Positions 1-64,000 of a stretch of DNA of 64,000 bases are shown here, one piece after another. Both the position numbers and the translations under genes were made by a program. The notes beneath the pieces were generated by a model that saw only the letters and a program-made list of their open reading frames with translations, had not been told where the DNA came from and did not search any database. This DNA is from Anaeromyxobacter sp. Fw109-5 (GTDB lineage Bacteria > Myxococcota > Myxococcia > Myxococcales > Anaeromyxobacteraceae): assembly GCF_000017505.1 (NCBI RefSeq), contig NC_009675.1, forward strand, positions 3,295,001 to 3,359,000. Direction: 5' to 3'. Positions within the stretch are counted from its first letter, which is position 1, and every line of letters begins with the position of its first letter.

Positions 1-15
1 ACGTCCCGGCTCCGG

Positions 16-534
16 TCACTTCGAGAAGACGAGGTCGTTCGGGGCGGCGGTGTGGCAGCCGACGCAGCCCTTCACATCCGGCCCCGCGACGGGCTTGCCG
101 TCCCGCGTGAAGACCTTCCAGTCCGGCGTCGCGCGGATCCAGAACCAGGAGCCGTTGCGCTTCGCCATGACGGTGAGCGACGCCGCGTCGGCGTCGGGCT
201 GGGGGCGGTTCTCCTTCACGATGACGCTGCCCTCCGGGTACTGCCCGCCCGCCGTCGGCCCCTTCGCCGCCGCCTCGTTGCGCCAGGCCACGACGTAGGT
301 CCCCCCGTGGCCCTTCGAGAGCACGGGCCTGGCGTACTGCGGGAACGTGCTCCAGGATCGATAGCCCTTCGCCTCCTCGAGGATCGCCCGCGCCTCACCG
401 GCCGGCGCGACGCCCTTCTGCTCCTCCCCTTTGCCGTGCCCGGGCTGCGCTTGCGCGGCCGACTGCGCCAGCACGCCCACCGCGGCGACGCTCGCGACGA
501 GCGCCGCCAGGGCGACACCGTGGACTCCCTTCAT
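16..534 (-). CDS. Cytochrome P460-type c-type cytochrome
   Basis: A 172-residue exported protein with an N-terminal signal peptide (residues 1-29) and one heme c motif, CVGCH (157-161), near the C-terminus. The central part (YPEGSVIVKEN at 99-109, then a W/F-rich strand) has the look of the cytochrome P460 fold. Family members are periplasmic mono-heme proteins, some of which oxidise hydroxylamine; substrate here is unknown. The start at 534 is preferred over a longer open frame because GGAGGAGCC precedes it and the signal peptide begins there. It is divergent from the Sox-like operon and may share its control region. Confidence 0.8.
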   Translation of the reverse strand: MKGVHGVALAALVASVAAVGVLAQSAAQAQPGHGKGEEQKGVAPAGEARAILEEAKGYRSWSTFPQYARPVLSKGHGGTYVVAWRNEAAAKGPTAGGQYPEGSVIVKENRPQPDADAASLTVMAKRNGSWFWIRATPDWKVFTRDGKPVAGPDVKGCVGCHTAAPNDLVFSK

Positions 535-878
535 CGTGGCTCCTCCGTCCAGGCGCTCCACCTGCAGTGTCGAGTGCACTAGGCCGGGCGCCGCGCCGAG
601 GACACGGCGCGGATGGGCCGTCGCGACGGGGCCAGGACATCGGTGAGCGCGCGACCACGCGCCAGGCAGGATCCCCCAGGGACGAGCGTCCGCCCGGGAG
701 AAGGAGAGTCGCTGCGAGGGCGGGAGCACGTCCGCTTCTCCGCCCGTGAAGCGGCTGCTGCCGCCCCCGGTCCCGACGCGGCGCGCCAGGACGCGCACTT
801 ATGAGACTTGACGCCGGTCAAGCGCAGCAACACGGAGTGAAACGAACGCGCAGACCATCGCCAAGGAGGCATCGACTC
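535..878. other. Divergent intergenic control region
   Basis: A 344-base gap between the divergent P460 gene and the Sox-like operon. Apart from the FNR/CRP-like palindrome at 807-822 and the AAGGAGG ribosome binding site near 862-868, I see no ORF with a plausible start and no RNA-like structure. It must hold promoters for both directions, but I could not assign -35/-10 boxes in this GC-rich background. Confidence 0.5.
807..822. promoter_or_regulatory. FNR/CRP-family-like palindrome
   Basis: CTTGAC-GCCG-GTCAAG is a perfect 6+4+6 inverted repeat, 56 bases before the operon start at 879. It closely resembles the FNR/ANR consensus TTGAT-N4-ATCAA, differing by one symmetric base per arm. The location suits control of the Sox-like operon, and possibly the divergent P460 gene, by an oxygen- or redox-responsive CRP/FNR regulator. 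No such regulator is encoded in the window, so this is inference from the motif. Confidence 0.55.
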
Positions 879-1598
879 ATGCCACGCCAGCGACTCATCC
901 CGAGCTCGATCCTCGCCGTTCTCGTCACGGCCGCTCTCCCCTCCTCCGTCCTCGCCTACGAGGTCGCGCCGGTCGCGGACGGCGGGACCATCAGCGGGAA
1001 GGTCACGTTCAGCGGGCCCGTCCCGACGAAGAAGATCATCCCGACCAAGGACAAGGAGGTCTGCGGCGACATCCGCGAGGAGCCGGAGATCGTCGTCGGC
1101 GCGGACAAGGGCGTCCTCGACGCGGTCGTGTACCTGAAGTCCGTCGAGAAGGGGAAGGCGTTCCAGAAGCCCGCCCAGAAGCCGGAGATCGTGAACAAGG
1201 GGTGCCGCTTCGTCCCCAACGTCCAGGCGTTCCCGGTCGGGACGGTCGTCATCGTCAACTCCGACCCGGTCATGCACAACACCCACGGCTTCCACGACAA
1301 GGCGACCGTCTTCAACGTCGCGCTGCCGATGAAGGGGCAGCGCATCGAGCGGCCGCTCAAGAAGCCGGGCATCACGCGCGTGGAGTGCGACGCGCACGGC
1401 TGGATGCTCGCGTGGATCTACGTCGCGGACAATCCGTACTACGCCGTCACGCAGAAGGACGGCGCGTTCAGCATCACCGACGTGCCGCCGGGGAACTACA
1501 CGCTCGTCGCCTGGCACGCGTTCACGGGCCCGACCGAGGTGGCGGTCACCGTGAAGCCGAAGGAGGCGGCGAAGGTCCCCGTCGAGCTGAAGAAGTAG
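879..1598 (+). CDS. Cupredoxin-like periplasmic protein
   Basis: A 239-residue protein with a Sec signal peptide (1-26, ending VLA). A beta domain contains MHNTHGFHD (132-140) and ECDAHGWM (169-176), so H133, C170, H173 and M176 are candidate type 1 copper ligands, spaced as in plastocyanin-like proteins. The C-terminal part (about 185-239, DGAFSITDVPPGNYTL) resembles a carboxypeptidase regulatory-like beta sandwich. The start at 879 has AAGGAGG upstream. It is the first gene of a tight five-gene operon, and a role as a small electron carrier or copper protein fits. The ligand set is inferred and copper binding is untested. Confidence 0.7.
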   Translation: MPRQRLIPSSILAVLVTAALPSSVLAYEVAPVADGGTISGKVTFSGPVPTKKIIPTKDKEVCGDIREEPEIVVGADKGVLDAVVYLKSVEKGKAFQKPAQKPEIVNKGCRFVPNVQAFPVGTVVIVNSDPVMHNTHGFHDKATVFNVALPMKGQRIERPLKKPGITRVECDAHGWMLAWIYVADNPYYAVTQKDGAFSITDVPPGNYTLVAWHAFTGPTEVAVTVKPKEAAKVPVELKK

Positions 1599-1636
1599 TC
1601 CCGCCGTTCGGGATCGAAGAGTCGGAGGAGACGCCG

Positions 1637-2785
1637 ATGGAACACAATCAGAGAGAGCGAAGCGAGCTGCACGAAGTGCTGCAAGGCTCCGGCGAGCGCC
1701 CCGACCGTTCGCTGGTCATCACCCGCCGCACCTTCCTCCACAGGTCGCTGCTGACCGGGACGGCGGGCGCGGCCGCCTACGGTTGGTTCCCGCTGATCAA
1801 CACGCTCGACCTGGCCCTCGGTGCGCAGCAGGGGTTCAAGTTCGCCTGGATCTCCGACACGCACCTGTATCCCAAGGACGTCAACACGCGCTTCGTCGAC
1901 AAGGCGGTGCGCGCGACCAAGGAGGTCATCGCGATGAGGCCCGCCGCGGACTTCCTCATGTTCGGCGGCGACCTCGCCCAGCTCGGCGATCCCGTGGAGC
2001 TCGACCTCGGCAACGAGATCCTCAAGGAGGTGAAGATCAAGAAGTACTTCATCCCGGGGGAGCACGACTGGTACCTCGACATGGGGCAGCGGTGGACGAA
2101 GCTGTTCGGCCAGCCCAACTGGACGTTCGACCACAAGGGCGTCCGCTTCGTCGGGCTCGACACGGTGAGCCGCGGCCCGGACTACTGGACGGCCAAGAAG
2201 ATGAGCCCCAAGGAGCGGATGGGCCACATGGCCACGCTCGACGGGAGCGTGGCCGGGGCGTGGGCCGGCGTCGGGCGCGATCAGCTGGAGTGGCTCGGCA
2301 AGACGCTGTCGGACTGGCGCAAGGACGCGCCCGTCGTCGTCTTCAGCCACAACCCGCTCTACGAGTACTACCCGCCCTGGAACTTCTGGGTGCGCGACTG
2401 GCGGGAGGTGAACGAGGTCCTGCGGCCTTTCACCAACGTCACCAACATCCACGGCCACACGCACCAGGTCCTCTACAACGAGCTCGGCAAGATGCGCTCC
2501 ATCGGCATGCTCGCCACCTCCTGGCCGTGGCCCTACGCGCCGCAGGGCGTGCCGGCGCTGACGAAGTGCATGGTCCGCGCCGATCCCGGCGACCACTTCG
2601 ACGGCGTCGGCTGGTCGTCCCTGACGCTCACCGCCGCGAACAAGGTGGAGAACGAGTACGTCATGTGGCGGAAGGACGTCCTCGCGGAGGCCGCGACCGA
2701 CTCGGGATGCGCGGACAACGTCAACCAGGAGACGCACCCGCGCGTCGCCGACCAGGCCTGGCCCTACTACGGCGCCTACAAGTGA
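1637..2785 (+). CDS. Tat-exported calcineurin-like metallophosphoesterase
   Basis: A 382-residue protein. The ITRRTFLHR segment (28-36) followed by a small hydrophobic stretch is a twin-arginine signal, with an unusually long n-region. All metallophosphoesterase motifs are visible: D74-x-H76, GGD (D112), GEHD (141-144), SHNP (H238) and HGHTH (272-276), which together bind two metal ions. It belongs to the superfamily that contains SoxB, the Sox thiosulfohydrolase, but is shorter and lacks the 5'-nucleotidase C-terminal domain. Because it sits just before SoxA- and SoxYZ-like genes it may be the hydrolase of this module. A stand-alone phosphoesterase role cannot be excluded. Confidence 0.8.
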   Translation: MEHNQRERSELHEVLQGSGERPDRSLVITRRTFLHRSLLTGTAGAAAYGWFPLINTLDLALGAQQGFKFAWISDTHLYPKDVNTRFVDKAVRATKEVIAMRPAADFLMFGGDLAQLGDPVELDLGNEILKEVKIKKYFIPGEHDWYLDMGQRWTKLFGQPNWTFDHKGVRFVGLDTVSRGPDYWTAKKMSPKERMGHMATLDGSVAGAWAGVGRDQLEWLGKTLSDWRKDAPVVVFSHNPLYEYYPPWNFWVRDWREVNEVLRPFTNVTNIHGHTHQVLYNELGKMRSIGMLATSWPWPYAPQGVPALTKCMVRADPGDHFDGVGWSSLTLTAANKVENEYVMWRKDVLAEAATDSGCADNVNQETHPRVADQAWPYYGAYK

Positions 2786-2818
2786 ACAGGCGGGCGTCAC
2801 GACGAAAGGAGGAACGGT

Positions 2819-3262
2819 ATGAAGATCGCGCGATACGGGTTCGTCGCGGCGGGCGCCTTCCTCGGGCTCATGATGATCTCCCAGGCGCTCGCTCACAAGG
2901 CGAAGCACTCGCCCGAGCAGCTCAAGGCGTTCGAGGACGTGTTCATGGAGCAGGTCCGGCTGGGGGACCTGCTCTTCCACGGTGACGAGGCGGCGCAGAA
3001 GAAGCTCGGGGTCCAGCTCTCCAAGACGGGGATGGCCTGCGCCATGTGCCATCCGTTCGGCACGGACGTCCACCCGCACGAGTTCCCCAAGTTCCAGGAG
3101 CAGATCGGCCAGTTCGCCACCCTCCGGGACATGATCAACTGGTGCGTCGAGAAGCCGAACGAGGGCGTGAAGCTCGAGCCGGACTCGCCCGCCATGAAGG
3201 CGCTGGAGACGTACATCTACTATTCCAATCGAGGCAGCACGCTCGACCCGGGGAGACATTGA
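2819..3262 (+). CDS. SoxA-like monoheme cytochrome c
   Basis: A 147-residue protein with a signal peptide (1-25) and a single CAMCH heme motif (74-78). The sequence after the heme, FPKF, then LRDMINWC (102-109) and LETYIYYSNRG (129-139), resembles the C-terminal heme domain of SoxA. There the conserved cysteine of the INxC segment is, as I recall, the heme-ligating cysteine to which thiosulfate is joined; here it is C109. Classical SoxA is roughly twice this length and pairs with SoxX, which is absent here. AAAGGAGG precedes the start. It is the third gene of the operon, immediately before the SoxYZ fusion. Confidence 0.7.
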   Translation: MKIARYGFVAAGAFLGLMMISQALAHKAKHSPEQLKAFEDVFMEQVRLGDLLFHGDEAAQKKLGVQLSKTGMACAMCHPFGTDVHPHEFPKFQEQIGQFATLRDMINWCVEKPNEGVKLEPDSPAMKALETYIYYSNRGSTLDPGRH

Positions 3263-3284
3263 GCCGAGCCCTGCGCGCTGCGCC

Positions 3285-4127
3285 ATGACGCGCGATCCCG
3301 CCGCACCGATGGCCGGCGTCACCCGCAGACGCTTCCTGGGGATGACGTCGGCCGCCGTGGGGCTCTGGATCCGGCCGGCCTGGGGCGACGGCGCCCGCGA
3401 CGGACCCCGCCGCTCCTCCTCGCTCGCGCGCGATCACCGTCCGGTGCTCCACCTCCCGGAGACGACCCGGAACGGCGCGAAGGTTCCGATCCTGGTGGAG
3501 ATGGCGCACCCGATGACCGAGGACCACCACATCACCCGCGTCCAGGTGGTCAACGCGACGGACCCCGTCCCGCTGAAGGGCGACTTCCACCTCACGCCGG
3601 GGAATGGGCGCGTCTACCTCGCGTTCCAGGCGCGGATGCACGGCGGCGCCTCGGAGGTGTCGGTCACGGCCGAGTGCAACCGCCACGGCGAGTGGTCCAC
3701 CACGCGCACGATCGAGATCCCCGCGGACGCGGGCGGCTGTGCCGGGACCGCGCCCTCGGAGGGGGGGCCCACCCTCCCCGACGACATCCGCGGGCCCGCG
3801 ATCCGGATCGCGGAGCTGGTGGAGCGCGGCAGGCTCCGTCGCGGAGAGCTCGTCCACGCGAGCGTGAAGATGAGGCATCCGAGCCGGACCGGCCTCGCGC
3901 TCCGCGACGGGCGCTTCGTGCAGGAGTCGGAGCCGCTCCACCTCGAGGAGCTGGAGGTCCACTACGGCGGCCAGCGCGTGAGCCGCTTCTCGCTCACCCC
4001 GGCGCTGGCCGACGATCCGTTCATCACGTTCTGTCTGCTGGCGCGGGTGGAAGGGCCGCTCACGGTCCTCCTCACCAACAACCGGGGCCGGCGCTTCGAG
4101 GCGACGCACGACCTCCGCTTCTCCTGA
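3285..4127 (+). CDS. soxYZ: Fused SoxY-SoxZ sulfur carrier protein
   Basis: A 280-residue protein with a Tat signal (TRRRFLGM at 13-20). Residues about 50-150 match SoxY (KVPILVEMAHPMTEDHH, then HLTPGNGRVYLAFQARM) and end in GGCAG (150-154), the counterpart of the GGCGG swinging arm that carries the substrate on cysteine. Residues about 175-280 match SoxZ (HASVKMRHPSRTGL, then DDPFITF). In classical Sox systems SoxY ends at the arm and SoxZ is a separate chain; here the arm with C152 is internal, between the two domains. Related SoxYZ fusions occur near quinoprotein dehydrogenases, but none is nearby. No clear ribosome binding site decides between starts at 3285 and 3309. Confidence 0.85.
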   Translation: MTRDPAAPMAGVTRRRFLGMTSAAVGLWIRPAWGDGARDGPRRSSSLARDHRPVLHLPETTRNGAKVPILVEMAHPMTEDHHITRVQVVNATDPVPLKGDFHLTPGNGRVYLAFQARMHGGASEVSVTAECNRHGEWSTTRTIEIPADAGGCAGTAPSEGGPTLPDDIRGPAIRIAELVERGRLRRGELVHASVKMRHPSRTGLALRDGRFVQESEPLHLEELEVHYGGQRVSRFSLTPALADDPFITFCLLARVEGPLTVLLTNNRGRRFEATHDLRFS

Positions 4128-4163
4128 CGGGTGAAGCGGCGTCTCGCGGGAGGGAGGCGAACG

Positions 4164-4685
4164 ATGCGCAAGATCCCGGCGGCACTGGGGCTGGCGGTGG
4201 TCCTCGGCGCCTTCGCCGACGCGGCGCAGCCCGGCGCAGGAGGTTCACCCGGCCGGACCGCGACGAGCGAGCAGCTCGCCAGGTTCTTCGACCGGACGAA
4301 GGGGATGACCCGGGTGGTCCCCGCCTCCGACGTGTGGGAGAGCCTCCACGCCGGCCGGAGCAGGTACCTCGTCGTCGACGTCCGCCCCGCGGACGAGTAC
4401 GCGAAGGGCCACGTCCCCGGGGCGATCAGCATCCCGGTCGACGTGCTCTTCCTGGAAGGAAGCCTGGCGAAGCTGCCGTCCGGCCGGACGCCGATGATCC
4501 TCCTCGTGTGCCAGAGCGGGCACGTGGAGTCCATGGCCCTCGGCGGGCTCGCCGCCTTGGGCTACGAGCCGTACGTGATGCGGTTCGGCATGATCGGCTG
4601 GAACGCCGAGACGAGGGTGAAGGCCGGCGCGCCCGGCCAGGAGCCCGACACCGTCCGAGGCGTGGGCGGCCCGATCGAGAGGTAG
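4164..4685 (+). CDS. Secreted rhodanese-like protein
   Basis: A 173-residue protein with a signal peptide (1-21) and one rhodanese domain: VDVRPADEYAKGHVPGAISIPVD (71-93) and an active-site loop with C116 (VCQSGH). Rhodaneses carry sulfur as a persulfide on this cysteine. The loop is not the CxxCW form typical of PQQ-associated rhodaneses. It is the last gene of the Sox-like operon, so it could pass sulfane sulfur to or from the SoxYZ carrier. The start at 4164 follows GGGAGGGAGG; an in-frame codon at 4131 has no such site. It ends two bases from a convergent gene. Confidence 0.8.
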   Translation: MRKIPAALGLAVVLGAFADAAQPGAGGSPGRTATSEQLARFFDRTKGMTRVVPASDVWESLHAGRSRYLVVDVRPADEYAKGHVPGAISIPVDVLFLEGSLAKLPSGRTPMILLVCQSGHVESMALGGLAALGYEPYVMRFGMIGWNAETRVKAGAPGQEPDTVRGVGGPIER

Positions 4686-4687
4686 CG

Positions 4688-5227
4688 TCAGAATCCAATG
4701 CCGGTGTGGAGCACCACGTCCAGGGTGAGGTCGGGATCGGGATCCGAGCGCAGGAACGTGGGAAACGCGGCCTCGACGAACCACGTGGCGCCGCCGCCCA
4801 GATCGACCAGGCCCTTGTTGACGAGCGGGATGACGCCGACGTTGGCTGGCGCGCCGATCACCGACGCCACCCGGAGGCCGAGCGCCACCGGTCCGGCGCC
4901 GTAGACCACTCCCGGATCGATGACGAGCGAGCTCTCCCCCCTCGGGTCGACCGGGTTCTGAACGATCATCTCGAAGTCGATGACCAGCCTCTCGCTGATC
5001 TTCACGCTCACGCCGACGGGATTCGCGATGACGAAGTCGTCGCCGATGTTCGTCGTGTCGTCGGACGTGACCGTCACGAGCGGCGTCGCGATCCCGACGT
5101 GCCCCCCGACGCTCCTCTCCGGGGGCGGTGCCGCCATCGGCGGCGGCTCCTGCGCCTGCGCCCCGGCACGCAGCGCGACCGCCAGAACGATCGCCAGTCG
5201 GCAAGCGAACGACATGAACTTGCTCAT
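4688..5227 (-). CDS. Predicted outer-membrane beta-barrel protein
   Basis: A 179-residue protein of unknown function with a signal peptide (1-25, ending AQAQ). The mature part is a series of alternating hydrophobic beta strands with G/N/D turns and ends in an aromatic residue (TGIGF), as outer-membrane barrels do. A longer open frame starts at 5341, but GAGGAGG lies just before the ATG at 5227 and the signal peptide starts there. It lies about 110 bases downstream of the oxidase operon on the same strand and may be read through from it. Confidence 0.55.
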   Translation of the reverse strand: MSKFMSFACRLAIVLAVALRAGAQAQEPPPMAAPPPERSVGGHVGIATPLVTVTSDDTTNIGDDFVIANPVGVSVKISERLVIDFEMIVQNPVDPRGESSLVIDPGVVYGAGPVALGLRVASVIGAPANVGVIPLVNKGLVDLGGGATWFVEAAFPTFLRSDPDPDLTLDVVLHTGIGF

Positions 5228-5337
5228 GGCTCGACCTCCTCCAGGCGCTGGGCACTCCTGGTGCGGCTTCCCTAAGGCCCTTCGCCCTGCGCGCGCGGGC
5301 ATGACGGGCAGCAACGATGGTGGGAAGCACGGGTGAT

Positions 5338-6261
5338 TCACTTCCGGTCAGGCGTGGGGGGCTTCCACGCCGCGTCGGCCGCCCGGTTCTCGTCGGCCAG
5401 CCGGCGCGCCGCGTCCGTGCCCTTCAGCGCCACGAGCGAGTCCACGAAGTGCACGAGCGCCCAGAGGTCCTCCTCCGGCAGCGAGCCCTGCCAGGTGGGC
5501 ATCGCCGTCCCTCCGACCCCGGAGGCGATGACCCGGTACAGATCCTCCTTCCGATGCTCCGGCCGGACGGAGCGCAGCTCGGAGCGCACGAAGTCCGGCG
5601 GGAGCAGCTTCACGCCGTAGTCGCTGTCCGTGAGGACCGCCCCGTACATGTCCTCGCGGAACGAGCTGGTGGCGTTGCCGGTCAGCTCCTTCGAGGCCTG
5701 GCTGATGAAGGCTCTCGACGCGTACGCCGGGTGGCAGGAGAGGCACTGGGCGAGGCCGTGGTAGAGCTTCCGGCCGCGCGCCACCGCGTCCGCCTCCCGC
5801 CCGGCCCAGGGGTCGGGCGTGGGCCGGATGGCCTCCCCGGGCTCCTCGTCCTTCCAGCGCGGCGAGAACGTCTTCAGGTACTGGACGATCTCCCGGACCT
5901 TGTGCTCCGGGACCCCGTCCCACGCCAGCATGGCGGTGCCGTGCAGGCCGCTGCGGACGATGCGCTCGAGGTCCTCGTCGTTCGGGAGCATGCCGCCCTG
6001 CACGGCGGCGAACTTGAACACTCCCAGGGTGAAGTCGCGCGGCGGGGGACGCAGCCCCTTCGCCGCGGGCCCCTTGCCGTCGCCCTTGTCGCCGTGGCAT
6101 GCGCGGCAGTACTGCACGTAGGCGCGCTCGCCCTCGGTGAGCACCTCGGCCGGCACCACCTTGCCCCCGAGCGTCCGCGGCTCGTCGAAGCCCTGCGGCC
6201 GGTAGCCCTTGCAGGCCACGGCGGCGATCGCGAGGAGCAGGAGCAGCGACGCGCGGATCAT
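5338..6261 (-). CDS. Diheme c-type cytochrome lipoprotein
   Basis: A 307-residue protein with a lipobox (AVAC, lipid on C17) and two cytochrome c domains: CRACH (52-56) with later M111, and CLSCH (173-177) with a later TAMPTW methionine. These are probably His/Met hemes on a membrane-anchored periplasmic protein. It is the last gene of the oxidase operon, 13 bases after subunit III. Subunit II has no heme c domain of its own, so this protein is the likely direct electron donor to the CuA centre, taking the place of the c domain in caa3 oxidases. Donor role is inferred from context. Confidence 0.85.
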   Translation of the reverse strand: MIRASLLLLLAIAAVACKGYRPQGFDEPRTLGGKVVPAEVLTEGERAYVQYCRACHGDKGDGKGPAAKGLRPPPRDFTLGVFKFAAVQGGMLPNDEDLERIVRSGLHGTAMLAWDGVPEHKVREIVQYLKTFSPRWKDEEPGEAIRPTPDPWAGREADAVARGRKLYHGLAQCLSCHPAYASRAFISQASKELTGNATSSFREDMYGAVLTDSDYGVKLLPPDFVRSELRSVRPEHRKEDLYRVIASGVGGTAMPTWQGSLPEEDLWALVHFVDSLVALKGTDAARRLADENRAADAAWKPPTPDRK

Positions 6262-6274
6262 GGCGACCTCGACC

Positions 6275-6913
6275 TCACGCCAGGTAGACGGTCAGGTAGA
6301 GCACTCCCCACACGACGCCGACGAAGTGCCAGTACCAGCCCCACAGCCGCACGTCCGTGCGGAGGGACTCGCCGCCGGCGCGCGCGCGGACGGCGAGCCA
6401 CGCCAGCGCGGCCAGCCCGACGACCACGTGCAGCGCGTGGAACGCGGTGAACGCGTAGAACACCGACGGGTAAGGACCGCCGGCCGGCACGAGCCCTTGC
6501 CGCCAGAGGCCGCTCCACACCACCCCCTGCACGAGGAGGAAGATCGCCCCGAGCACGACCGCGGCCGCGAGCGCCGCCGTCACGCCGCGGGGCCGGCGAA
6601 GCTCCTGCGACCGGGTGGCGCGCACCACCGCCGCGCTGGACGCCGCGATGACGAGCGTGTTCAGGCCCGGGAGCAGGCGCGGGAGCGGCGGGGCGTCGAG
6701 CGGCGGCCAGCTCGGCGCCCGGGCGCGCAGGAACGCGTACGCGAAGAACAGCGCCACGAAGAGCATCGCCCAGGAGCCGAGGAACACGGCCATGCCGACG
6801 TAGGCGGTGCGCTCCGCGCCGTGCGGGCGGCGCCGGTAACGGGTGAGGTCGCGCACGAGGCCGGGCGCCGGCTCGCGGCCGCGTTCCTCGCGCTGGGCCA
6901 TGACGCGCGCCAC
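6275..6913 (-). CDS. ctaE: Cytochrome c oxidase subunit III (copy 2)
   Basis: A 212-residue membrane protein with about five transmembrane segments. The C-terminal pattern FHALHVVVGL, then WGWYWHFVGVVW, is that of heme-copper oxidase subunit III. An in-frame ATG at 6901 (MAQ) is an alternative start. It starts four bases after subunit I ends. A second, different subunit III gene heads the same operon (10027-10644), so the enzyme may use both or may need one of them for assembly. Confidence 0.9.
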   Translation of the reverse strand: MARVMAQREERGREPAPGLVRDLTRYRRRPHGAERTAYVGMAVFLGSWAMLFVALFFAYAFLRARAPSWPPLDAPPLPRLLPGLNTLVIAASSAAVVRATRSQELRRPRGVTAALAAAVVLGAIFLLVQGVVWSGLWRQGLVPAGGPYPSVFYAFTAFHALHVVVGLAALAWLAVRARAGGESLRTDVRLWGWYWHFVGVVWGVLYLTVYLA

Positions 6914-6917
6914 CGCC

Positions 6918-8708
6918 TCAGCCCTTCCTGGCCGCGACCGCCGCCGCGCCGTCGCCCGGCAGGAGCTCCGCCTGTCCCGCGAAGTCCCTGCCGGTGAGCC
7001 GCCGCACCTCGGGGTTCGAGAGCTCGTGGGGCCCCCGGACGACCTCGGGGATCCGATCGAAGTTGTGGAACGGCGGAGGCGAGCTGGTCGCCGTCCACTC
7101 GAGCGTCGTCACGTGCCACGGGTTCGGGCCGGCCGGGGCGGCGCGCCTGCCGAAGACACCCCTGAAGAAGTTCACGACGAAGAAGAGCTGCCCCGTGAAG
7201 AGCGCGAACGCGAAGTAGCTCGTCCACCGGTTCAGGCCGCGGAGCCCCTGGATGAACGTGTACTGGAACGGATCGAAGAGCCGCCGCTCCTGGCCCGCGT
7301 ACCCGGCGAGGAGCTGCCCGCCGAAGACCAGCGTGAGCCCGAGGAAGGTGAACCAGAAGTGGATCTTCCCGAGCCGCTCGCCGAGCCGCCGTCCGAACAT
7401 CTTGGGGAACCAGAAGTAGATCCCGGTGAACGCCCCCATCACCGAGGCCGCCGCCATCGTGAAGTGGAAGTGGCCGACCACGAACATCGTGTCGTGGAGG
7501 TAGAGGTCCATGCTGATGTCACCCAGGAAGAGCCCGGTGAGCCCGCCGACGCCGAAGACGAAGACCGTCCCGAGCGCGAAGAGCATCGGCGTGTCGTAGC
7601 GGAGCGAGCCCTGCCAGAGGGTGAGGACCCAGTTCACCACCACCACCATCGACGGGATGCTGATGAGGAGCGTGAAGAGCATGAAGCCCTCGCCCAGGAG
7701 CGGGCTCATGCCGGTCATGAACATGTGGTGGCCGTAGACCATCGCGGAGAGGACGGTCACGAGGACCATCGCCCACACCGTCCCGCGGTACCAGTGGTGG
7801 GGCTTCCGCGCGAAGAAGGAGAGGACGTCGCCGAGGATCCCCCAGGCCGGGAGGATCATGATGTAGACCTCGGGGTGGCCGAAGATCCAGAACAGGTGCT
7901 GCCAGAGGATGGGATCGCCCCCGCCGCGCACCGCCGACGCTCCCGCCACGAAGAACTCCGTGCCGAAGCTCCGGTCGAGCAGGAGCAGGAGCGCCGCCGA
8001 GCCGAGCACCGGCACGAACAGGGCGTTCAGGATGGCGGTCAGCCACAGGCCCCAGATCGTGAGCGGCAGGCGCATGTACGTCATCCCCGGCGCTCGGAGC
8101 CGGATGACCGTGGTGATGTAGTTCACCGCCCCCATGGTCGACGAGACGCCGGTGACGAAGATGGCGGCGACGACGAGCGTCTGGCCCATCCCCGGCATGC
8201 CCACGTTCGTCGAGAGCGGCGTGTACGTCGTCCACCCGGCGCCCGCGGAGCCGAGCGGGGCGAAGAACGAGGCGAGGACCAGCAGCTGCGACAGCAGGAA
8301 GGTCCAGAACGAGTACATGTTGAGGCGCGGGAAGGCCATGTCGCGCGCGCCGATCATGAGCGGGATGAGCAGGTTCCCGAACGTGCCGATGAGCACGGGC
8401 GTCACGGCGAAGAAGATCATGACGAGCCCGTGCGTGGTGAAGATCTGCTGGTACGTCGCCGGCCCGATCACGCCCGACTCGCCGAAGAGCAGCCTCCCCA
8501 CCAGCGGCACGGGCCGGTACGGGAACCCCCACTGCCAGCGGATCAGCATGGCGAGCGCGCCGCCCACCAGCAGGAACAGCAGCCCCGCCCACAGGAACTG
8601 CTTCGCGATCATCTTGTGGTCGATCGAGAAGACGTACCTCCGCCAGAACGAGGTCGGCGCCGGGTGGATCGGCTGCGCCTCCTCCATGAGCGCCTGCGCG
8701 GGCGTCAT
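6918..8708 (-). CDS. ctaD: Cytochrome c oxidase subunit I (aa3 type)
   Basis: A 596-residue catalytic subunit of a proton-pumping heme-copper oxidase with 12 or more transmembrane segments. Visible landmarks include IFTTHG (low-spin heme ligand), WIFGHPEVYI (CuB histidine and the His-Tyr crosslink), GHHMF (two CuB histidines) and VVGHFHFTM (heme ligands). The HPEVY glutamate marks an A-type oxidase. The start at 8708 overlaps the end of subunit II by four bases. A longer open frame upstream is the shadow of subunit II. Confidence 0.97.
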   Translation of the reverse strand: MTPAQALMEEAQPIHPAPTSFWRRYVFSIDHKMIAKQFLWAGLLFLLVGGALAMLIRWQWGFPYRPVPLVGRLLFGESGVIGPATYQQIFTTHGLVMIFFAVTPVLIGTFGNLLIPLMIGARDMAFPRLNMYSFWTFLLSQLLVLASFFAPLGSAGAGWTTYTPLSTNVGMPGMGQTLVVAAIFVTGVSSTMGAVNYITTVIRLRAPGMTYMRLPLTIWGLWLTAILNALFVPVLGSAALLLLLDRSFGTEFFVAGASAVRGGGDPILWQHLFWIFGHPEVYIMILPAWGILGDVLSFFARKPHHWYRGTVWAMVLVTVLSAMVYGHHMFMTGMSPLLGEGFMLFTLLISIPSMVVVVNWVLTLWQGSLRYDTPMLFALGTVFVFGVGGLTGLFLGDISMDLYLHDTMFVVGHFHFTMAAASVMGAFTGIYFWFPKMFGRRLGERLGKIHFWFTFLGLTLVFGGQLLAGYAGQERRLFDPFQYTFIQGLRGLNRWTSYFAFALFTGQLFFVVNFFRGVFGRRAAPAGPNPWHVTTLEWTATSSPPPFHNFDRIPEVVRGPHELSNPEVRRLTGRDFAGQAELLPGDGAAAVAARKG

Positions 8709-9523
8709 TCTCTCCTCCTCCACTCCCAGCCCCAGCGGGCGTCGGCGTCCTCCGGGTCGTGGGCGCGGCGGGCGTCGGCCACCGCGGCGTCGAGCCATGC
8801 CCGGTACCGCTGCGGCGGGAGCACGGTCAGGACGCCCCGCATCTTGTAGTGGTTCGGACCGCAGTGCTGGGCGCAGGCGATCTCGTACTCGCCCGCCGTC
8901 CGCGCCTGGAACGTGAGCCTCGTGATCTCTCCCGGGACCGCGTCCCGCTTCACGCGGAAGTGCGGCAGGTTGAAGCTGTGGATCACGTCGACCGAGGCGA
9001 GCTGGATGAGCACCGGGGCGCCCACCGGGACGCGGATGTCGTTCAGCGTGACCGCGTCGTCCTCCGTGTTGAACCGGCCGTCGGGCCCGGGGTACCGCGC
9101 CTGCCACGCCCACTGGTGCGCCTGGACCTCGATGCGCACGGTGTCGGCCCGGTCCTCCGCGGCGGCGAAGTTCCAGAAGAAGCGGCGCATGTCGACGATG
9201 GTGTGGAAGAACAGGTACCCGTCGACGATCAGCGCCACGAGCGCGACGAAGCCCAGCGCCACGCCGATGGAGAGCTTGCTCCCGTGGCTGTGGACCGCCG
9301 CGTGGTCGCGCCGGTGGCGGACGAGCGCCACGAGGAGCACCGCCCCGACGATCACGAAGATCAGGGTGGTCGCCGCGATCGTGTAGTGGATGAGCGAGTC
9401 GACCCGCCCGCCGTCGAGCGACGCGTCGCGCGGCAGCCCGAACCCGGACTCCGGCGCGGGGGCGGCCGCCGCCGCGCGCGCGACCCCGAGCGCTCCCGCG
9501 ACCACCAGGCGGCGCCACGTCAT
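8705..9523 (-). CDS. ctaC: Cytochrome c oxidase subunit II
   Basis: A 272-residue protein with a signal-like N-terminus, two transmembrane hairpin helices (about 46-68 and 85-108) and a periplasmic cupredoxin domain. The CuA site is complete: H182 (VIHSF), then C217, C221, H225 and M228 (CAQHCGPNHYKM). It ends shortly after this domain with no heme c motif, so this is not a caa3 fusion. The start at 9523 overlaps the stop of the small CPVC protein. Role: accepts electrons from cytochrome c and passes them to subunit I. Confidence 0.96.
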   Translation of the reverse strand: MTWRRLVVAGALGVARAAAAAPAPESGFGLPRDASLDGGRVDSLIHYTIAATTLIFVIVGAVLLVALVRHRRDHAAVHSHGSKLSIGVALGFVALVALIVDGYLFFHTIVDMRRFFWNFAAAEDRADTVRIEVQAHQWAWQARYPGPDGRFNTEDDAVTLNDIRVPVGAPVLIQLASVDVIHSFNLPHFRVKRDAVPGEITRLTFQARTAGEYEIACAQHCGPNHYKMRGVLTVLPPQRYRAWLDAAVADARRAHDPEDADARWGWEWRRRE

Positions 9524-9702
9524 CGCTCGTCTCCCGCCGCGCGGATGGCGCGGATCACCAGCGCGGCGACCACGTAAGGCGCCGCGATCATCCCGCCCAC
9601 GAGGAGCGCGGAGGCCGGGTTCTGGTCGCGCGCGCACACCGGACACGCGACCGCCACGGAGGGCGCGAGGGCCGCGGCGAGGGCGAGGAGGCGCCTCCTC
9701 AT
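9520..9702 (-). CDS. Small CPVC membrane protein in oxidase operon
   Basis: A 60-residue protein: a signal-like hydrophobic N-terminus ending in VACPVCARDQNP, then one transmembrane helix (about 32-52) and a short basic tail. The CPVC pair (residues 20-23) would face the periplasm at the membrane. I do not recognise a named family. It overlaps subunit IV upstream by four bases and subunit II downstream by four, so it is co-translated. A paired cysteine in this position could suit copper delivery or redox handling during CuA assembly, but that is a guess from context. Confidence 0.65.
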   Translation of the reverse strand: MRRRLLALAAALAPSVAVACPVCARDQNPASALLVGGMIAAPYVVAALVIRAIRAAGDER

Positions 9703-10019
9703 GACGTCGCCCTCCAGGCGCGCTCGGCGATGAGGATGACGCCGTAGGCGGCGGGCGCCAGCAGCGGGCCGAGCACCGTGAGCCGCAGGATGCGCGTCTC
9801 GAAGCGCAGGTGCATGTAGAAGAGCGCGATGAGCGCCGCCTTGGCGACGGCGAGGCTCACCAGCGCGAGGACCACGGCCGCGCGTGCGATCCCGGGCGTC
9901 CGCGCGACCCCGAGCTCGACCAGGGTCAGGACGCCGAGGACGACGAAGACGACGACGTACTGCCGCCGGTGCACGGCGCCGTGCGCCGTGGCTCCCTGCG
10001 CTCGGGCGAGATCGGCCAT
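9699..10019 (-). CDS. Cytochrome c oxidase subunit IV family protein
   Basis: A 106-residue protein with three predicted transmembrane helices (about 21-40, 46-68 and 80-98). The ALIALFYMHLRFE segment is characteristic of the prokaryotic cytochrome oxidase subunit IV family. It lies seven bases after the first subunit III and overlaps the small CPVC gene. Subunit IV stabilises the oxidase complex rather than taking part in catalysis. Confidence 0.88.
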   Translation of the reverse strand: MADLARAQGATAHGAVHRRQYVVVFVVLGVLTLVELGVARTPGIARAAVVLALVSLAVAKAALIALFYMHLRFETRILRLTVLGPLLAPAAYGVILIAERAWRATS

Positions 10020-10026
10020 CGCGGCC

Positions 10027-10644
10027 TCAGGGCATGAGGTAGACGAAGGAGAAGACGAAGATCCAGACGAAGTCGACGAAGCACCAGTACAGCCCGAGGA
10101 GCTCGACGTGGTGCGCGGTCGCGAGCCCGCGCAGGTAGCGCGCGAGCACGGCGAGGATGTAGACGACGCCGACCAGCACGTGCAGCCCGTGGTAGCCGGT
10201 GATCACGTAGAAGGTGCTCGCGCGCGCCGAGCGACCGAGGACGAGCCCCTCCTCCGTGAGCCCCGGCCCCCAGAGCCCGAACCACTCGTGGTACTGGCCG
10301 GCCAGGAACAGCACGCCGCCCGCGGCGGTCACCGCGAGGAGCGCGGCGGCGGCGCGGCGCCGGCCCTCGGCCGCGGCCGCCCAGGCGAGCACGTTCGTGA
10401 GGCTCGTGGCGACGAGCAGGAACGTGAGGAGGGCGGTGAACGGGATCGCGAGCGCCGGCTCGCCCTGCCGGATCCACTCCGGCTGGCCGCTCCGCAGGAT
10501 CCCCATCGCGATGAGCAGGCCGGCGAACGAGAAGGCGTCCGAGAGGAGGAAGATCCACATGCCGATCTTCCCCGGCGTCGCCGCGCCGTACTGGGCGTCC
10601 GGCGGCCAGGCAGCTGGCGCGTGACCGTGGAGCGCGACAGCCAT
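10027..10644 (-). CDS. ctaE: Cytochrome c oxidase subunit III (copy 1)
   Basis: A 205-residue membrane protein with about five helices, including MWIFLLSDAFSF near the start, FLAGQYHEW, YVITGYHGLHVLVGV and the C-terminal WCFVDFVWIFVFSFVYL. These are standard subunit III signatures. It is the first gene of the oxidase operon, divergent from the sco gene across 130 bases that should contain both promoters. Its sequence differs clearly from the other subunit III of the operon (6275-6913), so this is an old duplication or a dedicated role, not a recent copy. Confidence 0.93.
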   Translation of the reverse strand: MAVALHGHAPAAWPPDAQYGAATPGKIGMWIFLLSDAFSFAGLLIAMGILRSGQPEWIRQGEPALAIPFTALLTFLLVATSLTNVLAWAAAAEGRRRAAAALLAVTAAGGVLFLAGQYHEWFGLWGPGLTEEGLVLGRSARASTFYVITGYHGLHVLVGVVYILAVLARYLRGLATAHHVELLGLYWCFVDFVWIFVFSFVYLMP

Positions 10645-10774
10645 GCGAGGTCCTCGAGCGATGAGACTCGGACTCGGCTAAGGTTGGCGCTGCTACGCCG
10701 CGGCGCCATGCCGCAATCCATCCTCGTTGGGTCCGCCGGCTTGACCGCGCGCGATCGCGGACTACGACGAGGGC

Positions 10775-11428
10775 ATGCCCGCCTCCGCGCGCGCCGCACG
10801 ACTCGACTCCGCGGTCCGCGCCGCTGCTGCTCGTCCGCTCCTCTGGGTGGGAGCCGTCCTCCTGCTCGCCGCCTGGCCGGTGGTCTGGGCGCTGCGGACA
10901 GACGTGCCGCCTCCGCCGCCCGTGCTGGGGGAGGTGCCCGCGTTCGAGCTCGTCGATCAGGACGGGCGAGCGTTCGGCTCCGCCGACCTGTCCGGCCGGA
11001 TCTGGGTGGCGAGCTTCATCTTCACCCGCTGTCCGACCGTCTGCCCGGCCATCACGCGTCAGATGGAGCGCGTGCAGGAACGGACGCGGAGCCTCGAGCC
11101 GGCGCTCCACCTCGTCTCGTTCAGCGTCGATCCCGAGCACGACACGCCCGCCCGGCTCGCCGCCTACGCGCGCGAGCACCGCGCGAATCCTCGCCGGTGG
11201 CGGTTCCTCACCGGCTCCACCGACGCGGTGCGGGAGACGGTCGAGCGGGGCCTGCGGGTGAGCATGGGCCGCGAGGGGGGCGACCCCTCGCCTGCCGCCA
11301 TCTCGCACGGCACGCACCTCGTCCTCATCGACAGCTCGGCGCGGATCCGCGGCTACTACGACCCCGCCGAACCCGACGCCCTCGACCGGCTGGTGCGCGA
11401 CGCCGCGCTCCTCGCCAACCGCGGATGA
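10775..11428 (+). CDS. sco: SCO-family CuA assembly protein
   Basis: A 217-residue protein with one N-terminal membrane anchor (about 20-41) and a periplasmic thioredoxin-like domain. It has the SCO copper site: C86 and C90 (CPTVC), and H178 in ISHGTHLVLID. SCO proteins insert copper into CuA of subunit II. It is transcribed away from the oxidase operon it is expected to serve. Confidence 0.92.
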   Translation: MPASARAARLDSAVRAAAARPLLWVGAVLLLAAWPVVWALRTDVPPPPPVLGEVPAFELVDQDGRAFGSADLSGRIWVASFIFTRCPTVCPAITRQMERVQERTRSLEPALHLVSFSVDPEHDTPARLAAYAREHRANPRRWRFLTGSTDAVRETVERGLRVSMGREGGDPSPAAISHGTHLVLIDSSARIRGYYDPAEPDALDRLVRDAALLANRG

Positions 11429-11685
11429 TCCGCCCCGGCAGCCGCCTCCCTTCGTGGACCAGCGCGGTCGGGTGAGGGAGCTTCCCCCGGTTGTGGACGA
11501 GACGCGCGACGTGGGACCGTGCCGCCCCGGTCCAGGTCAGTCTCCCGACGACCAAGGCCCCCGCCACACGCCGCGCCGCGCCCACGGTCAGTCTCCGCCG
11601 CGACGATCAAGGGTCCAGACAGAAAACCCCGCACCCGACTCGCCGCGGCGCAAGCGCGCCGGCGTGCCGAGCGACGGAGCTCTTC

Positions 11686-13686
11686 ATGAGCAGCGAGATG
11701 TACGAACGGATGCGCAGCAACCCCAAGTTCCACCTGCTGGTCGCCCGGCGTGGACGGTTCGCGTGGACCCTCGCGATCACCGTCCTGGCCGTCTTCTACG
11801 GCTTCGTGATGCTGGTGGCCTTCAACCCCGGCGCGCTCGGCGTGCCGGTCGCGGACGGCTCGCCCTTGACGGTCGGCGTGGCCCTCGGCCTCTTCATGTT
11901 CGTCTTCTTCTGGATCCTCACCGCCCTCTACGTCCGGCGGGCGAACGGCGAGTTCGACGCGCTGACCGCGGACGTCGTGAAGGACGCCCGGGACCGGGCG
12001 GCGCAGGAGGCCGCGCGCAAGGCCGGCTCGGTCGCCCAGCGCACGCTGGGCGCCCTGCTCCTGCTCGCCGCACCCGCCCTCGCCCTCGCGGGCCCGGCGG
12101 TGGACGGGATCGCGGAGAAGCAGCCCCTCAACGTGCACGCCATCGGGATGTTCCTCGCGTTCGTCGCCCTGACGATGGGGATCACCTACTGGGCGTCGCG
12201 CCGGACCCGCTCCACGGCCGACTTCTACACGGCCGGCGGCGGCATCACCGGCTTCCAGAACGGCCTCGCCATCGCCGGTGACTACATGTCGGCGGCCACG
12301 CTGCTCGGCCTCACCGCCATGACGTACACGCAGGGCTTCGACGGCTACATGTACATGATCGCGTTCTTCGTGGGCTGGCCGGTCATCCTGTTCCTCATGG
12401 CCGAGCGCCTGCGGAACCTGGGCCGCTTCACCTTCGCCGACATCACGTCCTACCGCCTCGACCAGGGGAAGGTGCGCACGATGGCGGCGGTCTCGTCGCT
12501 CATCGTGGTGTGCTTCTACCTCATCGCCCAGATGGTGGGCGCCGGCCAGCTCATCAAGCTGCTGTTCGGGCTCGACTACGCCGTGGCGGTGATCGCCGTG
12601 GGCACGCTGATGATGGTCTACGTGATCTTCGGCGGGATGATCGCCACCACGTGGGTGCAGATCATCAAGGCGGGCATGCTGCTCACCGGCGGCACGCTGG
12701 TGATGGTGCTCGCCATGAGCCGGTTCGGCTTCTCCTACGCCACGCTGGTCGAGCGGGCCACCGCCGTCCACAAGCTCGGGCCCAAGCTCTTCGCGCCCGG
12801 CCCGCTCCTCGCCGATCCGGTGAACGCCATCTCGCTGGGCATGGGGCTCATGTTCGGCACGGCCGGCCTGCCCCACATCCTGATGCGCTTCTTCACGGTC
12901 ACGAACGCCAAGGAGGCCCGCAAGTCCGTGCTCTACGCCTCGGGCTTCGTCGGCTACTTCTTCAACGTCATCTTCCTGATGGGCCTCTGCGCGATCCTCA
13001 TCGTCGGCCAGGACCCCGCCTTCTTCGAGGGCGGCAAGCTCGTCGGCGGCGGCAACATGGTGGCCATGCACCTCGCCAAGGCCGTCGGCGGGAACTACCT
13101 CCTCGGCTTCCTCGCGGCCGTCGCCTTCGCGACCATCCTCGCGGTCGTCTCGGGCCTCGCGCTCGCGGGCGCCTCCGCGATCTCGCACGACCTCTACGCG
13201 CGCGTCATCAAGCAGGGGAAGGCGACCGAGCAGGCCGAGATGCGCGTCTCCAAGATGGCGACGGTCGGCCTCGGGATCGTGGCCATCGGCCTCGGGATCC
13301 TCTTCGAGAAGCAGAACGTGGCGTTCATGGTGGGCCTCGCCTTCGGCATCGCCGCCGCGGCGAACTTCCCGGTGCTGATCCTCTCGATGTACTGGAAGGG
13401 CCTCACCACCCGGGGCGCCGTCGCGGGCGGCTACGGCGGCCTCGTCTCCGCGGTGCTGTTCGTCCTGCTCTCGAAGTCGGTGTGGGTGAGCGTCCTCGGC
13501 AACGCGAAGGCGATCTTCCCTTACGACCAGCCCGCGCTCTTCGCGATGCCCGTCGCGTTCCTCGTGACCTTCGTCGTCTCGAGGCTCGACGCGTCCCCGC
13601 GCGCCCGCGCCGAGGCGGAGGCGTTCGAGGATCAATACGTGCGCGCCCAGACCGGCTTCGGGGCGGCGACGGCGAGCAAGCACTGA
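11686..13686 (+). CDS. actP: DUF485-ActP fusion, sodium:acetate symporter
   Basis: A 666-residue protein. Residues about 5-105 match the small membrane protein YjcH/DUF485 (two helices, then [10 protein letters not shown]). Residues about 117-666 match the acetate/glycolate permease ActP of the sodium:solute symporter family throughout, including [20 protein letters not shown] (split here only for naming) and [16 protein letters not shown]. The ActP part keeps a signal-like stretch ([14 protein letters not shown] at 125-138) now buried inside the chain. In most bacteria these are two adjacent genes. The open frame is continuous with no stop at the junction. Role: uptake of acetate or other short carboxylates. 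Confidence 0.93.
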
Positions 13687-13691
13687 AGGCG

Positions 13692-13746
13692 CCGGCGGCG
13701 GGGCCCCGGCGAATTCCACGCCGCCGGGGCGCCCGCCCCGCCGCCG
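13692..13746. terminator. GC-rich stem-loop after actP
   Basis: A 9-bp perfect stem (13703-13711 with 13722-13730) is extended outward by a further 10-bp pairing (about 13692-13701 with 13737-13746) across a small bulge. It starts seven bases after the actP stop. There is no T run, so it would be a Rho-type or attenuating structure rather than a textbook intrinsic terminator. Confidence 0.4.
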
Positions 13747-13766
13747 CCCGAGGTAGAGTTCCCGCC

Positions 13767-14306
13767 ATGGAAGAGCCCAGGGCGATGGGGATGGTGCTGG
13801 CGATGCTGGTCAACGCGGCGGGCAAGCCCGTCCGCAACGGCTCCGCGAAGGGACAGCTCTACGCGACGGGCGGCGAGCTCATGGTCGTCCGCCCGAGCGC
13901 CGGCGCGGAGCTCCTGCAGCGGGCCGCGACGGTGCTCCTGCTCGGCTCCATCGCCGCGGTGCTGGTGAACCTGTTCACGTGGAAGAACCCGGCGGTGCTG
14001 TGGGGGGCGATCGCGGCCCAGGCCGTCTACTGGCTCACGCTCCCCGCGCGCCGCCGCGCGCTCGAGCCGGAGCCGCTCGACGCCCGCGGCCTCGCCGCCG
14101 CCCGCAGCGCGGGCCGCGTGGCGATCCACCTCCCGGCGAGCGCGATCCTGCGGACCGTCGCGCCCGAGCCTCCGCGCAGCGGCTTCCGCAAGCCCGCCCG
14201 GTTCGAGCTCGCCGACGGCGCGCTCGAGGTGTACCTGTCGCCTCGGCAGCACGCCGAGCTCGCGGCCGCGCTGGGCCTGCGCGAGGTGCCGGCCCCGCGG
14301 GGCTGA
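13767..14306 (+). CDS. Hypothetical two-helix membrane protein
   Basis: A 179-residue protein I cannot assign. It has a short polar N-terminal part, two hydrophobic segments (about 54-71 and 74-90) and a C-terminal soluble domain of about 85 residues with alternating beta-like pattern and a final proline/glycine tail. The layout resembles small PH-like membrane proteins but no motif proves it. It follows actP by 80 bases and is convergent with the AsmA-like gene, with only four bases between stops. Confidence 0.5.
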   Translation: MEEPRAMGMVLAMLVNAAGKPVRNGSAKGQLYATGGELMVVRPSAGAELLQRAATVLLLGSIAAVLVNLFTWKNPAVLWGAIAAQAVYWLTLPARRRALEPEPLDARGLAAARSAGRVAIHLPASAILRTVAPEPPRSGFRKPARFELADGALEVYLSPRQHAELAAALGLREVPAPRG

Positions 14307-14310
14307 GCCC

Positions 14311-16935
14311 TCACCTCCCGAACAGCCCCTTCAGCTTCTTCTTCGCCTCCTCCTCCAGCCTCTTCTGCTGCTTCTCGGCCTCCTCCCGCGCCTTCGCCTC
14401 CGCCTCCGCCTTCTTCTTCGCGGTCACCTCGCCCACGGACGAGCCCTCGACGCCGACGGCCCGGCCGATCGCCCCGGCCGCGGCCTGCTCCACGATGGCC
14501 TTCACCGCCGCGTCCAGCGCGAGCCCCCCCACGCTGGGCCTCCACGCCGGGCCGCTCAGCTCGAAGGCGACGGGGATCGGGCCCGTGGGCTTCGCGCGAC
14601 CGCCGGTGATCCTCGAGATGAGCTCGGGCGCGAGCGCGAACGTCGCGGGCATGGCGAGCGTGCCGTCGAGCCGCAAGCCTCCCTCGAGCGAGAGCGTGCC
14701 CTGCCCGGTCTCGGCGCGCAGCGGCTTCGACAGCGACGCGAGGCCGTTCGCGATCTTGAAGCCGAACGGCAGCTCCTTGCCGAGCTTCGTCGCGCCGGCC
14801 TCCGGCAGGCGGGACGCCGCGAACGGGAGCTTCGCCGCGAGGGGGCTCGCCACCGAGGCGACCAGGTCCTTGCCGAAGAAGGCGCCGTTGCGCAGCGTGC
14901 CGTCCACGCCGCCCGTGACCGACTTCGTCAGGAGCCCGGCGTTCCAGCCGGTGCCGCCGAGCTTCAACACGGCGTCGAGCGTCCCGCCGATCACCTTGCG
15001 GTCGCCGAGCAGCTTCAGCGCCTCCTCGCCGGCGACTCCCTTCAGGTCGAGCGCGACCTCGAACGGCGCGTCGGGGCGCGCCACCGCGAGGTGCGTGCCG
15101 GCGGCCGACACCGCGCCGCCGAAGGCCTCCAGGCGCGCCTGCTCGAAGGTGACCTCGTCGCCCTTCACGCGCACCCGCACGGCGACGTTGCGCGCCTCGA
15201 GGTGCTTCATGCGCAGCTGGCCGAGGCGCAGGTCGGCGACCCCGGAGAGCCCGGCGAACGCCGCCGGATCGAGCGGCTCGGTCTCCTCCTTCGCGGGCTC
15301 CTTCGCCTCGGGCGCGGGGAGGAGCAGCTCGTCCAAATCCAGCCGCTCGCCGCGCAGCTCCGCCTCGAACGTCGTGGTGGCCGTCTTGCCCGCGCCCGCC
15401 AGCGCCACCTTCCCCTTCCCATCGAGCCGCGAGCGCAGGACCGCGAGCTGGACGGCGTCGAGCCGCACCTCCTGCCCGCCGCCCGCCTGGCGGTAGGTAC
15501 CGGTGGCCCGCAGCGACATGGGATCGCCGGGCTTCTTCGCGAGCGTCCCGCCCGGCCGGAGGTCCGCGCCGGCGAGATCGAGCGTCGCGTCGAAGCGCAT
15601 GCTCCCGCCCCCCTGCGCCGCGTCGGCCCGCACGAGCAGGGTCAGGGGCGCGCCGGCCGCCTTCGCGAGCTGCTGCGGTACCACGAGCCGCACCGGCGTG
15701 AGATCGACGCGGAGCTCGGCCGTCTGCGCCGCCTCGCCGCCCGAGCCGCGCACCACGAGCCCGATCGGTCCGGCGACCACGACACCCCCCATCTGCTTCC
15801 TGAGGGGCGGGTAGTACGGGACGAGCGCCTGCGGGTCGAGGTTTCGCCCGACGATCTCCAGCCCCTCGAACCTGGGCGAGTCACCGTTGAGCCCGGTCGC
15901 CCGCCCCTTTCCGACGAGCGCCGCAGGCCCGGCGGTGAGCTCCAGCTTGCCGATGCGAAGCTCCCCCGCCTTCATGTCCGCCTCGAGGTCCGAGTCGAGC
16001 GCGACGTCCAGCGCCTTGCCGCCCTCCTGCCCGGCGAAGGCGAGCTGCGTCGCGCGAAAGCCCCCGCGGACCTCGAGCGGTCCCTCTCCGCCCGGGACGG
16101 CGCCGCCGAGATCCGCGGAGAGATCCGCCTGGAAGCGCCCTCCCCGAAAGCCGAGCTCGGCCGGCAGGAAGGGGGCGAGCGGATCGAGGACGATCGGCTG
16201 CACCTTCAGCACGACCTCCTCCGGGACGACCTCGAGCGACGCGGGCAGCGGCGCCGCCTTCACGCGCAGCTCCAGGTTCTGCGTCTGCGCGAGCACCGCC
16301 GCGCGGACCACCAGCTCGAGCGGCTTGCCAGTCTCGAGGTCCTTCACCTCGACGTCGAGATCGTCGACGTACAGCTCCTTCGCGCCCGGGACGGTGCGGT
16401 CCAGGAAGGCGATGCGCGCGTTCTCGACCGCCGCCCGATCCACGCGGAGCAGGCGGAAGGGAGGCTGCTCCGGCGGCGCAGGCTCGGCGGGCCGCTCCTC
16501 CTCGGGCTTCGCCAGGCGGTCCGCGACGCGCTCCAGGTTCGTGGTGCCGTCGGGCAGCTTCACGACGTTGACGCGGAGCCCCTCGAGGACCGCCTCGTCG
16601 ACCTGGATCTCCTCTCCGCCGGTCCGGAGGGCACGGAGGAGGTTCGCCTCCACCTCCGCGCGCCGGAGCTCGGCGAGCGGCAGCGGCTCCCCCTCGCCGG
16701 CGCCGATCTTCACGTCGGTCACCCGCACGCCCAGGCCGCCCCAGAGCTTGGTCGCGACGCCCCCGATCTCGACCGGGCGGCCGAGCTGCTGCGAGAGCGT
16801 CGCGGCCTGCTTTCGGGCCTGGGAGAGCAGGATGCGGTCGAGCGCGAGGAGCACGCCCGCGACGAGGACGACCAGGACGAGGACGACGGCGGCGAGGATC
16901 TTCGGCCAGCGCCGCTTCGGACGGGGCTCGGACAT
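14311..16935 (-). CDS. AsmA-like family protein
   Basis: An 874-residue protein with a basic N-terminus, one membrane anchor (about 12-32) and a very long repetitive beta-rich periplasmic region, as in AsmA/DUF748 proteins. The N-terminal part (LGRPVEIGGV, then DGTTNLERV) and the C-terminal MPATFALAPELISRITG-type segment fit AsmA. The tail (about 845-874) is a Lys/Glu-rich coiled coil. AsmA-like proteins are thought to bridge inner and outer membranes and move phospholipid outward. Neighbouring genes give no further clue. Confidence 0.8.
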   Translation of the reverse strand: MSEPRPKRRWPKILAAVVLVLVVLVAGVLLALDRILLSQARKQAATLSQQLGRPVEIGGVATKLWGGLGVRVTDVKIGAGEGEPLPLAELRRAEVEANLLRALRTGGEEIQVDEAVLEGLRVNVVKLPDGTTNLERVADRLAKPEEERPAEPAPPEQPPFRLLRVDRAAVENARIAFLDRTVPGAKELYVDDLDVEVKDLETGKPLELVVRAAVLAQTQNLELRVKAAPLPASLEVVPEEVVLKVQPIVLDPLAPFLPAELGFRGGRFQADLSADLGGAVPGGEGPLEVRGGFRATQLAFAGQEGGKALDVALDSDLEADMKAGELRIGKLELTAGPAALVGKGRATGLNGDSPRFEGLEIVGRNLDPQALVPYYPPLRKQMGGVVVAGPIGLVVRGSGGEAAQTAELRVDLTPVRLVVPQQLAKAAGAPLTLLVRADAAQGGGSMRFDATLDLAGADLRPGGTLAKKPGDPMSLRATGTYRQAGGGQEVRLDAVQLAVLRSRLDGKGKVALAGAGKTATTTFEAELRGERLDLDELLLPAPEAKEPAKEETEPLDPAAFAGLSGVADLRLGQLRMKHLEARNVAVRVRVKGDEVTFEQARLEAFGGAVSAAGTHLAVARPDAPFEVALDLKGVAGEEALKLLGDRKVIGGTLDAVLKLGGTGWNAGLLTKSVTGGVDGTLRNGAFFGKDLVASVASPLAAKLPFAASRLPEAGATKLGKELPFGFKIANGLASLSKPLRAETGQGTLSLEGGLRLDGTLAMPATFALAPELISRITGGRAKPTGPIPVAFELSGPAWRPSVGGLALDAAVKAIVEQAAAGAIGRAVGVEGSSVGEVTAKKKAEAEAKAREEAEKQQKRLEEEAKKKLKGLFGR

Positions 16936-17182
16936 GCGCGCAAGCTACGGCAGACGACGCTGGGTGTCAGCGGATCCGTGGGGCTGGGCTGGGCCGCCTC
17001 GCGGGAAGCAGGGCGCCGAAGGCGTTGAAATCCTTCGTCGTCCGGGATAGATAAGCAAGGACGAGCGTCGGCGGGGCCTCCGGGCCCGACGAACACGGCG
17101 CCTCCACCCACATCGCAGCCGTGCCGGCCGAGCAGACGCCACGCGTCGCCGAGCCGCCGCCGGGCCGAGATCACAGGACCAC

Positions 17183-17503
17183 ATGCTGGACAGACCGCAC
17201 CAAGAGAACCGCAACGGCGCCCGCGGCAACAACCGGCGCCGCCGCCAGCGCCCCGCGCGCGGCCCGGGAGGGCGCCGCGAGGAGCGCATCACGCTGACCG
17301 AGGAGGGGGTTCCCGCCGCGACGCCCGACGCGACGCCGGTGTCGCCGGTGGTCTTCGTCTCGGACGAGGCCCGCGCCCGCTACCCCTGGATCCCGGGGCG
17401 GGTGATCGCCGGGAGCGTCTGGCGCGGCCCGGATCACACCCGCGTCCGCGTGGACGAGAACGGGAACGCCGCGCCCTGGAAGACCGTACGGCGCGCCGGG
17501 TAG
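17183..17503 (+). CDS. Small basic hypothetical protein
   Basis: A 106-residue protein without a recognised family. The first 35 residues are very rich in Arg, Asn and Gly (RRRRQR), suggesting nucleic-acid or ribosome contact or a disordered tail. The C-terminal part (YPWIPGRVIAGSVWRGPDHTRVRVDENGN) looks like a small folded beta domain. It is convergent with the methyltransferase gene, with five bases between stops. AGGA precedes the start. Confidence 0.5.
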   Translation: MLDRPHQENRNGARGNNRRRRQRPARGPGGRREERITLTEEGVPAATPDATPVSPVVFVSDEARARYPWIPGRVIAGSVWRGPDHTRVRVDENGNAAPWKTVRRAG

Positions 17504-17508
17504 CAGGC

Positions 17509-18474
17509 TCAGCGCTTCACCGCGACCACGAAGTAGCCCGAGGTCCGCCGCTCGCGGTCGTCGAGGTGGTCGAAGGGAGCCCGGAGCCTCCGCGCCGGGA
17601 GCCCGTCCTCCTCCTCGTGCAGCAGCTCGGTGCGCACCTCGAAGAACCGGCGGATCGCCCGCGCGTGCGCGCTGTAGGGCAGCCGGTTGATGAGGTACAC
17701 GCGGCGACCCCGCATGACCCGCCACGCCAGGCGCGACACGCCCCAGTGCCCGTTCCACTCCGGGAAGAGCTCGTGCGAGCGCAGGTCGATCTGGTGGCTC
17801 ACGAAGCCGCCCGGCCTGAGCCAGCGTTGCATGGCGGCGTACGCCTCCTCCAAGTCGTCCACGTGCTCCATCACCGACTGCGAGTAGATCCAGTCCACCG
17901 AGGCGGGCTCGATCGCCGAGGCGGACGTCCACGGACAGTGATATCCGACGTGGATGGAGCCGCTCGGGCGGCCCTCGAGGGCCGCCCGGATCCCGTCGAG
18001 GCGGGCCGGCTCGAGGCTCGCCCGGAGCGCGTCGCGGCCCAGGATTCGGCTCGGGAAGAACTCGCCGTCCAGCAGGTGGTCGTAGTTGGGCCACCCCCAT
18101 GACGGGTTCGGCCGGCGCTCGCGCAGGAACGCGATCAGCTCCTCCAGCACGAGCCCGTTGTGGGCGGCGAGCGAGTACGGGACCACGTCGAGCCCGGCGT
18201 AGCGCTCCGCGCCGGCGAGGAGCATGGCGAGGCCGATGCCGATCGAGTCCCCCGGCCCGATCTCGGCGACCGAGCGCGGCACCGCGCCCATGCCGGCCTC
18301 CGCGCACAGGGTGAGGTGCTTCAGGAAGACCTCGTAGCAGTAGGGAGCGGAGTCGGTCCCGCCGGTGCGCCCCCAGCTGCGCCGCGCGCCCGGCAGGCAG
18401 GTCTGCAGGCCGCGCGCGACCTGCACCGCCGACGGCGGCAGCACGCGCTTCAGATCCGAGACTCGGAGAGACAC
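17509..18474 (-). CDS. SAM-dependent methyltransferase
   Basis: A 321-residue soluble protein. A class I methyltransferase core is visible: AEIGPGDSIGIGLAML (motif I, about 69-84), GLDVVPYSL (acidic end of strand 2), SVDWIYSQSVMEHVDD (motif IV region) and LRPGGFVSHQIDLRSHE. The SQSVMEHV phrase and the conserved PGG turn are typical of class I enzymes acting on small molecules, sugars or lipids. The substrate cannot be told from sequence or neighbours. Confidence 0.75.
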   Translation of the reverse strand: MSLRVSDLKRVLPPSAVQVARGLQTCLPGARRSWGRTGGTDSAPYCYEVFLKHLTLCAEAGMGAVPRSVAEIGPGDSIGIGLAMLLAGAERYAGLDVVPYSLAAHNGLVLEELIAFLRERRPNPSWGWPNYDHLLDGEFFPSRILGRDALRASLEPARLDGIRAALEGRPSGSIHVGYHCPWTSASAIEPASVDWIYSQSVMEHVDDLEEAYAAMQRWLRPGGFVSHQIDLRSHELFPEWNGHWGVSRLAWRVMRGRRVYLINRLPYSAHARAIRRFFEVRTELLHEEEDGLPARRLRAPFDHLDDRERRTSGYFVVAVKR

Positions 18475-18747
18475 GCAGCCTCCGGGCGCCGCGCGATCGC
18501 CTGCCGGCGCCTACCTTCCGCTGGGAGTGGAACCCTACCCCGCCCGCCCCCCTGTGGCAGCGTGACCTCGCGGGGACGCTCGGACGAGGGGCCCTGGGTG
18601 CGCGCTCCGCCGCGTGGCCCGAACCGCCGCCGGCGCGCGTACCGCGGCGCACCCGGCCCCACGACCACCTTCACGGAGCGGAAAATACCCGGGCGATCTC
18701 GGCGCGCGGGCCCCCTATGATGCCGCCGCTCCCCGGAGGTGCTCCAG

Positions 18748-21051
18748 ATGACGTGCGCGCTCTCTTCCCGTGCTGCCGCGGCACTCGCGGCGTCCTTGAT
18801 CGTGTTCGCGACGGCGTGCGGTGGTGGCGGCGGCGCTTCGGCGTCGCGCTGTGACGGCGCGACGTGGACCGGGGACGACCCCGCCGCGGATCGCGACGGC
18901 GACGGGCTCCTGAACGCGGACGAGTGCGCGGGCGGGCTCGATCCCGCGCGAGCGGACACCGACGGCGACGGCGCGCTCGACGGGGCGGAGGTCGCCGCAG
19001 GCACGGACCCAGCGGACGCGGACACGGACGACGACGGCCTCGCCGACGGGGCGGAGACGAGCCAAGGCACCGACCCGAAGGACGCCGACACCGACGGCGA
19101 CGAGCTGACGGACGGCGCGGAGGTGGACGGCGGGACCGACCCGACCCTCTCGGACACGGACGCCGACGGCCTCGCCGACGGGGACGAGGGGACCTACGGG
19201 ACCGATCCCCGGAGCGCCGACTCGGATTCGGACGGGCTGGGCGACGGGGACGAGATCGCCCTCGGCTACGACCCGGCGGACCCGACCGACCCTCCCTCCG
19301 GCGGCGTGTGCGGCGTGCTCGCCGCCTGCGCTCGCGACGCGCTCGCCCCGGTGCACTGGGCGGAGCGCGCGGTGGGAGACTTCAGGCTCGCGTTGCCGGG
19401 CAGCGCCGCGACGAGCGAGGTCGCGTTCACGGGAGCGCCGGCCGGCCGTCGCGCGGCGGTCGGCTTCGACCTGCGCGACGCCACGGTCGCCGGGTTCCTC
19501 TTGTCGATGGACGAGCCGGTCGCGGGCGGCAGCCCCGCCGCGCAGCTCGACGCCCTCGCGGCCCGCCTCGCGGCGGCGACCGGCGCCCCGTGGACGGGGA
19601 CCGAGCCCGTCGCCGGCCGCGCGATCCAGACCTGGGACGGGTTCCCCGCGATCGTGTCCGCGCGCGTGAACCTCACCGGCCCCAGCGACCTGCCTGCCGT
19701 GCGGCTCGCGGCGCTGGCGGCGATGGCCGGCCTCCCTACCACCGCGCTCTCCGGCCTTCCCAGCGGGGCGACGTTCGGCGCGGGCACGGACTTCGTCCTG
19801 GGGCTCGAGGTGGTCTCGCGCGAGAACGCGCAGGGCGACGCGAAGCGCGTGGTGGTCGTCGCGGCGATCGCGCCGAAGGCCGAGTTCGACGCTCGCGCGA
19901 AGCCGGCGCGGCTCGCGCTCTCCGACCTGTCGGGTGGTACCGCGATCGGTCAGTCCGGCGACGGCGAGAGCACGCGCTGCGAGCACCTCGACGTGGCGAG
20001 CGAGCCCAAGGCGGACTTCGTCTGGATGAGCGACATCTCCGCCTCGACGGACGACGAGCGCGGCCCGATCGCGGGGAACGCCCGCGCGGTGTTCACGCGG
20101 CTCGAGGACCTCGGGATCGACTTCCGCATGGGCGTCGTGAAGCACACCTCAAACTCGGTGACGGACAGGACCCCCGCGGGCCAGCTCCTCGGCGCGGGGT
20201 TCACGCGCGACGAGACCACCTTCGCCGGCTTCTGGTCCGACGTCGCGAGCAGCGACGGCCAGGAGTACGGCCTCACCGCCGTCGACGACGTGATCGGCCC
20301 GGCCGGCACCGCGGTCCCGCGCACCGCGACCGAGGAAGCTCGCAAGGTCCGGGAGGGCGTGAAGCTCGTCGTCGTCTACGTCTCCGACGAGCACGCCCAG
20401 GAGGTGGAGAGAACCTGCTCGGCGGCGGTGAAGGACGCGTGCAACAACCCCAGCGACGCGGACTACCCATGCGCGGATCTCACCGGCAACGCCTGCATCG
20501 CCGGGGCGGTCCAGCCATTCATCGACACGCTCGCCGCCCAGGACGCGATCGCCTTCGGGATCATCGCGCCGCCCCCCGGGGGCTGTGCGACGAGCTACGA
20601 GGTCGGCTGGGGATACGCGGAGGCGATCCAGGCGACCGGCGGCTCCTACGGCTCCGTCTGCGCCTCGGATCCCGGGCAGACGCTCGACGACATCGTCAAC
20701 GCCGTCGCGGGCGCGTCCTCCAGCATGAAGCTCACCGGAGCCCCCATCGCCCTCACGCTCAAGGTCGTCGTCACGCCTGCGAACGCCGCCTGCGCTCCCG
20801 ACGACCCCACCGCCGGGCTCCGCGAGCTCGCGCGCAGCCAGGTGGACGGCTTCGACTACGACCCGGTGAGCAACACCATCTTCTTCGTCGGCCCGAGCCG
20901 CCCGCAGCTCGGCGACACCGTCACGGTGAGCTACCGGGAGTGGGTGGACCGGACCGCGAACCCGGACCCGGACGGCACCGACTGCTGCGGCGGGTGCAAC
21001 GACCGGATGTGGTGCAACGTCGCCACGTGCAAGTGCCAGTCGGCCGGCTGA
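18748..21051 (+). CDS. TSP type-3 repeat surface lipoprotein with VWA-like domain
   Basis: A 767-residue lipoprotein (lipobox ATAC, lipid on C24). Residues about 44-170 contain a run of thrombospondin type-3-like calcium repeats (DTDGDGALDGAE, DTDDDGLADGAE and others). A middle domain of unknown fold follows. Then a region beginning KADFVWMSDISASTDDERG (about 425-443) has the D-x-S-x-S arrangement of a von Willebrand factor A metal site. The C-terminus is Cys-rich (DCCGGCNDRMWCNVATCKC). It is likely displayed on the outer membrane, binding calcium. CGGAGG supports the ATG at 18748 over a GTG at 18739. Confidence 0.75.
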   Translation: MTCALSSRAAAALAASLIVFATACGGGGGASASRCDGATWTGDDPAADRDGDGLLNADECAGGLDPARADTDGDGALDGAEVAAGTDPADADTDDDGLADGAETSQGTDPKDADTDGDELTDGAEVDGGTDPTLSDTDADGLADGDEGTYGTDPRSADSDSDGLGDGDEIALGYDPADPTDPPSGGVCGVLAACARDALAPVHWAERAVGDFRLALPGSAATSEVAFTGAPAGRRAAVGFDLRDATVAGFLLSMDEPVAGGSPAAQLDALAARLAAATGAPWTGTEPVAGRAIQTWDGFPAIVSARVNLTGPSDLPAVRLAALAAMAGLPTTALSGLPSGATFGAGTDFVLGLEVVSRENAQGDAKRVVVVAAIAPKAEFDARAKPARLALSDLSGGTAIGQSGDGESTRCEHLDVASEPKADFVWMSDISASTDDERGPIAGNARAVFTRLEDLGIDFRMGVVKHTSNSVTDRTPAGQLLGAGFTRDETTFAGFWSDVASSDGQEYGLTAVDDVIGPAGTAVPRTATEEARKVREGVKLVVVYVSDEHAQEVERTCSAAVKDACNNPSDADYPCADLTGNACIAGAVQPFIDTLAAQDAIAFGIIAPPPGGCATSYEVGWGYAEAIQATGGSYGSVCASDPGQTLDDIVNAVAGASSSMKLTGAPIALTLKVVVTPANAACAPDDPTAGLRELARSQVDGFDYDPVSNTIFFVGPSRPQLGDTVTVSYREWVDRTANPDPDGTDCCGGCNDRMWCNVATCKCQSAG

Positions 21052-21221
21052 GGAAGGAGCCATGGGGCCGGCTGGCGGACCGCTGTGCGCGGCCTCCCCT
21101 CGTTCGCACGCCGACGGGCCGGTGACGCCCATCTCGCCCGCGCAAGCAAGTCCCGCCGCGCCGGGATTGAGCCTCGCCGCGACCTGCGGTCTCCTTCTCG
21201 CTCGAGCGAGCGCGGAGGCGA

Positions 21222-21983
21222 ATGGAACCGGAGCTGCGGGCAGCGTTGTTGAAGATGTACCTCGAGCGGCTGCGATCGCTGGGCGACGACGACGCCGCGG
21301 CCATCCGCCTCGACGTGGACCCCGCGACCCTCCGCCAGGTCGAGGGCGCGCCGGTGTCGGGGTGGCTCCCGCTCGCCCTGGAGGTGGAGATCCTGCAGGC
21401 CGTCGAGCGTCGCCGGGGCGAGGACGGAGTGCGCCAGCTCGGGCGCGTGCTCGGGCGTGTCGCCGTCGAGAGCCCCGTGTTCCGCCCGCTGGTCGCCGCC
21501 ACGTTCGCGATGCTGGGGCGCCTGCCGGCGACGCTCGTCCCGCTCGCGATGCGGGGATGGGAGCTCGCGACGCGACATGCGGGACGGGCCTCTTACCGGT
21601 GGGTCGGGCTGCGGCTCGCGCACGGCGTCCTGGACGACCTCCCGCCCGTCTGCCGGAACCGCGCCCATCTCGTGCGCACCTGCGGCGCGATCGAAGGGTT
21701 GTTCGACTCCGTGGGTCGTATCGCGCGTGGAGCTCGAATGGGAGGCAGGGTCCGAGCGCGCCGTGTTCGCCGTCTCTTGGCGATCGCCGCCGCGCACTCC
21801 GCCGGGTCGCTCCGTCCGGCGGCCCACCGAGGCGGGTCCCAGCCGGCGCGGCCATCGCGGCCCAGCGGCGCTAAGGCGACCAGACCGGCTTCAAGGAAGC
21901 GTCGATGCGCCAGCGCAGCGAGAGCTGCACGTGCCCCCAGCCTCCGGCGCGGGGGGTGGAGCGGTCGAGCGCCGCGGGCGTGA
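21222..21983 (+). CDS. DUF2378 (TIGR02265)-like protein, probably frameshifted
   Basis: A 253-residue frame. Residues 1-165 resemble the DUF2378/TIGR02265 proteins that are multiplied in Myxococcales (MYLERLRSLGDDDA, LGRVAVESPVFRPLVAATF, then GAIEGLFDSVG). After about 21714 this frame becomes Arg-rich and low-complexity. The next frame instead reads VVSRVELEWEAGSERAVFAVSW, which has the beta pattern expected for the end of the family. A one-base change in the GGG at 21713-21715 is the simplest explanation. The shifted frame has no stop until 22341, so the true end is unclear. Function of the family is unknown. GGAGG supports the start. Confidence 0.55.
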   Translation: MEPELRAALLKMYLERLRSLGDDDAAAIRLDVDPATLRQVEGAPVSGWLPLALEVEILQAVERRRGEDGVRQLGRVLGRVAVESPVFRPLVAATFAMLGRLPATLVPLAMRGWELATRHAGRASYRWVGLRLAHGVLDDLPPVCRNRAHLVRTCGAIEGLFDSVGRIARGARMGGRVRARRVRRLLAIAAAHSAGSLRPAAHRGGSQPARPSRPSGAKATRPASRKRRCASAARAARAPSLRRGGWSGRAPRA

Positions 21984-22326
21984 AGTCGAAGCGGAGCCCG
22001 GTGGCGACGAGGAAGTGCGAGACGCTCGCCAGCGGCTCGAGGTGCGCGCGGTCGAGGAGGTGAGCGGCGAGCTCGGTCCGCTTGCCGCGGATGGAGAGCT
22101 TGGGCTCGTACCCCGGCACCGCCACGCGCGGCTGGCACAGGTCCCCCACGCACGCGGGGGCCGCGCCGTCGGCGGCGATCCCCTCCGCCGTCGCGAGCGG
22201 AGCTCTCAGGTCCTCGAGCGCCGCGTGAGAGGTCACGGCCGGCCGCTCGACCAGGCGAAGCAGCGGCCTCGCGGTCGAGCCGCTCCCGGCCAGCACGGCG
22301 ACGAGGGGTATCCACGCGAGCGGCAT
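21871..22326 (-). CDS. Hypothetical exported protein
   Basis: A 151-residue protein with a signal-like N-terminus (about 1-18). It contains a cysteine pair (C59 and C64 in ACVGDLC) and ends with GGWGHVQLSLRWRIDASLKPVWSP, an amphipathic beta strand pattern seen in outer-membrane proteins. I do not recognise the family. Its 3' end overlaps the end of the opposing DUF2378-like frame by about 110 bases, which supports that frame being wrong there. Confidence 0.5.
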   Translation of the reverse strand: MPLAWIPLVAVLAGSGSTARPLLRLVERPAVTSHAALEDLRAPLATAEGIAADGAAPACVGDLCQPRVAVPGYEPKLSIRGKRTELAAHLLDRAHLEPLASVSHFLVATGLRFDFTPAALDRSTPRAGGWGHVQLSLRWRIDASLKPVWSP

Positions 22327-22379
22327 CCCCTTTTCATCTAGGGATCGGCGCGGACCAGCTCAACTGCCCGTCCGTGCCC

Positions 22380-23594
22380 CTACGCACGCACCAGGGGCCC
22401 GATCTCGATCTGCAAGCCGGCGGCCTCGAGGCGGTCGAGCAGCAGGAGGCCGAGCCCGGTCGCCGGCGTGAGGACCCCGCCGGCGGGCGAGCGCGGCAGC
22501 GCGTCGCGCTGCATCGCGAGGGCGAGCGCCGCCTGGCAGAGGCACATCACCGTCACGCGGCTGCCGGGATCCCCGCTCGCGGCGAGCGTCGCCCGCACGA
22601 GCCGCCCGGAAGCCGCCTCGCCCACCAGGCGCAGCCGCACGGCTCCGTGCTCGCGGGCGGTCTCCGGCGGTCCCTCTCCGGGCGCGGGCCCCAGGCGCCG
22701 GATGAGCGCGCGCGACGGCTCCCACGCGAGCGCGCGCTCGAGGATCTTCAGGCCCAGCCGCGTCGCCGCCGCGGCCGCGCGCGTGCGGTGCTCGCCCGCC
22801 TCCTCGTACGCGAACTCCGGCCCGTAGCCGCGCCCCGCCGCGGCGAGGAGCGCGTTGCTGCGCCGGACGACTCGGGTGTTCACGCGCGCCATCGCGAAGG
22901 GCGCGAGCCAGACGCGGCGGACCGGATCCCATTCGACGGCGTCGCGGTCCACGCTGCGCGCCCGCTCCGCGTCGCTCGCGTGCTCCGGAGGGTTGAGGAG
23001 CAGCACGTCGCGGCCGACCTCGAGCTCCCCGGTCTCCGCCGAGTGCAACAGGGTCGCGAGCGTCCCACCGCTCCAGCCGCCGCGCAGCGCGAAGCTCGCG
23101 CTCACCCGGCGGGTGTCCTGCCCCCAGCGATCGCGGATGAAGGAGGCGACGAGGAGCGTGCCGAGATCCGAGGGAACCGAGTCGAACCCGCAGAACGGCA
23201 CGAGGCGGATCCCCGCCGCGGCGGCCGCGGCGTGGTGACGGTCCACGAGGCCGCGGACCCACGCCGTCTCGCCCGTGATGTCGGCGTAGTCGGTGCGCTG
23301 GCGGACGCACGCCTCCACGACCGGGCCACCTCGATGGGCGAACGGACCCGCGGTGCTGGCCAGCACCCGGGTGCCGGCGGCCAGCTCGTCGAGCGTGGCG
23401 GGATCGTCGGCGTCGGCGACGACGAGGCCGCTGGCGTGCGTCTCGGCCTGGAGCAGCTCGAGCTTCGCGCGGTTGCGACCGGCGACCGCCCAGAGGAGGC
23501 CCGGGGTCGCGTGCTCCGACAGGTACCGCGCCGCCTGCCGGCCGGCGAAGCCGGTCGCACCGAAGAGCGTGACGTCGTACCGCCTGCCGGCCAC
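22380..23594 (-). CDS. Saccharopine dehydrogenase-like NAD(P)-binding protein
   Basis: A 404-residue protein. It begins with a Rossmann fold (VTLFGATGFAGRQAARYL, residues 8-25), continues with STAGPFAHRGGPVVEAC and a DYADITGE segment, and has a long C-terminal domain. This layout is that of the saccharopine dehydrogenase-like family that includes trans-acting enoyl reductases of lipid biosynthesis. A true lysine-pathway role is unlikely for the single gene. The substrate is unknown. It follows the chemoreceptor gene on the same strand with an 85-base gap. Confidence 0.8.
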   Translation of the reverse strand: MAGRRYDVTLFGATGFAGRQAARYLSEHATPGLLWAVAGRNRAKLELLQAETHASGLVVADADDPATLDELAAGTRVLASTAGPFAHRGGPVVEACVRQRTDYADITGETAWVRGLVDRHHAAAAAAGIRLVPFCGFDSVPSDLGTLLVASFIRDRWGQDTRRVSASFALRGGWSGGTLATLLHSAETGELEVGRDVLLLNPPEHASDAERARSVDRDAVEWDPVRRVWLAPFAMARVNTRVVRRSNALLAAAGRGYGPEFAYEEAGEHRTRAAAAATRLGLKILERALAWEPSRALIRRLGPAPGEGPPETAREHGAVRLRLVGEAASGRLVRATLAASGDPGSRVTVMCLCQAALALAMQRDALPRSPAGGVLTPATGLGLLLLDRLEAAGLQIEIGPLVRA

Positions 23595-23679
23595 CCGGAT
23601 TTGCCCGCCCGCACCACCCTCGCACCGGCGGGGCCGCGGCGCACTCGCCTGGGCGGGTCCGCCCCCGGCGAGGTCACGG

Positions 23680-25371
23680 TCATGCGCGCGCGCCGCCCGC
23701 CTTCGGGAGCGGCCGGGACTCCGGCTCCGGGCCGGCGCCGCCGCGCCACGCCGTCCAGCCGGCGCCGTCCTCGAGGAGCGGGCGGCTCCTCGTCGAGGGC
23801 GGAGGCAGCGGCTTCGGCGTCGAGTCGGCCGGCGCGGTCGAGCTCGGCGCCGAGCCCAGCTCGTCGCGCACCTGGAAGAACCCGACCAGCCGCTGCAGCG
23901 ACTCGGCCTGCGCCGCCAGCTCCTCGGCCGTGGACGAGAGCTCCTCGGCAGCGGCGGCGTTCCGCTGGGTGGTCTGGTCCACGACCGCCATGGCCCGCGA
24001 GACCTGCTCCACGCCGGCCGCCTGCTCCTGGGACGCCGCCGCCACCTCCTGGACGAGCTCCGCCGTGCTCCGGATGCCCGGCACGAGCTCGCGGATGAGC
24101 GTGGCCGAGCGCTCCGACACCGCCACGCTCGACCCGGCGAGCGTCCCGATCTCCTTCGCCGCCTTCTGCGCGCGCTCCGCGAGCTTGCGCACCTCGGCCG
24201 CGACGACGGCGAACCCCCGGCCGTGCTCGCCGGCGCGCGCCGCCTCGATCGCGGCGTTCAGCGCGAGGAGGTTCGTCTGGTAGGCGATCTCCTCGACGAC
24301 CGAGATCCGCTCGGTGATCGCCTTCATGGCCGCGACGGTCTCGGCGACCGCGCGCCCACCCTCCTCCGCCCGGCCCGCCCCTGCGGTGGCCGCGGACGCG
24401 GTCTCCCGCGCGCCCTCGGCGTTGCGCGAGATCGACGCGTTCATCTCCTCGAGCGACGCGCTCGTCTCCTCCACGCTCGCCGCCTGCTCGCCGGTGCCCT
24501 GCGACAGGAGCTGCGAGGTCTCCGCCACCTGCTGGGCGGCGCCCCCCAGCGCGCCCGCGCCCGCGCGCACCTCGGCGATGACGGCGGCGAGCTTCTCCGC
24601 CATGGCCGCCATCGCCGCCTGGAGGCGGCCGAGCTCGTCGCGCCGCGTGACCGCCACCGCCTCGCGCAGGTCGCCCCGCGCGATCCGCTCCGCGACGCCG
24701 ATCGCCCCGGCGAGCGGTCCGGTGATGCTGCGGATCACGATCGCCGCGCCGAGCACCAGCACCGCCACGATGGCGAGCGCCACGCCGAGGATCCGCCACG
24801 CCTCGTGGGCCGTCGCCGCCTCCAGGTCGTCGAGGTAGACGCCCGAGCCGACCACCCACCCCCAGGGCTCGAACAGCTTCACGTACGAGATCTTGCGGAC
24901 GGGCTCGCGCGAGCCCGGCTTGGGCCAGAGGTAGGCGACCACGCCCGCCCCGCGCCGGCGCGCGGTGTCGACGAACTCCATGAAGAGCCGCTTGCCGGAG
25001 GGGTCCACCTCGTTCGCGAGGTCCTTCCCGTCCAGCTCGGGCTTGATCGGGTGGACGATCATCCGCGGCGCGAGGTCGTTCACCCAGAAGTACTCGCTCC
25101 CCTCGTAGCGGAGCGCCCGGATGGTGAGGATCGCGGCCGCCTGCGCCTCTTCCCGGGTGACCCGGCCCTCGGAGACGAGGCGGGCGTGCTCCCCCAGGAC
25201 GCCGTGCACCGTCTCCACCGCGGCGCGGACCTTCGCCTCCCGCTCCTCGAGCATGCGCGACTCGAGCACCCGCACCGCCTGCCCAACGAGCGCGGCGAGC
25301 GCGAGGGCGCTCGCCCCGACGACGAGGCGCAGCTTCGCTGCCACGGTGAAGCTCCCCAGAAACCGAGTCAT
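23680..25371 (-). CDS. Methyl-accepting chemotaxis protein, single Cache domain
   Basis: A 563-residue chemoreceptor: transmembrane helix 1 (about 12-32), a periplasmic single Cache domain (about 35-190, with [18 protein letters not shown]), helix 2 (about 195-214), HAMP (about 215-268), and a coiled-coil signalling domain whose hairpin tip is intact ([20 protein letters not shown], naming residues around 350-370). Cache domains of this type commonly bind small carboxylates. There is no CheB/CheR-tethering pentapeptide at the C-terminus. GGAGG precedes the start. No che genes are nearby. Confidence 0.92.
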
Positions 25372-25963
25372 CTATCCTCCGGACGATGGTGCAGGACCTG
25401 CGTTGGAAGTCCCGTACCGCCGGGTCCCGGCGAGGAGCCGTCACGCCGAGTCGCCCGCTCGGGTCCGTGAATCCGCGGAGTTGCCACGGATCTGCGGGGG
25501 CCTGCAGACGATGCGGCGGCACGCAAGATGCGGGAGTGACGCGGGCCCCGGGTCAGGGCGGCCCGGGACAACCTGCCTCGTGGGATGCTGGCCGCCGCAA
25601 GCGCACACGCACGCCCGCGCGCAATACGGGCGGGCGGATCCCGCCCGCGGCGACGCGCACGATCCCCCGCGGCGACGCCTCGGCGAGCGCGCCGCGAGGC
25701 GCAGAACCCCGCGACGCTCTCGCGCCTCTCGGCACGGAGCCGGTTCATCCACCCACAGTGAACGCGTCCCGCGGGCCCTACGCGCCCTCGGAACAAGGCG
25801 AGCCTAGCGCCGCCCTCTGACACCGGGCGCGCGCGTCTCCGTCGGGTCGCTCGGCGCCATTTCTTTGACTTCCTACACGAGCGCCCTTGCGCGCCGGGAA
25901 GGCCCACCTAGCTTGATCGGCGGGTGGCAGCGTGGGCGGAGAGGGGCAGTGCCGGAGAGCGTC
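25372..25963. other. Long intergenic region without a convincing gene
   Basis: About 590 bases upstream of the divergent chemoreceptor and coiled-coil genes. Open frames occur in several phases but are Arg/Pro/Ala-rich with no ribosome binding site or domain, as expected by chance at this GC content. The only structure I can point to is a short hairpin at 25630-25648. The region should contain the promoters of both flanking genes. Confidence 0.4.
25630..25648. repeat. Short perfect hairpin
   Basis: GCGGGCGG-ATC-CCGCCCGC: 8-bp perfect arms with a 3-base loop inside the long intergenic region. It could be a terminator-like or protein-binding element; it may equally be a chance product of the high GC content. 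Confidence 0.3.
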
Positions 25964-26296
25964 ATGGGTGTGCTGGAGAGGATCCGGATGATGACCGCCG
26001 AGCAGCGCGCGGCGCTTCGCGCGATGGACGCGGAAGAGCGGCTCGCCCTCGAGATCGAGGAGCTCGAGGCGGAGCACCTCGCCGCGGAAGACGCCTACCT
26101 TCGCCGGCGCGACCGGCTGCTCGGGCGCGAGGTCCAGCAGAGCTACGTCGAGATCGAGACCGCCCGCGCGCTGCTGCACCGCGCGAAGGCGGAGCGGCAG
26201 CGGCGCTTCGAGCGGCGGCGCATGGCGGTGCTCGCCGGCCACGGGCTGAGCGCCGGCTTCCCCCCCTCGCAGCTCGATCTGCTCCCCGGCGAGTGA
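25964..26296 (+). CDS. Hypothetical coiled-coil protein
   Basis: A 110-residue protein, highly charged and helical, with heptad-like spacing through residues 10-90 (MTAEQRAALRAMDAEERLA, EIEELEAEHLAAEDAYLRRR, then ARALLHRAKAERQRRFERRR). I do not recognise a family. The start at 25964 follows GGAGAG; the frame is open further upstream without better signals. It is convergent with the fad operon, with 24 bases between stops. Confidence 0.5.
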   Translation: MGVLERIRMMTAEQRAALRAMDAEERLALEIEELEAEHLAAEDAYLRRRDRLLGREVQQSYVEIETARALLHRAKAERQRRFERRRMAVLAGHGLSAGFPPSQLDLLPGE

Positions 26297-26320
26297 CCGG
26301 GGGCGAGCCGGCGGGCGCCG

Positions 26321-28099
26321 TCAGAACGGGTAGCGCTCGATCTCGAGGGTGGCGGCCGCCAGCCGCCGCTTGGCGGGGAGCAGCCCGGTGGCGTCGTACC
26401 GGGTGAAGCGGCGGACGCCGCCGAGCAGCGCGGCGAGCGTGTCGCCCTCGGCGACGTAGAACGCGGCGCGGCGCGCGGCCGAGGCGAGCCGCTCCACCGC
26501 CGCGAACGTGTGGACCTTCACCGCCGCCGCGACGTCCGCCCGGCGCGACTCGGCGAGGCGCGGCGAGATCCTCTCGGCGCGCAGCAGCGCGCTCTCGATG
26601 GCGAAGACCTGGATGGCCACGTCCGCGAGCGCGAGCAGCACCTCCTGCTCGTCCTTGAGCGCGTCCTGGTGCCGTTGGACCGCGGCGCCCGCCAGGACGA
26701 GGAACGTCCGCTTCAGCCCGCCGAGGGCCGCCCGCTCCGCCGCGAACGGCCGGGACGGATCGGCGTCGTCGAGCGAGGGCGAGAGGAGCGCGTCCATCGC
26801 CTTCGCCACCTCGCGCTGCAGCGGGAGCTCCCCCTTCAGCGCGCGGCGCAGGATCGTGCCGGGCACGAGCAGGCGGTTGATCTCGTTCGTGCCCTCGAAG
26901 ATCCGGTTGATGCGCTCGTCTCGGTAGTACTTCTCGGCCGGGTACTCCTGGATGAACCCGTAGCCCCCGTGGATCTGCACCACCTCGTCCACCACGTCGG
27001 CGAGCACCTCGCTGCAGAACACCTTCGCGACGGCGCACTCGATCGCGTACTCCTCGATGCCCTGCTGGTAGGCCTCGTAATAGCCCGGGGTGTCCTTCGG
27101 GATCGTCGCGAGCCGGTCGTCGATGAGGCCGGCGAGCCGGTAGACGAGGGACTCGGCGGCGAAGAGGGCGGCGGTGAGGTCCGCGACCTTCTCCTGGATG
27201 GCCCCGAAGCGCGCGATGGGGACGCCGAACTGCTTGCGGGCGTTCGCGTAGGCCGCGCCCGTCCCGAGCGCGAGCTTCGCCGCGCCGGTCACGGCCGCCC
27301 CGAGCTTGAAGCGGCCGACGTTGAGGACGTTGAACGCGATCTTGTGCCCCTTGCCGATCTCGCCGAGCACGTTCTCGACCGGCACCTGCGCGCCCTCGAA
27401 GATCACCGAGGTCGTGGAGGAGCCCTTGATGCCGAGCTTCTTCTCCTCCGGGCCCACGGTGAGGCCCGGCGTGGTCCGCTCCACCAGGAACGCGGTGAAG
27501 TGCTTCCGGTCCACGCGCGCGAACACGGTGAACAGATCGGCGAAGCTGCCGTTGGTGATGAACTGCTTCGTGCCCTCGAGGAGGTAGTGCCTCCCGTCGG
27601 GCGAGAGCGTCGCGCTCGCCTTGCCGCCGAGCGCGTCGCTCCCCGCCTCCGGCTCGGTGAGGCAGTACGCGGCGCTCCACTCCCCCGTGACCAGCTTCCC
27701 GAGGTAGCGATCCTTCTGGGCCTCCGTGCCGTAGTACACGAGCGGGAGCGTGCCGATGCCGCTGTGGGCCGCGTAGGACACCGAGAACGCGCCGCCGGCG
27801 CCCATCCGCTCCGCGGCGAGCATGCTCGTGGCCTTGTCGAGCGCGAGGCCACCGTACGCCTCCGGCGCGTCGATCATGAGCAGCCCCGCCTCGCCCGCCT
27901 TGCGCATGAGGGCGACCGCCAGGCCCGGCTCCTGGTGCTCGAGCCGCTCGAGGACCGGCCTCACCTCCTCGTCCACGAACTGCTCCGCCGTGCGCGCGAT
28001 CTGCCGCTGCTCCTCGGTGAAGTCCTCCGGCGTGAAGACGTCGTCCTTCGTCGCCTCGGAGATGAGGTACTCCGCGCCCTTGAAGAGTCTCGCCGCCAT
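26321..28099 (-). CDS. fadE: Acyl-CoA dehydrogenase (fadE)
   Basis: A 592-residue FAD enzyme catalysing the first oxidation of fatty acyl-CoA. It shows CLTEPEAGSDA (FAD/substrate loop), ANARKQFGVPIARFGAIQ, QIHGGYGFIQEYPAEKYYRDERI and the EGTNEINR segment near the active-site glutamate position. At 592 residues it carries the roughly 170-residue C-terminal extension of the long (FadE of Bacillus/very-long-chain) subclass. It is last in a three-gene operon, 41 bases after the thiolase, with GGAGG before the ATG. Confidence 0.93.
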   Translation of the reverse strand: MAARLFKGAEYLISEATKDDVFTPEDFTEEQRQIARTAEQFVDEEVRPVLERLEHQEPGLAVALMRKAGEAGLLMIDAPEAYGGLALDKATSMLAAERMGAGGAFSVSYAAHSGIGTLPLVYYGTEAQKDRYLGKLVTGEWSAAYCLTEPEAGSDALGGKASATLSPDGRHYLLEGTKQFITNGSFADLFTVFARVDRKHFTAFLVERTTPGLTVGPEEKKLGIKGSSTTSVIFEGAQVPVENVLGEIGKGHKIAFNVLNVGRFKLGAAVTGAAKLALGTGAAYANARKQFGVPIARFGAIQEKVADLTAALFAAESLVYRLAGLIDDRLATIPKDTPGYYEAYQQGIEEYAIECAVAKVFCSEVLADVVDEVVQIHGGYGFIQEYPAEKYYRDERINRIFEGTNEINRLLVPGTILRRALKGELPLQREVAKAMDALLSPSLDDADPSRPFAAERAALGGLKRTFLVLAGAAVQRHQDALKDEQEVLLALADVAIQVFAIESALLRAERISPRLAESRRADVAAAVKVHTFAAVERLASAARRAAFYVAEGDTLAALLGGVRRFTRYDATGLLPAKRRLAAATLEIERYPF

Positions 28100-28140
28100 G
28101 GTGTCGCCTCCCGGGCCGCCAGCGGCCCCGCCGCCGCGCG

Positions 28141-29313
28141 CTACGCGCGCTCGAAGACCGCCGCCGCGCCCATCCCGCCGCCCACGCACATCGACACCGC
28201 TCCGTACCGCTCGCCGGTCCTGCGCAGCCCGTGCAGCAGCGTGGCGGTGAGCTTCGCGCCGGTGCAGCCGAGCGGGTGGCCGAGCGCGATGGCCCCGCCG
28301 GTCGGGTTCACCCGCGCCGGGTCGAGCCCGAGCGCTCGCACGCAGGTGATCGCCTGGGCCGCGAAGGCCTCGTTCAGCTCCACCTGCCCGAGCTGCTCCT
28401 CGAGGATCCCGGCGCGCGCGAGCGCCAGCGGGATCGCCTCCACCGGTCCGATCCCCATGACCTCCGGCGGCACACCCCGCACCGCGTACGAGACGAAGCG
28501 GCCGAGCGGAGCGACCTCCGTCCGGGCGAGGAACGCCTCCGAGACCACGAGGACCGCGGCCGCCCCGTCCGTCATCTGGGAGGCGTTGCCGGCGGTGACG
28601 CTGCCGTTCGCCTTGAACGCCGGCGCGAGCCGCGCGAGCGCCTCCGGCGTGGTGTCGGCCCGCACCCCGTCGTCGGCCTCCACGCGCTCCCGCCCGCGCG
28701 CGAGCTTCCCGTCGACGAGCGCGACCCGCTCCACGTCCACCGGGACGAGCTCGCCGGCGAAGAGCCTCTGCGCCTGCGCCGCCGCCGCGCGCGCGTGGCT
28801 CTGCGCGGCGAAGGCGTCCTGGTCCTCGCGCGAGACGCGGTAGCGTGACGCGACGAGCTCGGCCGTGATCCCCATCGCGGCGTACGACTCGGGCCAGGAG
28901 GCGACGAGCCCGGGGTTCGCGCTGAACCTCGCGCCGCCCATGGGCACGAGGCTCATGCTCTCCGCCCCGCCGGCCACGATCACGTCGGCGTGGCCGGCCA
29001 GGATCCGCTCGGCCGCCGTCGCGATCGCCTGCAGCCCCGAGGCGCAGAAGCGGTTCACCGTCTGCCCCGGCACCTCCACCGGCAGGCCGGCGCGCATGGC
29101 CGCCACCCGCCCGAGGTTCATGCCCTGCTCGCCCTCGGGGAACGCGCAGCCCATGATGACGTCCTCGACGCGCCCCGGCTCGACCCCGGTCCGCTCGAGC
29201 AGCGCGCGGATCGCGATGGCCGCGAGGTCGTCGGGGCGGACGTCCTTCAGCTTCCCCTTCTTCGCCTTGCAGCCGGGTGTGCGGACGGCGCCGAGAATCC
29301 AGGCTCCACTCAT
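28141..29313 (-). CDS. fadA: Acetyl-CoA C-acyltransferase (thiolase)
   Basis: A 390-residue thiolase. The nucleophile loop is NRFCASGLQAIA (cysteine near 88), the histidine loop is GGAIALGHPLGCTGAK and the second cysteine loop is CVGGGMGAA. The last step of beta-oxidation is cleavage of 3-ketoacyl-CoA to acetyl-CoA and a shortened acyl-CoA. The ATG at 29313 is preferred over the in-frame GTG at 29322 because AAGGGG lies eight bases before it. It follows fadN by 21 bases. Confidence 0.95.
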   Translation of the reverse strand: MSGAWILGAVRTPGCKAKKGKLKDVRPDDLAAIAIRALLERTGVEPGRVEDVIMGCAFPEGEQGMNLGRVAAMRAGLPVEVPGQTVNRFCASGLQAIATAAERILAGHADVIVAGGAESMSLVPMGGARFSANPGLVASWPESYAAMGITAELVASRYRVSREDQDAFAAQSHARAAAAQAQRLFAGELVPVDVERVALVDGKLARGRERVEADDGVRADTTPEALARLAPAFKANGSVTAGNASQMTDGAAAVLVVSEAFLARTEVAPLGRFVSYAVRGVPPEVMGIGPVEAIPLALARAGILEEQLGQVELNEAFAAQAITCVRALGLDPARVNPTGGAIALGHPLGCTGAKLTATLLHGLRRTGERYGAVSMCVGGGMGAAAVFERA

Positions 29314-29334
29314 GGTGATCACCCCTTCCGCGCG

Positions 29335-31722
29335 TCAGTTCCGCAGCGGCTTGCCCTTCTTCAGCATGTGCCGGATCCGCTCGAGGGTCTTCCGCTCGCC
29401 GCAGAGCCGGAGGAACGCCTCCCGCTCGAGGTCGAGCAACCACTGCTCGGTGACGGGGGTCCCGGCCGGCACGTCGCCGCCGGTGATGACCCCGGCGATG
29501 GTGCGACCGAGCTGCTCCTCGTACTCGGTGATGAACCCGCCCATGCGCAGGTTCCAGAGGCGCGTGGCGAGGCTCGCCGCCACCCCGCGCCCCGGCGCGC
29601 GGAGCGCGGTGGCCGGCGCTTGCGGGCGGTGGTTCGCGGCGAGGGCGATGGCCCGCTGCTTCGCGTCGTGGATCAGGCGGTCGGGGCCGAGCGTCACCCC
29701 GTCGCCGGCCCGGAGGAGCCCCATCCCGCGCAGCTCGTCGGCCGAGCCGCTCACCTTCGCGGTGGCGATGGCCTCGAAGTGCTTGAAGAGGAAGGGCGAG
29801 ACGTCGGTCTCGTATCGCTCGGCGAGCCGCACCGCCCGGAGCGCCAGCTCCTTCGTGCCCCCGCCGGCGGGCAGGAGCCCGACGCCGACCTCGACGAGCC
29901 CCATGTACGTCTCGGCGAGCGGGTTCAGCGCGGTGGCGTGCAGGCAGAGCTCGCAGCCGCCGCCGAGGGCCAGCCCGTGCGGCGCGGCGACGACCGGCAC
30001 CGCCGCGCACTTCACCGCCATCATCGCCTTCTGGAAGGCCCGCACGGTGAGGTCGATCTCGTCGTACGCCCCCTCGGCGATGGCCATGGCGACGAGCATC
30101 AGGTTGGCCCCCGCCGAGAAGGCCTGGCCCTGGTTGGCGACGACGAGCCCGCGCCCTTCGGCCTCGGCGCGGCGGAGCGCCCGGTGCACCATGGCGAGCA
30201 CCTCGTCGCCGAGGGCGTTCATCTTGGTGTGGAACTCGAGGCAGAAGACGCCGTCGCCGAGGTCCAGCACCGACGCGCCCGCGTTCCGCTCGACCACCCC
30301 GCCCGACCTCGCGAGGACCTCGAGGTCGAGGTGGTCCGGCGGGCGTGGCACGTCCTGCCAGCCCTCGCCGTGCGCGAGGTCCACGTACCGCCGCCGCCCG
30401 CCCTCCTCCGAGTAGAACGAGGGCACGCCGTGGAGCGCGGCCGGGACGGGGACGCCGTCCGCCTGCGCCCGGCGCACGACCTCGGCGACGCCGATGGCGT
30501 CCATCATCTCGAACGGCCCGAGCTCCCAGCCGAAGCCCCAGCGCATCGCGGCGTCCACGTTGACCACGTCGTCCGCGATCTCGGGGACCCGCGCGAAGGC
30601 GTACAGGAGCGTGTCGCGCAGGCTCCGCCAGGCGAAGTCCGCCGCCGGGTCGGTGCCGGCGAGGACGGCCCGGAGCCGCCTCGCCGGGTCGTCGATCCCC
30701 CTGGCGGCCTCGACGGAGGCGAACCGGGGCTTCCTCGCCGGGAGGTACTCGCCGGTGCGGTGATCGAAGAAGAGGACCTGGGAACCCTCCGCGCCGCTCG
30801 TCTTCCTGAAGAAGCCGCCCTTCGCCTTGTCGCCGAGGAGGCCCCGCGCGACCATGCGGGCGACGAACTCGGGCAGGACGAAGGTGTCGCGCCGCTCGTC
30901 GTGGGGCAGCAGCTCGTACGAGTTCCGCGCCACGTGCGCGAGCGTGTCGAGCCCCACGAGATCGGCGGTGCGGAAGACCGCGCTCCGCGGGCGTGCGGTG
31001 GCGGGTCCGGCGACCGCGTCCACCTCCTCCACCGTCAGGCCGAGCTCGACCATGTGGTGGAGGGCGTTGCAGAGGGAGAACACGCCGATGCGGTTCGCCA
31101 CGAAGTTCGGGGTGTCCTTGGCGCTCACGACCCCCTTCCCCAGCCGGACGCGGAGGAGCTCCGCCATGCGCGCCGCGACCGCCCGATCGGTGAAGCGGCT
31201 CGAGACGAGCTCCACGAGCCGCATGTAGCGCGGCGGGTTGAAGAAGTGGGTGACGAGCAGCCTGGGCCGGAGCGGCTCTGGGAGCGACTCGGCGAGCGCG
31301 TTCACCGAGAGCCCGCTCGTGTTGGTCGAGAGCACCGCGTCCGGCCGGAGGTGCGCCGCGACGCGCCCGAGGAGCTGCTGCTTCACGGCCAGGTCCTCGA
31401 CGACCACCTCGATCACCCAGTCGCGGTCGCGGAGGCGAGGGAGATCGTCCTCGAGGTTGCCGACCTCGATCCTCCCCGCGTGCTCCGGCAGGTACAGCGG
31501 CGCCGGCTTCAGCCTCTCCAGCCCGGCGCGCCCCGCGGCCGCGATCCGATCGCGGACCGCGCGATCGCCGAGGCCCAGCCCCGCCGCGCGCTCTTCCTCG
31601 CTCGGCTCCTTCGGGACGACGTCCAGGAGGAGCACGCGGAACCCGGCGTTCGCGAGGTGGGCGGCGATCGTCGAGCCCATCACCCCCGCCCCGAGCACCG
31701 CCACCCTGTCGATCCGTTCCAT
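29335..31722 (-). CDS. fadN: 3-hydroxyacyl-CoA dehydrogenase/enoyl-CoA hydratase (fadN-like)
   Basis: A 795-residue bifunctional enzyme. The N-terminus is a NAD-binding 3-hydroxyacyl-CoA dehydrogenase domain (VLGAGVMGSTIAAHLANAG, then VNRIGVFSL-type helix), and the C-terminal half contains a crotonase domain (QAFSAGANL, then HGLALGGGCELCLHATAL). This domain order (dehydrogenase first) is that of Bacillus FadN, opposite to E. coli FadB. Gene order fadN-fadA-fadE also matches Bacillus. It catalyses hydration and second oxidation of enoyl-CoA. It is the first gene of the operon and is divergent from a sigma-54 activator. Confidence 0.93.
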   Translation of the reverse strand: MERIDRVAVLGAGVMGSTIAAHLANAGFRVLLLDVVPKEPSEEERAAGLGLGDRAVRDRIAAAGRAGLERLKPAPLYLPEHAGRIEVGNLEDDLPRLRDRDWVIEVVVEDLAVKQQLLGRVAAHLRPDAVLSTNTSGLSVNALAESLPEPLRPRLLVTHFFNPPRYMRLVELVSSRFTDRAVAARMAELLRVRLGKGVVSAKDTPNFVANRIGVFSLCNALHHMVELGLTVEEVDAVAGPATARPRSAVFRTADLVGLDTLAHVARNSYELLPHDERRDTFVLPEFVARMVARGLLGDKAKGGFFRKTSGAEGSQVLFFDHRTGEYLPARKPRFASVEAARGIDDPARRLRAVLAGTDPAADFAWRSLRDTLLYAFARVPEIADDVVNVDAAMRWGFGWELGPFEMMDAIGVAEVVRRAQADGVPVPAALHGVPSFYSEEGGRRRYVDLAHGEGWQDVPRPPDHLDLEVLARSGGVVERNAGASVLDLGDGVFCLEFHTKMNALGDEVLAMVHRALRRAEAEGRGLVVANQGQAFSAGANLMLVAMAIAEGAYDEIDLTVRAFQKAMMAVKCAAVPVVAAPHGLALGGGCELCLHATALNPLAETYMGLVEVGVGLLPAGGGTKELALRAVRLAERYETDVSPFLFKHFEAIATAKVSGSADELRGMGLLRAGDGVTLGPDRLIHDAKQRAIALAANHRPQAPATALRAPGRGVAASLATRLWNLRMGGFITEYEEQLGRTIAGVITGGDVPAGTPVTEQWLLDLEREAFLRLCGERKTLERIRHMLKKGKPLRN

Positions 31723-31867
31723 GTCTCTCCCTCGCGGCCGGGCCCTTCCGCCTGCGCACTGCACGGGACGCACCGGAACGGGCGGTTCCCCGCGCGCGTT
31801 CGCAAGCGACCCGCGCGACTGGCGAATCCTCCCGCGCGTGGCTCCGGGCGGCCTGTCCGGGGCTCCC

Positions 31868-31911
31868 CTGTTCCACCGCTTTCGGAACAGGTACGTTTCG
31901 CTATCGGAACA
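31868..31911. promoter_or_regulatory. Candidate operator between fad operon and PrpR-type gene
   Basis: CTGTTCC (31868-31874) and GGAACAG (31884-31890) form a perfect 7+9+7 inverted repeat. A further TCGGAACA at 31904-31911 repeats TCGGAACA at 31882-31889 exactly, 22 bases (about two helical turns) apart. The cluster lies in the 221-base divergent gap, 33 bases before the activator start. Spaced half-sites on one helix face are typical of sites for oligomeric activators. No -24/-12 sigma-54 promoter was recognisable next to it. Confidence 0.5.
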
Positions 31912-31943
31912 CCAGGTCGCCTGGCTGGACGAGGGAGAGCGCC

Positions 31944-33890
<1,947 letters not shown>

Positions 33891-33893
33891 TCG

Positions 33894-34280
33894 CTACCGC
33901 ACCGCCTTGAGGGCGGTCTTCAGATCGGTCACGCCCATGAACAGCGTCGCCTTCCGGGCCGGCGCCGTGCCGACGAACACGTGCGTGATGTCCACGCCGG
34001 CCTTGCCGATGGCGGTGGCCGCGCGGCCGAGCGCGCCCGGCTTGTCCGGCAGCTCGAGCTCGAGGATCTCCTGCTCCTCCACGGCCCAGCCGCGCTTCGC
34101 GAGCGCGCGCTTCGCCGCGGCGGTCCGATCCACCACCAGCCGGACCACGCCCTCGTTCCCTTCGACCCACGCGTTCACCGCGCGCACGTTCACGAGCTTC
34201 TCTCCCAGCACGGTGGCGATCTCGCCCAGCATCCCGGGCCGGCTGGGGACGCGAACCTTCAGCTCCTTCGCTCGAGGCAT
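33894..34280 (-). CDS. ACT-domain protein
   Basis: A 128-residue protein made of two ACT-like domains: KELKVRVPSRPGMLGEIATVLGE (about 5-27) starting the first, and ILELELPDKPGALGRAATAIGKAG (about 72-95) starting the second. ACT domains bind amino acids and regulate enzymes; free-standing tandem ACT proteins are common and mostly uncharacterised. GGGAGGAGC supports the start at 34280 over an upstream codon at 34460. It is convergent with the sigma-54 activator, stop to stop within three bases. Confidence 0.8.
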   Translation of the reverse strand: MPRAKELKVRVPSRPGMLGEIATVLGEKLVNVRAVNAWVEGNEGVVRLVVDRTAAAKRALAKRGWAVEEQEILELELPDKPGALGRAATAIGKAGVDITHVFVGTAPARKATLFMGVTDLKTALKAVR

Positions 34281-34574
34281 TCGGTGCTCCTCCCGCTCCC
34301 CATCGCAGCCCGTCGCGGCCCGCGTCGCAAGCCCGTACGTGGGGTACGCGCGAGTCACTGTCGGTGACCGCGGCCCGGCCTCGGCGCTCAGGCAGGGCGC
34401 CCTGCGCATCGATCTAGGACGGTCGCCGTAGGGCGTTCGCGGGACGGCAGGGGCGTTCACGTCGGAGGGACCCGCGGCGGGTCCGCCAGACGCGCGACAG
34501 GCGGGCGCCCGGGGCCCTGCCTAGCTTGCGAGCCATCCAGCGTTCGCCGGCTACGCGCCGGCCTTGGGGGCAGC

Positions 34575-37553
34575 ATGTCGTCGAGACCGCTCGTCGGTCT
34601 GGCGCTCGCCGCGTTCGTCGCCGCGTGCTCCAGCTCGAGCCCGAAGAAGACCGAGAAGCCATGTAGCGTGACCTGCGCAGCACCGAACGTCTGCGTCGGA
34701 GAGGTCTGCAGCCCTCCCTCCTGCACGGACGGCGTGCGCGATGGCGACGAGACGGCCGTGGACTGCGGCGGCGCGTGCGCGCCGTGCACCAGCGGCGGCG
34801 CGTGCACCCTCCCGGAGGACTGCGACTCCGGCGTGTGCTCCGATGGGTCGTGCGCCGCGGCGAGCTGCGGTGACGGCGTCGAGAACGGTCAGGAGACGGA
34901 CGTGGACTGCGGCGGGAGCTGCTCGCCGTGTCCCGGCGGCGGCGCCTGCACCGGCGGGGGCGATTGCGCCTCCGGCGTCTGCGCCTCGGGGACCTGCGCG
35001 GAGCCCTCCTGCGACGACTCCGTCCAGAACGGCGACGAGACCGACGCCGACTGCGGCGGCTCGTGCGCGCCGTGCGCGAGCGGGGACGGCTGTGAATCCG
35101 GAAGCGACTGCGCCTCCGGAGCGTGCGCGTCCGGCGTGTGTACCCCGCCTGGCTGCGCGGACGGCGTGAAGAATGGCAGCGAGACCGACGTGGACTGCGG
35201 CGGCGCGTGCGCGGCGTGCGGCGTCGGCGGCGGCTGCGGCGCCGGGAGCGACTGCGGCTCGGGCGTTTGCAGCGAGGGCGCGTGCGTCGCCCCGACGTGC
35301 TCCGACGGTGTCACGAACGGGACCGAATCGGACGTGGACTGCGGCGGCACCTGCGAGCCATGCCCCGACGACGCGGGCTGCAACTCCCCCGCCGACTGCG
35401 CGTCGCAGGTCTGCACCAGCGGCGCTTGCCAGACGCCGACCTGCGATGATCGAGCGAAGAACGGGGACGAGACCGGTACCGACTGCGGCGGGCCGGCCTG
35501 TGGGCCGTGCGCGAACGGAGGCGGGTGCACCGAGGGGGCGGACTGCCTCTCCGGCACGTGCGCCGTCGGCGTCTGCGCCGACCCGAGCTGCACCGATGGG
35601 CAGCCCAACGGCACCGAGACCGGCACCGACTGCGGCGGCGGGAGCTGCCCGCCCTGTGGCGCGAACGAGGGCTGCGTCGTCCCGGCCGACTGCGCCTCCC
35701 AGGTCTGCACCGGCGGGGTGTGTCAGGCGCCTGCCTGCGACGACCAGGTGAAGAACGGCGACGAGAGCGACGTGGACTGCGGCGGGACCACGTGCGCTGG
35801 GTGCGTCGACGGGTTCTCCTGCGCGGGCCCTGAGGACTGCGCCTCTGCGAAGTGCATCGCCGGCGTCTGCTACCCGCAGTTCTGCGGGAACGCGCGGCTG
35901 GACGGCGACGAGACCGACGTCGACTGCGGCGGCTCTTGCCTCGCTTGCGGCCCCGGGGGCGCCTGCATCACTCCCGAGGACTGCACCTCGGGCGTGTGCA
36001 CCGGGAACGTCTGCCTCTCCCCCACCTGCGATGATCGCGTGAAGAACGGCCCCGAGACCGACGTCGACTGTGGGGGCCCGACGTGCAACGCGTGCACGAC
36101 CGGGTACCAGTGTGCCACCGGTACCGACTGCACCTCCGGAATCTGCACGGATGGGATCTGCCAGGCCCCGACCTGCGTCGACCAGGTGAAGAACGGGTTC
36201 GAGACCGGCGTCGACTGCGGCGGCTCCTGCGCGGGCTGCGGTGACGGCGGCGCGTGCCGGGTCGGCCCCGATTGCGACTCCGGCGTCTGCGCCGGGAACG
36301 TCTGCCAGGCACCGACCTGCGCGGACGGAGTGAAGAACGGCGCGGAGACGGGCGAGGACTGCGGCGGCGGAACCTGCAGCCCGTGCGAGAACCGCGAGGG
36401 TTGCGCCTCGAACGGCGACTGCGCGTCGGGCCTCTGCGTGAGCGGCGTGTGCGTCGCCGAACACTGCACGGACGCTGCGACCAACGGGGGCGAGACCGGT
36501 CTCGACTGCGGCGGCCCGGACTGCGCGCCGTGCGGCGACGGAGGGAATTGCCAGGTCGGGACCGACTGCGCCTCCGGCGTGTGCACGAACGGCACGTGTG
36601 CGCCGGCGACCTGCACCGACGGCGCGAAGAACGGTGACGAGAGCGACGCCGACTGCGGCGGGTCCTGCCCGGACTGCGGCGCGAACCAGGCCTGCACGTC
36701 GCCGTCCGACTGCGCGTCGGGGGTGTGCGTGAGCGGCGCTTGCCGAGATGCGACCTGCACCGACGCGGTCGAGAACGGCGGCGAGAGCGACATCGACTGT
36801 GGCGGCACCTGCCCGGCTTGCCCGCTCGGGCGGACGTGCACGAGCCCAGCCGACTGCAACGCGGGCGCGTGCGTCGCCGGGAAGTGCGCCGCGGTGAGCT
36901 GCGTGGCGCTGAAGCGCAGCGGGCTGGGCTTCCCCACGGGCACGTACTTCATCGCGCCGAACGGGACCTCGCCCGTCACGGCCTACTGCGACATGCGCAC
37001 GCTCGGCGGGGGCTGGACGCTGGTTCTCCGCGCGACGTCGACGAGCGGAGCGGAGTACCCGGCGGGCCTCGCCTACACGCAGTCCTACTCGGATTGGCTC
37101 ACGTCCGGCGTGGGGAGCCCGGTCGTCGCGCCGAAGGTGCTCTCGAGCCAGTACGTGTTCCCTCTCGAGCAGCTGAGGCGCCTCACCCTGCTCAGGAACG
37201 CGTACCTGCGCTTCTCCGCCGACGGCGTCACCCAGGTCGCGCGTCTCCGCAAGGTGAAGCTGTCCCCGGAGTACGCCATCCAGGGCCAGAATGGGCTAGC
37301 CGTCGCCGAGAAGCTCTGTGGGATCCAGTCGACCACGAGCTGCTTCCTGCGGGATCGTGGCATGCCGTTCGCGGCCCAGGGCGGCCCGGTTGGCCCCGCC
37401 GGCGCATGCGTCCTCGCGAACGGAGGGGTCGGGTTCTGGTACGACCCGAGCGGCTGCTACTCGCACAACCCGTTCCACGTGGACGACCCAGTCGCCTTCT
37501 CGAGAACGACGTCGGCCTCGGACACCGGGCACTGGAGCTGGTGGGTGCGCTGA
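34575..37553 (+). CDS. Cys-rich repeat lipoprotein with fibrinogen-like C-terminus
   Basis: A 992-residue lipoprotein (lipobox VAAC, lipid on C18). Residues about 50-778 are fifteen tandem repeats of 48-49 residues on the pattern C-D/TDGVKNGDET-DVDCGG-C-PC-GC-DC-SGVC-GVC, each with eight cysteines that probably form four disulfides. The last 215 residues resemble a fibrinogen C-terminal domain: SGLGFPTGTYFIAPNG, then AYCDMRTLGGGWTLVLR. Such modules bind ligands or carbohydrate in animals. It is likely an extended stalk with an adhesive head on the outer membrane. A strong hairpin follows the stop. Confidence 0.85.
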   Translation: MSSRPLVGLALAAFVAACSSSSPKKTEKPCSVTCAAPNVCVGEVCSPPSCTDGVRDGDETAVDCGGACAPCTSGGACTLPEDCDSGVCSDGSCAAASCGDGVENGQETDVDCGGSCSPCPGGGACTGGGDCASGVCASGTCAEPSCDDSVQNGDETDADCGGSCAPCASGDGCESGSDCASGACASGVCTPPGCADGVKNGSETDVDCGGACAACGVGGGCGAGSDCGSGVCSEGACVAPTCSDGVTNGTESDVDCGGTCEPCPDDAGCNSPADCASQVCTSGACQTPTCDDRAKNGDETGTDCGGPACGPCANGGGCTEGADCLSGTCAVGVCADPSCTDGQPNGTETGTDCGGGSCPPCGANEGCVVPADCASQVCTGGVCQAPACDDQVKNGDESDVDCGGTTCAGCVDGFSCAGPEDCASAKCIAGVCYPQFCGNARLDGDETDVDCGGSCLACGPGGACITPEDCTSGVCTGNVCLSPTCDDRVKNGPETDVDCGGPTCNACTTGYQCATGTDCTSGICTDGICQAPTCVDQVKNGFETGVDCGGSCAGCGDGGACRVGPDCDSGVCAGNVCQAPTCADGVKNGAETGEDCGGGTCSPCENREGCASNGDCASGLCVSGVCVAEHCTDAATNGGETGLDCGGPDCAPCGDGGNCQVGTDCASGVCTNGTCAPATCTDGAKNGDESDADCGGSCPDCGANQACTSPSDCASGVCVSGACRDATCTDAVENGGESDIDCGGTCPACPLGRTCTSPADCNAGACVAGKCAAVSCVALKRSGLGFPTGTYFIAPNGTSPVTAYCDMRTLGGGWTLVLRATSTSGAEYPAGLAYTQSYSDWLTSGVGSPVVAPKVLSSQYVFPLEQLRRLTLLRNAYLRFSADGVTQVARLRKVKLSPEYAIQGQNGLAVAEKLCGIQSTTSCFLRDRGMPFAAQGGPVGPAGACVLANGGVGFWYDPSGCYSHNPFHVDDPVAFSRTTSASDTGHWSWWVR

Positions 37554-37561
37554 GGGCGCAG

Positions 37562-37597
37562 GCGTCCGGAGCGGCGCGACGATGCCGCTCCGGACGC
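37562..37597. terminator. Bidirectional terminator hairpin
   Basis: GCGTCCGGAGCGGC (37562-37575) and its exact complement (37584-37597) form a 14-bp stem with an 8-base loop, nine bases after the stop of the Cys-repeat gene and 16 before the convergent thioesterase stop. There is no T tract. Confidence 0.65.
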
Positions 37598-37613
37598 TCC
37601 GCCGGCGCGCTCC

Positions 37614-38055
37614 TCACCCAGCGTGAGCGGGCGCGCCGACCACGGCGCGGAACGCCGCCGGCATGCTGACCACCCGGCGAGCCCCGTAGTCGAAGAAGAC
37701 GATCCCGGTCTTCACCCGCGCGATCTCCCGGCCGGTGGCGACGTCCGAGATCCGGTAGAGGAGATCGCACCCGCGCGTGCGCACGTCGTCCGGGGCGATC
37801 TCGACCGCGAGCGTCATCCCGTGGCGCCCCTCCGCCCGGTAGACGATCGCCGCGTCCACCATGAGGATCCCGGCGCCGCCCACGTCGAGCTCGCCGAGCC
37901 CGTGCGCCGCGAGGAAGCGGACGCGCGCCTCGTGCGCGATGGGCGAGCACCGCGTCGTTGCCGAGGTGCCCGCCGTAGTTCACGTCGCCGATGCGGACCG
38001 GGATCTCGGTGCGGAAGAGGAACGTGTCGGGGAGCGCGATCTCGACTCGGGCCAT
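37614..38055 (-). pseudogene. Acyl-CoA thioesterase (hotdog), frameshifted
   Basis: One frame encodes MARVEIALPDTFLFRTEIPVRIGDVNYGGHLGNDAVL and then turns to Arg-rich noise. A second frame from about 37945 to 37614 gives AHEARVRFLAAHG, then VDAAIVYRAEG and RGCDLLYRISDVATGREIARVKTGIVFFDY. Joined, they make a normal 4HBT-type thioesterase of about 146 residues with the NYGGHLGNDA active-site loop. One extra C in the CCC near 37945-37948 explains the break, so it is either a sequencing error or a young pseudogene. Start 38055 is uncertain; a GTG at 38082 is in frame. Confidence 0.7.
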
Positions 38056-38104
38056 GCCCTCCCGTACCGCGAAAGCGGCCACGACGGCCAGGGCGCCCCT
38101 CGAG

Positions 38105-38710
38105 TCACGTCCCGCAGAGCACCCGCACCTTCCGGACGGCGACGTCCACCTCCGCGGCGACGCGCGCGCGGAGCAGCTCCTCCTTCGCCGCCGAGCAGCG
38201 CGCGGCGTCCTCCTGCGCGCTCCGCGCGAGCGCCGGGTCGGACGGCTCCGGCGGCGCGGGCTCGCAGAGCGCTCCGGAGACGCGGCGGAGGTTCGTGAAC
38301 CGCGCGGTCTCGACCGCCACGCAGTCGCCGGGACGGAGGTCCGGCTGCTCGGTCACGACCCGCACCGAGCGCCCGTCCAGCAGGGTCACCGTGTACATCC
38401 AGGCCGGCATGGCGCCCTCGGCGGCAGCCGTCACCGCGCCGCCCACGAACGCGCCGGCGATCATCCCCGCCAGCGCGTCGGCCGGGCCGTGGTGATGGCC
38501 GCCGGTCGCGAGGAGTCCGATGAGCCCCCCGAGCAGGGCGCCGGCGGGCGCGTTGGACGGCCGCGCCACGTGCTCGGCGCCCACGACGCGCCCGTGCTCG
38601 ATGGTGACGTACGGCTCGAGCGGTGGACCTCCGGGCGCGTGGACGCAACCGGAGGGGAGCGCGAGCGCGGCGACGAGCGACGCGAACGCGAGACGGGGAC
38701 GGGACGTCAT
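38105..38710 (-). CDS. Glycine-zipper lipoprotein, hypothetical
   Basis: A 201-residue protein with a lipobox (PSGC, C22). Residues about 55-100 hold a glycine-zipper-like hydrophobic segment (GALLGGLIGLLATGG, then AGMIAGAFVGGAVTAAAEG) as in Gram-negative surface lipoproteins such as the 17-kDa antigen family. The C-terminal half is soluble with three more cysteines. Function is unknown. It precedes the thioesterase gene by 50 bases on the same strand. Confidence 0.6.
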   Translation of the reverse strand: MTSRPRLAFASLVAALALPSGCVHAPGGPPLEPYVTIEHGRVVGAEHVARPSNAPAGALLGGLIGLLATGGHHHGPADALAGMIAGAFVGGAVTAAAEGAMPAWMYTVTLLDGRSVRVVTEQPDLRPGDCVAVETARFTNLRRVSGALCEPAPPEPSDPALARSAQEDAARCSAAKEELLRARVAAEVDVAVRKVRVLCGT

Positions 38711-38893
38711 GGCGACCGACCTCTCCTGCTGGCGCGATCCTACGCGCGCGGGAACGCGGCGGAGCGCGCTCGCCACGGGCGCTTGGGTTCGCGGCATCGG
38801 GCTGAGGCGTCTCGCGCCAATCGCTCGCCTGCTCGTCCGGCGCCGAAGGGCACGTTGTCCCGTCCCCTCCTCCGCGGGTAGGCTGCCGCTCCC

Positions 38894-39604
38894 ATGATCT
38901 CGATCACGCGCTCGCTCCTCGCCGTCGCGCTGCTCGCCCGCGGCGCGCCCGCCCTGGCGCAGTCGTCCCTCTCGGCGCCCGGCGCCGCGCCCGCTTTCGG
39001 CGCGGAGGCGGAGTCCACGGCGGGCTGCCACTGCTTCCGCGACCGCACGTTCGAGCTCGAGCGGCCTGCGGCGGCGGACCCGTACATCCTGGCGACCACG
39101 CGCAGCTCGCTGCTGTCCGCGGCGTTCGGGCCCGCGAAGGCGAGCCTCGTGCAGGCGGTGATGACCGGCACGCCGCCGGAGGACCTGTGGATCGCGCACT
39201 TCGCCGCGGCGCGGGCGGGCGCGGAGCCGGGCGCGCTGCTCGAGGCGAAGGGCGCGAAGGGCGCCTGGAAGGCGGCGCTCGCGGGTACGAAGGGGATCGA
39301 CGGCCCGTTCGCGGCTGCGCTCGCCCGCGGCGCGCCCGACGCCGAGCTCGCGGCGCTCGCCGTGGAGGACGTCCTCGTGCGGCGCGCCGGGTCCACCGCC
39401 GAGGAGGTCCACGCGCTCCGCCAGGCGGGCGCGTCCACCGAGGACACGATCGTCGCGATCGTGCTCTCGAAGAAGCTCGCCACCCCCGCGGTGCCGCTCG
39501 TGCAGCGGGTGCGCGGCGGACACGCCACCTGGGGCCGCGTGCTGAACGACGCGGGGATCGTGCCGAAGCAGATGGACGGGATCGTGCGGGCCCTCGTGCG
39601 TTGA
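38894..39604 (+). CDS. Hypothetical exported protein
   Basis: A 236-residue protein with a signal peptide (1-22, ending ALA). A Cys pair CHC (45-47) opens the mature domain, followed by an alpha-helical repeat-like region of short Ala/Leu-rich helices, including EDVLVRRAGSTAEEVHALR. No family recognised. It is divergent from the glycine-zipper lipoprotein and convergent with the endonuclease V-like gene (six bases between stops). Confidence 0.55.
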   Translation: MISITRSLLAVALLARGAPALAQSSLSAPGAAPAFGAEAESTAGCHCFRDRTFELERPAAADPYILATTRSSLLSAAFGPAKASLVQAVMTGTPPEDLWIAHFAAARAGAEPGALLEAKGAKGAWKAALAGTKGIDGPFAAALARGAPDAELAALAVEDVLVRRAGSTAEEVHALRQAGASTEDTIVAIVLSKKLATPAVPLVQRVRGGHATWGRVLNDAGIVPKQMDGIVRALVR

Positions 39605-39610
39605 CCCCGC

Positions 39611-40306
39611 TCACCCGTCCCGCAGCGCCCGCGCCCGCTGGACGGCGCGGCGCAGCGGCTCAGGGAAGCGCGTGCCGCGCGTGGCGGCGAGCACGACCTC
39701 GGCCGCGATCTCGGGCGTGGTCCGCCAGCCCGCGTGGGCGACGATCGGGTGGACCCCTGCGCGCGTCCGCACCCGGCACGCGACCTCCTCGCCGTCGCGC
39801 GTGAGCGGGGCTCGCGCGCCGACGCGGTCCTCCGGCAGCGGCCCGCCGGCCACGAGCGGCCGGCGCGTGACGCCGACGGAGGGCAGGCCGAGCGCCGCGC
39901 CCAGCTTCACCGCGAGCCCGCAGGCGCGAGGGTGGTCTCTCCCCGCCGCGTGGACGAGGAGCAGGCCGGGGGCCTCGGGGAGCGCGACCACCGCCTCCGC
40001 GAGCAGGGGCCCCTCGCGCAGCGCGAGCAGCCCGCTCTCGAACCCTGCGCGGAGGGCGCCGACCGCCGCCGAGTACGCGAGCGCGGCCAGGCCGTCGCGG
40101 CCCAGCTCGACGAGCGCCGCCGCGGCGAAGCCGAGCTCCTCCTCCGCGGCGACCGCCCCGCCACGACGCGAGACGACGGCGCACCCCGCGACTCGCAGGG
40201 CCCCGCCCTCCCACCCCCACGGCGGAGGACGCGCGGCGCCGAGCCTCGCCTGAGCGTCCTCCAGCTCCGCACGCGTGCGCGGCCAACCGCGGAGCGCGAC
40301 GCTCAC
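39611..40306 (-). CDS. Endonuclease V-like protein lacking catalytic aspartates
   Basis: A 231-residue protein that aligns with endonuclease V (Nfi) along its length: LREGP (E98), PGLLLVHAAGRDHPRACGLAVKLG (113-135) and LPSVGVTR (141-148). In E. coli Nfi the metal-binding residues are D35, E89 and D110. Here the first lies at A43 (VAGCAVV) and the last at H119 (LLVHAAG), while the glutamate and the HP motif (H125) remain. The fold is probably kept but the deaminated-DNA nuclease activity is likely lost or altered. Its start overlaps the PEBP gene by four bases. Confidence 0.75.
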   Translation of the reverse strand: MSVALRGWPRTRAELEDAQARLGAARPPPWGWEGGALRVAGCAVVSRRGGAVAAEEELGFAAAALVELGRDGLAALAYSAAVGALRAGFESGLLALREGPLLAEAVVALPEAPGLLLVHAAGRDHPRACGLAVKLGAALGLPSVGVTRRPLVAGGPLPEDRVGARAPLTRDGEEVACRVRTRAGVHPIVAHAGWRTTPEIAAEVVLAATRGTRFPEPLRRAVQRARALRDG

Positions 40307-40782
40307 CGGCTCTTCTTCTGGTACGTCCCCATGACCCGCGCCTCCTCGAGGACGTGGCCCTTCATCGCCGCCTCGAGCTCCGCCTTCGTCGGGTGGCCCA
40401 GGTCAGGGAGCGCCGTGTCGAGCGCGTACAGCTTGAAGAAGTAGCGGTGACGGCCGATGGGCGGGCACGGCCCACCGTACCCGGTGCGCTTCCAGTCGTT
40501 GATCCCCTCGCGCGTGCCCGGCGGAAGATCCTTCGCCGCGACCGCCTCGGGCAGGCCCTTCGCATCGGATGGCAGCCCGTAGAGCACCCAGTGCACGTAG
40601 GTCATCTTGGGCGCCCTGGGATCGGGCGCGTCCGGATCGTCCACGACGAGCGCCAGGCTCCTCGCGCCCGCCGGGACGCCCGACCACGCGAGCGCCGGCG
40701 ACGTATCCTCCCCCTCGCACGTGTGGACCTGCGGGACCTCGCCTCCGTCCTCGAAGGCGGTGGAGCGGATCGACATCGTCAT
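40303..40782 (-). CDS. YbhB/YbcL-type phosphatidylethanolamine-binding-like protein
   Basis: A 159-residue cytosolic protein of the Raf kinase inhibitor-like (PEBP) family: ALVVDDPDAPDP, YVHWVLYGLP, and GYGGPCPPIGRHRYFFKLYALD, which contain the conserved anion-binding pocket residues. Bacterial members have no settled function. It is translationally coupled to the downstream endonuclease V-like gene. Confidence 0.88.
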   Translation of the reverse strand: MTMSIRSTAFEDGGEVPQVHTCEGEDTSPALAWSGVPAGARSLALVVDDPDAPDPRAPKMTYVHWVLYGLPSDAKGLPEAVAAKDLPPGTREGINDWKRTGYGGPCPPIGRHRYFFKLYALDTALPDLGHPTKAELEAAMKGHVLEEARVMGTYQKKSR

Positions 40783-40843
40783 GACGCTTCCCCCTCTGGC
40801 GGCGGCGCAGGCGACCGCGGCCGCCGCGTCCCCCGCGGCTCGG

Positions 40844-42145
<1,302 letters not shown>

Positions 42146-42538
42146 TCACAGGCCGCCGATCGGCTGCCCGAAGGTGAACTCGACGAGGTGCCCGTCCGGA
42201 TCGCGGACCATGGTCACGTAGCCGATGTCGCCGCCGCCGTCGAACGGGGGCTCGGCGAGGATGCCGAGCCGCGCGCCCTCGGCCGCGAGGCGATCCACCT
42301 CGGCGCGCGCCTCGCACTGGAAGCCGAGGTGGTCGAGGCGGAAGTCCACGCGGGTGAGGTAGAGCACGAGCACGAACGCCGGCGGACCGTCCGGCCGCGC
42401 CGCGGGCGCGAGCCAGACGGTGTGCCCTCCGGGACGGCCGTCGCGGACGACCTCCAGCCCGCAGAACCGCCGGTAGAAGGCGATCGAGCGCTCCAGGTCC
42501 GCGACCTTGACGACGACGTGGGTCCAGCGGGCGGCCAT
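42146..42538 (-). CDS. VOC-family (glyoxalase-like) protein
   Basis: A 130-residue protein of the vicinal oxygen chelate fold, with two beta-alpha-beta-beta-beta modules: WTHVVVKVADLERSIAFYRRFCGLE at the start and DGGGDIGYVTMVRDPDGHLVEFTFGQP at the end. Metal ligands are H7, H72 or nearby (DHLGF) and E121 (LVEF). Members are dioxygenases, glyoxalases or resistance proteins; this one cannot be placed further. Confidence 0.85.
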   Translation of the reverse strand: MAARWTHVVVKVADLERSIAFYRRFCGLEVVRDGRPGGHTVWLAPAARPDGPPAFVLVLYLTRVDFRLDHLGFQCEARAEVDRLAAEGARLGILAEPPFDGGGDIGYVTMVRDPDGHLVEFTFGQPIGGL

Positions 42539-42642
42539 GACGGCAGTATCGCCGCGGCGCCGCGAAAGTCACCCGGCTCCGCGGCGCGCATCCCGTCCGC
42601 TCCGCTCCACGACGGCGCCCGCGCGCGGGTTATGGTGCCCGC

Positions 42643-43320
42643 ATGCCGGGGAGCCTCCTCTCGCGCCCGATCTCCGCGCCGCGCCGCGCCGTGCACGTGG
42701 GCGACGGCGTCGCCTGGCTCGAGGCGGGAGCGCTCCCGGCCGACCACGCGCTGGTGACGTCGCTCCCGGACGCGTCCGAGCTGCCGGCGCTCGGGGCCGA
42801 CGGGTGGCGGCGCTGGTTCCTCGCCGCCGCGGAGCGCGCCTGCCGCGCCGTCGCGGACGAGGCGGTCGCGATCTTCTACCAGACGGACGTGAAGCGCGAC
42901 GGCGCCTGGGTGGACAAGGCGTTCCTCGTGCAGCTCGCGGCGGAGCGCGCCGGCAGCGCCCTCCTGTGGCACAAGATCGTCTGCCGCGTCGCCCCGGGGA
43001 CGACCACCGTCGGCCGGCCCGCCTACGCGCACCTCCTCTGCGTGAGCCGGGCGCTGCGGCTCGCGCCGGGCCAGTCGTCGCCGGACGTCCTGCCCGTGGC
43101 GGGCGCCATGACCTGGCCCCGCGCGATGCCGCTCGAGGCCTGCGCCGCCGCGGCGCGATTCCTCGTCGCGCACACCCGCTGCCGGACGGTGGTGGATCCG
43201 TTCTGCGGGCTCGGCTCGATGCTCGCGGTCGCGAACGCCCACGGGCTCGACGCCGTGGGCGTGGAGCTCTCCCGCCAGCGCGCGGAGCGGGCGCGCGCGC
43301 TCGCCCTGCCCTGCGCCTGA
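42643..43320 (+). CDS. Methyltransferase-like protein with DNA/RNA MTase motif
   Basis: A 225-residue protein. The C-terminal third has a clear SAM-binding motif, VVDPFCGLGSMLAVANAHGLDAVGVELS (about 185-212), in the form used by N6/N4 DNA methylases and TRM11-like RNA methylases. Motif I comes last, so the domain would be permuted. The middle (IFYQTDVKRDGAWVDKAFL) is distinctive, but I see no DPPY-type catalytic motif. The target is unknown. Confidence 0.6.
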   Translation: MPGSLLSRPISAPRRAVHVGDGVAWLEAGALPADHALVTSLPDASELPALGADGWRRWFLAAAERACRAVADEAVAIFYQTDVKRDGAWVDKAFLVQLAAERAGSALLWHKIVCRVAPGTTTVGRPAYAHLLCVSRALRLAPGQSSPDVLPVAGAMTWPRAMPLEACAAAARFLVAHTRCRTVVDPFCGLGSMLAVANAHGLDAVGVELSRQRAERARALALPCA

Positions 43321-43367
43321 TCGCGCCGCCGCGAGCGAGCCCGCGCCCGGGGCCACGGGCAGCGCGA

Positions 43368-43844
43368 TCACTCACCGAGGGTCGCGCGCAGGAACCAGCC
43401 GTGCTTCTCGAACTCGGTGGCGATCCCTGTGAGGAGATCCACCGTGTCGAGGTCCCGGTGCTCCTCGGCGACCGCGCGAGCCGATCGGAGGCCGGCGAGG
43501 TAGACCTCGATCCGGTCCGCCAGGAGCCGGACGTGGTCGAGGTCGCGCGTCGTCTCCTGCGGGTACTCCGGCAGCCGGGACGCGCCGGCGACGTGCCGGG
43601 CGGTGCCGTACGCCTTGGCCCCGAGCGTCACCGCGCGCTCGGCCACCGAGTCGTCGTGCGCGGCGAGCGACACGGCGAACGTCTCGAGGAGCGGGTGCAG
43701 CGCCGCGAAGTGCGGGCCCTTGACGTTCCAGTGGGCCACCTTGAGCTGGCCGTGCAGGTCGAGGCCGTCGGCGAGCACCTCGTTCAAGGCGGCGGCGATC
43801 CGACGGCGGGACTCCTCGGGCAGCGGGTTCGGGCTTCGGTACAT
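43368..43844 (-). CDS. dps: Dps family ferritin-like protein
   Basis: A 158-residue four-helix protein. The ferroxidase site residues of Dps are visible in LKVAHWNVKGPHFAALHPLLE (H and the later E) and HDDSVAERAVTLG. Dps dodecamers store iron and shield DNA from peroxide. AGGAGGAAG before the ATG at 43844 favours it over an upstream in-frame codon. An AACCA-N6-TGGTT inverted repeat at 43912-43927, about 70 bases upstream, could be part of its promoter. Confidence 0.92.
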   Translation of the reverse strand: MYRSPNPLPEESRRRIAAALNEVLADGLDLHGQLKVAHWNVKGPHFAALHPLLETFAVSLAAHDDSVAERAVTLGAKAYGTARHVAGASRLPEYPQETTRDLDHVRLLADRIEVYLAGLRSARAVAEEHRDLDTVDLLTGIATEFEKHGWFLRATLGE

Positions 43845-43911
43845 GCGTGCTTCCTCCTGTTCGGGAGACACGATGCGCCACGGCCGTCGATAGCGCCAAG
43901 ACATCGTAACG

Positions 43912-43927
43912 AACCATGTGATTGGTT
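43912..43927. promoter_or_regulatory. Inverted repeat upstream of dps
   Basis: AACCA-TGTGAT-TGGTT, a 5+6+5 inverted repeat in a locally AT-richer stretch 68 bases upstream of the dps start. It may be an operator or promoter element. It does not match the OxyR or Fur consensus. Confidence 0.3.
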
Positions 43928-43931
43928 AAGC

Positions 43932-44216
43932 CTATCGCCTGCGCGTGCGGCGCCCGGGCCTCGACTGCACCAGGGCGAGCTTCTCCGCCCGCGTGAGCCG
44001 CTTCAGCGCCGCCTCGCGCCGGAGCGCGGCGGAGCGGTCCCCGGCCCGCTCCGTGTAGACGAGCACCACCGGCAGGCGCGCGCGGGTATAGCGCGCGCCG
44101 TCGCCGGCCGCGTGCCGCGCGACCCGGCGCTCCACGTCGTTGGTCGCCCCGGTGTAGAGCGAGCCGTCCCCGCAGCGCAGGACGTACACGTGCCAGGTCG
44201 GGCCGCGCCGCGCCAT
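43932..44216 (-). CDS. GIY-YIG domain protein
   Basis: A 94-residue single-domain protein of the UvrC-like GIY-YIG family: WHVYVLRCGDGSLYTGATNDVERRVARH (with Y-V and YTG in place of GIY and YIG), the conserved arginine, and the C-terminal EAALKRLTRAEKLALV. Small stand-alone members (YhbQ-like) are common and may be structure-specific nucleases. The start at 44216 (MARRG) is chosen over 44234 as the domain starts soon after. Confidence 0.85.
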   Translation of the reverse strand: MARRGPTWHVYVLRCGDGSLYTGATNDVERRVARHAAGDGARYTRARLPVVLVYTERAGDRSAALRREAALKRLTRAEKLALVQSRPGRRTRRR

Positions 44217-44249
44217 GCGGCAAAGCCCTAGCACGGGCAGGAGCGCCCG

Positions 44250-45212
44250 TCAGCCGCGCGGCGGGACGGGCCGGGTGGCCCGGTCCCGGGGCCACGCCGC
44301 GAGCACCTCGCGGATGCGCGGCAGCGCGGCGCGCGCGGCCTCCTCGCCGGCGGCGATCGCCGCGTCCTTGCGGTCGAAGTCGATGAACCCGACCTTGCCG
44401 ACGTCCGGGACGAGCGTGACGTCGGCGATCCCTCGCAGGGTGTCCGCCTCCGCCCGCGCGACGAGGCTCACGACGCGGAAGATGACCTCGACGAAGCTCT
44501 CCGGCGTCGCCTTCGGCTCGAGCTCGGCGAGGTCCACCGCGATGATCACGTCCCCGCCCAGCAGCCGGGCGACGTCCACCGGCAGGTTCCGGACCACGCC
44601 CCCGTCCACCAGCACGCGCCCGTCGTGCCGGACGGGCTCGAGGACGCCGGGGATGGCGCAGGAGGCCCGCACCGCCCGCGCCACGTCTCCCCGACGCAGC
44701 ACCACCCGCTCGCCCGTGTCGAGATCGGTCGCCACCGCCGCCACCGGGATGCGGAGCGCCTCGAACGTCCGCGCGCCGACGCGCTCGCGCACGAACCGCT
44801 CCAGCCGCTCGCCCGAGGCGAGCCCCCGGCCGAACAGCGCCGGCGCGAGGGAGAAGTCGAAGAAGTCGTCGCGATCCAGCCCGCGCGCCATCCGCTCCAG
44901 CGCGTAGCTGTTCGGCTGAGCGGCGTAGATCGCGCCGACGAGGCTGCCGACGCTGGTCCCCACCACGAGCTCGATGGGCACCCCGGCGTCCTCGAGCACG
45001 CGGATCACGCCGACGTGGGCGAACCCCTTCGCGCCACCACCGCCGAGGACGAGCGCCACCCGCGGCGGCACCTCGTCGTACGGCGCCGGCGCCACGTCGG
45101 GCAGCGGCGGCGGGGCCGCGGTCCGGCAGCCCGCGAGCGCGACGATGGCGGCGAGCGCGCAGACGGCGCAGAGCGGCGTGTACGGCCTGGGTCTCGCGAG
45201 CGTGCGTCTCAT
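44250..45212 (-). CDS. Patatin-like phospholipase lipoprotein
   Basis: A 320-residue protein with a lipobox (LAGC, C29) and a patatin domain: oxyanion loop GGGGAKGFAHVGVIRVLED (about 54-72), nucleophile GTSVGS and the catalytic aspartate in LVDGGVVRNLPVDVAR. It resembles the RssA/YlbK group of bacterial lipid acyl hydrolases. The lipid anchor places it at the periplasmic face of a membrane. The ATG at 45212 begins a good lipoprotein signal; the frame is open further upstream. Confidence 0.87.
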   Translation of the reverse strand: MRRTLARPRPYTPLCAVCALAAIVALAGCRTAAPPPLPDVAPAPYDEVPPRVALVLGGGGAKGFAHVGVIRVLEDAGVPIELVVGTSVGSLVGAIYAAQPNSYALERMARGLDRDDFFDFSLAPALFGRGLASGERLERFVRERVGARTFEALRIPVAAVATDLDTGERVVLRRGDVARAVRASCAIPGVLEPVRHDGRVLVDGGVVRNLPVDVARLLGGDVIIAVDLAELEPKATPESFVEVIFRVVSLVARAEADTLRGIADVTLVPDVGKVGFIDFDRKDAAIAAGEEAARAALPRIREVLAAWPRDRATRPVPPRG

Positions 45213-45392
45213 GCCTTCCCCCCGCCGCCTGGCGACCACGGCCTCGCCATCATGCGGCCGGGCGGCGACGCGGAGGGTGCTCCGGTGGGTTCCCGGCCGC
45301 CCGTGAGGTCGGGGAGCAGGCCCGCGGACGACGGCCGCCCGTTGTCGGTGGCGGCCGCCATCGGCAGCTTTCGAGGACCAGGGAGGGAGCAC

Positions 45393-45614
45393 ATGCACGA
45401 GAAGGAGCGGCCAGAGCTCGAGGGCGAGGGCAGCAGGAAGGCGGATCGGCGCTACCGGGAGGGCGTGCAGGAGCACCTGCGCAAGGGGCACGTCGAGGAG
45501 GAGGCCGAGCGCGCCGCCCGCGAGGTCGCCGAGCGGCCGGAGGAGTTCCGCCGCGCCGAGGACGAAGGGAAGAAGCGCAGCGCGGGCGATCTGCCCGAGG
45601 ATCTGAAGCGCTGA
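45393..45614 (+). CDS. Small charged hypothetical protein
   Basis: A 73-residue protein, almost wholly Glu, Lys, Arg and Ala, predicted helical and disordered at both ends. GGGAGGGAG stands just before the ATG. Similar short charged proteins are common near stress genes, but I cannot assign a function. A strong bidirectional hairpin follows. Confidence 0.55.
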   Translation: MHEKERPELEGEGSRKADRRYREGVQEHLRKGHVEEEAERAAREVAERPEEFRRAEDEGKKRSAGDLPEDLKR

Positions 45615-45633
45615 CCCTCACTCGAGCGCGCGG

Positions 45634-45668
45634 GGAGCGGGCGGCCCGGAGGATGGGCCGCCCGCTCC
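45634..45668. terminator. Bidirectional terminator hairpin
   Basis: GGAGCGGGCGGCCC (45634-45647) pairs perfectly with 45655-45668 around a 7-base loop: a 14-bp GC stem between two convergent genes, 19 bases after one stop. There is no T tract. Confidence 0.65.
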
Positions 45669-45717
45669 GTCGTCTGGGGCACGCCGCTGCGAGCGCGATG
45701 GGCCGAACCGGCCCGCG

Positions 45718-45993
45718 TCAGCGCACCAGCCGCAGGGTCGCGGCGGGCTCCAGGATCCCGACGAGGAAGAGGACCCAGAGCACCGTCCATCCGACGAGCA
45801 GCGCGAGGCCCGCCAGCACCTCCGGCGTCACCGCGTCCGCGAGGCGCCGCGCGCGCGCCGCCATGCGGTTCACGATTGGTCCGAGCGGCCGCGCGAGCCG
45901 TCGACGCTCGACGCGAGCCCCGTCGAGGATGGGAACGAAGGGCCGGGGGCCCCAGGAGGGCGGTGAAAGGCGGGTCCGGGCGGGCGAGGTCAT
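45718..45993 (-). CDS. Small membrane protein, hypothetical
   Basis: A 91-residue protein with a basic, proline-rich N-terminal half and one transmembrane helix near the C-terminus (about 62-82, LALLVGWTVLWVLFLVGIL). No family recognised. It is divergent from the LysR gene across only 51 bases, the arrangement expected for a LysR target. Confidence 0.5.
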   Translation of the reverse strand: MTSPARTRLSPPSWGPRPFVPILDGARVERRRLARPLGPIVNRMAARARRLADAVTPEVLAGLALLVGWTVLWVLFLVGILEPAATLRLVR

Positions 45994-46044
45994 CGTGGTC
46001 TCCTGGCGCGGAGTGGGGGGCGCGCTCCGGGAGGAGAGGTATCG

Positions 46045-46986
46045 ATGGCGAGCACACCGTTGAACGCGCAGGTGAGCGCCGCCCCCGCGCACGAACGCGC
46101 GGGCCGGCTGGACTGGGGCAACCTGCGGTTCTTCCTGGAGCTGACGCGGTCCGGGAGCCTCTCCCGCGCCGCCCAGCGGCTGTCCGTCGACCGCAACACG
46201 GTGGCCCGCCGCGTGGCGGCGCTGGAGGAGGAGCTGGGGCTCGCGCTGTTCGAGCGTGGGCCGCAGGGCTGGACCCGGACCCCCGCGGGCGACGAGCTGG
46301 CGTCGCTCGCGTCGCGCATCGAGGAGGACGTGCTCGCCCTCGCCCGGCACGTGGACGCGCGCGACCCGGCCGTCGCGGGGGCCGTGCGGCTCACCACCGC
46401 GATGCACCTCTCCGCGCACCTGCTCGTGCCGGCCCTCCCGGCGCTCCGCGAGCGGCACCCCGCGCTCGTCCTCGAGATCGCCGCGGACCAGCGCACGTTC
46501 GACCTCGGCCGGCGCGAGGCCGATCTCGCCCTGCGGATGGGGCGGCCCCGGGACGCGGGGCTCGTCACGCGCAAGCTGTCCGACGTGGCCTACGGCCTGT
46601 ACGCCGCGCGCGGGTCGCCCGCGGGGCGGCGCGGCGCCGTCGACTTCCTGAGCGATCCGTTCATCGGCCTCGACGACTCGCTCGCGAGCGCGCCCCAGGA
46701 GCGGTGGCTCGCGCGCACCGCGCCGGAGCGCCGGGTGGTGTTCCGCAGCAACAGCACCGCCTCCCTCCACGCCGCGGCGCGCCTCGAGGTGGGCGTGGCG
46801 GTGCTGCCGTGCTTCGTGGCGGAGGCGGACCCCGGCCTCGTCCGGCTCGACGCCCCGGAGCCTCCGCACCACGAGCTCTGGCTGCTCGTGCACGGCGACC
46901 TGCGGCGCACGCCGCGGGTGCGCGCGGTCATCGAGTGGGTCGACGCGCTCGTCGAGGCGGCGCGCCCGTCGCTCTGCGGGCCCTGA
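46045..46986 (+). CDS. LysR-family transcriptional regulator
   Basis: A 313-residue regulator. The winged helix-turn-helix is at about 23-82 (WGNLRFFLELTRSGSLSRAA, then QRLSVDRNTVARRVAALEEELG), followed by a two-lobed effector domain (about 110-305) as in the periplasmic-binding-like LysR ligand domain. It lies divergent from the small membrane gene and convergent with the ETF operon. The effector is unknown. Confidence 0.9.
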   Translation: MASTPLNAQVSAAPAHERAGRLDWGNLRFFLELTRSGSLSRAAQRLSVDRNTVARRVAALEEELGLALFERGPQGWTRTPAGDELASLASRIEEDVLALARHVDARDPAVAGAVRLTTAMHLSAHLLVPALPALRERHPALVLEIAADQRTFDLGRREADLALRMGRPRDAGLVTRKLSDVAYGLYAARGSPAGRRGAVDFLSDPFIGLDDSLASAPQERWLARTAPERRVVFRSNSTASLHAAARLEVGVAVLPCFVAEADPGLVRLDAPEPPHHELWLLVHGDLRRTPRVRAVIEWVDALVEAARPSLCGP

Positions 46987-46993
46987 CCGGCGG

Positions 46994-48010
46994 CTACTTC
47001 GCGCCGAGCAGCGCGTTCACCTTGTCCATCACCGCGAAGGCGTCCGCGACGTACAGCACGTCGGCCTTGCCGCGCGCCCACCCGCAGCCGGGGTCGAGGT
47101 TCACGGCCCGACGCTCGCGGATGAAGCGCCACCCCACGACGTGCGGCTCCTCCCCGTGGCAGCAGGTGGCGAGCCCCCTCGGGTGGCGAGGCGTGGCGCC
47201 GGTCTGCCCGATCTGGTTCAGGTGCGTCATGAACTCGAACACCTGCTGCCCCTCCCCGGCCTGATCGACGAGCGACTTCGACGAGCCGAGCGAGGCCCCC
47301 GACGCGCGCAGGAATCCGAGGATGAGCGCCTGGGCCTGGTCGGGGTGGGGCTTGCCGTCGGCCTGCTTCTTCGTCCAGCCCGCGCCGGCGACGAACAGCA
47401 GCTTCGCGTCGGGGCGGATGGTCTGCTCGCCCGACGAGGGCGCCCGGAGGCCGACGACCTTCGTGGAGGTCGTGCCCTCGGCGATGACCGCCAGCTTCTC
47501 GACGGGCGGCGCGACGCCGCGCTCCAGGGCGGCGGCGGGGTACGCGCCGGGATCCACGAGGAGCACCCACGGCCGCTCCTTCCGGCGGAGCCTCGCCTCG
47601 ATGCGCTGCTTGTAGAACCAGCGCGTGGCCGCGAGCCCGCCCTCCGCCGAGAGCTGCGTCACGTGCGTGTCCACGCGACCGCCGAGCCGCTGCGCGACCC
47701 CGGCCGCGATGCGCGCCATGCGGCTCGTGGCGGGCGCCACCACGACCGTCGCGCCCGAGGCCCTCGCCAGGGCGGCGGCGGCCGCGGCGTCGGTCCCGTA
47801 GCGCGGGTCCGCGAACGCCGGCCCCTCCACGGCGAGGAGCTTCGTGGCGCCGGCGCCCCCGAGGGCGGCGGCGGCGGCGTCGACGGCGCCGCCGAAGAGG
47901 CCGATGACGAGCGGGCCGCCCACGGCGCGGGCCGCCGAGAGCGCCTCGAGCGCGGCGCGCGGGAGGCCGCCGTCGGGATCGGTGTGGGTGAGGAGGAGAA
48001 CGGTGTCCAT
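46994..48010 (-). CDS. etfA: Electron transfer flavoprotein alpha-like subunit, divergent
   Basis: A 338-residue protein. The N-terminal half fits the ETF alpha/beta domain. The C-terminal FAD domain is recognisable but altered: VAGAGWTKKQ replaces the usual GAGRG stretch, and IGQTGATPRHPRGLATCCHGEE, then RAVNLDPGCGWARGKADVLYVADAF, match the order of the FAD-binding segments. A CC pair in this domain is unusual. Last gene of a four-gene operon, 16 bases after etfB. Role: electron carrier from the operon's acyl-CoA dehydrogenase. Confidence 0.75.
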   Translation of the reverse strand: MDTVLLLTHTDPDGGLPRAALEALSAARAVGGPLVIGLFGGAVDAAAAALGGAGATKLLAVEGPAFADPRYGTDAAAAAALARASGATVVVAPATSRMARIAAGVAQRLGGRVDTHVTQLSAEGGLAATRWFYKQRIEARLRRKERPWVLLVDPGAYPAAALERGVAPPVEKLAVIAEGTTSTKVVGLRAPSSGEQTIRPDAKLLFVAGAGWTKKQADGKPHPDQAQALILGFLRASGASLGSSKSLVDQAGEGQQVFEFMTHLNQIGQTGATPRHPRGLATCCHGEEPHVVGWRFIRERRAVNLDPGCGWARGKADVLYVADAFAVMDKVNALLGAK

Positions 48011-48026
48011 GGCGGGAGCCCTCGCG

Positions 48027-48839
48027 CTAGTCCTGGCCGATCCACTCGACGAGCTCGCGCGCGATCTCGTCGGGGCTCATGTCCTTCACGATCCGCGTCT
48101 CGCGCAGCGCCTTCGGCACCGCGACCGAGACGAACTCCACCCCCCCGGTGCCGACCTGCGCCGGCGGCGCCTTCTGCAGCGCCGGCATGACGCCGCGCAT
48201 GTTCGCCATGCCGATCTGGGGGTTGTTCCTGGGCTCGCCCAGGCCACCCGTCGCCCAGCCGAGCACCGCCGGCGCGCCACCGCACCAGGAGACCTGGTGC
48301 TTCCCTCCCTCGACGCGCTCGAGCACCTCGAACGAGCCGTCCGGGCCGGGCGTCAGCTGGTCCACCCCCTGGAACTGGTCTGTGATCTCGAGCCGCTCGC
48401 CCACGAGCTGGAGGGTGACGCCCGCGCCGCGCGAGGCGGACTCCCAGCCGCCGAACAGGAGCAGCCGCGAGCGATCGAGCCCCGGGAGCGCCCTCACGGC
48501 CGCCGCGAGCGCCGCGGCGACCTCGTGCGGATCGGTGAAGCCTCCGGCGGGACCGTCGAGCGCCACGAGGTCGAACGGGACCTTCTGGCCCACCGCCATC
48601 ATCACCTGCTGGAGCTTCGCCTTCGGACCGAGCGCCACGAGCGTCACCTTCGACCCGGGCGCCTTCGCGGCGAGGCTCGCCGCCTCGTACAGCGCGTGGG
48701 CGGCCCAGGGATCGAGCACGTGCGGCAGCATGAGCTCGTTCTTGAGCCCCGGCCCCTGGGGCGTCTGGGCGGGCTCGAGGGTCTGGAGCGGGTCCGGCAC
48801 GACGCTCCCGAGGACGACGATCTGGTATCCGTTGCTCAT
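48027..48839 (-). CDS. etfB: Electron transfer flavoprotein beta-like subunit
   Basis: A 270-residue protein with the ETF beta layout: an N-terminal strand (YQIVVLGSVVPDP), an alternating alpha/beta AMP-binding domain (HALYEAASLAAKAPGSKVTLVALGPK) and a long beta-hairpin arm region. It is the partner of the downstream etfA. It is preceded, after a 66-base gap with a hairpin, by the ETF-QO-like gene. Confidence 0.8.
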   Translation of the reverse strand: MSNGYQIVVLGSVVPDPLQTLEPAQTPQGPGLKNELMLPHVLDPWAAHALYEAASLAAKAPGSKVTLVALGPKAKLQQVMMAVGQKVPFDLVALDGPAGGFTDPHEVAAALAAAVRALPGLDRSRLLLFGGWESASRGAGVTLQLVGERLEITDQFQGVDQLTPGPDGSFEVLERVEGGKHQVSWCGGAPAVLGWATGGLGEPRNNPQIGMANMRGVMPALQKAPPAQVGTGGVEFVSVAVPKALRETRIVKDMSPDEIARELVEWIGQD

Positions 48840-48854
48840 TCCGACTCCGGTCTG

Positions 48855-48893
48855 CCGGCCGTGGGTGGAAGGCGGCGCTCCACGCACGGCCGG
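48855..48893. repeat. Stem-loop between ETF-QO-like gene and etfB
   Basis: CCGGCCGTG (48855-48863) and CACGGCCGG (48885-48893) are perfect complements around a 21-base loop, inside the operon in the gap before etfB. It may tune etfB translation or stabilise a processed mRNA end. Confidence 0.35.
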
Positions 48894-48905
48894 TCTGGTC
48901 AGCGC

Positions 48906-50768
48906 TCAGTTCTCCGCAGAGTGAAGCCCGCCCGTGCCGGCGCGGAGCAGCAGGTTCACCTCGTCCGATCCGGCGACGCGCCCGGTGCAGCTCCACAGGC
49001 ACGCCCCGCAGTGGACGCACTTCTCCCGATCGAAGCCGGGGACCCCGTCCTCGCCTGGCCGGAGCGCCTCGGCGGAGCAGATCTCCACGCACGCGCGCCT
49101 GCCGCAGGCCCGGCACGTCTCGGCCGAGCGGAAGGTGACGTGGTCGGCGTAGCCCGCGGGCGCCTGGACCTTGCCGCCCACGAGGAGGGCGTCCTGCTGC
49201 GAGACGAGGAGCTTCCCGTCGAGCGGCACGGCGGGCCAGCCGGCGCGATCCATGAGCGCGTCGTGCAGCGGCGTCCCCTTCGCGTCGCACTCCGCCCGGA
49301 GGCGCGCGAGCTCCTCGGCCGGAATGCGCCCGGCGTAGAACTCCTCGAGCGTTCCGACGGCGTCCGCCGGGTGCGGCGGCTCGTGCCCGAGCGCGACCCT
49401 GCCGCGCGTGAGCCCCGCGAGCGCCATCCCGAGCAGCCCGGGCACGACCCCGCGCTGGAAGCCGTCGCGCGCCTTCTCCGCGACGCGCCCCTCCGCCTCG
49501 ACCCAGCTCGCGCGGCGCCGCGCGACGTAGGCCTCCTCGAGGGTCTCCCGGGTGAGCGGCCTCCCCGCCTCGAGCAGCGCGATGACGCCCTCCGCGAGCT
49601 GAGCACCCGTGGTGAACGCCTCGTCGACGCCCGACGAGGTGAGCACGTTCGTCGTCCCGGAGCCCTCCCCGATCCGCGCGAAGCCGTCGCCGGCGAGGAC
49701 GGGCTCGCCCCGCCGGCCCGACTCGAGGATCGACTTCGCGCCCCACGAGCGGAGCCGTGCGTCCTTCAGGTGCCGCCAGAGCGCGGGGTGCTGGACGTAG
49801 TGCTGCAGGTAGCGGTAGCTCGTGCGCGCGGGCGACTCGAACCAGCTCGGCACGAAGATCCCGACCGACGCCACGCGCTCCGGGTGGACGTAGAGGAACC
49901 CGAAGATCTCCGGCTCCGGGAACCCGAAGGTGTGGAGCACCGTGCCCGCCTCGAGCGCGGTGTCCTCCGGCAGATCCACGACGAACTTCATCCCCACCGC
50001 CCACTCGCGCCGCGCGTGGCCGGGGGGCATCCCCAGCTCCGCGTCGAGCTGACGCCCGACCGCGCCCACCGGCCCGTCGGCCACCACCGTGAGCGCCGCG
50101 AGCACGTCCATGCCCGGCAGGTACCCGGCCCCCGGGCGCCCGTGGCGATCGACGCCCTGGTCGAGGAGCCGCACGCCCCGGACCTTCCCGTCCTCCACGA
50201 GCGCGCGCTCCACCGGGGTGGAGGGCCAGATCTGCACGGCGCCGTCCGCGAGCACCTGAGCGCCCATCCACTGCATGAGCTGCCCCATCGAGAGGACGAG
50301 GCCGCCCTGCTTGTGCAGGAACTCGGGCGTCCAGGGCAGCTCGACCGCCTCGTCGGCGTAGGGGAGCGCGCGCCGCAGCGCGCGGATGCCCCGGTCCGCC
50401 GCGCGCAGCGTCGCGGAGCGGCGGCTCGCCCCGACCGGATCGAGCAGGTACAGGATGCGCTCGTCCTTCACCGGCGCCGCCATCGGGATCTGCGCGGGGT
50501 CGAGGTCCGGGAACCGCTCGCGGATGCCGCGGGCGCGGGTGACGACCCCCGACACGCCGAAGCCGACGTCGTCGGCGCGCTCGTAGCACACGACCTGCAG
50601 CGGCAGGCCCGGCGCCGCGGCGCTCTCGAGCGGCGGCCGGTCGGCCGCGGCGAGGCGGCGCGAGAGCGTGGTGAGGAAGCCGGCCGTCGCCGGCCCGAAG
50701 CCGACGCAGGCGATGTCCACGGACATCGTCTGACGCTCCGGCTGCTCTGGGGTCCCGAGGGGCTCCAC
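48906..50768 (-). CDS. ETF-quinone oxidoreductase-like flavoprotein with ferredoxin domain
   Basis: A 620-residue FAD protein. The N-terminal FAD fold (CVGFGPATAGFLTTL, about 21-35) and GDGFARIGEGSGTTNV fit the geranylgeranyl-reductase/ETF-QO family. The C-terminus is a two-cluster ferredoxin domain: CRACGRRACVEIC and CVHCGACLWSC, where ETF-QO usually has one 4Fe-4S cluster. It probably passes electrons from the ETF to the quinone pool. The GTG start at 50768 has AAGGAG seven bases upstream; an ATG at 50726 is the alternative. Second gene of the operon. Confidence 0.8.
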   Translation of the reverse strand: MEPLGTPEQPERQTMSVDIACVGFGPATAGFLTTLSRRLAAADRPPLESAAAPGLPLQVVCYERADDVGFGVSGVVTRARGIRERFPDLDPAQIPMAAPVKDERILYLLDPVGASRRSATLRAADRGIRALRRALPYADEAVELPWTPEFLHKQGGLVLSMGQLMQWMGAQVLADGAVQIWPSTPVERALVEDGKVRGVRLLDQGVDRHGRPGAGYLPGMDVLAALTVVADGPVGAVGRQLDAELGMPPGHARREWAVGMKFVVDLPEDTALEAGTVLHTFGFPEPEIFGFLYVHPERVASVGIFVPSWFESPARTSYRYLQHYVQHPALWRHLKDARLRSWGAKSILESGRRGEPVLAGDGFARIGEGSGTTNVLTSSGVDEAFTTGAQLAEGVIALLEAGRPLTRETLEEAYVARRRASWVEAEGRVAEKARDGFQRGVVPGLLGMALAGLTRGRVALGHEPPHPADAVGTLEEFYAGRIPAEELARLRAECDAKGTPLHDALMDRAGWPAVPLDGKLLVSQQDALLVGGKVQAPAGYADHVTFRSAETCRACGRRACVEICSAEALRPGEDGVPGFDREKCVHCGACLWSCTGRVAGSDEVNLLLRAGTGGLHSAEN

Positions 50769-50804
50769 GCGGTTCTCCTTCGCGAGCGCGAGCGAGCGCG
50801 GCCG

Positions 50805-53030
50805 CTACAGCGGGTAGTCGAGCGCCTCGGGGATCATCACCTTCGAGAGGGCCTCCGCCGCGCGATCCTTGGCGAGCATCGCGCCCGTCAGGCACCCGTC
50901 GACCTTGACGCGCAGCGAACGGAAGTCGCTGATGCCCTGGCACGAGGCGCACGGGCCTTCCTTGTCGGGGTGGGCGCCCTCGGTGAGCACGTCCACCGAG
51001 CAGCCGGCGAGCCCGGGGATGATCCCCTCGAGCGCGTCGGCGTCGCTCGCCGACCAGCACGCCGCGCGCCCCTCGGCGTCCCAGGACGGGTGGCGGTTGT
51101 AGCCGTGGACGAGCTCGGCGCAGATGCGGCCCACCTCGCCCGCGGTCCGCGCCGCCTGCGCGTGGCACAGGTCGGCGAAGAAGCGGGCGGTGCCGGCGTG
51201 GGCTTCCCCGAGCACCGCGCCCCCCTCCTCGGCGAGGACGACCGCGTCGAGGATCTGCGCGCGGGACGCGACGAGCCACCCGAGCGCGTCCGCGAGCTTG
51301 AAGGTGACCCCCTGGCGCGGGGACTGGACGAGCTTCACGCCGTCCGCGTCCGTCGAGCGCTCGAGGTGGCGGTAGGTCCAGAGCCAGAGGTCCATGGCCG
51401 AGGCGATCACGCACCCGCCGAGGCCCGGGTGCTCGCCGGAGAGGTGCCGGAGCTCGCGGACCCACGCCTTCAGCTGCGCGAGGAAGAGCGGATTGCCCAT
51501 CGTCACCGACAGCTGGCGCCGCTGGACGGCCTCGGGCCCCTCGTACGTGGCCTCCAGCTGGGCGTCCATCCACTTCTGGCCCAGGAAGCCGGGGCAGTCC
51601 TCGGTGATGCCGTAGCCGCCCATGAGCGAGACCGCCTCGCGCATGAAGTCCGCGCCCACGCCGGTGTTCCAGAGCTTCGTCGCCGGGCAGAGGACGTTCG
51701 CCTGCGCGTCGAGCAGCGCGAAGCGGACCAGCTCGTCGCCGCGGAGCTCGGCGATGCGCGCCTCCTGCTTCTCGCCGCGCGGGTGCGCCTCCAGCTCCAG
51801 CAGCTCGAGGGCGCTCCGCTCCAGCGCCTTCATCCACTTCATGGTCGCCTTCATCCCGCCGATGCCCTGCGCGGCGAGCGCGGCGTCCTTCTTCCTCTCG
51901 AGCGGATCGAGCTCGTCGAAGAGCCGCGCCGTCGCGAAGCCGAGCGACGCGCCCGCCTCTCCCGCCGCCCACACGTCCACGAGCCGGTGCAGCGCGTCCT
52001 CGCGCTGCTGGATGCCGAGCTCGTAGCGCACGGAGCCGGGCGCGGCCTGCTCGGCCCCGCGGAACCGCCCCCGCTGGTAACGGATCACCGGCTCGACCGC
52101 GCTGAGCAGCTTCGCGGACGTCATGACCCCCACGGTCACGCGCGTGCGCCGGAAGACGGCCTCGATCACCTGCGAGTGATCGAAGTTCGGGACGATGACC
52201 CCGTCCTTGACGGTGTATCCGCCCACGATCCGGCTGGCCGGGACGCGCAGGCTGAAGATGGGATCGCTCGTCGACGAGAGCTGGTGCACGAGCTTCTTCG
52301 TGGGCGTGCCGCGGTCGAAGGTCCCGGGGTCGGTCTCCTCGAGGATCACGAGACAGGAGGACTTGATGCGCGGGTCGGCGGTGTCCACCGCCGCGGTGAC
52401 GAAGTTCGCGAACCCCATGTTCGTGATGAACCGGCCGCGCTTCTCGACCTGCAGCACCGGCTCCGCCCCCGGGCTCCACTCCGCGACGCTCACCTTCCCG
52501 GAGAGCATCCCGGTGTCCACGCCCACGTACGGGATGGGCTCGGTGAGCGCGAACGCCGCCCGCCACGGCGCGCGGTCCTCGCCCGGCTTCGCGGGCGCGG
52601 CCAGGCTCATGTAGTGCCTCAGCTGCTCCGGCGTGCCGCGCTCGTGGATCGGGGAGAGCCCGAGGAAGCCCGCGAGGGCGCCGGTCGCCGCGCCCGCGTC
52701 GACCCAGGCGAGCTCGAAGGCGGCGAGCGCCAGGGCGAGGTTCTTCGGCCCCGTGATGAACCCACCCTCCTCCGGCTCCATGAACGCCGCCGTGATGCCC
52801 GAGGCGTCGTAGTGAGAGAGGAGCTCGTTCTTGCGCGCGGTCCACTCGTGCGCGTTGCGCCCACCGTCGGCGACGAGCCGCGCGACCGGTCCGCGCGCCA
52901 CCCCGCGCGCCGACTGCACCAGCATCTGGAGGTCGTAGCGATCCGCGAACCGCCACATCAGCTGGCGCACGTCGTCCCCCGGGAGGGTCCGGAGGGTGTC
53001 GGGGGGTGTATTCAGGGCAGGCGTCGCCAT
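50805..53030 (-). CDS. Long acyl-CoA dehydrogenase-like flavoprotein
   Basis: A 741-residue protein of the acyl-CoA dehydrogenase superfamily. The middle domain (ITNMGFANFVTAAVDTAD, LGIQQREDALHRLVD) and GGYGITEDCPGFLGQKWMDAQLEATYEGPEAVQRR (active-site region) are clear. It is about 350 residues longer than the common short-chain enzymes, with an N-terminal extension and a C-terminal helical region containing CASCQG. First gene of the operon with ETF-QO-like and ETF subunits. It is probably the enzyme whose electrons this dedicated ETF chain carries; its acyl-CoA substrate is unknown. Confidence 0.8.
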   Translation of the reverse strand: MATPALNTPPDTLRTLPGDDVRQLMWRFADRYDLQMLVQSARGVARGPVARLVADGGRNAHEWTARKNELLSHYDASGITAAFMEPEEGGFITGPKNLALALAAFELAWVDAGAATGALAGFLGLSPIHERGTPEQLRHYMSLAAPAKPGEDRAPWRAAFALTEPIPYVGVDTGMLSGKVSVAEWSPGAEPVLQVEKRGRFITNMGFANFVTAAVDTADPRIKSSCLVILEETDPGTFDRGTPTKKLVHQLSSTSDPIFSLRVPASRIVGGYTVKDGVIVPNFDHSQVIEAVFRRTRVTVGVMTSAKLLSAVEPVIRYQRGRFRGAEQAAPGSVRYELGIQQREDALHRLVDVWAAGEAGASLGFATARLFDELDPLERKKDAALAAQGIGGMKATMKWMKALERSALELLELEAHPRGEKQEARIAELRGDELVRFALLDAQANVLCPATKLWNTGVGADFMREAVSLMGGYGITEDCPGFLGQKWMDAQLEATYEGPEAVQRRQLSVTMGNPLFLAQLKAWVRELRHLSGEHPGLGGCVIASAMDLWLWTYRHLERSTDADGVKLVQSPRQGVTFKLADALGWLVASRAQILDAVVLAEEGGAVLGEAHAGTARFFADLCHAQAARTAGEVGRICAELVHGYNRHPSWDAEGRAACWSASDADALEGIIPGLAGCSVDVLTEGAHPDKEGPCASCQGISDFRSLRVKVDGCLTGAMLAKDRAAEALSKVMIPEALDYPL

Positions 53031-53162
53031 GGGAGTTCCTCGCGGGGAAGTGCGCGGCTGCGCGCACCGTGAATTCGAGCGGACCCGATGTCCAGCGGCG
53101 TGCGGCGGACAGTAGCAGAGGAACGGGGGACGGCGGCAATTCCACCGACCCAGATCGAGCGT

Positions 53163-53174
53163 GATTGATCAATC
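53163..53174. promoter_or_regulatory. Perfect 12-bp palindrome upstream of the ETF operon
   Basis: GATTGATCAATC is a perfect palindrome, overlapping a second one (AATCGATT, 53171-53178), 133 bases before the acyl-CoA dehydrogenase start in a rare AT-rich patch. It is a plausible site for a TetR/GntR-type repressor. It lies close to the outer edge of the left inverted repeat and may belong to that element. Confidence 0.35.
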
Positions 53175-53255
53175 GATTGTCCGGGATCCAGCCAATCCGC
53201 GACAATTCGCCACGCCAGCCCGGGATCCGCGGCGACCGCGGCCGCCCCCCTCGAG

Positions 53256-53420
53256 GCTGATCATTCGTCACAAGTCCGGCCGCCGGGTCCGTGACGGTGG
53301 TCCGTCTCCGCCTCGTGCGCGTCGCCGAGGTTGGCTCGGGACGAGGGTCAGGACCGGCCCGGTCCCGAGTGCCGGAACCGGTGCGGCGCGATCGGCTCAC
53401 GAGAAGCCCATACGGGAAGC
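53256..53420 (+). repeat. Left long inverted repeat flanking HNH gene
   Basis: About 165 bases that are repeated in inverted, diverged form at 54926-55084. Exact shared blocks are TCACAAGTC (53268-53276) and GCGCGATCGGCT (53386-53397). Their outer-to-inner distance is 130 bases here and 130 bases in the other copy. A third block (GAGG-TGGCTCG-GAC) matches in between. The rest is diverged. Confidence 0.7.
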
Positions 53421-53530
53421 GGCGCACGGCGGCCCCGCGGCTCGTAGGTGGCCTGGAGCCATCCGGTCGCAGCAAGAGTGGCGGACGAGGCAGGAAGCTG
53501 TCGCAAGCGAATGCAGGCTCTGCTCGGGCG

Positions 53531-54604
53531 TCAACGGCCGACGGCGCGGTAGCGGTCCATCACCGCATCTCCAAAGACCTGCCGGGCCGCGAGAAGATTG
53601 TGGGGACGGCAGGCGAGCCGGACGTTGTCCATCGTGGACGCCCCGCCCAGCGCGAGGGGCTCGATGTGATCGTACTCGAGACGCCGCCGGCAGTCGCAGC
53701 GCTCGCCGGACTCGAAACGCCACTCGCACTGCCCCCCGGCGCGGCGCCACACCTCCCGCTTCACCTCGGCAGGGATCGTGTCGCGGCGGGACCCTCCGCG
53801 GCCTTTCCGAGGCTTCTCGACGAGACCGCGGCGCTTCGCGTGCTGGGCCAGGATGAGGTCGAGGCCGCGCTCGAGGATCTCCGCCGCGCTGCCTCCCGGG
53901 CAGGCATGCCCGAGCGCGTCCGTGGCGGCCTCGAGCTTCTCGAGGAACCGGCGGGAGACGGTGACGTGCACGCGGGCGACCTCGGCGTCGAGCCGCTCCA
54001 CGGACTCGCGCGGTGGCGGCGGAGGGGGCAGGGACCTGGAGGCAGCGACCATGACGGGAGCGGTCGGTTCATCCAGGTGAACCAGAACCGGTTCATCCGG
54101 GTGAACTGGGAGCGCCGGCGACTCGGGCGAGGGTGCCGGGAGCGCGGCGGCCATGACCGCTCGGAGCGCCTGGGCGGCCGGCCGGAACGCGGTGATGACG
54201 TCGCGGGTGGGCACCACCTCGGCCGGCCGGAGCGACATGGCTACCGCCTCCGCCTCGCGGCGCGAGAGACCGAAGAACCGGGGCAGCACCTCCGCGCGGT
54301 TCTCGGGGGTGAGCACCTTCGCGAGCTCGTTCACGGTGGTGAGGCAGAGCTCGCCCGCGCGCAGCGCCGCCTCGACTTCGGGGAACGCCTGAATGAGCTC
54401 GGCCGCGGTCTTGCGGTTCTGGGCGGCGCCCTTCGAGAGCCTGAGCTCGCGGTGGAGGTAGTAGAACAGTGAGGCATGACCGAGCTCGCGCCAGAGCTTC
54501 TTCCGATCGAAGTCGGCGAGGGCGAGGAGGAAGTCGGCCATTGCGCCCTGCTCCTCGCGGAGAAGGCGGACGAGGTGGTTCGTGAGCTCGCGTGCGGTGG
54601 ACAT
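53531..54604 (-). CDS. HNH endonuclease (DUF222-like)
   Basis: A 357-residue protein. The N-terminal half is helical and resembles the DUF222-type domain found before HNH modules. A linker carries a proline run (PPPPPP). The C-terminal HNH domain is intact: CEWRFESGERCDC, EYDHIEPLALGGASTMDNVRLACRPHNLLAARQVFG, with the catalytic DH pair and the N and H of the second half. Single genes of this type are scattered and often multiplied in genomes. This one is bracketed by long inverted repeats, which suggests it belongs to a mobile or once-mobile unit. Confidence 0.85.
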   Translation of the reverse strand: MSTARELTNHLVRLLREEQGAMADFLLALADFDRKKLWRELGHASLFYYLHRELRLSKGAAQNRKTAAELIQAFPEVEAALRAGELCLTTVNELAKVLTPENRAEVLPRFFGLSRREAEAVAMSLRPAEVVPTRDVITAFRPAAQALRAVMAAALPAPSPESPALPVHPDEPVLVHLDEPTAPVMVAASRSLPPPPPPRESVERLDAEVARVHVTVSRRFLEKLEAATDALGHACPGGSAAEILERGLDLILAQHAKRRGLVEKPRKGRGGSRRDTIPAEVKREVWRRAGGQCEWRFESGERCDCRRRLEYDHIEPLALGGASTMDNVRLACRPHNLLAARQVFGDAVMDRYRAVGR

Positions 54605-54925
54605 GCACGGAGTGTCTCATGCGAATTCCGGCCCTCCCCAAGCGCACGAGGAGGGCGCGCGACGCGAGCGACGCGCAGGGGACCGCGCCCCCTCCCGCGC
54701 AGCGCCGGCGCCCCCGGGCGGCCCGCGAGCGCTGCGAGGCACGCGTTCTCGTGCTGCGCGCGCCGCAGAACGCAAGCTGCAAGAAGATCATGTCAAATGG
54801 GTTCCCACGGGCAAATGGGTTGCCCTGGCACGACGAGAAGCGTCCTGGTTCGCCAACAGTGAACTAGCCTGGTCCTCATCCAGAGTTCCGCGCCAAGCGC
54901 CCGAGCACGCCCGCGCCGCGTCTCG

Positions 54926-55084
54926 CCATCGGGTTTCTTGTTAGCCGATCGCGCGGAGACGGTTCCGGTCCTCGGTAACGTTCCGGCCGGCCCGCCCCTT
55001 GTCTCGAGCCAGCCTCGGGACGCCCGCCTGGCGGACACGGCCGTTCCCGGCTGAACCGGTGCCGACTTGTGATGGATGATGAGC
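54926..55084 (-). repeat. Right long inverted repeat flanking HNH gene
   Basis: Inverted copy of 53256-53420. The shared blocks read here as AGCCGATCGCGC (54943-54954) and GACTTGTGA (55064-55072), in mirror order and with identical 130-base spacing. With its partner it delimits a unit of about 1.8 kb around the HNH gene. The rest of the 54605-55237 gap holds no gene I can support. Confidence 0.7.
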
Positions 55085-55237
55085 CCTCGCGGCCCTCCTC
55101 GGGGCGCCGGGGCGCGTCGCCGCCCCCGGAACCGCGGCGAGCCTCAATCACGGACCGTGAATAGCGACCAGCGGACACCGCCGGCGATCGTGACCTCGGG
55201 GAGACGTCGCCTCCACCCGCGAGCCACGGGCCGCGCG

Positions 55238-55678
55238 TCAGAGCGGGAACGCCAGCCGCACGCCCACCATCGCGGTCGGGTCGAGGTAGCCGACCTCGAG
55301 CCCGAGCGACATCCCGCCCGTCAGGAGGCCGAAGCCGACGCCCGCGTGGAGCTTCAGGGCGTCGTCGTCGTCGAACACGATCCACGGCCCCACGAGCCCC
55401 TCGAGGTAGAGCCGGTCCATCCGGATGCGCAGCTTCACGTCGATGGGGACGCCGACGCGCGTCGGCTCCGAGAGCAGCATCGCGCCGAACCGCGCGCCCA
55501 CCGACAGGTGCCGCGCGAGCGGCTTCGCGACGGCCAGGGTGAGCTGGAACTCGCCGATCTCCGGATCGAGCAGGTAGTCCGCGCCGAGCCCGATCGCGGC
55601 GGAGGCGTCCGCCGGCCGCGCCCAGGCGAGCGCGGCGGCGATGGCGAGCGAGGCGACGGTGGCGCGGGCGGCGTGCAT
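55238..55678 (-). CDS. Predicted outer-membrane protein
   Basis: A 146-residue exported protein (signal peptide 1-26). Mature strands such as FQLTLAVAKPLARHLSVGARFGAML and LKLHAGVGFGLLTGGMSLGLEVGYL alternate hydrophobic and polar residues, and the last residue pair is hydrophobic (AFPL), as in small beta-barrels. Function unknown. It is divergent from the DUF2059-like gene. Confidence 0.6.
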   Translation of the reverse strand: MHAARATVASLAIAAALAWARPADASAAIGLGADYLLDPEIGEFQLTLAVAKPLARHLSVGARFGAMLLSEPTRVGVPIDVKLRIRMDRLYLEGLVGPWIVFDDDDALKLHAGVGFGLLTGGMSLGLEVGYLDPTAMVGVRLAFPL

Positions 55679-55853
55679 GTCGGAGGCTCCTTCCAGGCGA
55701 GGGGGGAGGCGGACGGGAGGCCGCCATCCTACGCATCGAGCGCCCGCCGGAAAGGCCACGGTGTCAGCGCTTCCGTGCCGATGTGCGATGTACCGCACGG
55801 GTCGCGACGGGCACGGGTCCGTGCTACGGTGCCCCCCCAACCCGGGAGCCTCG

Positions 55854-56462
55854 ATGCCCTCTGCCCGCCGCCTCGCCGTCGCAGCCCTTCTCCTCACCCT
55901 CGCCGCCCCGGCGCTCGCGGCGGACCCCGCGCCCCCGGCGAAGCCCGCCGAGAGCAAGCCGGCCGCCGCCGCCGCGGTCAAGCCGGGCGCGAGCGATCTC
56001 GCGCGCGTGCTCATGCCGAAGAAGACCTGGGACGACGGGCTCGCCGCCCTCGCGAAGAACGTCCAGGCGCAGATGACGATGCACCCTGGTGGCTCGAAGC
56101 TCCAGGTCCCGGCCGATCTGAACAAGCAGATCCGCACCGAGCTCGACCAGGCGCTGCCCTACGAGGCGCTGCTCGACATGCACGCCCAGGAGCTCTCGGC
56201 CGCGTACACCGAGCCGGAGCTGAAGGACCTGCTCGCCTTCTACAAGACCCCGGTCGGCCAGAAGTCGCTCACGACGATGGGCACCGTCTCCGAGAAGGTC
56301 TCGATGCGGACGCAGGAGCGCATCGAGAGCAAGATGCCGGACATCATGAAGAAGGTCGGCAGCTCGGTGAAGGCGCCCGCGGGGAAGAAGGCGCCGGCGG
56401 GACACGGCGCGCCCGCGGCGAGCTCGAAGCCCGCGGCGAAGCCGGCCTCGCCGGCGAAGTAG
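55854..56462 (+). CDS. DUF2059-like exported protein
   Basis: A 202-residue exported protein (signal peptide 1-22) with a Lys/Ala/Pro-rich linker on both sides of a helical domain. The domain (WDDGLAALAKNVQAQMTMHP, then ELSAAYTEPELKDLLAFYKTPVGQKSL) fits DUF2059, in which the AFYxSPxGQK phrase is characteristic. Function of the family is unknown. Confidence 0.75.
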   Translation: MPSARRLAVAALLLTLAAPALAADPAPPAKPAESKPAAAAAVKPGASDLARVLMPKKTWDDGLAALAKNVQAQMTMHPGGSKLQVPADLNKQIRTELDQALPYEALLDMHAQELSAAYTEPELKDLLAFYKTPVGQKSLTTMGTVSEKVSMRTQERIESKMPDIMKKVGSSVKAPAGKKAPAGHGAPAASSKPAAKPASPAK

Positions 56463-56532
56463 CGAGCGGCCTCCGCCCGATGGGCTCGAGCGCCGGCGCG
56501 AGCCCGCCGGGCGCCGCGCGACGAGGAGCTCG

Positions 56533-59112
56533 ATGACCTCCGTTTCTTCGCCCGGCACCGGCCTCGCCGGCCTCGACGCCGTGCTCCGCGGCCTCCGCGA
56601 GGGCGACAACGTCGTCTGGCAGATCGAGTCGGTCGAGGACGACTACGCGCCCGTCGTGGCGCCGTTCGTCCGCGCCGCGCGCGCGGCCGGGCGGCGCGTC
56701 GTGTACCACCGCTTCGCCCGTCACCCGGCGCTGGTCGCCCAGGGCGCAGGGGTCGAGCTGGACGCGCTCGACCCGTCGATGGGCTTCGAGAGCTTCACCG
56801 CCGCGATCCACGCCTCCGTGGAGCGCGCCGGCGCCGGCGCCTGCCACGTCTTCGACTGCCTCTCCGAGCTCGCGGGCGACTGGTGCAGCGACCTGATGCT
56901 CGGGAACTTCTTCCGGGTCACCTGCCCGTACCTGTTCCAGCTCGACACCATCGCCTACTTCGCGGTGCTCCGCGACGGCCACTCCCTCGAGGCGGTGCAC
57001 GCCATCCGGAGCACGACCCAGCTCCTCGTGGACGTCTTCCGCCAGGGGCTCACGCGGTACGTCCACCCCCTCAAGGTCGAGGGGCGCCACTCGCCCACCA
57101 TGTACCTCCCGCACGCGTGGGAGGGCGACCTGTTCCGGCCGCTCACCGAGAGCGCGGTGCTCGCGGAGGCGCTCGCCGACGCCTCGGCGGGCCGGCTCGA
57201 TCCCGCCGCGCGGCTCGACGTGTGGGACCGCCGCTTCATCGAGGCGCGCGAGATCCAGGAGGCGGTGCGCGCCGGCGCCCGTCCGTGGAGCGACGAGCGA
57301 GACGCCTTCCGCGCGCTCGTGCGGATGATGCTCACGCGAGACGACCGGCTCGTCGAGCTCGCGGAGCGCTACCTCGAGCTCAACGACCTGCTCGCCATCC
57401 GGCGCCGCATGATCGGGACCGGGCTCGTGGGCGGGAAGGCGGCGGGCATGCTGGTCGCCCGGGCGGTGCTCGAGGTGACGGAGCCCGCCTGGCGGCACCG
57501 CTTCGAGCCGCACGACTCCTGGTACATCGGCTCCGACGTCTTCTACACGTACCTCGTGCAGAACGGCGCCTGGCACGCCCGCCGCGGGCAGCGGAGCCGC
57601 GACTCCTTCCTCGAGGGCGCGGCGCAGGCCCGCGAGCGGCTCCAGGCGGGCGCCTTCCCGCCCTTCGTCCTGCACCAGTGCGTCGCGATGCTCGACTACT
57701 ACGGGCAGTCGCCGATCATCGTGCGGTCGAGCAGCCTGCTCGAGGACGGGTTCGGCAACGCCTTCACCGGCAAGTACGAGAGCGTCTTCTGCCCGAACCA
57801 GGGCGCGCCCGAGGAGCGGCTCGAGGCCCTCCTCGCCGCGGTGCGGACCGTCTACGCGAGCGCCATGAGCGAGGCGGCGCTGCGCTACCGCGACGATCGC
57901 GGGCTGCTCGATCGCGACGAGCAGATGGCGATCCTCGTGCAGCGCGTCTCCGGCGCGGTGCACGGGCGCTTCTTCTACCCGCAGGCGGCGGGCGTCGCGC
58001 TCTCCTACAACCCGTACGTCTGGAACCACGCCATCGACCCGGACGCCGGGGTGGCCCGGCTCGTGTTCGGCATGGGCACGCGGGCGGTGGACCGCTCGGA
58101 CGACGACTACACGAGGATCATCGCGCTCAACGCGCCGCAGCTCCGGCCCGAGCACAGCCTGGACGAGGTCACCGAGTACGCGCAGCGCCGGGTGGACGTG
58201 CTGGACCTCGAGGCGAACCGCTTCACCTCGGCGCCCATCGACGAGGTCGTGGCCGAGAGCCCGAACCTGCCCATCGACCTGTTCGCCACGCGGCGCCGCG
58301 GGGCGGGCGGCGGCTGGGTCCTCACCTTCGAGAAGCTGCTCTGGGCCACGCCGCTCGTGGACGAGCTGCGCCAGCTCCTCGCGACGCTGCGCGAGGGCTA
58401 CCGCTACCCGGTGGACGTCGAGTTCACCGCGAACTTCCTGGCCGGCGGGGACTTCCGGTTGAACCTCGTCCAGTGCCGCCCGCTCCAGGTGAAGGAGGGC
58501 GGGATCGTCCCGCCGCCGCCGGACGGGTTGCCCGACGAGGACCTCCTGGCGGCGAGCCGGGGACCCGTCGTGGGCCAGAGCACGAGCGCGCGCGTGGACC
58601 GGGTGATCTTCGTGGACCCCGACGCGTACGCCACGCTCTCCACCCAGGACCGCCACGAGGTGGCGCGCGTGATCGGGCGCGCGACGCGGGCGGACGAGGC
58701 GGGGCGGCGGGTGCTCCTGCTCGGCCCGGGCCGCTGGGGGACGACCACCCCTTCACTGGGAGTTCCGGTTTCGTTCGCGGAGATCCGCCGCGTGGCGGCC
58801 CTGGGAGAGGTGATGCGGCTCGGCGACGTCATCCCCGACGTCTCGCTCGGCTCGCACTTCTTCAACGATCTCGTGGAGTCGGGGATGCTGTACGTCGCAT
58901 TCTATCCCACCCACCCCGGCCATCGGCTCGACGAGGCGCGCCTGCGGGCGGCGCCGAACCAGCTCTCGCGCCTGCTGCCCGACGACGCGCGCCTCGCGCA
59001 GGTCGTGCGCGTGGTGGACTTCCCGCTCCCGGGCGACGGGCGCGCGCTGTGGCTGCACGCGGACTGCGTTCGACAGGAGGTGATGTGCTACCTCCGCGCC
59101 GCCCGGGAATGA
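56533..59112 (+). CDS. Degenerate KaiC-like domain fused to PEP/pyruvate-binding domain
   Basis: An 859-residue protein. The first 230 residues begin TGLAGLDAVLRGLREGDNVVW, the opening of a KaiC/RecA-like ATPase, but the Walker A (GxxGxGKT) is replaced by QIESVEDDY, so it should not hydrolyse ATP. Residues about 290-720 match the ATP-grasp part of PEP synthase/pyruvate phosphate dikinase: GLVGGKAAGML, SPIIVRSSSLLEDGFGNAFTGKYESVF and GFPEQ-like contacts. The phosphohistidine swivelling and PEP-binding barrel domains are absent. Catalysis, if any, must involve another partner. Function unknown. Confidence 0.75.
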   Translation: MTSVSSPGTGLAGLDAVLRGLREGDNVVWQIESVEDDYAPVVAPFVRAARAAGRRVVYHRFARHPALVAQGAGVELDALDPSMGFESFTAAIHASVERAGAGACHVFDCLSELAGDWCSDLMLGNFFRVTCPYLFQLDTIAYFAVLRDGHSLEAVHAIRSTTQLLVDVFRQGLTRYVHPLKVEGRHSPTMYLPHAWEGDLFRPLTESAVLAEALADASAGRLDPAARLDVWDRRFIEAREIQEAVRAGARPWSDERDAFRALVRMMLTRDDRLVELAERYLELNDLLAIRRRMIGTGLVGGKAAGMLVARAVLEVTEPAWRHRFEPHDSWYIGSDVFYTYLVQNGAWHARRGQRSRDSFLEGAAQARERLQAGAFPPFVLHQCVAMLDYYGQSPIIVRSSSLLEDGFGNAFTGKYESVFCPNQGAPEERLEALLAAVRTVYASAMSEAALRYRDDRGLLDRDEQMAILVQRVSGAVHGRFFYPQAAGVALSYNPYVWNHAIDPDAGVARLVFGMGTRAVDRSDDDYTRIIALNAPQLRPEHSLDEVTEYAQRRVDVLDLEANRFTSAPIDEVVAESPNLPIDLFATRRRGAGGGWVLTFEKLLWATPLVDELRQLLATLREGYRYPVDVEFTANFLAGGDFRLNLVQCRPLQVKEGGIVPPPPDGLPDEDLLAASRGPVVGQSTSARVDRVIFVDPDAYATLSTQDRHEVARVIGRATRADEAGRRVLLLGPGRWGTTTPSLGVPVSFAEIRRVAALGEVMRLGDVIPDVSLGSHFFNDLVESGMLYVAFYPTHPGHRLDEARLRAAPNQLSRLLPDDARLAQVVRVVDFPLPGDGRALWLHADCVRQEVMCYLRAARE

Positions 59113-59235
59113 CGCCGCGTCGTGGGACGCCCGCCGCGGCGCGCCCCGCTTCTAGAGAGCGGCCCTGATCCACTACACTCCGCGGGACCCCGAGACGGCG
59201 CGCTGCGCGCCCGGTCGCGGCGGTTCGAGGTCGGC

Positions 59236-61866
59236 GTGAGCGAGCAGCCTCCATCCGAAGGGCCACGACGGCGCCGCCGCCTCGATCGGAGGGGGCTGCT
59301 CACCTGGCTCTTCCCGGAGCTCCGGCTCGACGGCACGCCCTGGCGGGCGCAGTGGCGCGGACACGAGGACCGGCTCATCGTCCTCTCCGGCCGCATCGCG
59401 CTCGCGACCTCCATCGTCGGCCAGGTGCTGCACCACTTCGTCGTGGACGTCCCGCTGCGGCTGGAGCCCGCCGGCCGGTGGGCGGCGTACCGCTTCGGCA
59501 GCTCGGCGCTGTACGCGCTCCTCCTCCTCGCCACCCTCCTGCCCAGGCTGCAGCGCGGGGCGCTGGCGCGCCTCCCCCTCTTCGTCCTCGCGGTCGTGGT
59601 CAGCTCGCTGCAGGCGCTGACGGTCGTGTGGCTCCCGAGCGTCTCGTACCTCTACGCGTTCGTGTTCAGCGTGGTGGGCGTGCTCCTGCTGCGCCAGCCG
59701 GTGCCGAGCGCGATCGCGACGCTCTCGTTCTTCGCGGCCTGCCAGTGGGCGGTCGCGTGGCGCCACACCGACATCCACCCGTCGCGGCTGGTGAGCGTCT
59801 TCACCCTCGCGGTCGGGCTCGTCATCCTGTTCCGCGCGCGGATGACCACGGACGTGCGCGCGTTCCTCACGTCCCGGCGCGAGCGGCAGACGCAGCAGCG
59901 CCTCCTGGAGACGCAGGTCGAGCTCGATCGCGTGAAGACCAACTTCTTCACGAACGTCTCCCACGAGCTGCGGACGCCGCTGACGCTCATCCTCGCCCCG
60001 CTCGAGACGATGATCTCCGGCGAGCGGGCGGTCCCCGCCGACCTGCGCGCGGACCTCGAGCTCATGCTGCGCAACGCGCAGCGCCTGCTCCGCCAGATCA
60101 ACACCCTGCTCGACCTCTCGCGCCTCGACGCGAAGCACGAGTTCCTGAGGCTGGAGGAGCTCGACGCCGTCGAGCTGGTGGGGTCGCTCGTGGAGAGCGG
60201 GAGGCCGCTCGCCGCGCAGCGCCACGTCGCCCTGGCCTTCGCCGTCGAGGGCCGCGTGCCGCCGTTCCCGGTGGACCGGGACAAGCTCGAGAAGATCGTC
60301 CTCAACCTCCTCTCGAACGCGATCCGCTTCACCGACGGGACCGAGGCCCGCCCCGGCGCCGTGACCGTGCGCTGCTCCCTGCGGGTGGACCGCTTCGTCT
60401 GCTCGGTCGAGGACACGGGCATCGGGATCCCCGACGACGAGATCGAGCGGGTGTTCGACCGCTTCCACCAGGTGCAGCGCCCCGCCACGCGCGGCCGCGG
60501 CGGCAGCGGCATCGGCCTCGCCCTCGTGCGGCAGCTGGCCGAGTTCCACATGGGCTCGGTGAGCGTCCGCAGCCGGGTCGGCGAGGGGTCCTGCTTCACG
60601 GTGGAGCTCCCCATCGATCGGGCGGTCTACCCGCCGGAGCGGCTCGACCGGCGGCAGGAGCAGGTCTCGGTCCCGGTGGAGCGGCGGCGCTCGCGGCCCG
60701 GCCCGGCCGAGCTGCACCTCGCGGGCGCCCGCCTCCCTCCGCGCCCGGTGCGGATCACCCCCACGCCGTCCACGCGCGCGGCGGCGGCGGCGAAGCCCCT
60801 CGTGCTCGTGGTGGACGACAACCGCGAGATGCTCGAGTTCGTCGCGGGGCAGCTCGCGGACGAGTTCCGCGTCCGGCTCGCCGAGCGCGCCGAGGAGGCG
60901 CTCCGGATGGCGGCGCTCGAGGCGCCGGCGCTGGTGGTGAGCGATCTCATGATGCCGGACCGCTCCGGGACGGACCTGCTGCGCGATCTGCGCCGCGACC
61001 CGCGGCTGCGCGGCGTCCCGGTGATCCTCGTCACCGCCAAGGCCGACCTGCAGAGCAAGATCGAGAACCTGCAGCAGGGCGCCGACGACTACCTCGCGAA
61101 GCCCTTCAGCGTGGCGGAGCTGCGCGCGCGCATCCGCTCGCTCCTGGAGCGGCGCAAGCTCGCCGTCGAGCTCGCCGAGAAGAACGAGTACCTCGCGAAG
61201 CTCAACTTCGATCTCGTCCTCTCCAAGCGGCAGGTGTTCCTGGAGACGATGGAGGCCTTCGCCGTCGCGGTCGAGGCGAAGGACCCGTACACGCACGGCC
61301 ACTCGCGCCGCGTGTCGCTGCTCTCCGAGAGCGTCGCGCACGAGCTCGGCGTCTCCGACGCCGACCGCGAGACGATCCGGATCGCCGGCATCCTCCACGA
61401 CGTCGGCAAGATCGGCACCCCCGAGGCGGTGCTGGTGAAGCCGGGCAAGGTCACCTCCGCGGAGTACGAGATCTTCAAGCGACACGCGCAGATGGGCTGG
61501 CGGATCGTGTCGGCGGTGAAGGAGCTCGACGGCGTCGCCCGGGCGATCCTCCACCACCACGAGCGCTTCGACGGCGCCGGCTATCCCCACGGGCTGGCCG
61601 GGCAGGAGATCCCGGCGCTGTCGCGGGTGCTCGCGGTGTGCGACGCCTACGACGCGATGACGAGCGACCGGCCGTACCGTGCCGGCATCGAGCACCGCCT
61701 CGCCCTCGACGAGCTCCTGCGCTGCAGCGGCACCCAGTTCGATCCCGAGTGCGTGCAGGCGTTCCTGCGGCTCTACGAGGAGGCCGCGCCCCGGTTCCCC
61801 GAGTTCCCCTCGGCCCTGCGCGAGCTCGCGACGTCCCGCGACTGCCTCCCGGGCGAGGGCCGCTGA
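59236..61866 (+). CDS. Histidine kinase-receiver-HD-GYP hybrid
   Basis: An 876-residue protein (from the GTG at 59236; the open frame extends to 59122). Six predicted transmembrane helices (about 50-215) precede a histidine kinase: H-box FFTNVSHELRTPLTL, N-box NLLSNAIRF, G-boxes DTGIGIP and GSGIGLAL. A receiver domain follows (VLVVDDNREM, then SDLMMPD with the phosphoryl-accepting aspartate, VTAKAD). The C-terminus is an HD-GYP phosphodiesterase: HGHSRRV, LHDVGKIG, HHERFDGAGYP. HD-GYP enzymes degrade cyclic di-GMP. One chain thus holds sensing, phosphotransfer and second-messenger output. Start choice is weak. Confidence 0.88.
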   Translation: MSEQPPSEGPRRRRRLDRRGLLTWLFPELRLDGTPWRAQWRGHEDRLIVLSGRIALATSIVGQVLHHFVVDVPLRLEPAGRWAAYRFGSSALYALLLLATLLPRLQRGALARLPLFVLAVVVSSLQALTVVWLPSVSYLYAFVFSVVGVLLLRQPVPSAIATLSFFAACQWAVAWRHTDIHPSRLVSVFTLAVGLVILFRARMTTDVRAFLTSRRERQTQQRLLETQVELDRVKTNFFTNVSHELRTPLTLILAPLETMISGERAVPADLRADLELMLRNAQRLLRQINTLLDLSRLDAKHEFLRLEELDAVELVGSLVESGRPLAAQRHVALAFAVEGRVPPFPVDRDKLEKIVLNLLSNAIRFTDGTEARPGAVTVRCSLRVDRFVCSVEDTGIGIPDDEIERVFDRFHQVQRPATRGRGGSGIGLALVRQLAEFHMGSVSVRSRVGEGSCFTVELPIDRAVYPPERLDRRQEQVSVPVERRRSRPGPAELHLAGARLPPRPVRITPTPSTRAAAAAKPLVLVVDDNREMLEFVAGQLADEFRVRLAERAEEALRMAALEAPALVVSDLMMPDRSGTDLLRDLRRDPRLRGVPVILVTAKADLQSKIENLQQGADDYLAKPFSVAELRARIRSLLERRKLAVELAEKNEYLAKLNFDLVLSKRQVFLETMEAFAVAVEAKDPYTHGHSRRVSLLSESVAHELGVSDADRETIRIAGILHDVGKIGTPEAVLVKPGKVTSAEYEIFKRHAQMGWRIVSAVKELDGVARAILHHHERFDGAGYPHGLAGQEIPALSRVLAVCDAYDAMTSDRPYRAGIEHRLALDELLRCSGTQFDPECVQAFLRLYEEAAPRFPEFPSALRELATSRDCLPGEGR

Positions 61867-61915
61867 GCGGCCGGGCGTCGATCGACCGCGCCGGCTCCGG
61901 CCGGCCCGCCGCTCA
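61864..61915. terminator. Imperfect hairpin between convergent genes
   Basis: TGAGCGGCCGGGC pairs imperfectly with GCCCGCCGCTCA across the 46-base gap between the kinase stop and the convergent methyltransferase-like stop. GC-rich, no T tract; could end transcription in both directions. Confidence 0.35.
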
Positions 61916-62473
61916 CCCGCGGTCGCGCGGCAGCGGGAGGCGCGGCACGAACATGCCCACCCGCGCCGCGTACTCCTGGTGGGCCTGCGCCAGCGCGCTC
62001 GCGGCGAAGCCTCGCTCCTCCCGCGTCGCGGCGCGCCAGTAGGTGAGCGCGCCGAGCGCGATGGGAGCGAGGAGCCAGGGGTTCCCGGCGGCGACGAGCC
62101 CCCCGGCGAACGCGAGCAGGTAGCTCGCGTAGAACGGGTGGCGCACCAGGGCGTAGGGGCCGCGCGTCTGGAGGTGCTCGGGGACGTGCGCGGCGAAGGC
62201 GAGGAGGAGCGGCCGCTCTCGGTTGACCCGCGCCGCCCAGAAGAAGAGCCCGAGCGAGGCGCCGAGCAGCGCGAGCGCGCCGGCGAGCCGCGCGGGCGGG
62301 ACGGGACCGGCCGCGATCGCGGCGGCCTCGGAGGCGAGGACGAGGCCTGAGACGAGCGACGCCCGGTAGCGGTGGGGGCCTTCGGGGCGACGGAACACGC
62401 GGCGCACTCCGCCGAGGAAGGTGGCGGCGACCCCCGCGAGCGCGGCGAGCGCGACGAGGCGCAGATCGCTCAT
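61913..62473 (-). CDS. Isoprenylcysteine carboxyl methyltransferase-like membrane protein
   Basis: A 186-residue membrane protein with about four to five helices. The C-terminal segment TRGPYALVRHPFYASYLLAFAG, then RAATREERGF, is the SAM-binding signature shared by ICMT, PEMT and NnrU-like proteins. Its substrate (lipid or small molecule) is unknown. Its start overlaps the stop of the upstream acyltransferase by four bases (ATGA), so the two are translationally coupled. Confidence 0.85.
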   Translation of the reverse strand: MSDLRLVALAALAGVAATFLGGVRRVFRRPEGPHRYRASLVSGLVLASEAAAIAAGPVPPARLAGALALLGASLGLFFWAARVNRERPLLLAFAAHVPEHLQTRGPYALVRHPFYASYLLAFAGGLVAAGNPWLLAPIALGALTYWRAATREERGFAASALAQAHQEYAARVGMFVPRLPLPRDRG

Positions 62474-63933
62474 CGGCGCCACCCCCGCGCGCCCTTGCGG
62501 CGCACGTGGAAGGCCGCGGCGGCGCGGGCGAGCGGGCCGAAGAGCCGCCACACCGCGACGCGCGCCTCGAGCAGCCTGCTCTCCGGCGCCACGCCGCAGA
62601 GGCGCGAGAACGACCAGAGCTCCCAGCCGCCCATCAGGTTCCAGACCACGGGGTTCACGTGCTTGCCCGACACCACCCGCGCGACCTCGGCCATCATGAG
62701 GTGGTGCTCGAGCCTCATGGTCGGGTGGACGTAGGACGCGCCGAGGGGACGGAAGCCGACCCGGCCGTACGCCTTCACGAGCTCGTCCGTGCAGCTCATC
62801 ACCGCGTACCGCCGCCCCGACTGCAGCGTGGTGAGCGCGCAGTGCTTCACGAGCGTGTAGAAGAGATCGCTGCCGCGGAACTCGGGGTGCGTGCAGAACT
62901 TGGAGAGCTCGACGATCTCGTCGTGGGGCGGGGTCCCGGGCGGCAGCGTGACGTAGTCCTGGTGCTTGAGCGGCGAGTCCGGCGTGGGCGGGAACAGGAG
63001 CCGGACCGTCGCGACGATGCGGCCACGGTACTTCGCGACGAGGATGCGCGAGCGCGCGTCGAGGGCGTCCGCCATCTGCTCGTCGGTGGCCTCCGGCCCC
63101 GCCTTGCCCGCGTGCACGTACGCGAGGCGGCGAAGCGCGAGCACCTCCCGGTACTCCTCCTCGCTGCGGACGGCGCCGAAGTCCATGGCGCGGCTGGAGG
63201 AGCGGACGTGGAACCCGGTCTCGCGCAGCTGCTGCACGCTCGCGCCCGGGCCGAACTGCAGCAGGTACTGCCCGACGAGCTCGCGCGCCCCGGGCTCCTC
63301 GACGGACCAGGTCACTCCCAGCGCCAGGCTGCGCTTCGCGCCGTGCTGCGCGACCCGCGCGTGGACCACCTGGAAGCGGACCTCGGCCTGGCCCATGGTC
63401 GGGAAGGTGCAGGTGCCGCTGAACTCGACCCCGGGGATGAGGAACTTGTTCCGCAGGCTGGTGACGAGCTGCATCCCGTCCCGCGAGATGTCGACGATCC
63501 GGAAGTGGATGCGGTCGTCGTAGCGGACCGCGCTCGCCGCCACGCCCGTGGGGAGCCACTCGCGCTCGCAGGGAAACCGGGAGGCCCCGCGCTTCTCTTC
63601 GGGCGAGGGCTCCGGGTCCGCCGGCTCCGACCAGCGCACGGCCAGGATCTCCCGCCCGCGGTCGGAGCGGAGCGCGGCCACGCGGAGCGCGGCGAACGTG
63701 GTGGTGCTCGCGCCCACCCGCAGCGTCACGTCCAATTCGTCGCCGGGGGCGACCGTCCCGAGGGCAGGGCTGCGCACCAGCTCCACGCCGAGCGGAGACA
63801 GCCGCCAGACCTGCGCGGCCAGCTCGCCTGCCCGGCCCGCCACGCGGACCTGCGCCGAGATCGGGTCACCCGGCCGGACGTCAGCCGGCGAGATGGCGCC
63901 GTGGACCGGATCGCGCGCGGCGAGCGGGTGCAC
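62470..63933 (-). CDS. PilZ-GNAT N-acyltransferase (FeeM-like), partial at window edge
   Basis: At least 487 residues. The N-terminal part has two beta modules. The second shows PilZ character (ASRFPCEREW, then RIVDISRDGMQLVTS), suggesting cyclic di-GMP binding. The C-terminal half is a GNAT fold resembling the FeeM/exosortase-associated N-acyl amino acid synthases (VLALRRLAYVHAG, then IVELSKFCTHPEFRGSDLFYTLVKH). The nominal GTG at 63933 has no obvious ribosome binding site, and the frame stays open to the end of the window, so the true start may lie outside. Likely product: N-acyl amino acids or a related lipid. Confidence 0.75.
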   Translation of the reverse strand: MHPLAARDPVHGAISPADVRPGDPISAQVRVAGRAGELAAQVWRLSPLGVELVRSPALGTVAPGDELDVTLRVGASTTTFAALRVAALRSDRGREILAVRWSEPADPEPSPEEKRGASRFPCEREWLPTGVAASAVRYDDRIHFRIVDISRDGMQLVTSLRNKFLIPGVEFSGTCTFPTMGQAEVRFQVVHARVAQHGAKRSLALGVTWSVEEPGARELVGQYLLQFGPGASVQQLRETGFHVRSSSRAMDFGAVRSEEEYREVLALRRLAYVHAGKAGPEATDEQMADALDARSRILVAKYRGRIVATVRLLFPPTPDSPLKHQDYVTLPPGTPPHDEIVELSKFCTHPEFRGSDLFYTLVKHCALTTLQSGRRYAVMSCTDELVKAYGRVGFRPLGASYVHPTMRLEHHLMMAEVARVVSGKHVNPVVWNLMGGWELWSFSRLCGVAPESRLLEARVAVWRLFGPLARAAAAFHVRRKGARGWRR

Positions 63934-64000
63934 ACGCGCCGTCGCGCCCTCGAGTCCGTCGAACCGGCCTCTCGGCAGCTCCGGCGCCGAGCGAGGGGGG

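Follow-up and report, generated by a model that had tools for sequence, protein, structure and literature searches.

A fused SoxYZ-like protein of Anaeromyxobacter sp. Fw109-5 with the iron-ligand residues of superoxide reductase

Gene cassette and domain layout

The open reading frame at positions 3285-4127 (forward strand) of the window, the 64,000-nucleotide stretch of Anaeromyxobacter sp. Fw109-5 DNA analysed here (G+C content 73.5%), translates into a protein of 280 amino acids, in which a desulfoferrodoxin-like SoxY domain is fused to a SoxZ domain. The gene belongs to a cassette with the following members:

801-1598, forward strand: carboxypeptidase-regulatory-like/FN3-like secreted protein, first gene of the cassette (Pfam fn3_3 above cut-off); also adjoins the cassette at loci L009 and L011
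1637-2785, forward strand: Tat-type metallophosphoesterase of the SoxB superfamily without the SoxB-type C-terminal domain (PF00149, 45.9 bits, sole Pfam match)
2819-3262, forward strand: one-haem SoxA/TsdA-type cytochrome c, 147 amino acids, CxxCH at residues 74-78 (PF21342, 37 bits, above cut-off)
3285-4127, forward strand: fused SoxY (desulfoferrodoxin-like)-SoxZ protein, 280 amino acids (translation, Pfam, NCBIfam)
4131-4685, forward strand: exported rhodanese-like protein, start at GTG 4131 or at ATG 4164 (Shine-Dalgarno-like GGGAGG) (PF00581, 48.6 bits)

The intergenic gaps measure 33 bases between metallophosphoesterase and cytochrome, 22 bases between cytochrome and SoxYZ, and 3 or 36 bases between SoxYZ and rhodanese, depending on the start of the latter. 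The order of secreted protein, metallophosphoesterase, cytochrome, SoxYZ and rhodanese is identical in genome G023, while in G022 the final three genes are seen before the contig ends and in G029 the cassette is kept with the rhodanese gene positioned upstream instead. On the reverse strand, divergent from the cassette, positions 16-798 encode a cytochrome P460-type protein. Directly downstream, positions 5338-11428 hold a haem-copper oxidase cluster situated mostly on the reverse strand (COX1, COX2, two COX3-like genes, COX4, cytochrome c and SCO1), and oxidase or SCO1-like genes also adjoin the cassette at loci L010 and L011.

The cytochrome gave profile matches to SoxA (2c1d and 1h31) and to TsdA. 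It resembles both in its CxxCH motif and in a conserved cysteine at the ligand position, but differs from them by its single haem domain of only 147 residues. CxxCH and C109 are invariant in the orthologues of the cytochrome, with C109 as the probable second haem ligand.

Within the fused protein, the following features were located, all on the forward strand:

3423-3719: SoxY/superoxide-reductase-like beta-sandwich domain, about residues 47-145 (PF13501, 54.8 bits; PF01880, 43 bits)
3435-3437: H51, predicted iron ligand 1
3507-3527: H75 and H81 in the motif HPMTEDH, predicted iron ligands 2 and 3
3675-3686: C131 and H134 in the motif CNRH, predicted iron ligands 4 and 5
3732-3746: carrier arm GGCAG, residues 150-154, with the codon of C152 at 3738-3740
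3741-3836: linker between arm and SoxZ domain, residues 153-184, predicted to be disordered
3837-4106: SoxZ domain, residues 185-274 (PF08770, 45.5 bits, above cut-off)

The Pfam SoxY model (cut-off 28.4 bits) covers residues 53-152 and reaches its last profile position at C152, while the SoxZ half was matched to the solved SoxZ structures 4uwq and 1v8h in a profile search. All four orthologues known to us, the protein itself included, match the SoxY, SoxZ and desulfoferrodoxin models. The N-terminus is of Tat type (R14-R15-R16-F-L); the NCBIfam Tat model scores 14.3 bits, slightly below its cut-off of 16.7, and matches one of the four orthologues with E=1.4e-4.

Carrier arm and iron-ligand residues

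The initial annotation had placed GGCAG at residues 150-154, with C152 inside the chain rather than at its end. Translation confirms this position, as do the Pfam boundaries, with SoxY ending at C152 and SoxZ spanning 185-274. However, the SoxZ domain does not follow the arm directly, as had been stated, because about 32 residues (153-184) intervene. Retention of the cysteine by this fused protein was likewise borne out: G151 and C152 are invariant in all four orthologues.

Structure prediction, which had been proposed as a check on the exposure of the arm, points in the same direction. In the AlphaFold2 model, calculated from a shallow alignment, the mean pLDDT is 64, with values of about 80-90 in the SoxY domain and a SoxZ domain that is confident in part. 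The final SoxY strand stops at residue 145, residues 146-174 are devoid of secondary structure, and pLDDT falls under 50 for residues 153-160, 163-180 and 182-188. The model thus fits a flexible, exposed loop formed by the C152 arm and the linker, a flexibility that is supported rather than proven, because low model confidence is no proof of flexibility.

In addition to the SoxY model, the SoxY half matches the desulfoferrodoxin model PF01880 with 43 bits (cut-off 22.2), a match that the initial annotation had overlooked together with the ligand residues described below. The NCBIfam ferrous-domain model TIGR00332 reaches 32 bits, below its cut-off of 61.9, and a profile comparison with desulfoferrodoxin gave E=1.4e-11 over 78 columns. 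The iron of superoxide reductase centre II is held by four histidines and one cysteine (PMC3116461). The complete set is present here as H51, H75, H81, C131 and H134, and all five residues are invariant in the four orthologues. The spacing of six residues between H75 and H81 and of three between C131 and H134 is the same as in desulfoferrodoxin. H51 aligns with the histidine of the desulfoferrodoxin EKH motif in HMMER alignments with solved superoxide reductases, on which its placement is based, and is shifted in a multiple alignment with short desulfoferrodoxins. The Glu-Lys pair preceding the first histidine of superoxide reductase is replaced by R49-D50 in this protein and by R-E in the other orthologues. 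According to a title cited in PMC3116461, a natural superoxide reductase without this glutamate is known and the residue is not strictly required.

The five-ligand set is absent from the 12 quinoprotein-associated fused SoxYZ and four canonical SoxY examined, as well as from viral fused SoxYZ (seven loci) and from three fused SoxYZ of another phylum. In silico replacement of the five ligands by alanine lowered the desulfoferrodoxin score from 43 to 13.5 bits, a fall that follows from the way such a model is built. More telling is that the SoxY models remained unmoved: SoxY changed from 54.8 to 53.5 bits, TIGR04557 stayed at 80.7 bits, TIGR04487 changed from 39.8 to 38.6 bits, and SoxZ was nearly unchanged. 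Since these scores hardly change, no SoxY model expects the five ligands. TIGR04487, a SoxY paralogue family, was considered as a family sharing the ligands and was rejected, its score being insensitive to their removal. A chance origin of the desulfoferrodoxin match was rejected on the E-value, the invariance of the ligands and the tree described below. Judged from these residues, the protein probably binds iron.

Relatives among SoxY, fused SoxYZ and desulfoferrodoxins

Among 195 genomes of the phylum, full-length orthologues with 53-60% identity were found only in G022, G023 and G029, so that the carrier is present in four genomes including the source genome. In a tree of SoxY and desulfoferrodoxin domains, canonical SoxY and fused SoxYZ group on one side (support 100/100) and desulfoferrodoxins on the other (99/97), with the four proteins in between. 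After removal of the ligand motifs, the four proteins still stand between desulfoferrodoxin (98/90) and all SoxY (100/100), and their grouping as a single clade is not rejected (p 0.68). Because the tree is unrooted, the direction of change between desulfoferrodoxin and SoxY can only be suggested. The SoxZ tree, otherwise poorly resolved, sets the four orthologues and canonical SoxZ apart as distinct groups. Fold comparison of the model gave ties between SoxYZ of P. pantotrophus (Z 8.7, 94 residues, 2.5 Å) and superoxide reductases (Z 8.1-8.6). The aligned structural rows take in residues 45-148 only, and the SoxZ half is therefore judged by sequence and not by fold. A scan of genome contigs with the protein as query returned two ordinary desulfoferrodoxins as sole matches.

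Compared with superoxide reductase and desulfoferrodoxin centre II, the group around the 3285-4127 protein shares the fold, the five iron-ligand residues and the 6- and 3-residue spacings. In contrast, it lies outside the desulfoferrodoxin clade, has R-[D/E]-H for E-K-H, and possesses SoxY-type strands, a GGC arm and a C-terminal SoxZ domain. With the canonical SoxYZ heterodimer of P. pantotrophus and of the same-genus genomes G031 and G036, it has in common the SoxY fold up to the arm cysteine and the SoxZ partner. Canonical SoxY, however, is a separate chain that ends in GGCGG, lacks the ligands and is accompanied by SoxB and dihaem SoxA. In the 3285-4127 protein GGCAG is internal, and TIGR04488 yields 33.7 bits against an equivalog cut-off of 125. 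Canonical SoxY of Methylosinus and Indioceanicola (L031, 6001-6354, and L032, 6001-6312) carry SPMTE and M-S-D-G where desulfoferrodoxin-type motifs read HPMTE and C-N-x-H-G (C-N-R-H-G in the present group), a pattern that looks like a decayed iron site.

Among the NCBIfam models, TIGR04557 is the best match with 80.7 bits, below its curated cut-off of 140 and compared with 250 bits for a genuine member in G015; the corresponding profile match spans 210 columns with E=4e-16. TIGR04557 carriers and phage fused SoxYZ resemble the 3285-4127 protein in the SoxY-SoxZ fusion with a GGC[SA] cysteine between the domains. Those examined are devoid of the iron-ligand set, and the 3285-4127 protein lies outside the clade of TIGR04557 and fused SoxYZ. 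Moreover, annotated TIGR04557-type carriers adjoin quinoprotein relay (SoxH-type) metallohydrolases, whereas the neighbours of the 3285-4127 protein are different: neither a SoxH-type metallohydrolase nor a PQQ or quinoprotein dehydrogenase was found among the neighbouring gene products scanned (16 to 13686).

Fused SoxYZ have been discussed in symbionts (PMC11237559), reported from the ped cluster of P. putida (PMC12997753) and described from phages, where the substrate-binding cysteine was published as 'ggCs' by Kieft et al. (PMC8190135). An internal cysteine of the KASGGC[SA]AP type is present in 12 of 12 bacterial quinoprotein-associated fused SoxYZ taken from plasmids and G015. With an alignment of fused SoxYZ as query, an internal cysteine was also seen in all viral fused SoxYZ recovered (seven loci, one pair identical). 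Viral scans with orthologue, canonical SoxY and desulfoferrodoxin alignments gave no relatives, and phage records gave no match. In a sample of 388 genomes of another phylum, one ordinary superoxide reductase-like protein was detected along with three fused SoxYZ, which lack the ligands and all have an internal SGCLS cysteine. At the place of HPMT...H these three (L102, L103 and L104) show an [AS]PM-type relic; they possibly represent a separate fused lineage. An internal carrier cysteine is thus normal for fused SoxYZ and is not new. Fused homologues without the cysteine, whose existence the initial annotation had claimed, were not encountered among the bacterial, viral and other-phylum proteins examined. 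Reading the arm as an internal tethered loop remains sensible, but its presentation as a novel twist on the swinging arm does not hold, because an internal cysteine is usual in fused SoxYZ.

SoxB (TIGR04486) was not found in the source genome at 1e-5, while it was found in G031, G032, G036 and G099. The same-genus genomes G031, G032 and G036 encode split SoxY with a GGCGG end, SoxZ, dihaem SoxA and SoxB; the metallophosphoesterase and the cytochrome of the cassette were not detected in them at the thresholds used. With SoxB scored over its cut-off, canonical split Sox (L028, L029 and L030) and the iron-ligand SoxYZ (window 1637-4685) are mutually exclusive, with four genomes against four.

Relatives of the metallophosphoesterase occur in 57 and relatives of the cytochrome in 60 of the 195 genomes, mostly in family f6 and without this carrier. 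The two genes (window 1637-3262) are conserved as a pair in over 50 genomes of that family and in G182 (L063-L068). In several of the f6 loci read, a dihaem cytochrome c peroxidase-like gene adjoins the pair and SoxYZ is absent. Since the pair recurs in more than 50 genomes without this carrier, the two proteins need not be loading enzymes. The idea of a 'mini SoxB/SoxA' dedicated to this carrier was rejected as a firm claim, the pair being widespread in family f6 with no SoxYZ beside it. Both proteins are therefore taken as probable partners of the carrier.

Proposed function and competing explanations

The reading we favour, and hold to be somewhat likelier true than false, is that of an exported fused SoxYZ-like sulfur carrier whose SoxY half retains the superoxide reductase ligands for an Fe(His4Cys) site and whose C152 lies on a flexible interdomain loop. 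It is built on the domain composition, the invariance of C152 and of the five ligands, the conserved cassette, the missing SoxB match and the position in the tree. Against it stand the exchanged Glu-Lys pair, the many genomes that have metallophosphoesterase and cytochrome but not this carrier, and the finding of the carrier in only four genomes. The presumed steps, from export through the binding of iron to the loading with sulfur, and the parts played by the neighbours may be pictured as follows. Following export of the carrier, the adjacent Cys-ligated SoxA/TsdA-type cytochrome would couple C152 to thiosulfate or to a different sulfane donor, and the bound sulfur could then be processed or removed by the metallophosphoesterase and the rhodanese. 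Iron in the SoxY half, if bound, would provide the carrier with a one-electron redox site. This site might take superoxide, in which case the cytochrome or the sulfur on the arm would be the reductant, or it might act on the bound sulfur itself. The latter option leads to a bolder proposal, which we regard as improbable: a metallo-carrier whose Fe(His4Cys) site acts on the sulfur presented by its own C152, so that one protein would both carry sulfur and oxidise or reduce it.

A rival explanation is an ordinary fused SoxYZ-like carrier of the quinoprotein-associated kind, in which the desulfoferrodoxin ligands are an inherited, metal-free relic. That TIGR04557 is the best NCBIfam match, with a profile match over 210 columns, and that SoxY and superoxide reductase have a common fold would be explained in this way. 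However, the TIGR04557 score stays below the cut-off, the neighbours scanned include no quinoprotein dehydrogenase or SoxH, and the SoxY-domain tree sets the protein outside all SoxY and fused SoxYZ (100/100). Moreover, a relic would hardly keep five separate ligands invariant among orthologues of 53-60% identity, and we consider this explanation unlikely. The view expressed in the initial annotation, an ordinary Sox swinging-arm carrier made novel by its internal arm, draws on the conservation of C152 and its probable location within a flexible loop. It takes no account of the iron-ligand set, presupposes novelty in what is the rule among fused SoxYZ (cf. PMC8190135), and meets a genome from which SoxB is absent; it is very improbable.

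Alternatively, the protein could be a periplasmic superoxide reductase with the SoxZ half in a docking or structural role; C152 would then not carry sulfur but serve as a redox thiol or as a disulfide partner. The complete centre II ligand set agrees with this, and exported superoxide reductases (TAT-SOR) have been described (PMC3116461). Furthermore, the partner pair occurs elsewhere with a peroxidase-like gene, and a terminal oxidase cluster lies downstream. Yet the SoxY-type GGC arm, the SoxA-type cytochrome and the rhodanese together point to sulfur. The exchange of the Glu-Lys pair next to the first histidine also speaks against it, although the title cited in PMC3116461 attests a natural superoxide reductase that has no such Glu. 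In addition, an Fe/Mn superoxide dismutase is already encoded in the source genome, and a pure defence role of the carrier is therefore possible but not required. Altogether, a superoxide reductase without carrier function appears quite doubtful.

Kinship between SoxY and desulfoferrodoxin is already known, because 'desulfoferredoxin-family proteins' served as outgroup to SoxY according to a supplementary legend of PMC6382920. In the literature covered, which is partial and therefore gives no proof of novelty, no publication was found that has 'SoxY' together with 'desulfoferrodoxin', or 'SoxYZ' together with 'superoxide reductase', in its text, nor one on a protein that combines the characteristic features of SoxY and superoxide reductase. 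In its features, the 3285-4127 protein appears to connect an enzyme of oxygen defence with the Sox pathway's sulfur carriers. With a group that unites iron ligands, carrier arm and SoxZ, ideas on how the Sox carrier arose become testable, and the question is raised whether an iron site can act on sulfur bound to a carrier. Should the metallo-carrier proposal be true, the group would represent a living intermediate between superoxide reductase and the SoxY of the Sox pathway, which has no iron. For the organism itself, a metal-reducing myxobacterium, the locus suggests a sulfur cassette that does without SoxB.

Follow-up and report, generated by a model that had tools for sequence, protein, structure and literature searches.

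The gene at 39611-40306 (minus strand) of the window, by which the whole 64,000-nucleotide stretch of Anaeromyxobacter sp. Fw109-5 DNA analysed here is meant, encodes a 231-residue protein (P0001) with the fold of endonuclease V (EndoV) and without the EndoV metal and phosphate site. Such proteins appear, from their sequences, to form a distinct EndoV-fold subfamily that apparently has another job. The reading tentatively favoured here is that two-metal EndoV cleavage was lost in the P0001 subfamily and that the site was rebuilt for another role, likely the binding of nucleic acid or nucleotides without cutting.

The P0001 frame is read from 40306 to 39611, begins with a GTG codon and contains neither a frameshift nor an internal stop, as the original prediction had stated. 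The EndoV family PF04493 matched residues 59-221 (E 4.7e-31, 108.4 bits, curated cut-off 23.4), and the nearest PDB relatives by sequence were EndoV structures (3goc, E 1.4e-22). The NCBI equivalog for deoxyribonuclease V (NF008629) was not reached (93.1 bits, cut-off 230). No model in Pfam or NCBIfam sets the P0001 subfamily apart; only EndoV and a sub-threshold Endo_dU (PF01949) match were found. The source genome (5.28 Mb, single contig) holds P0001 as its one PF04493 match.

An AF2 model of P0001, the best of five built from a 5-row alignment, had a mean pLDDT of 86.9 and a pTM of 0.87, with two of the five models at pLDDT 67 and 60. The best model was matched to T. maritima EndoV bound to DNA (2w35) with Z 30.4 and an rmsd of 2.0 A over 221 aligned residues, and P0001 is thus predicted to adopt the RNase H-like EndoV fold. 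Both the assignment to the EndoV family and the claim that the fold is preserved therefore hold. Two other groups resembled P0001 more remotely. The DUF99/Endo_dU family (PF01949) gave a sub-threshold sequence match (E 0.15) and a fold match to 2qh9, a structure of that family, at Z 13.8, but P0001 scored 11.9 bits against its cut-off of 32.7, compared with 108.4 bits for EndoV. The prokaryotic Argonautes, whose PIWI domain is RNase H-like, showed weaker fold similarity to the model (Z 11-12); unlike them, P0001 is a single small domain without a partner domain, and there is no sequence relation. Binding of guide and target in the absence of cleavage is known for certain Argonautes.

According to PMC4650699, the magnesium ligands of T. 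maritima EndoV are D43, D110 and E89 (Gln in the crystallised protein), the cut phosphate is held by K139 and H214, the base pocket is formed via the backbone of G83, L85, G111, G113, G121 and L142, and a PYIP wedge (residues 79-82) enters the DNA helix and separates its strands. In E. coli numbering, set by motif and alignment, D35, E82 and D103 make up the triad, and K132 is the lysine. In an alignment of 93 rows (MAFFT L-INS-i) and by hhalign, the place of D35 (T. maritima D43) is taken in P0001 by A43 (codon 40178-40180, minus strand). H119 (codon 39950-39952, minus strand) stands at D103 (T. maritima D110) in these and in a third alignment, based on an HMM of canonical rows only. The original prediction had named these two replacements correctly while mixing its numbering schemes, D35 being an E. 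coli position and D110 a T. maritima one. It had also held that the flanking motifs are preserved, which is true of the HPR motif and of the catalytic glutamate, E98 in P0001 (codon 40013-40015, minus strand; E. coli E82, T. maritima E89). It had overlooked that K139 (E. coli K132) is replaced by R148, that H214 is replaced by V222, as mapped by motif, and that the wedge PYIP reads GFES (residues 88-91). P0001 thus retains one residue of the Asp-Glu-Asp triad (A43, E98, H119) and neither the phosphate-holding Lys/His pair nor the strand-separating wedge of an active EndoV.

The possibility that an aspartate was displaced by a small shift was considered for both sites. The hhalign comparison of seven subfamily with five canonical rows gave the same residue pairs (99.8% probability, E 7.1e-30). 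In the HMM-based alignment all 12 other listed sites agree, but the D35 state is filled by A51 rather than A43 and shows a gap in 10 of 27 subfamily rows. Strand 1 is thus slightly uncertain in its register and is the least secure part of the mapping. Because no Asp occurs in P0001 between residues 17 and 71, a small register shift cannot restore D35. In the subfamily, 25 of 26 readable rows have no displaced Asp up to six residues away from the aligned position; the acidic residues near it are an Asp at +6 in L110 and Glu at +4 in L045 and +6 in L105. That D124 might be a shifted D103 was ruled out, the V-x-x-x-G and HPR flanks aligning without gaps in both MAFFT and hhalign.

The same losses were found throughout the relatives of P0001. 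Residue counts compare 27 subfamily rows with 65 canonical rows; the homologue L046 belongs to neither group, and the 93-row alignment omits identical duplicates and a short second Myxococcota EndoV type (which fell short of E 1e-10 with the subfamily profile described below). At the D35 column the subfamily has Phe in 21 and Ala in 5 of 26 readable rows (one row lacks the segment) and never Asp, against Asp in all 55 readable canonical rows. Lysine is absent from the K132 column in 27/27 (D 10, R 5, A 3, Q 2, H 2, N 2, others 3) and present in 65/65 canonical rows. The D103 column, Asp in 65/65 canonical rows, reads N 12, D 9, H 4, P 1 and A 1, so that on the suggested check in orthologues the first Asp and the Lys proved to be lost subfamily-wide and the second Asp to be kept in 9/27. 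By contrast with these columns, E82 is kept (E 26, Q 1; canonical E 65/65), as is the HPR histidine H109 in 27/27. The place of H214 (column 206) holds R 24, V 2 and L 1, against H 58 and D 7 of 65 canonical rows.

These counts bear on whether a weak residual cutting of inosine-containing nucleic acid persists, with E82, D108 or H175 in place of the lost metal ligands. The retained E82 and H109, and D103 in nine members, would fit such an activity. However, the first Asp is missing in every readable member, the equivalent mouse mutant D52A showed no activity on any tested substrate in PMC4842958, and the phosphate-holding Lys is gone in 27/27, which together make residual cutting improbable.

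The losses are accompanied by gains. Residues newly fixed in the subfamily, at columns where the canonical residues differ, are D108, T131, A137, H175, W178 and R210 (27/27 each) and R107 and R133 (26/27 each), and E82, R81 and H109 are kept alongside them. D108 is the Asp preceding HPR, where 63/65 canonical rows have Ala; in P0001 it is D124, adjacent to the HPR histidine H125 (codons 39932-39937, minus strand), and the HMM-based alignment agrees on both. T147 and R149 were gained on either side of R148, at the lost Lys (codons 39860-39868, minus strand). H191 replaces a canonical Ser and W194 a canonical His (27/27 each; codons 39725-39736, minus strand), and the invariant R226 of column 210 follows V222 (codons 39629-39643, minus strand). 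Since the losses come with a fixed new polar set, the pattern is that of one residue set swapped for another and not of mere decay. Subfamily rows have a median pI of 10.6 and a net charge of +7; for the 54 canonical rows of full length these values are 9.5 and +5.

In the AF2 model A43 lies within strand 37-46 and H119 immediately past strand 115-118; D124-H125 belong to the loop after the latter, T147-R149 to the end of strand 143-147, H191 lies inside strand 188-192 with W194 just beyond, and R226 belongs to the C-terminal, last helix. Such strand ends border the active site in an RNase H-like sheet. From these positions and this layout, we infer that the new residues occupy the segments that held the old active site (the loop following strand 4, the ends of the fifth and the last strand, and the last helix) and probably face it.

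Such a set could belong to a new enzyme, in which E82, D108, H109 and H175, with R107, R133 and W178, would be catalytic on a nucleotide or nucleic-acid substrate, perhaps with another metal. Polar residues fixed in 26-27 of 27 rows at a mean identity of 57% among subfamily rows speak for it, as does their persistence in all four Anaeromyxobacter proteins, even though Ala and His have come to occupy the old Asp sites there. Invariant residues are found in binding sites too, however, neither Pfam nor NCBIfam gave a match to a known family with such a site, and the neighbouring genes give no clue to a substrate, so that a new enzyme seems possible but rather unlikely.

The favoured reading, a binder that does not cut, draws on the same residues. 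The metal ligand D35 and the phosphate-holding Lys were lost subfamily-wide and the second Asp has drifted, and the added arginines may have taken over the holding of the phosphate from the metal and the Lys/His pair. Arginines gained near the lost Lys and His suggest that a phosphate is still held without metal, and with arginines in these roles the protein would most likely bind nucleic acid or a nucleotide without cutting. The base may still be placed in the kept EndoV pocket, of which G76, L78, G106, G114 and L135 (E. coli; T. maritima G83, L85, G113, G121 and L142) are conserved in 26-27 of 27 rows. PMC4650699 describes E. coli EndoV as needing no metal to bind ssDNA and ssRNA, and in PMC4842958 the dead mouse D52A gave stronger gel shifts than the wild type; these two reports make a binder role plausible. 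Inosine DNA was co-crystallised with T. maritima D110N, according to the title of PDB 6ozf, and Asn is the residue at the D103 place in 12/27 subfamily members. These dead mutants lost the same metal ligands and still bind, but they carry single laboratory changes, whereas the subfamily lost several residues in nature and gained others elsewhere in the site.

Binding of damaged nucleic acid by P0001, the example given in the original prediction, is possible, with five of the six lesion-pocket positions kept, but the wedge is altered. Counting against a reader of damaged DNA, and against the favoured binder reading too, the wedge Ile became Glu in 18/27 rows (mostly x-Y-E-P) and its Pro72 was replaced in 18/27 and kept in 9/27, and pocket G104 (T. 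maritima G111) became Ala in 26/27. The wedge Tyr is Phe in the five Anaeromyxobacter rows and that of G042.

The extent of the subfamily was established by several searches. When the proteins of 24 genomes from the host's family were searched, relatives of P0001 were found in 4/9 genomes of the genus and 0/15 others, and PF04493 matched in 94 of 195 Myxococcota genomes. The A2 profile, built from seven subfamily rows and run over 384 genomes, gave 237-375 bits for the subfamily and at most 141 bits for all other EndoV, and placed the subfamily also in two genomes outside Myxococcota. Searches of the two other phyla concerned found it in 19/43 genomes (phylum of G269) and 1/80 (phylum of G366). 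The total is 27 distinct proteins in 27 genomes, comprising these 20 and seven from Myxococcota (G000, A. oryzae G003, G005, G008, G157, G042 and G035). Plasmid copies were not found by tblastn, and no viral copy was confirmed. In a quick maximum-likelihood tree without bootstrap of 50 rows (the 27 and 23 picked from 66 others), the subfamily is monophyletic on one side of a long-stem branch (SH-aLRT 100). The Anaeromyxobacter, G157 and G042 rows nest among rows from the phylum of G269 (supports 89 and 90), which suggests that the subfamily spread between phyla by gene transfer. Two rows have peculiarities of their own. The A. oryzae protein (L007 3977-4717) carries a 13-residue in-frame insertion of the P-H-P-G-P-L-P-R type that resembles a translated interspersed repeat. 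The G042 gene (L043 2804-3479) changes frame after the first strand, through a real break or an assembly error; its broken N-terminal frame, read by eye, gives GACAV, likewise without Asp.

As far as the assemblies show, no carrier genome holds an intact second, canonical EndoV. Each of the seven Myxococcota carriers has one PF04493 match, as have 18 of 19 carriers in the phylum of G269; the second match in the remaining one, G395, is partial (88 aa, on a short contig) and itself subfamily-like. G366, searched with the A2 profile only, gave one match. The only canonical EndoV of the phylum of G269 sits in G424, a non-carrier. Other unusual homologues were seen in Myxococcota. L046 (G034:C35:8500-13000, minus strand) also lacks D35 (Ile), D103 (Asn) and K132 (Pro), keeps Tyr, Glu and HPR, and falls outside the 27-member group on the tree. 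Many Myxococcota encode a second, short EndoV type of about 180 aa (PF04493 E about 1e-7 to 1e-15; L011, L012, L047-L060 and L062), in which the positions of D35, Tyr, Glu, D103 and Lys are retained and HPR and an internal stretch are missing.

Judged by substitution rates, the subfamily is under purifying selection: NG86 dN/dS was 0.18-0.57 in 12 subfamily pairs, including 0.18-0.40 in eight pairs from the phylum of G269. In three Anaeromyxobacter pairs, the ratio was 0.39-0.41 for the EndoV-like gene against 0.12-0.17 for the adjacent PEBP gene, so the constraint is real yet weaker in Anaeromyxobacter; the synonymous rate is probably underestimated at 94% GC3. This difference, together with the presence of the gene in only 4/9 genomes of the genus and the broken frame of G042 (if not an assembly error), could reflect decay under selection relaxed once EndoV was unneeded. 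Ratios well under 1, down to 0.18-0.40 in the other phylum, and the unchanged GRDHPR, Thr, His and Trp of the four Anaeromyxobacter proteins whose old Asp sites became Ala and His make decay very improbable. Likewise, P0001 as a pseudogene was not favoured, its motifs being conserved and dN/dS below 1. The claim of a functional non-nuclease is well supported at the level of sequence, the losses being conserved in 27 members under purifying selection.

The neighbourhood of P0001 offers no comparable support. The original prediction had cited coupling to the PEBP (YbhB/YbcL-like) gene upstream (40303-40782, minus strand; PF01161 E 5.1e-46). The overlap is real, the start codon of P0001 sharing 4 bases with the TGA of that gene, but as functional support it fails, since the order aldo/keto reductase, PEBP, EndoV and downstream gene is shared by G000, G005 and G008 alone. 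In G001, G002, G003, G004 and G006 the PEBP gene is present and the subfamily gene is not nearby; in A. oryzae (G003) about 343 kb separates the two, and this EndoV is missing from four other Anaeromyxobacter genomes that do encode PEBP. A functional link was therefore rejected as weak, and the PEBP gene is probably a local neighbour, not a functional partner. Among the 27 loci, where neighbours were called by ORF homology only and one cluster (9 loci) may be an antisense reading, neither a general companion gene nor a neighbour supporting a nucleic-acid role was found. The commonest neighbours that were identified are a DUF72 gene, mostly divergent and adjacent, at 6/27 loci (in L143 it is some 4 kb away on the upstream side), and an upstream AhpC/TSA-redoxin gene at 4/27. 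P0001 had no PADLOC match to defence systems, and no Rfam match was obtained within 38500-42500 of the window. Elsewhere in the window, 42643-43320 (plus strand) encodes a protein of 225 residues that contains a DPFCG motif and is kept in G005 and G008; its DNA methylase match is weak and sub-threshold (PF01555 E 0.00035). The frame at 34575-37553 (plus strand) encodes a 992-aa protein with many Cys-rich repeats of the ETDVDCGG type and a weak fibrinogen C-like match near the C end, just below the cut-off.

EndoV is described as a single conserved inosine nuclease from bacteria to mammals. Compared with the EndoV of E. coli (Nfi) and T. maritima (PF04493), P0001 shares the fold, E82, R81, HPR, the pocket glycines and most core motifs, whereas its subfamily lacks D35 and K132 (T. 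maritima K139), treats D103 as optional, has an altered wedge and adds D108, T131, R133, H175, W178 and R210. No account of an EndoV subfamily without catalytic residues was found in the literature covered, which excludes most subscription journals, nor any paper on endonuclease V that also mentions Anaeromyxobacter; the available passages of PMC4650699, PMC4842958 and PMC4693234 hold no account of such a subfamily.

Taken to its fullest extent, the finding might describe an ancient EndoV branch in which the nuclease centre gave way to a new site (Glu, Asp-His, Thr-x-Arg, His, Trp and Arg), serving a new activity or the reading of modified bases or nucleotides, which was transferred between phyla and replaces EndoV in its hosts; as a whole this account is somewhat doubtful. 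A nuclease centre discarded in one stem, with other residues fixed there, would show reuse of the EndoV pocket. The natural variants at the second Asp (D, N, H, P and A) would provide a ready set for testing the function of the fold without cutting. Such genes should not be named "deoxyribonuclease V", nor should their hosts be counted as competent for inosine repair.
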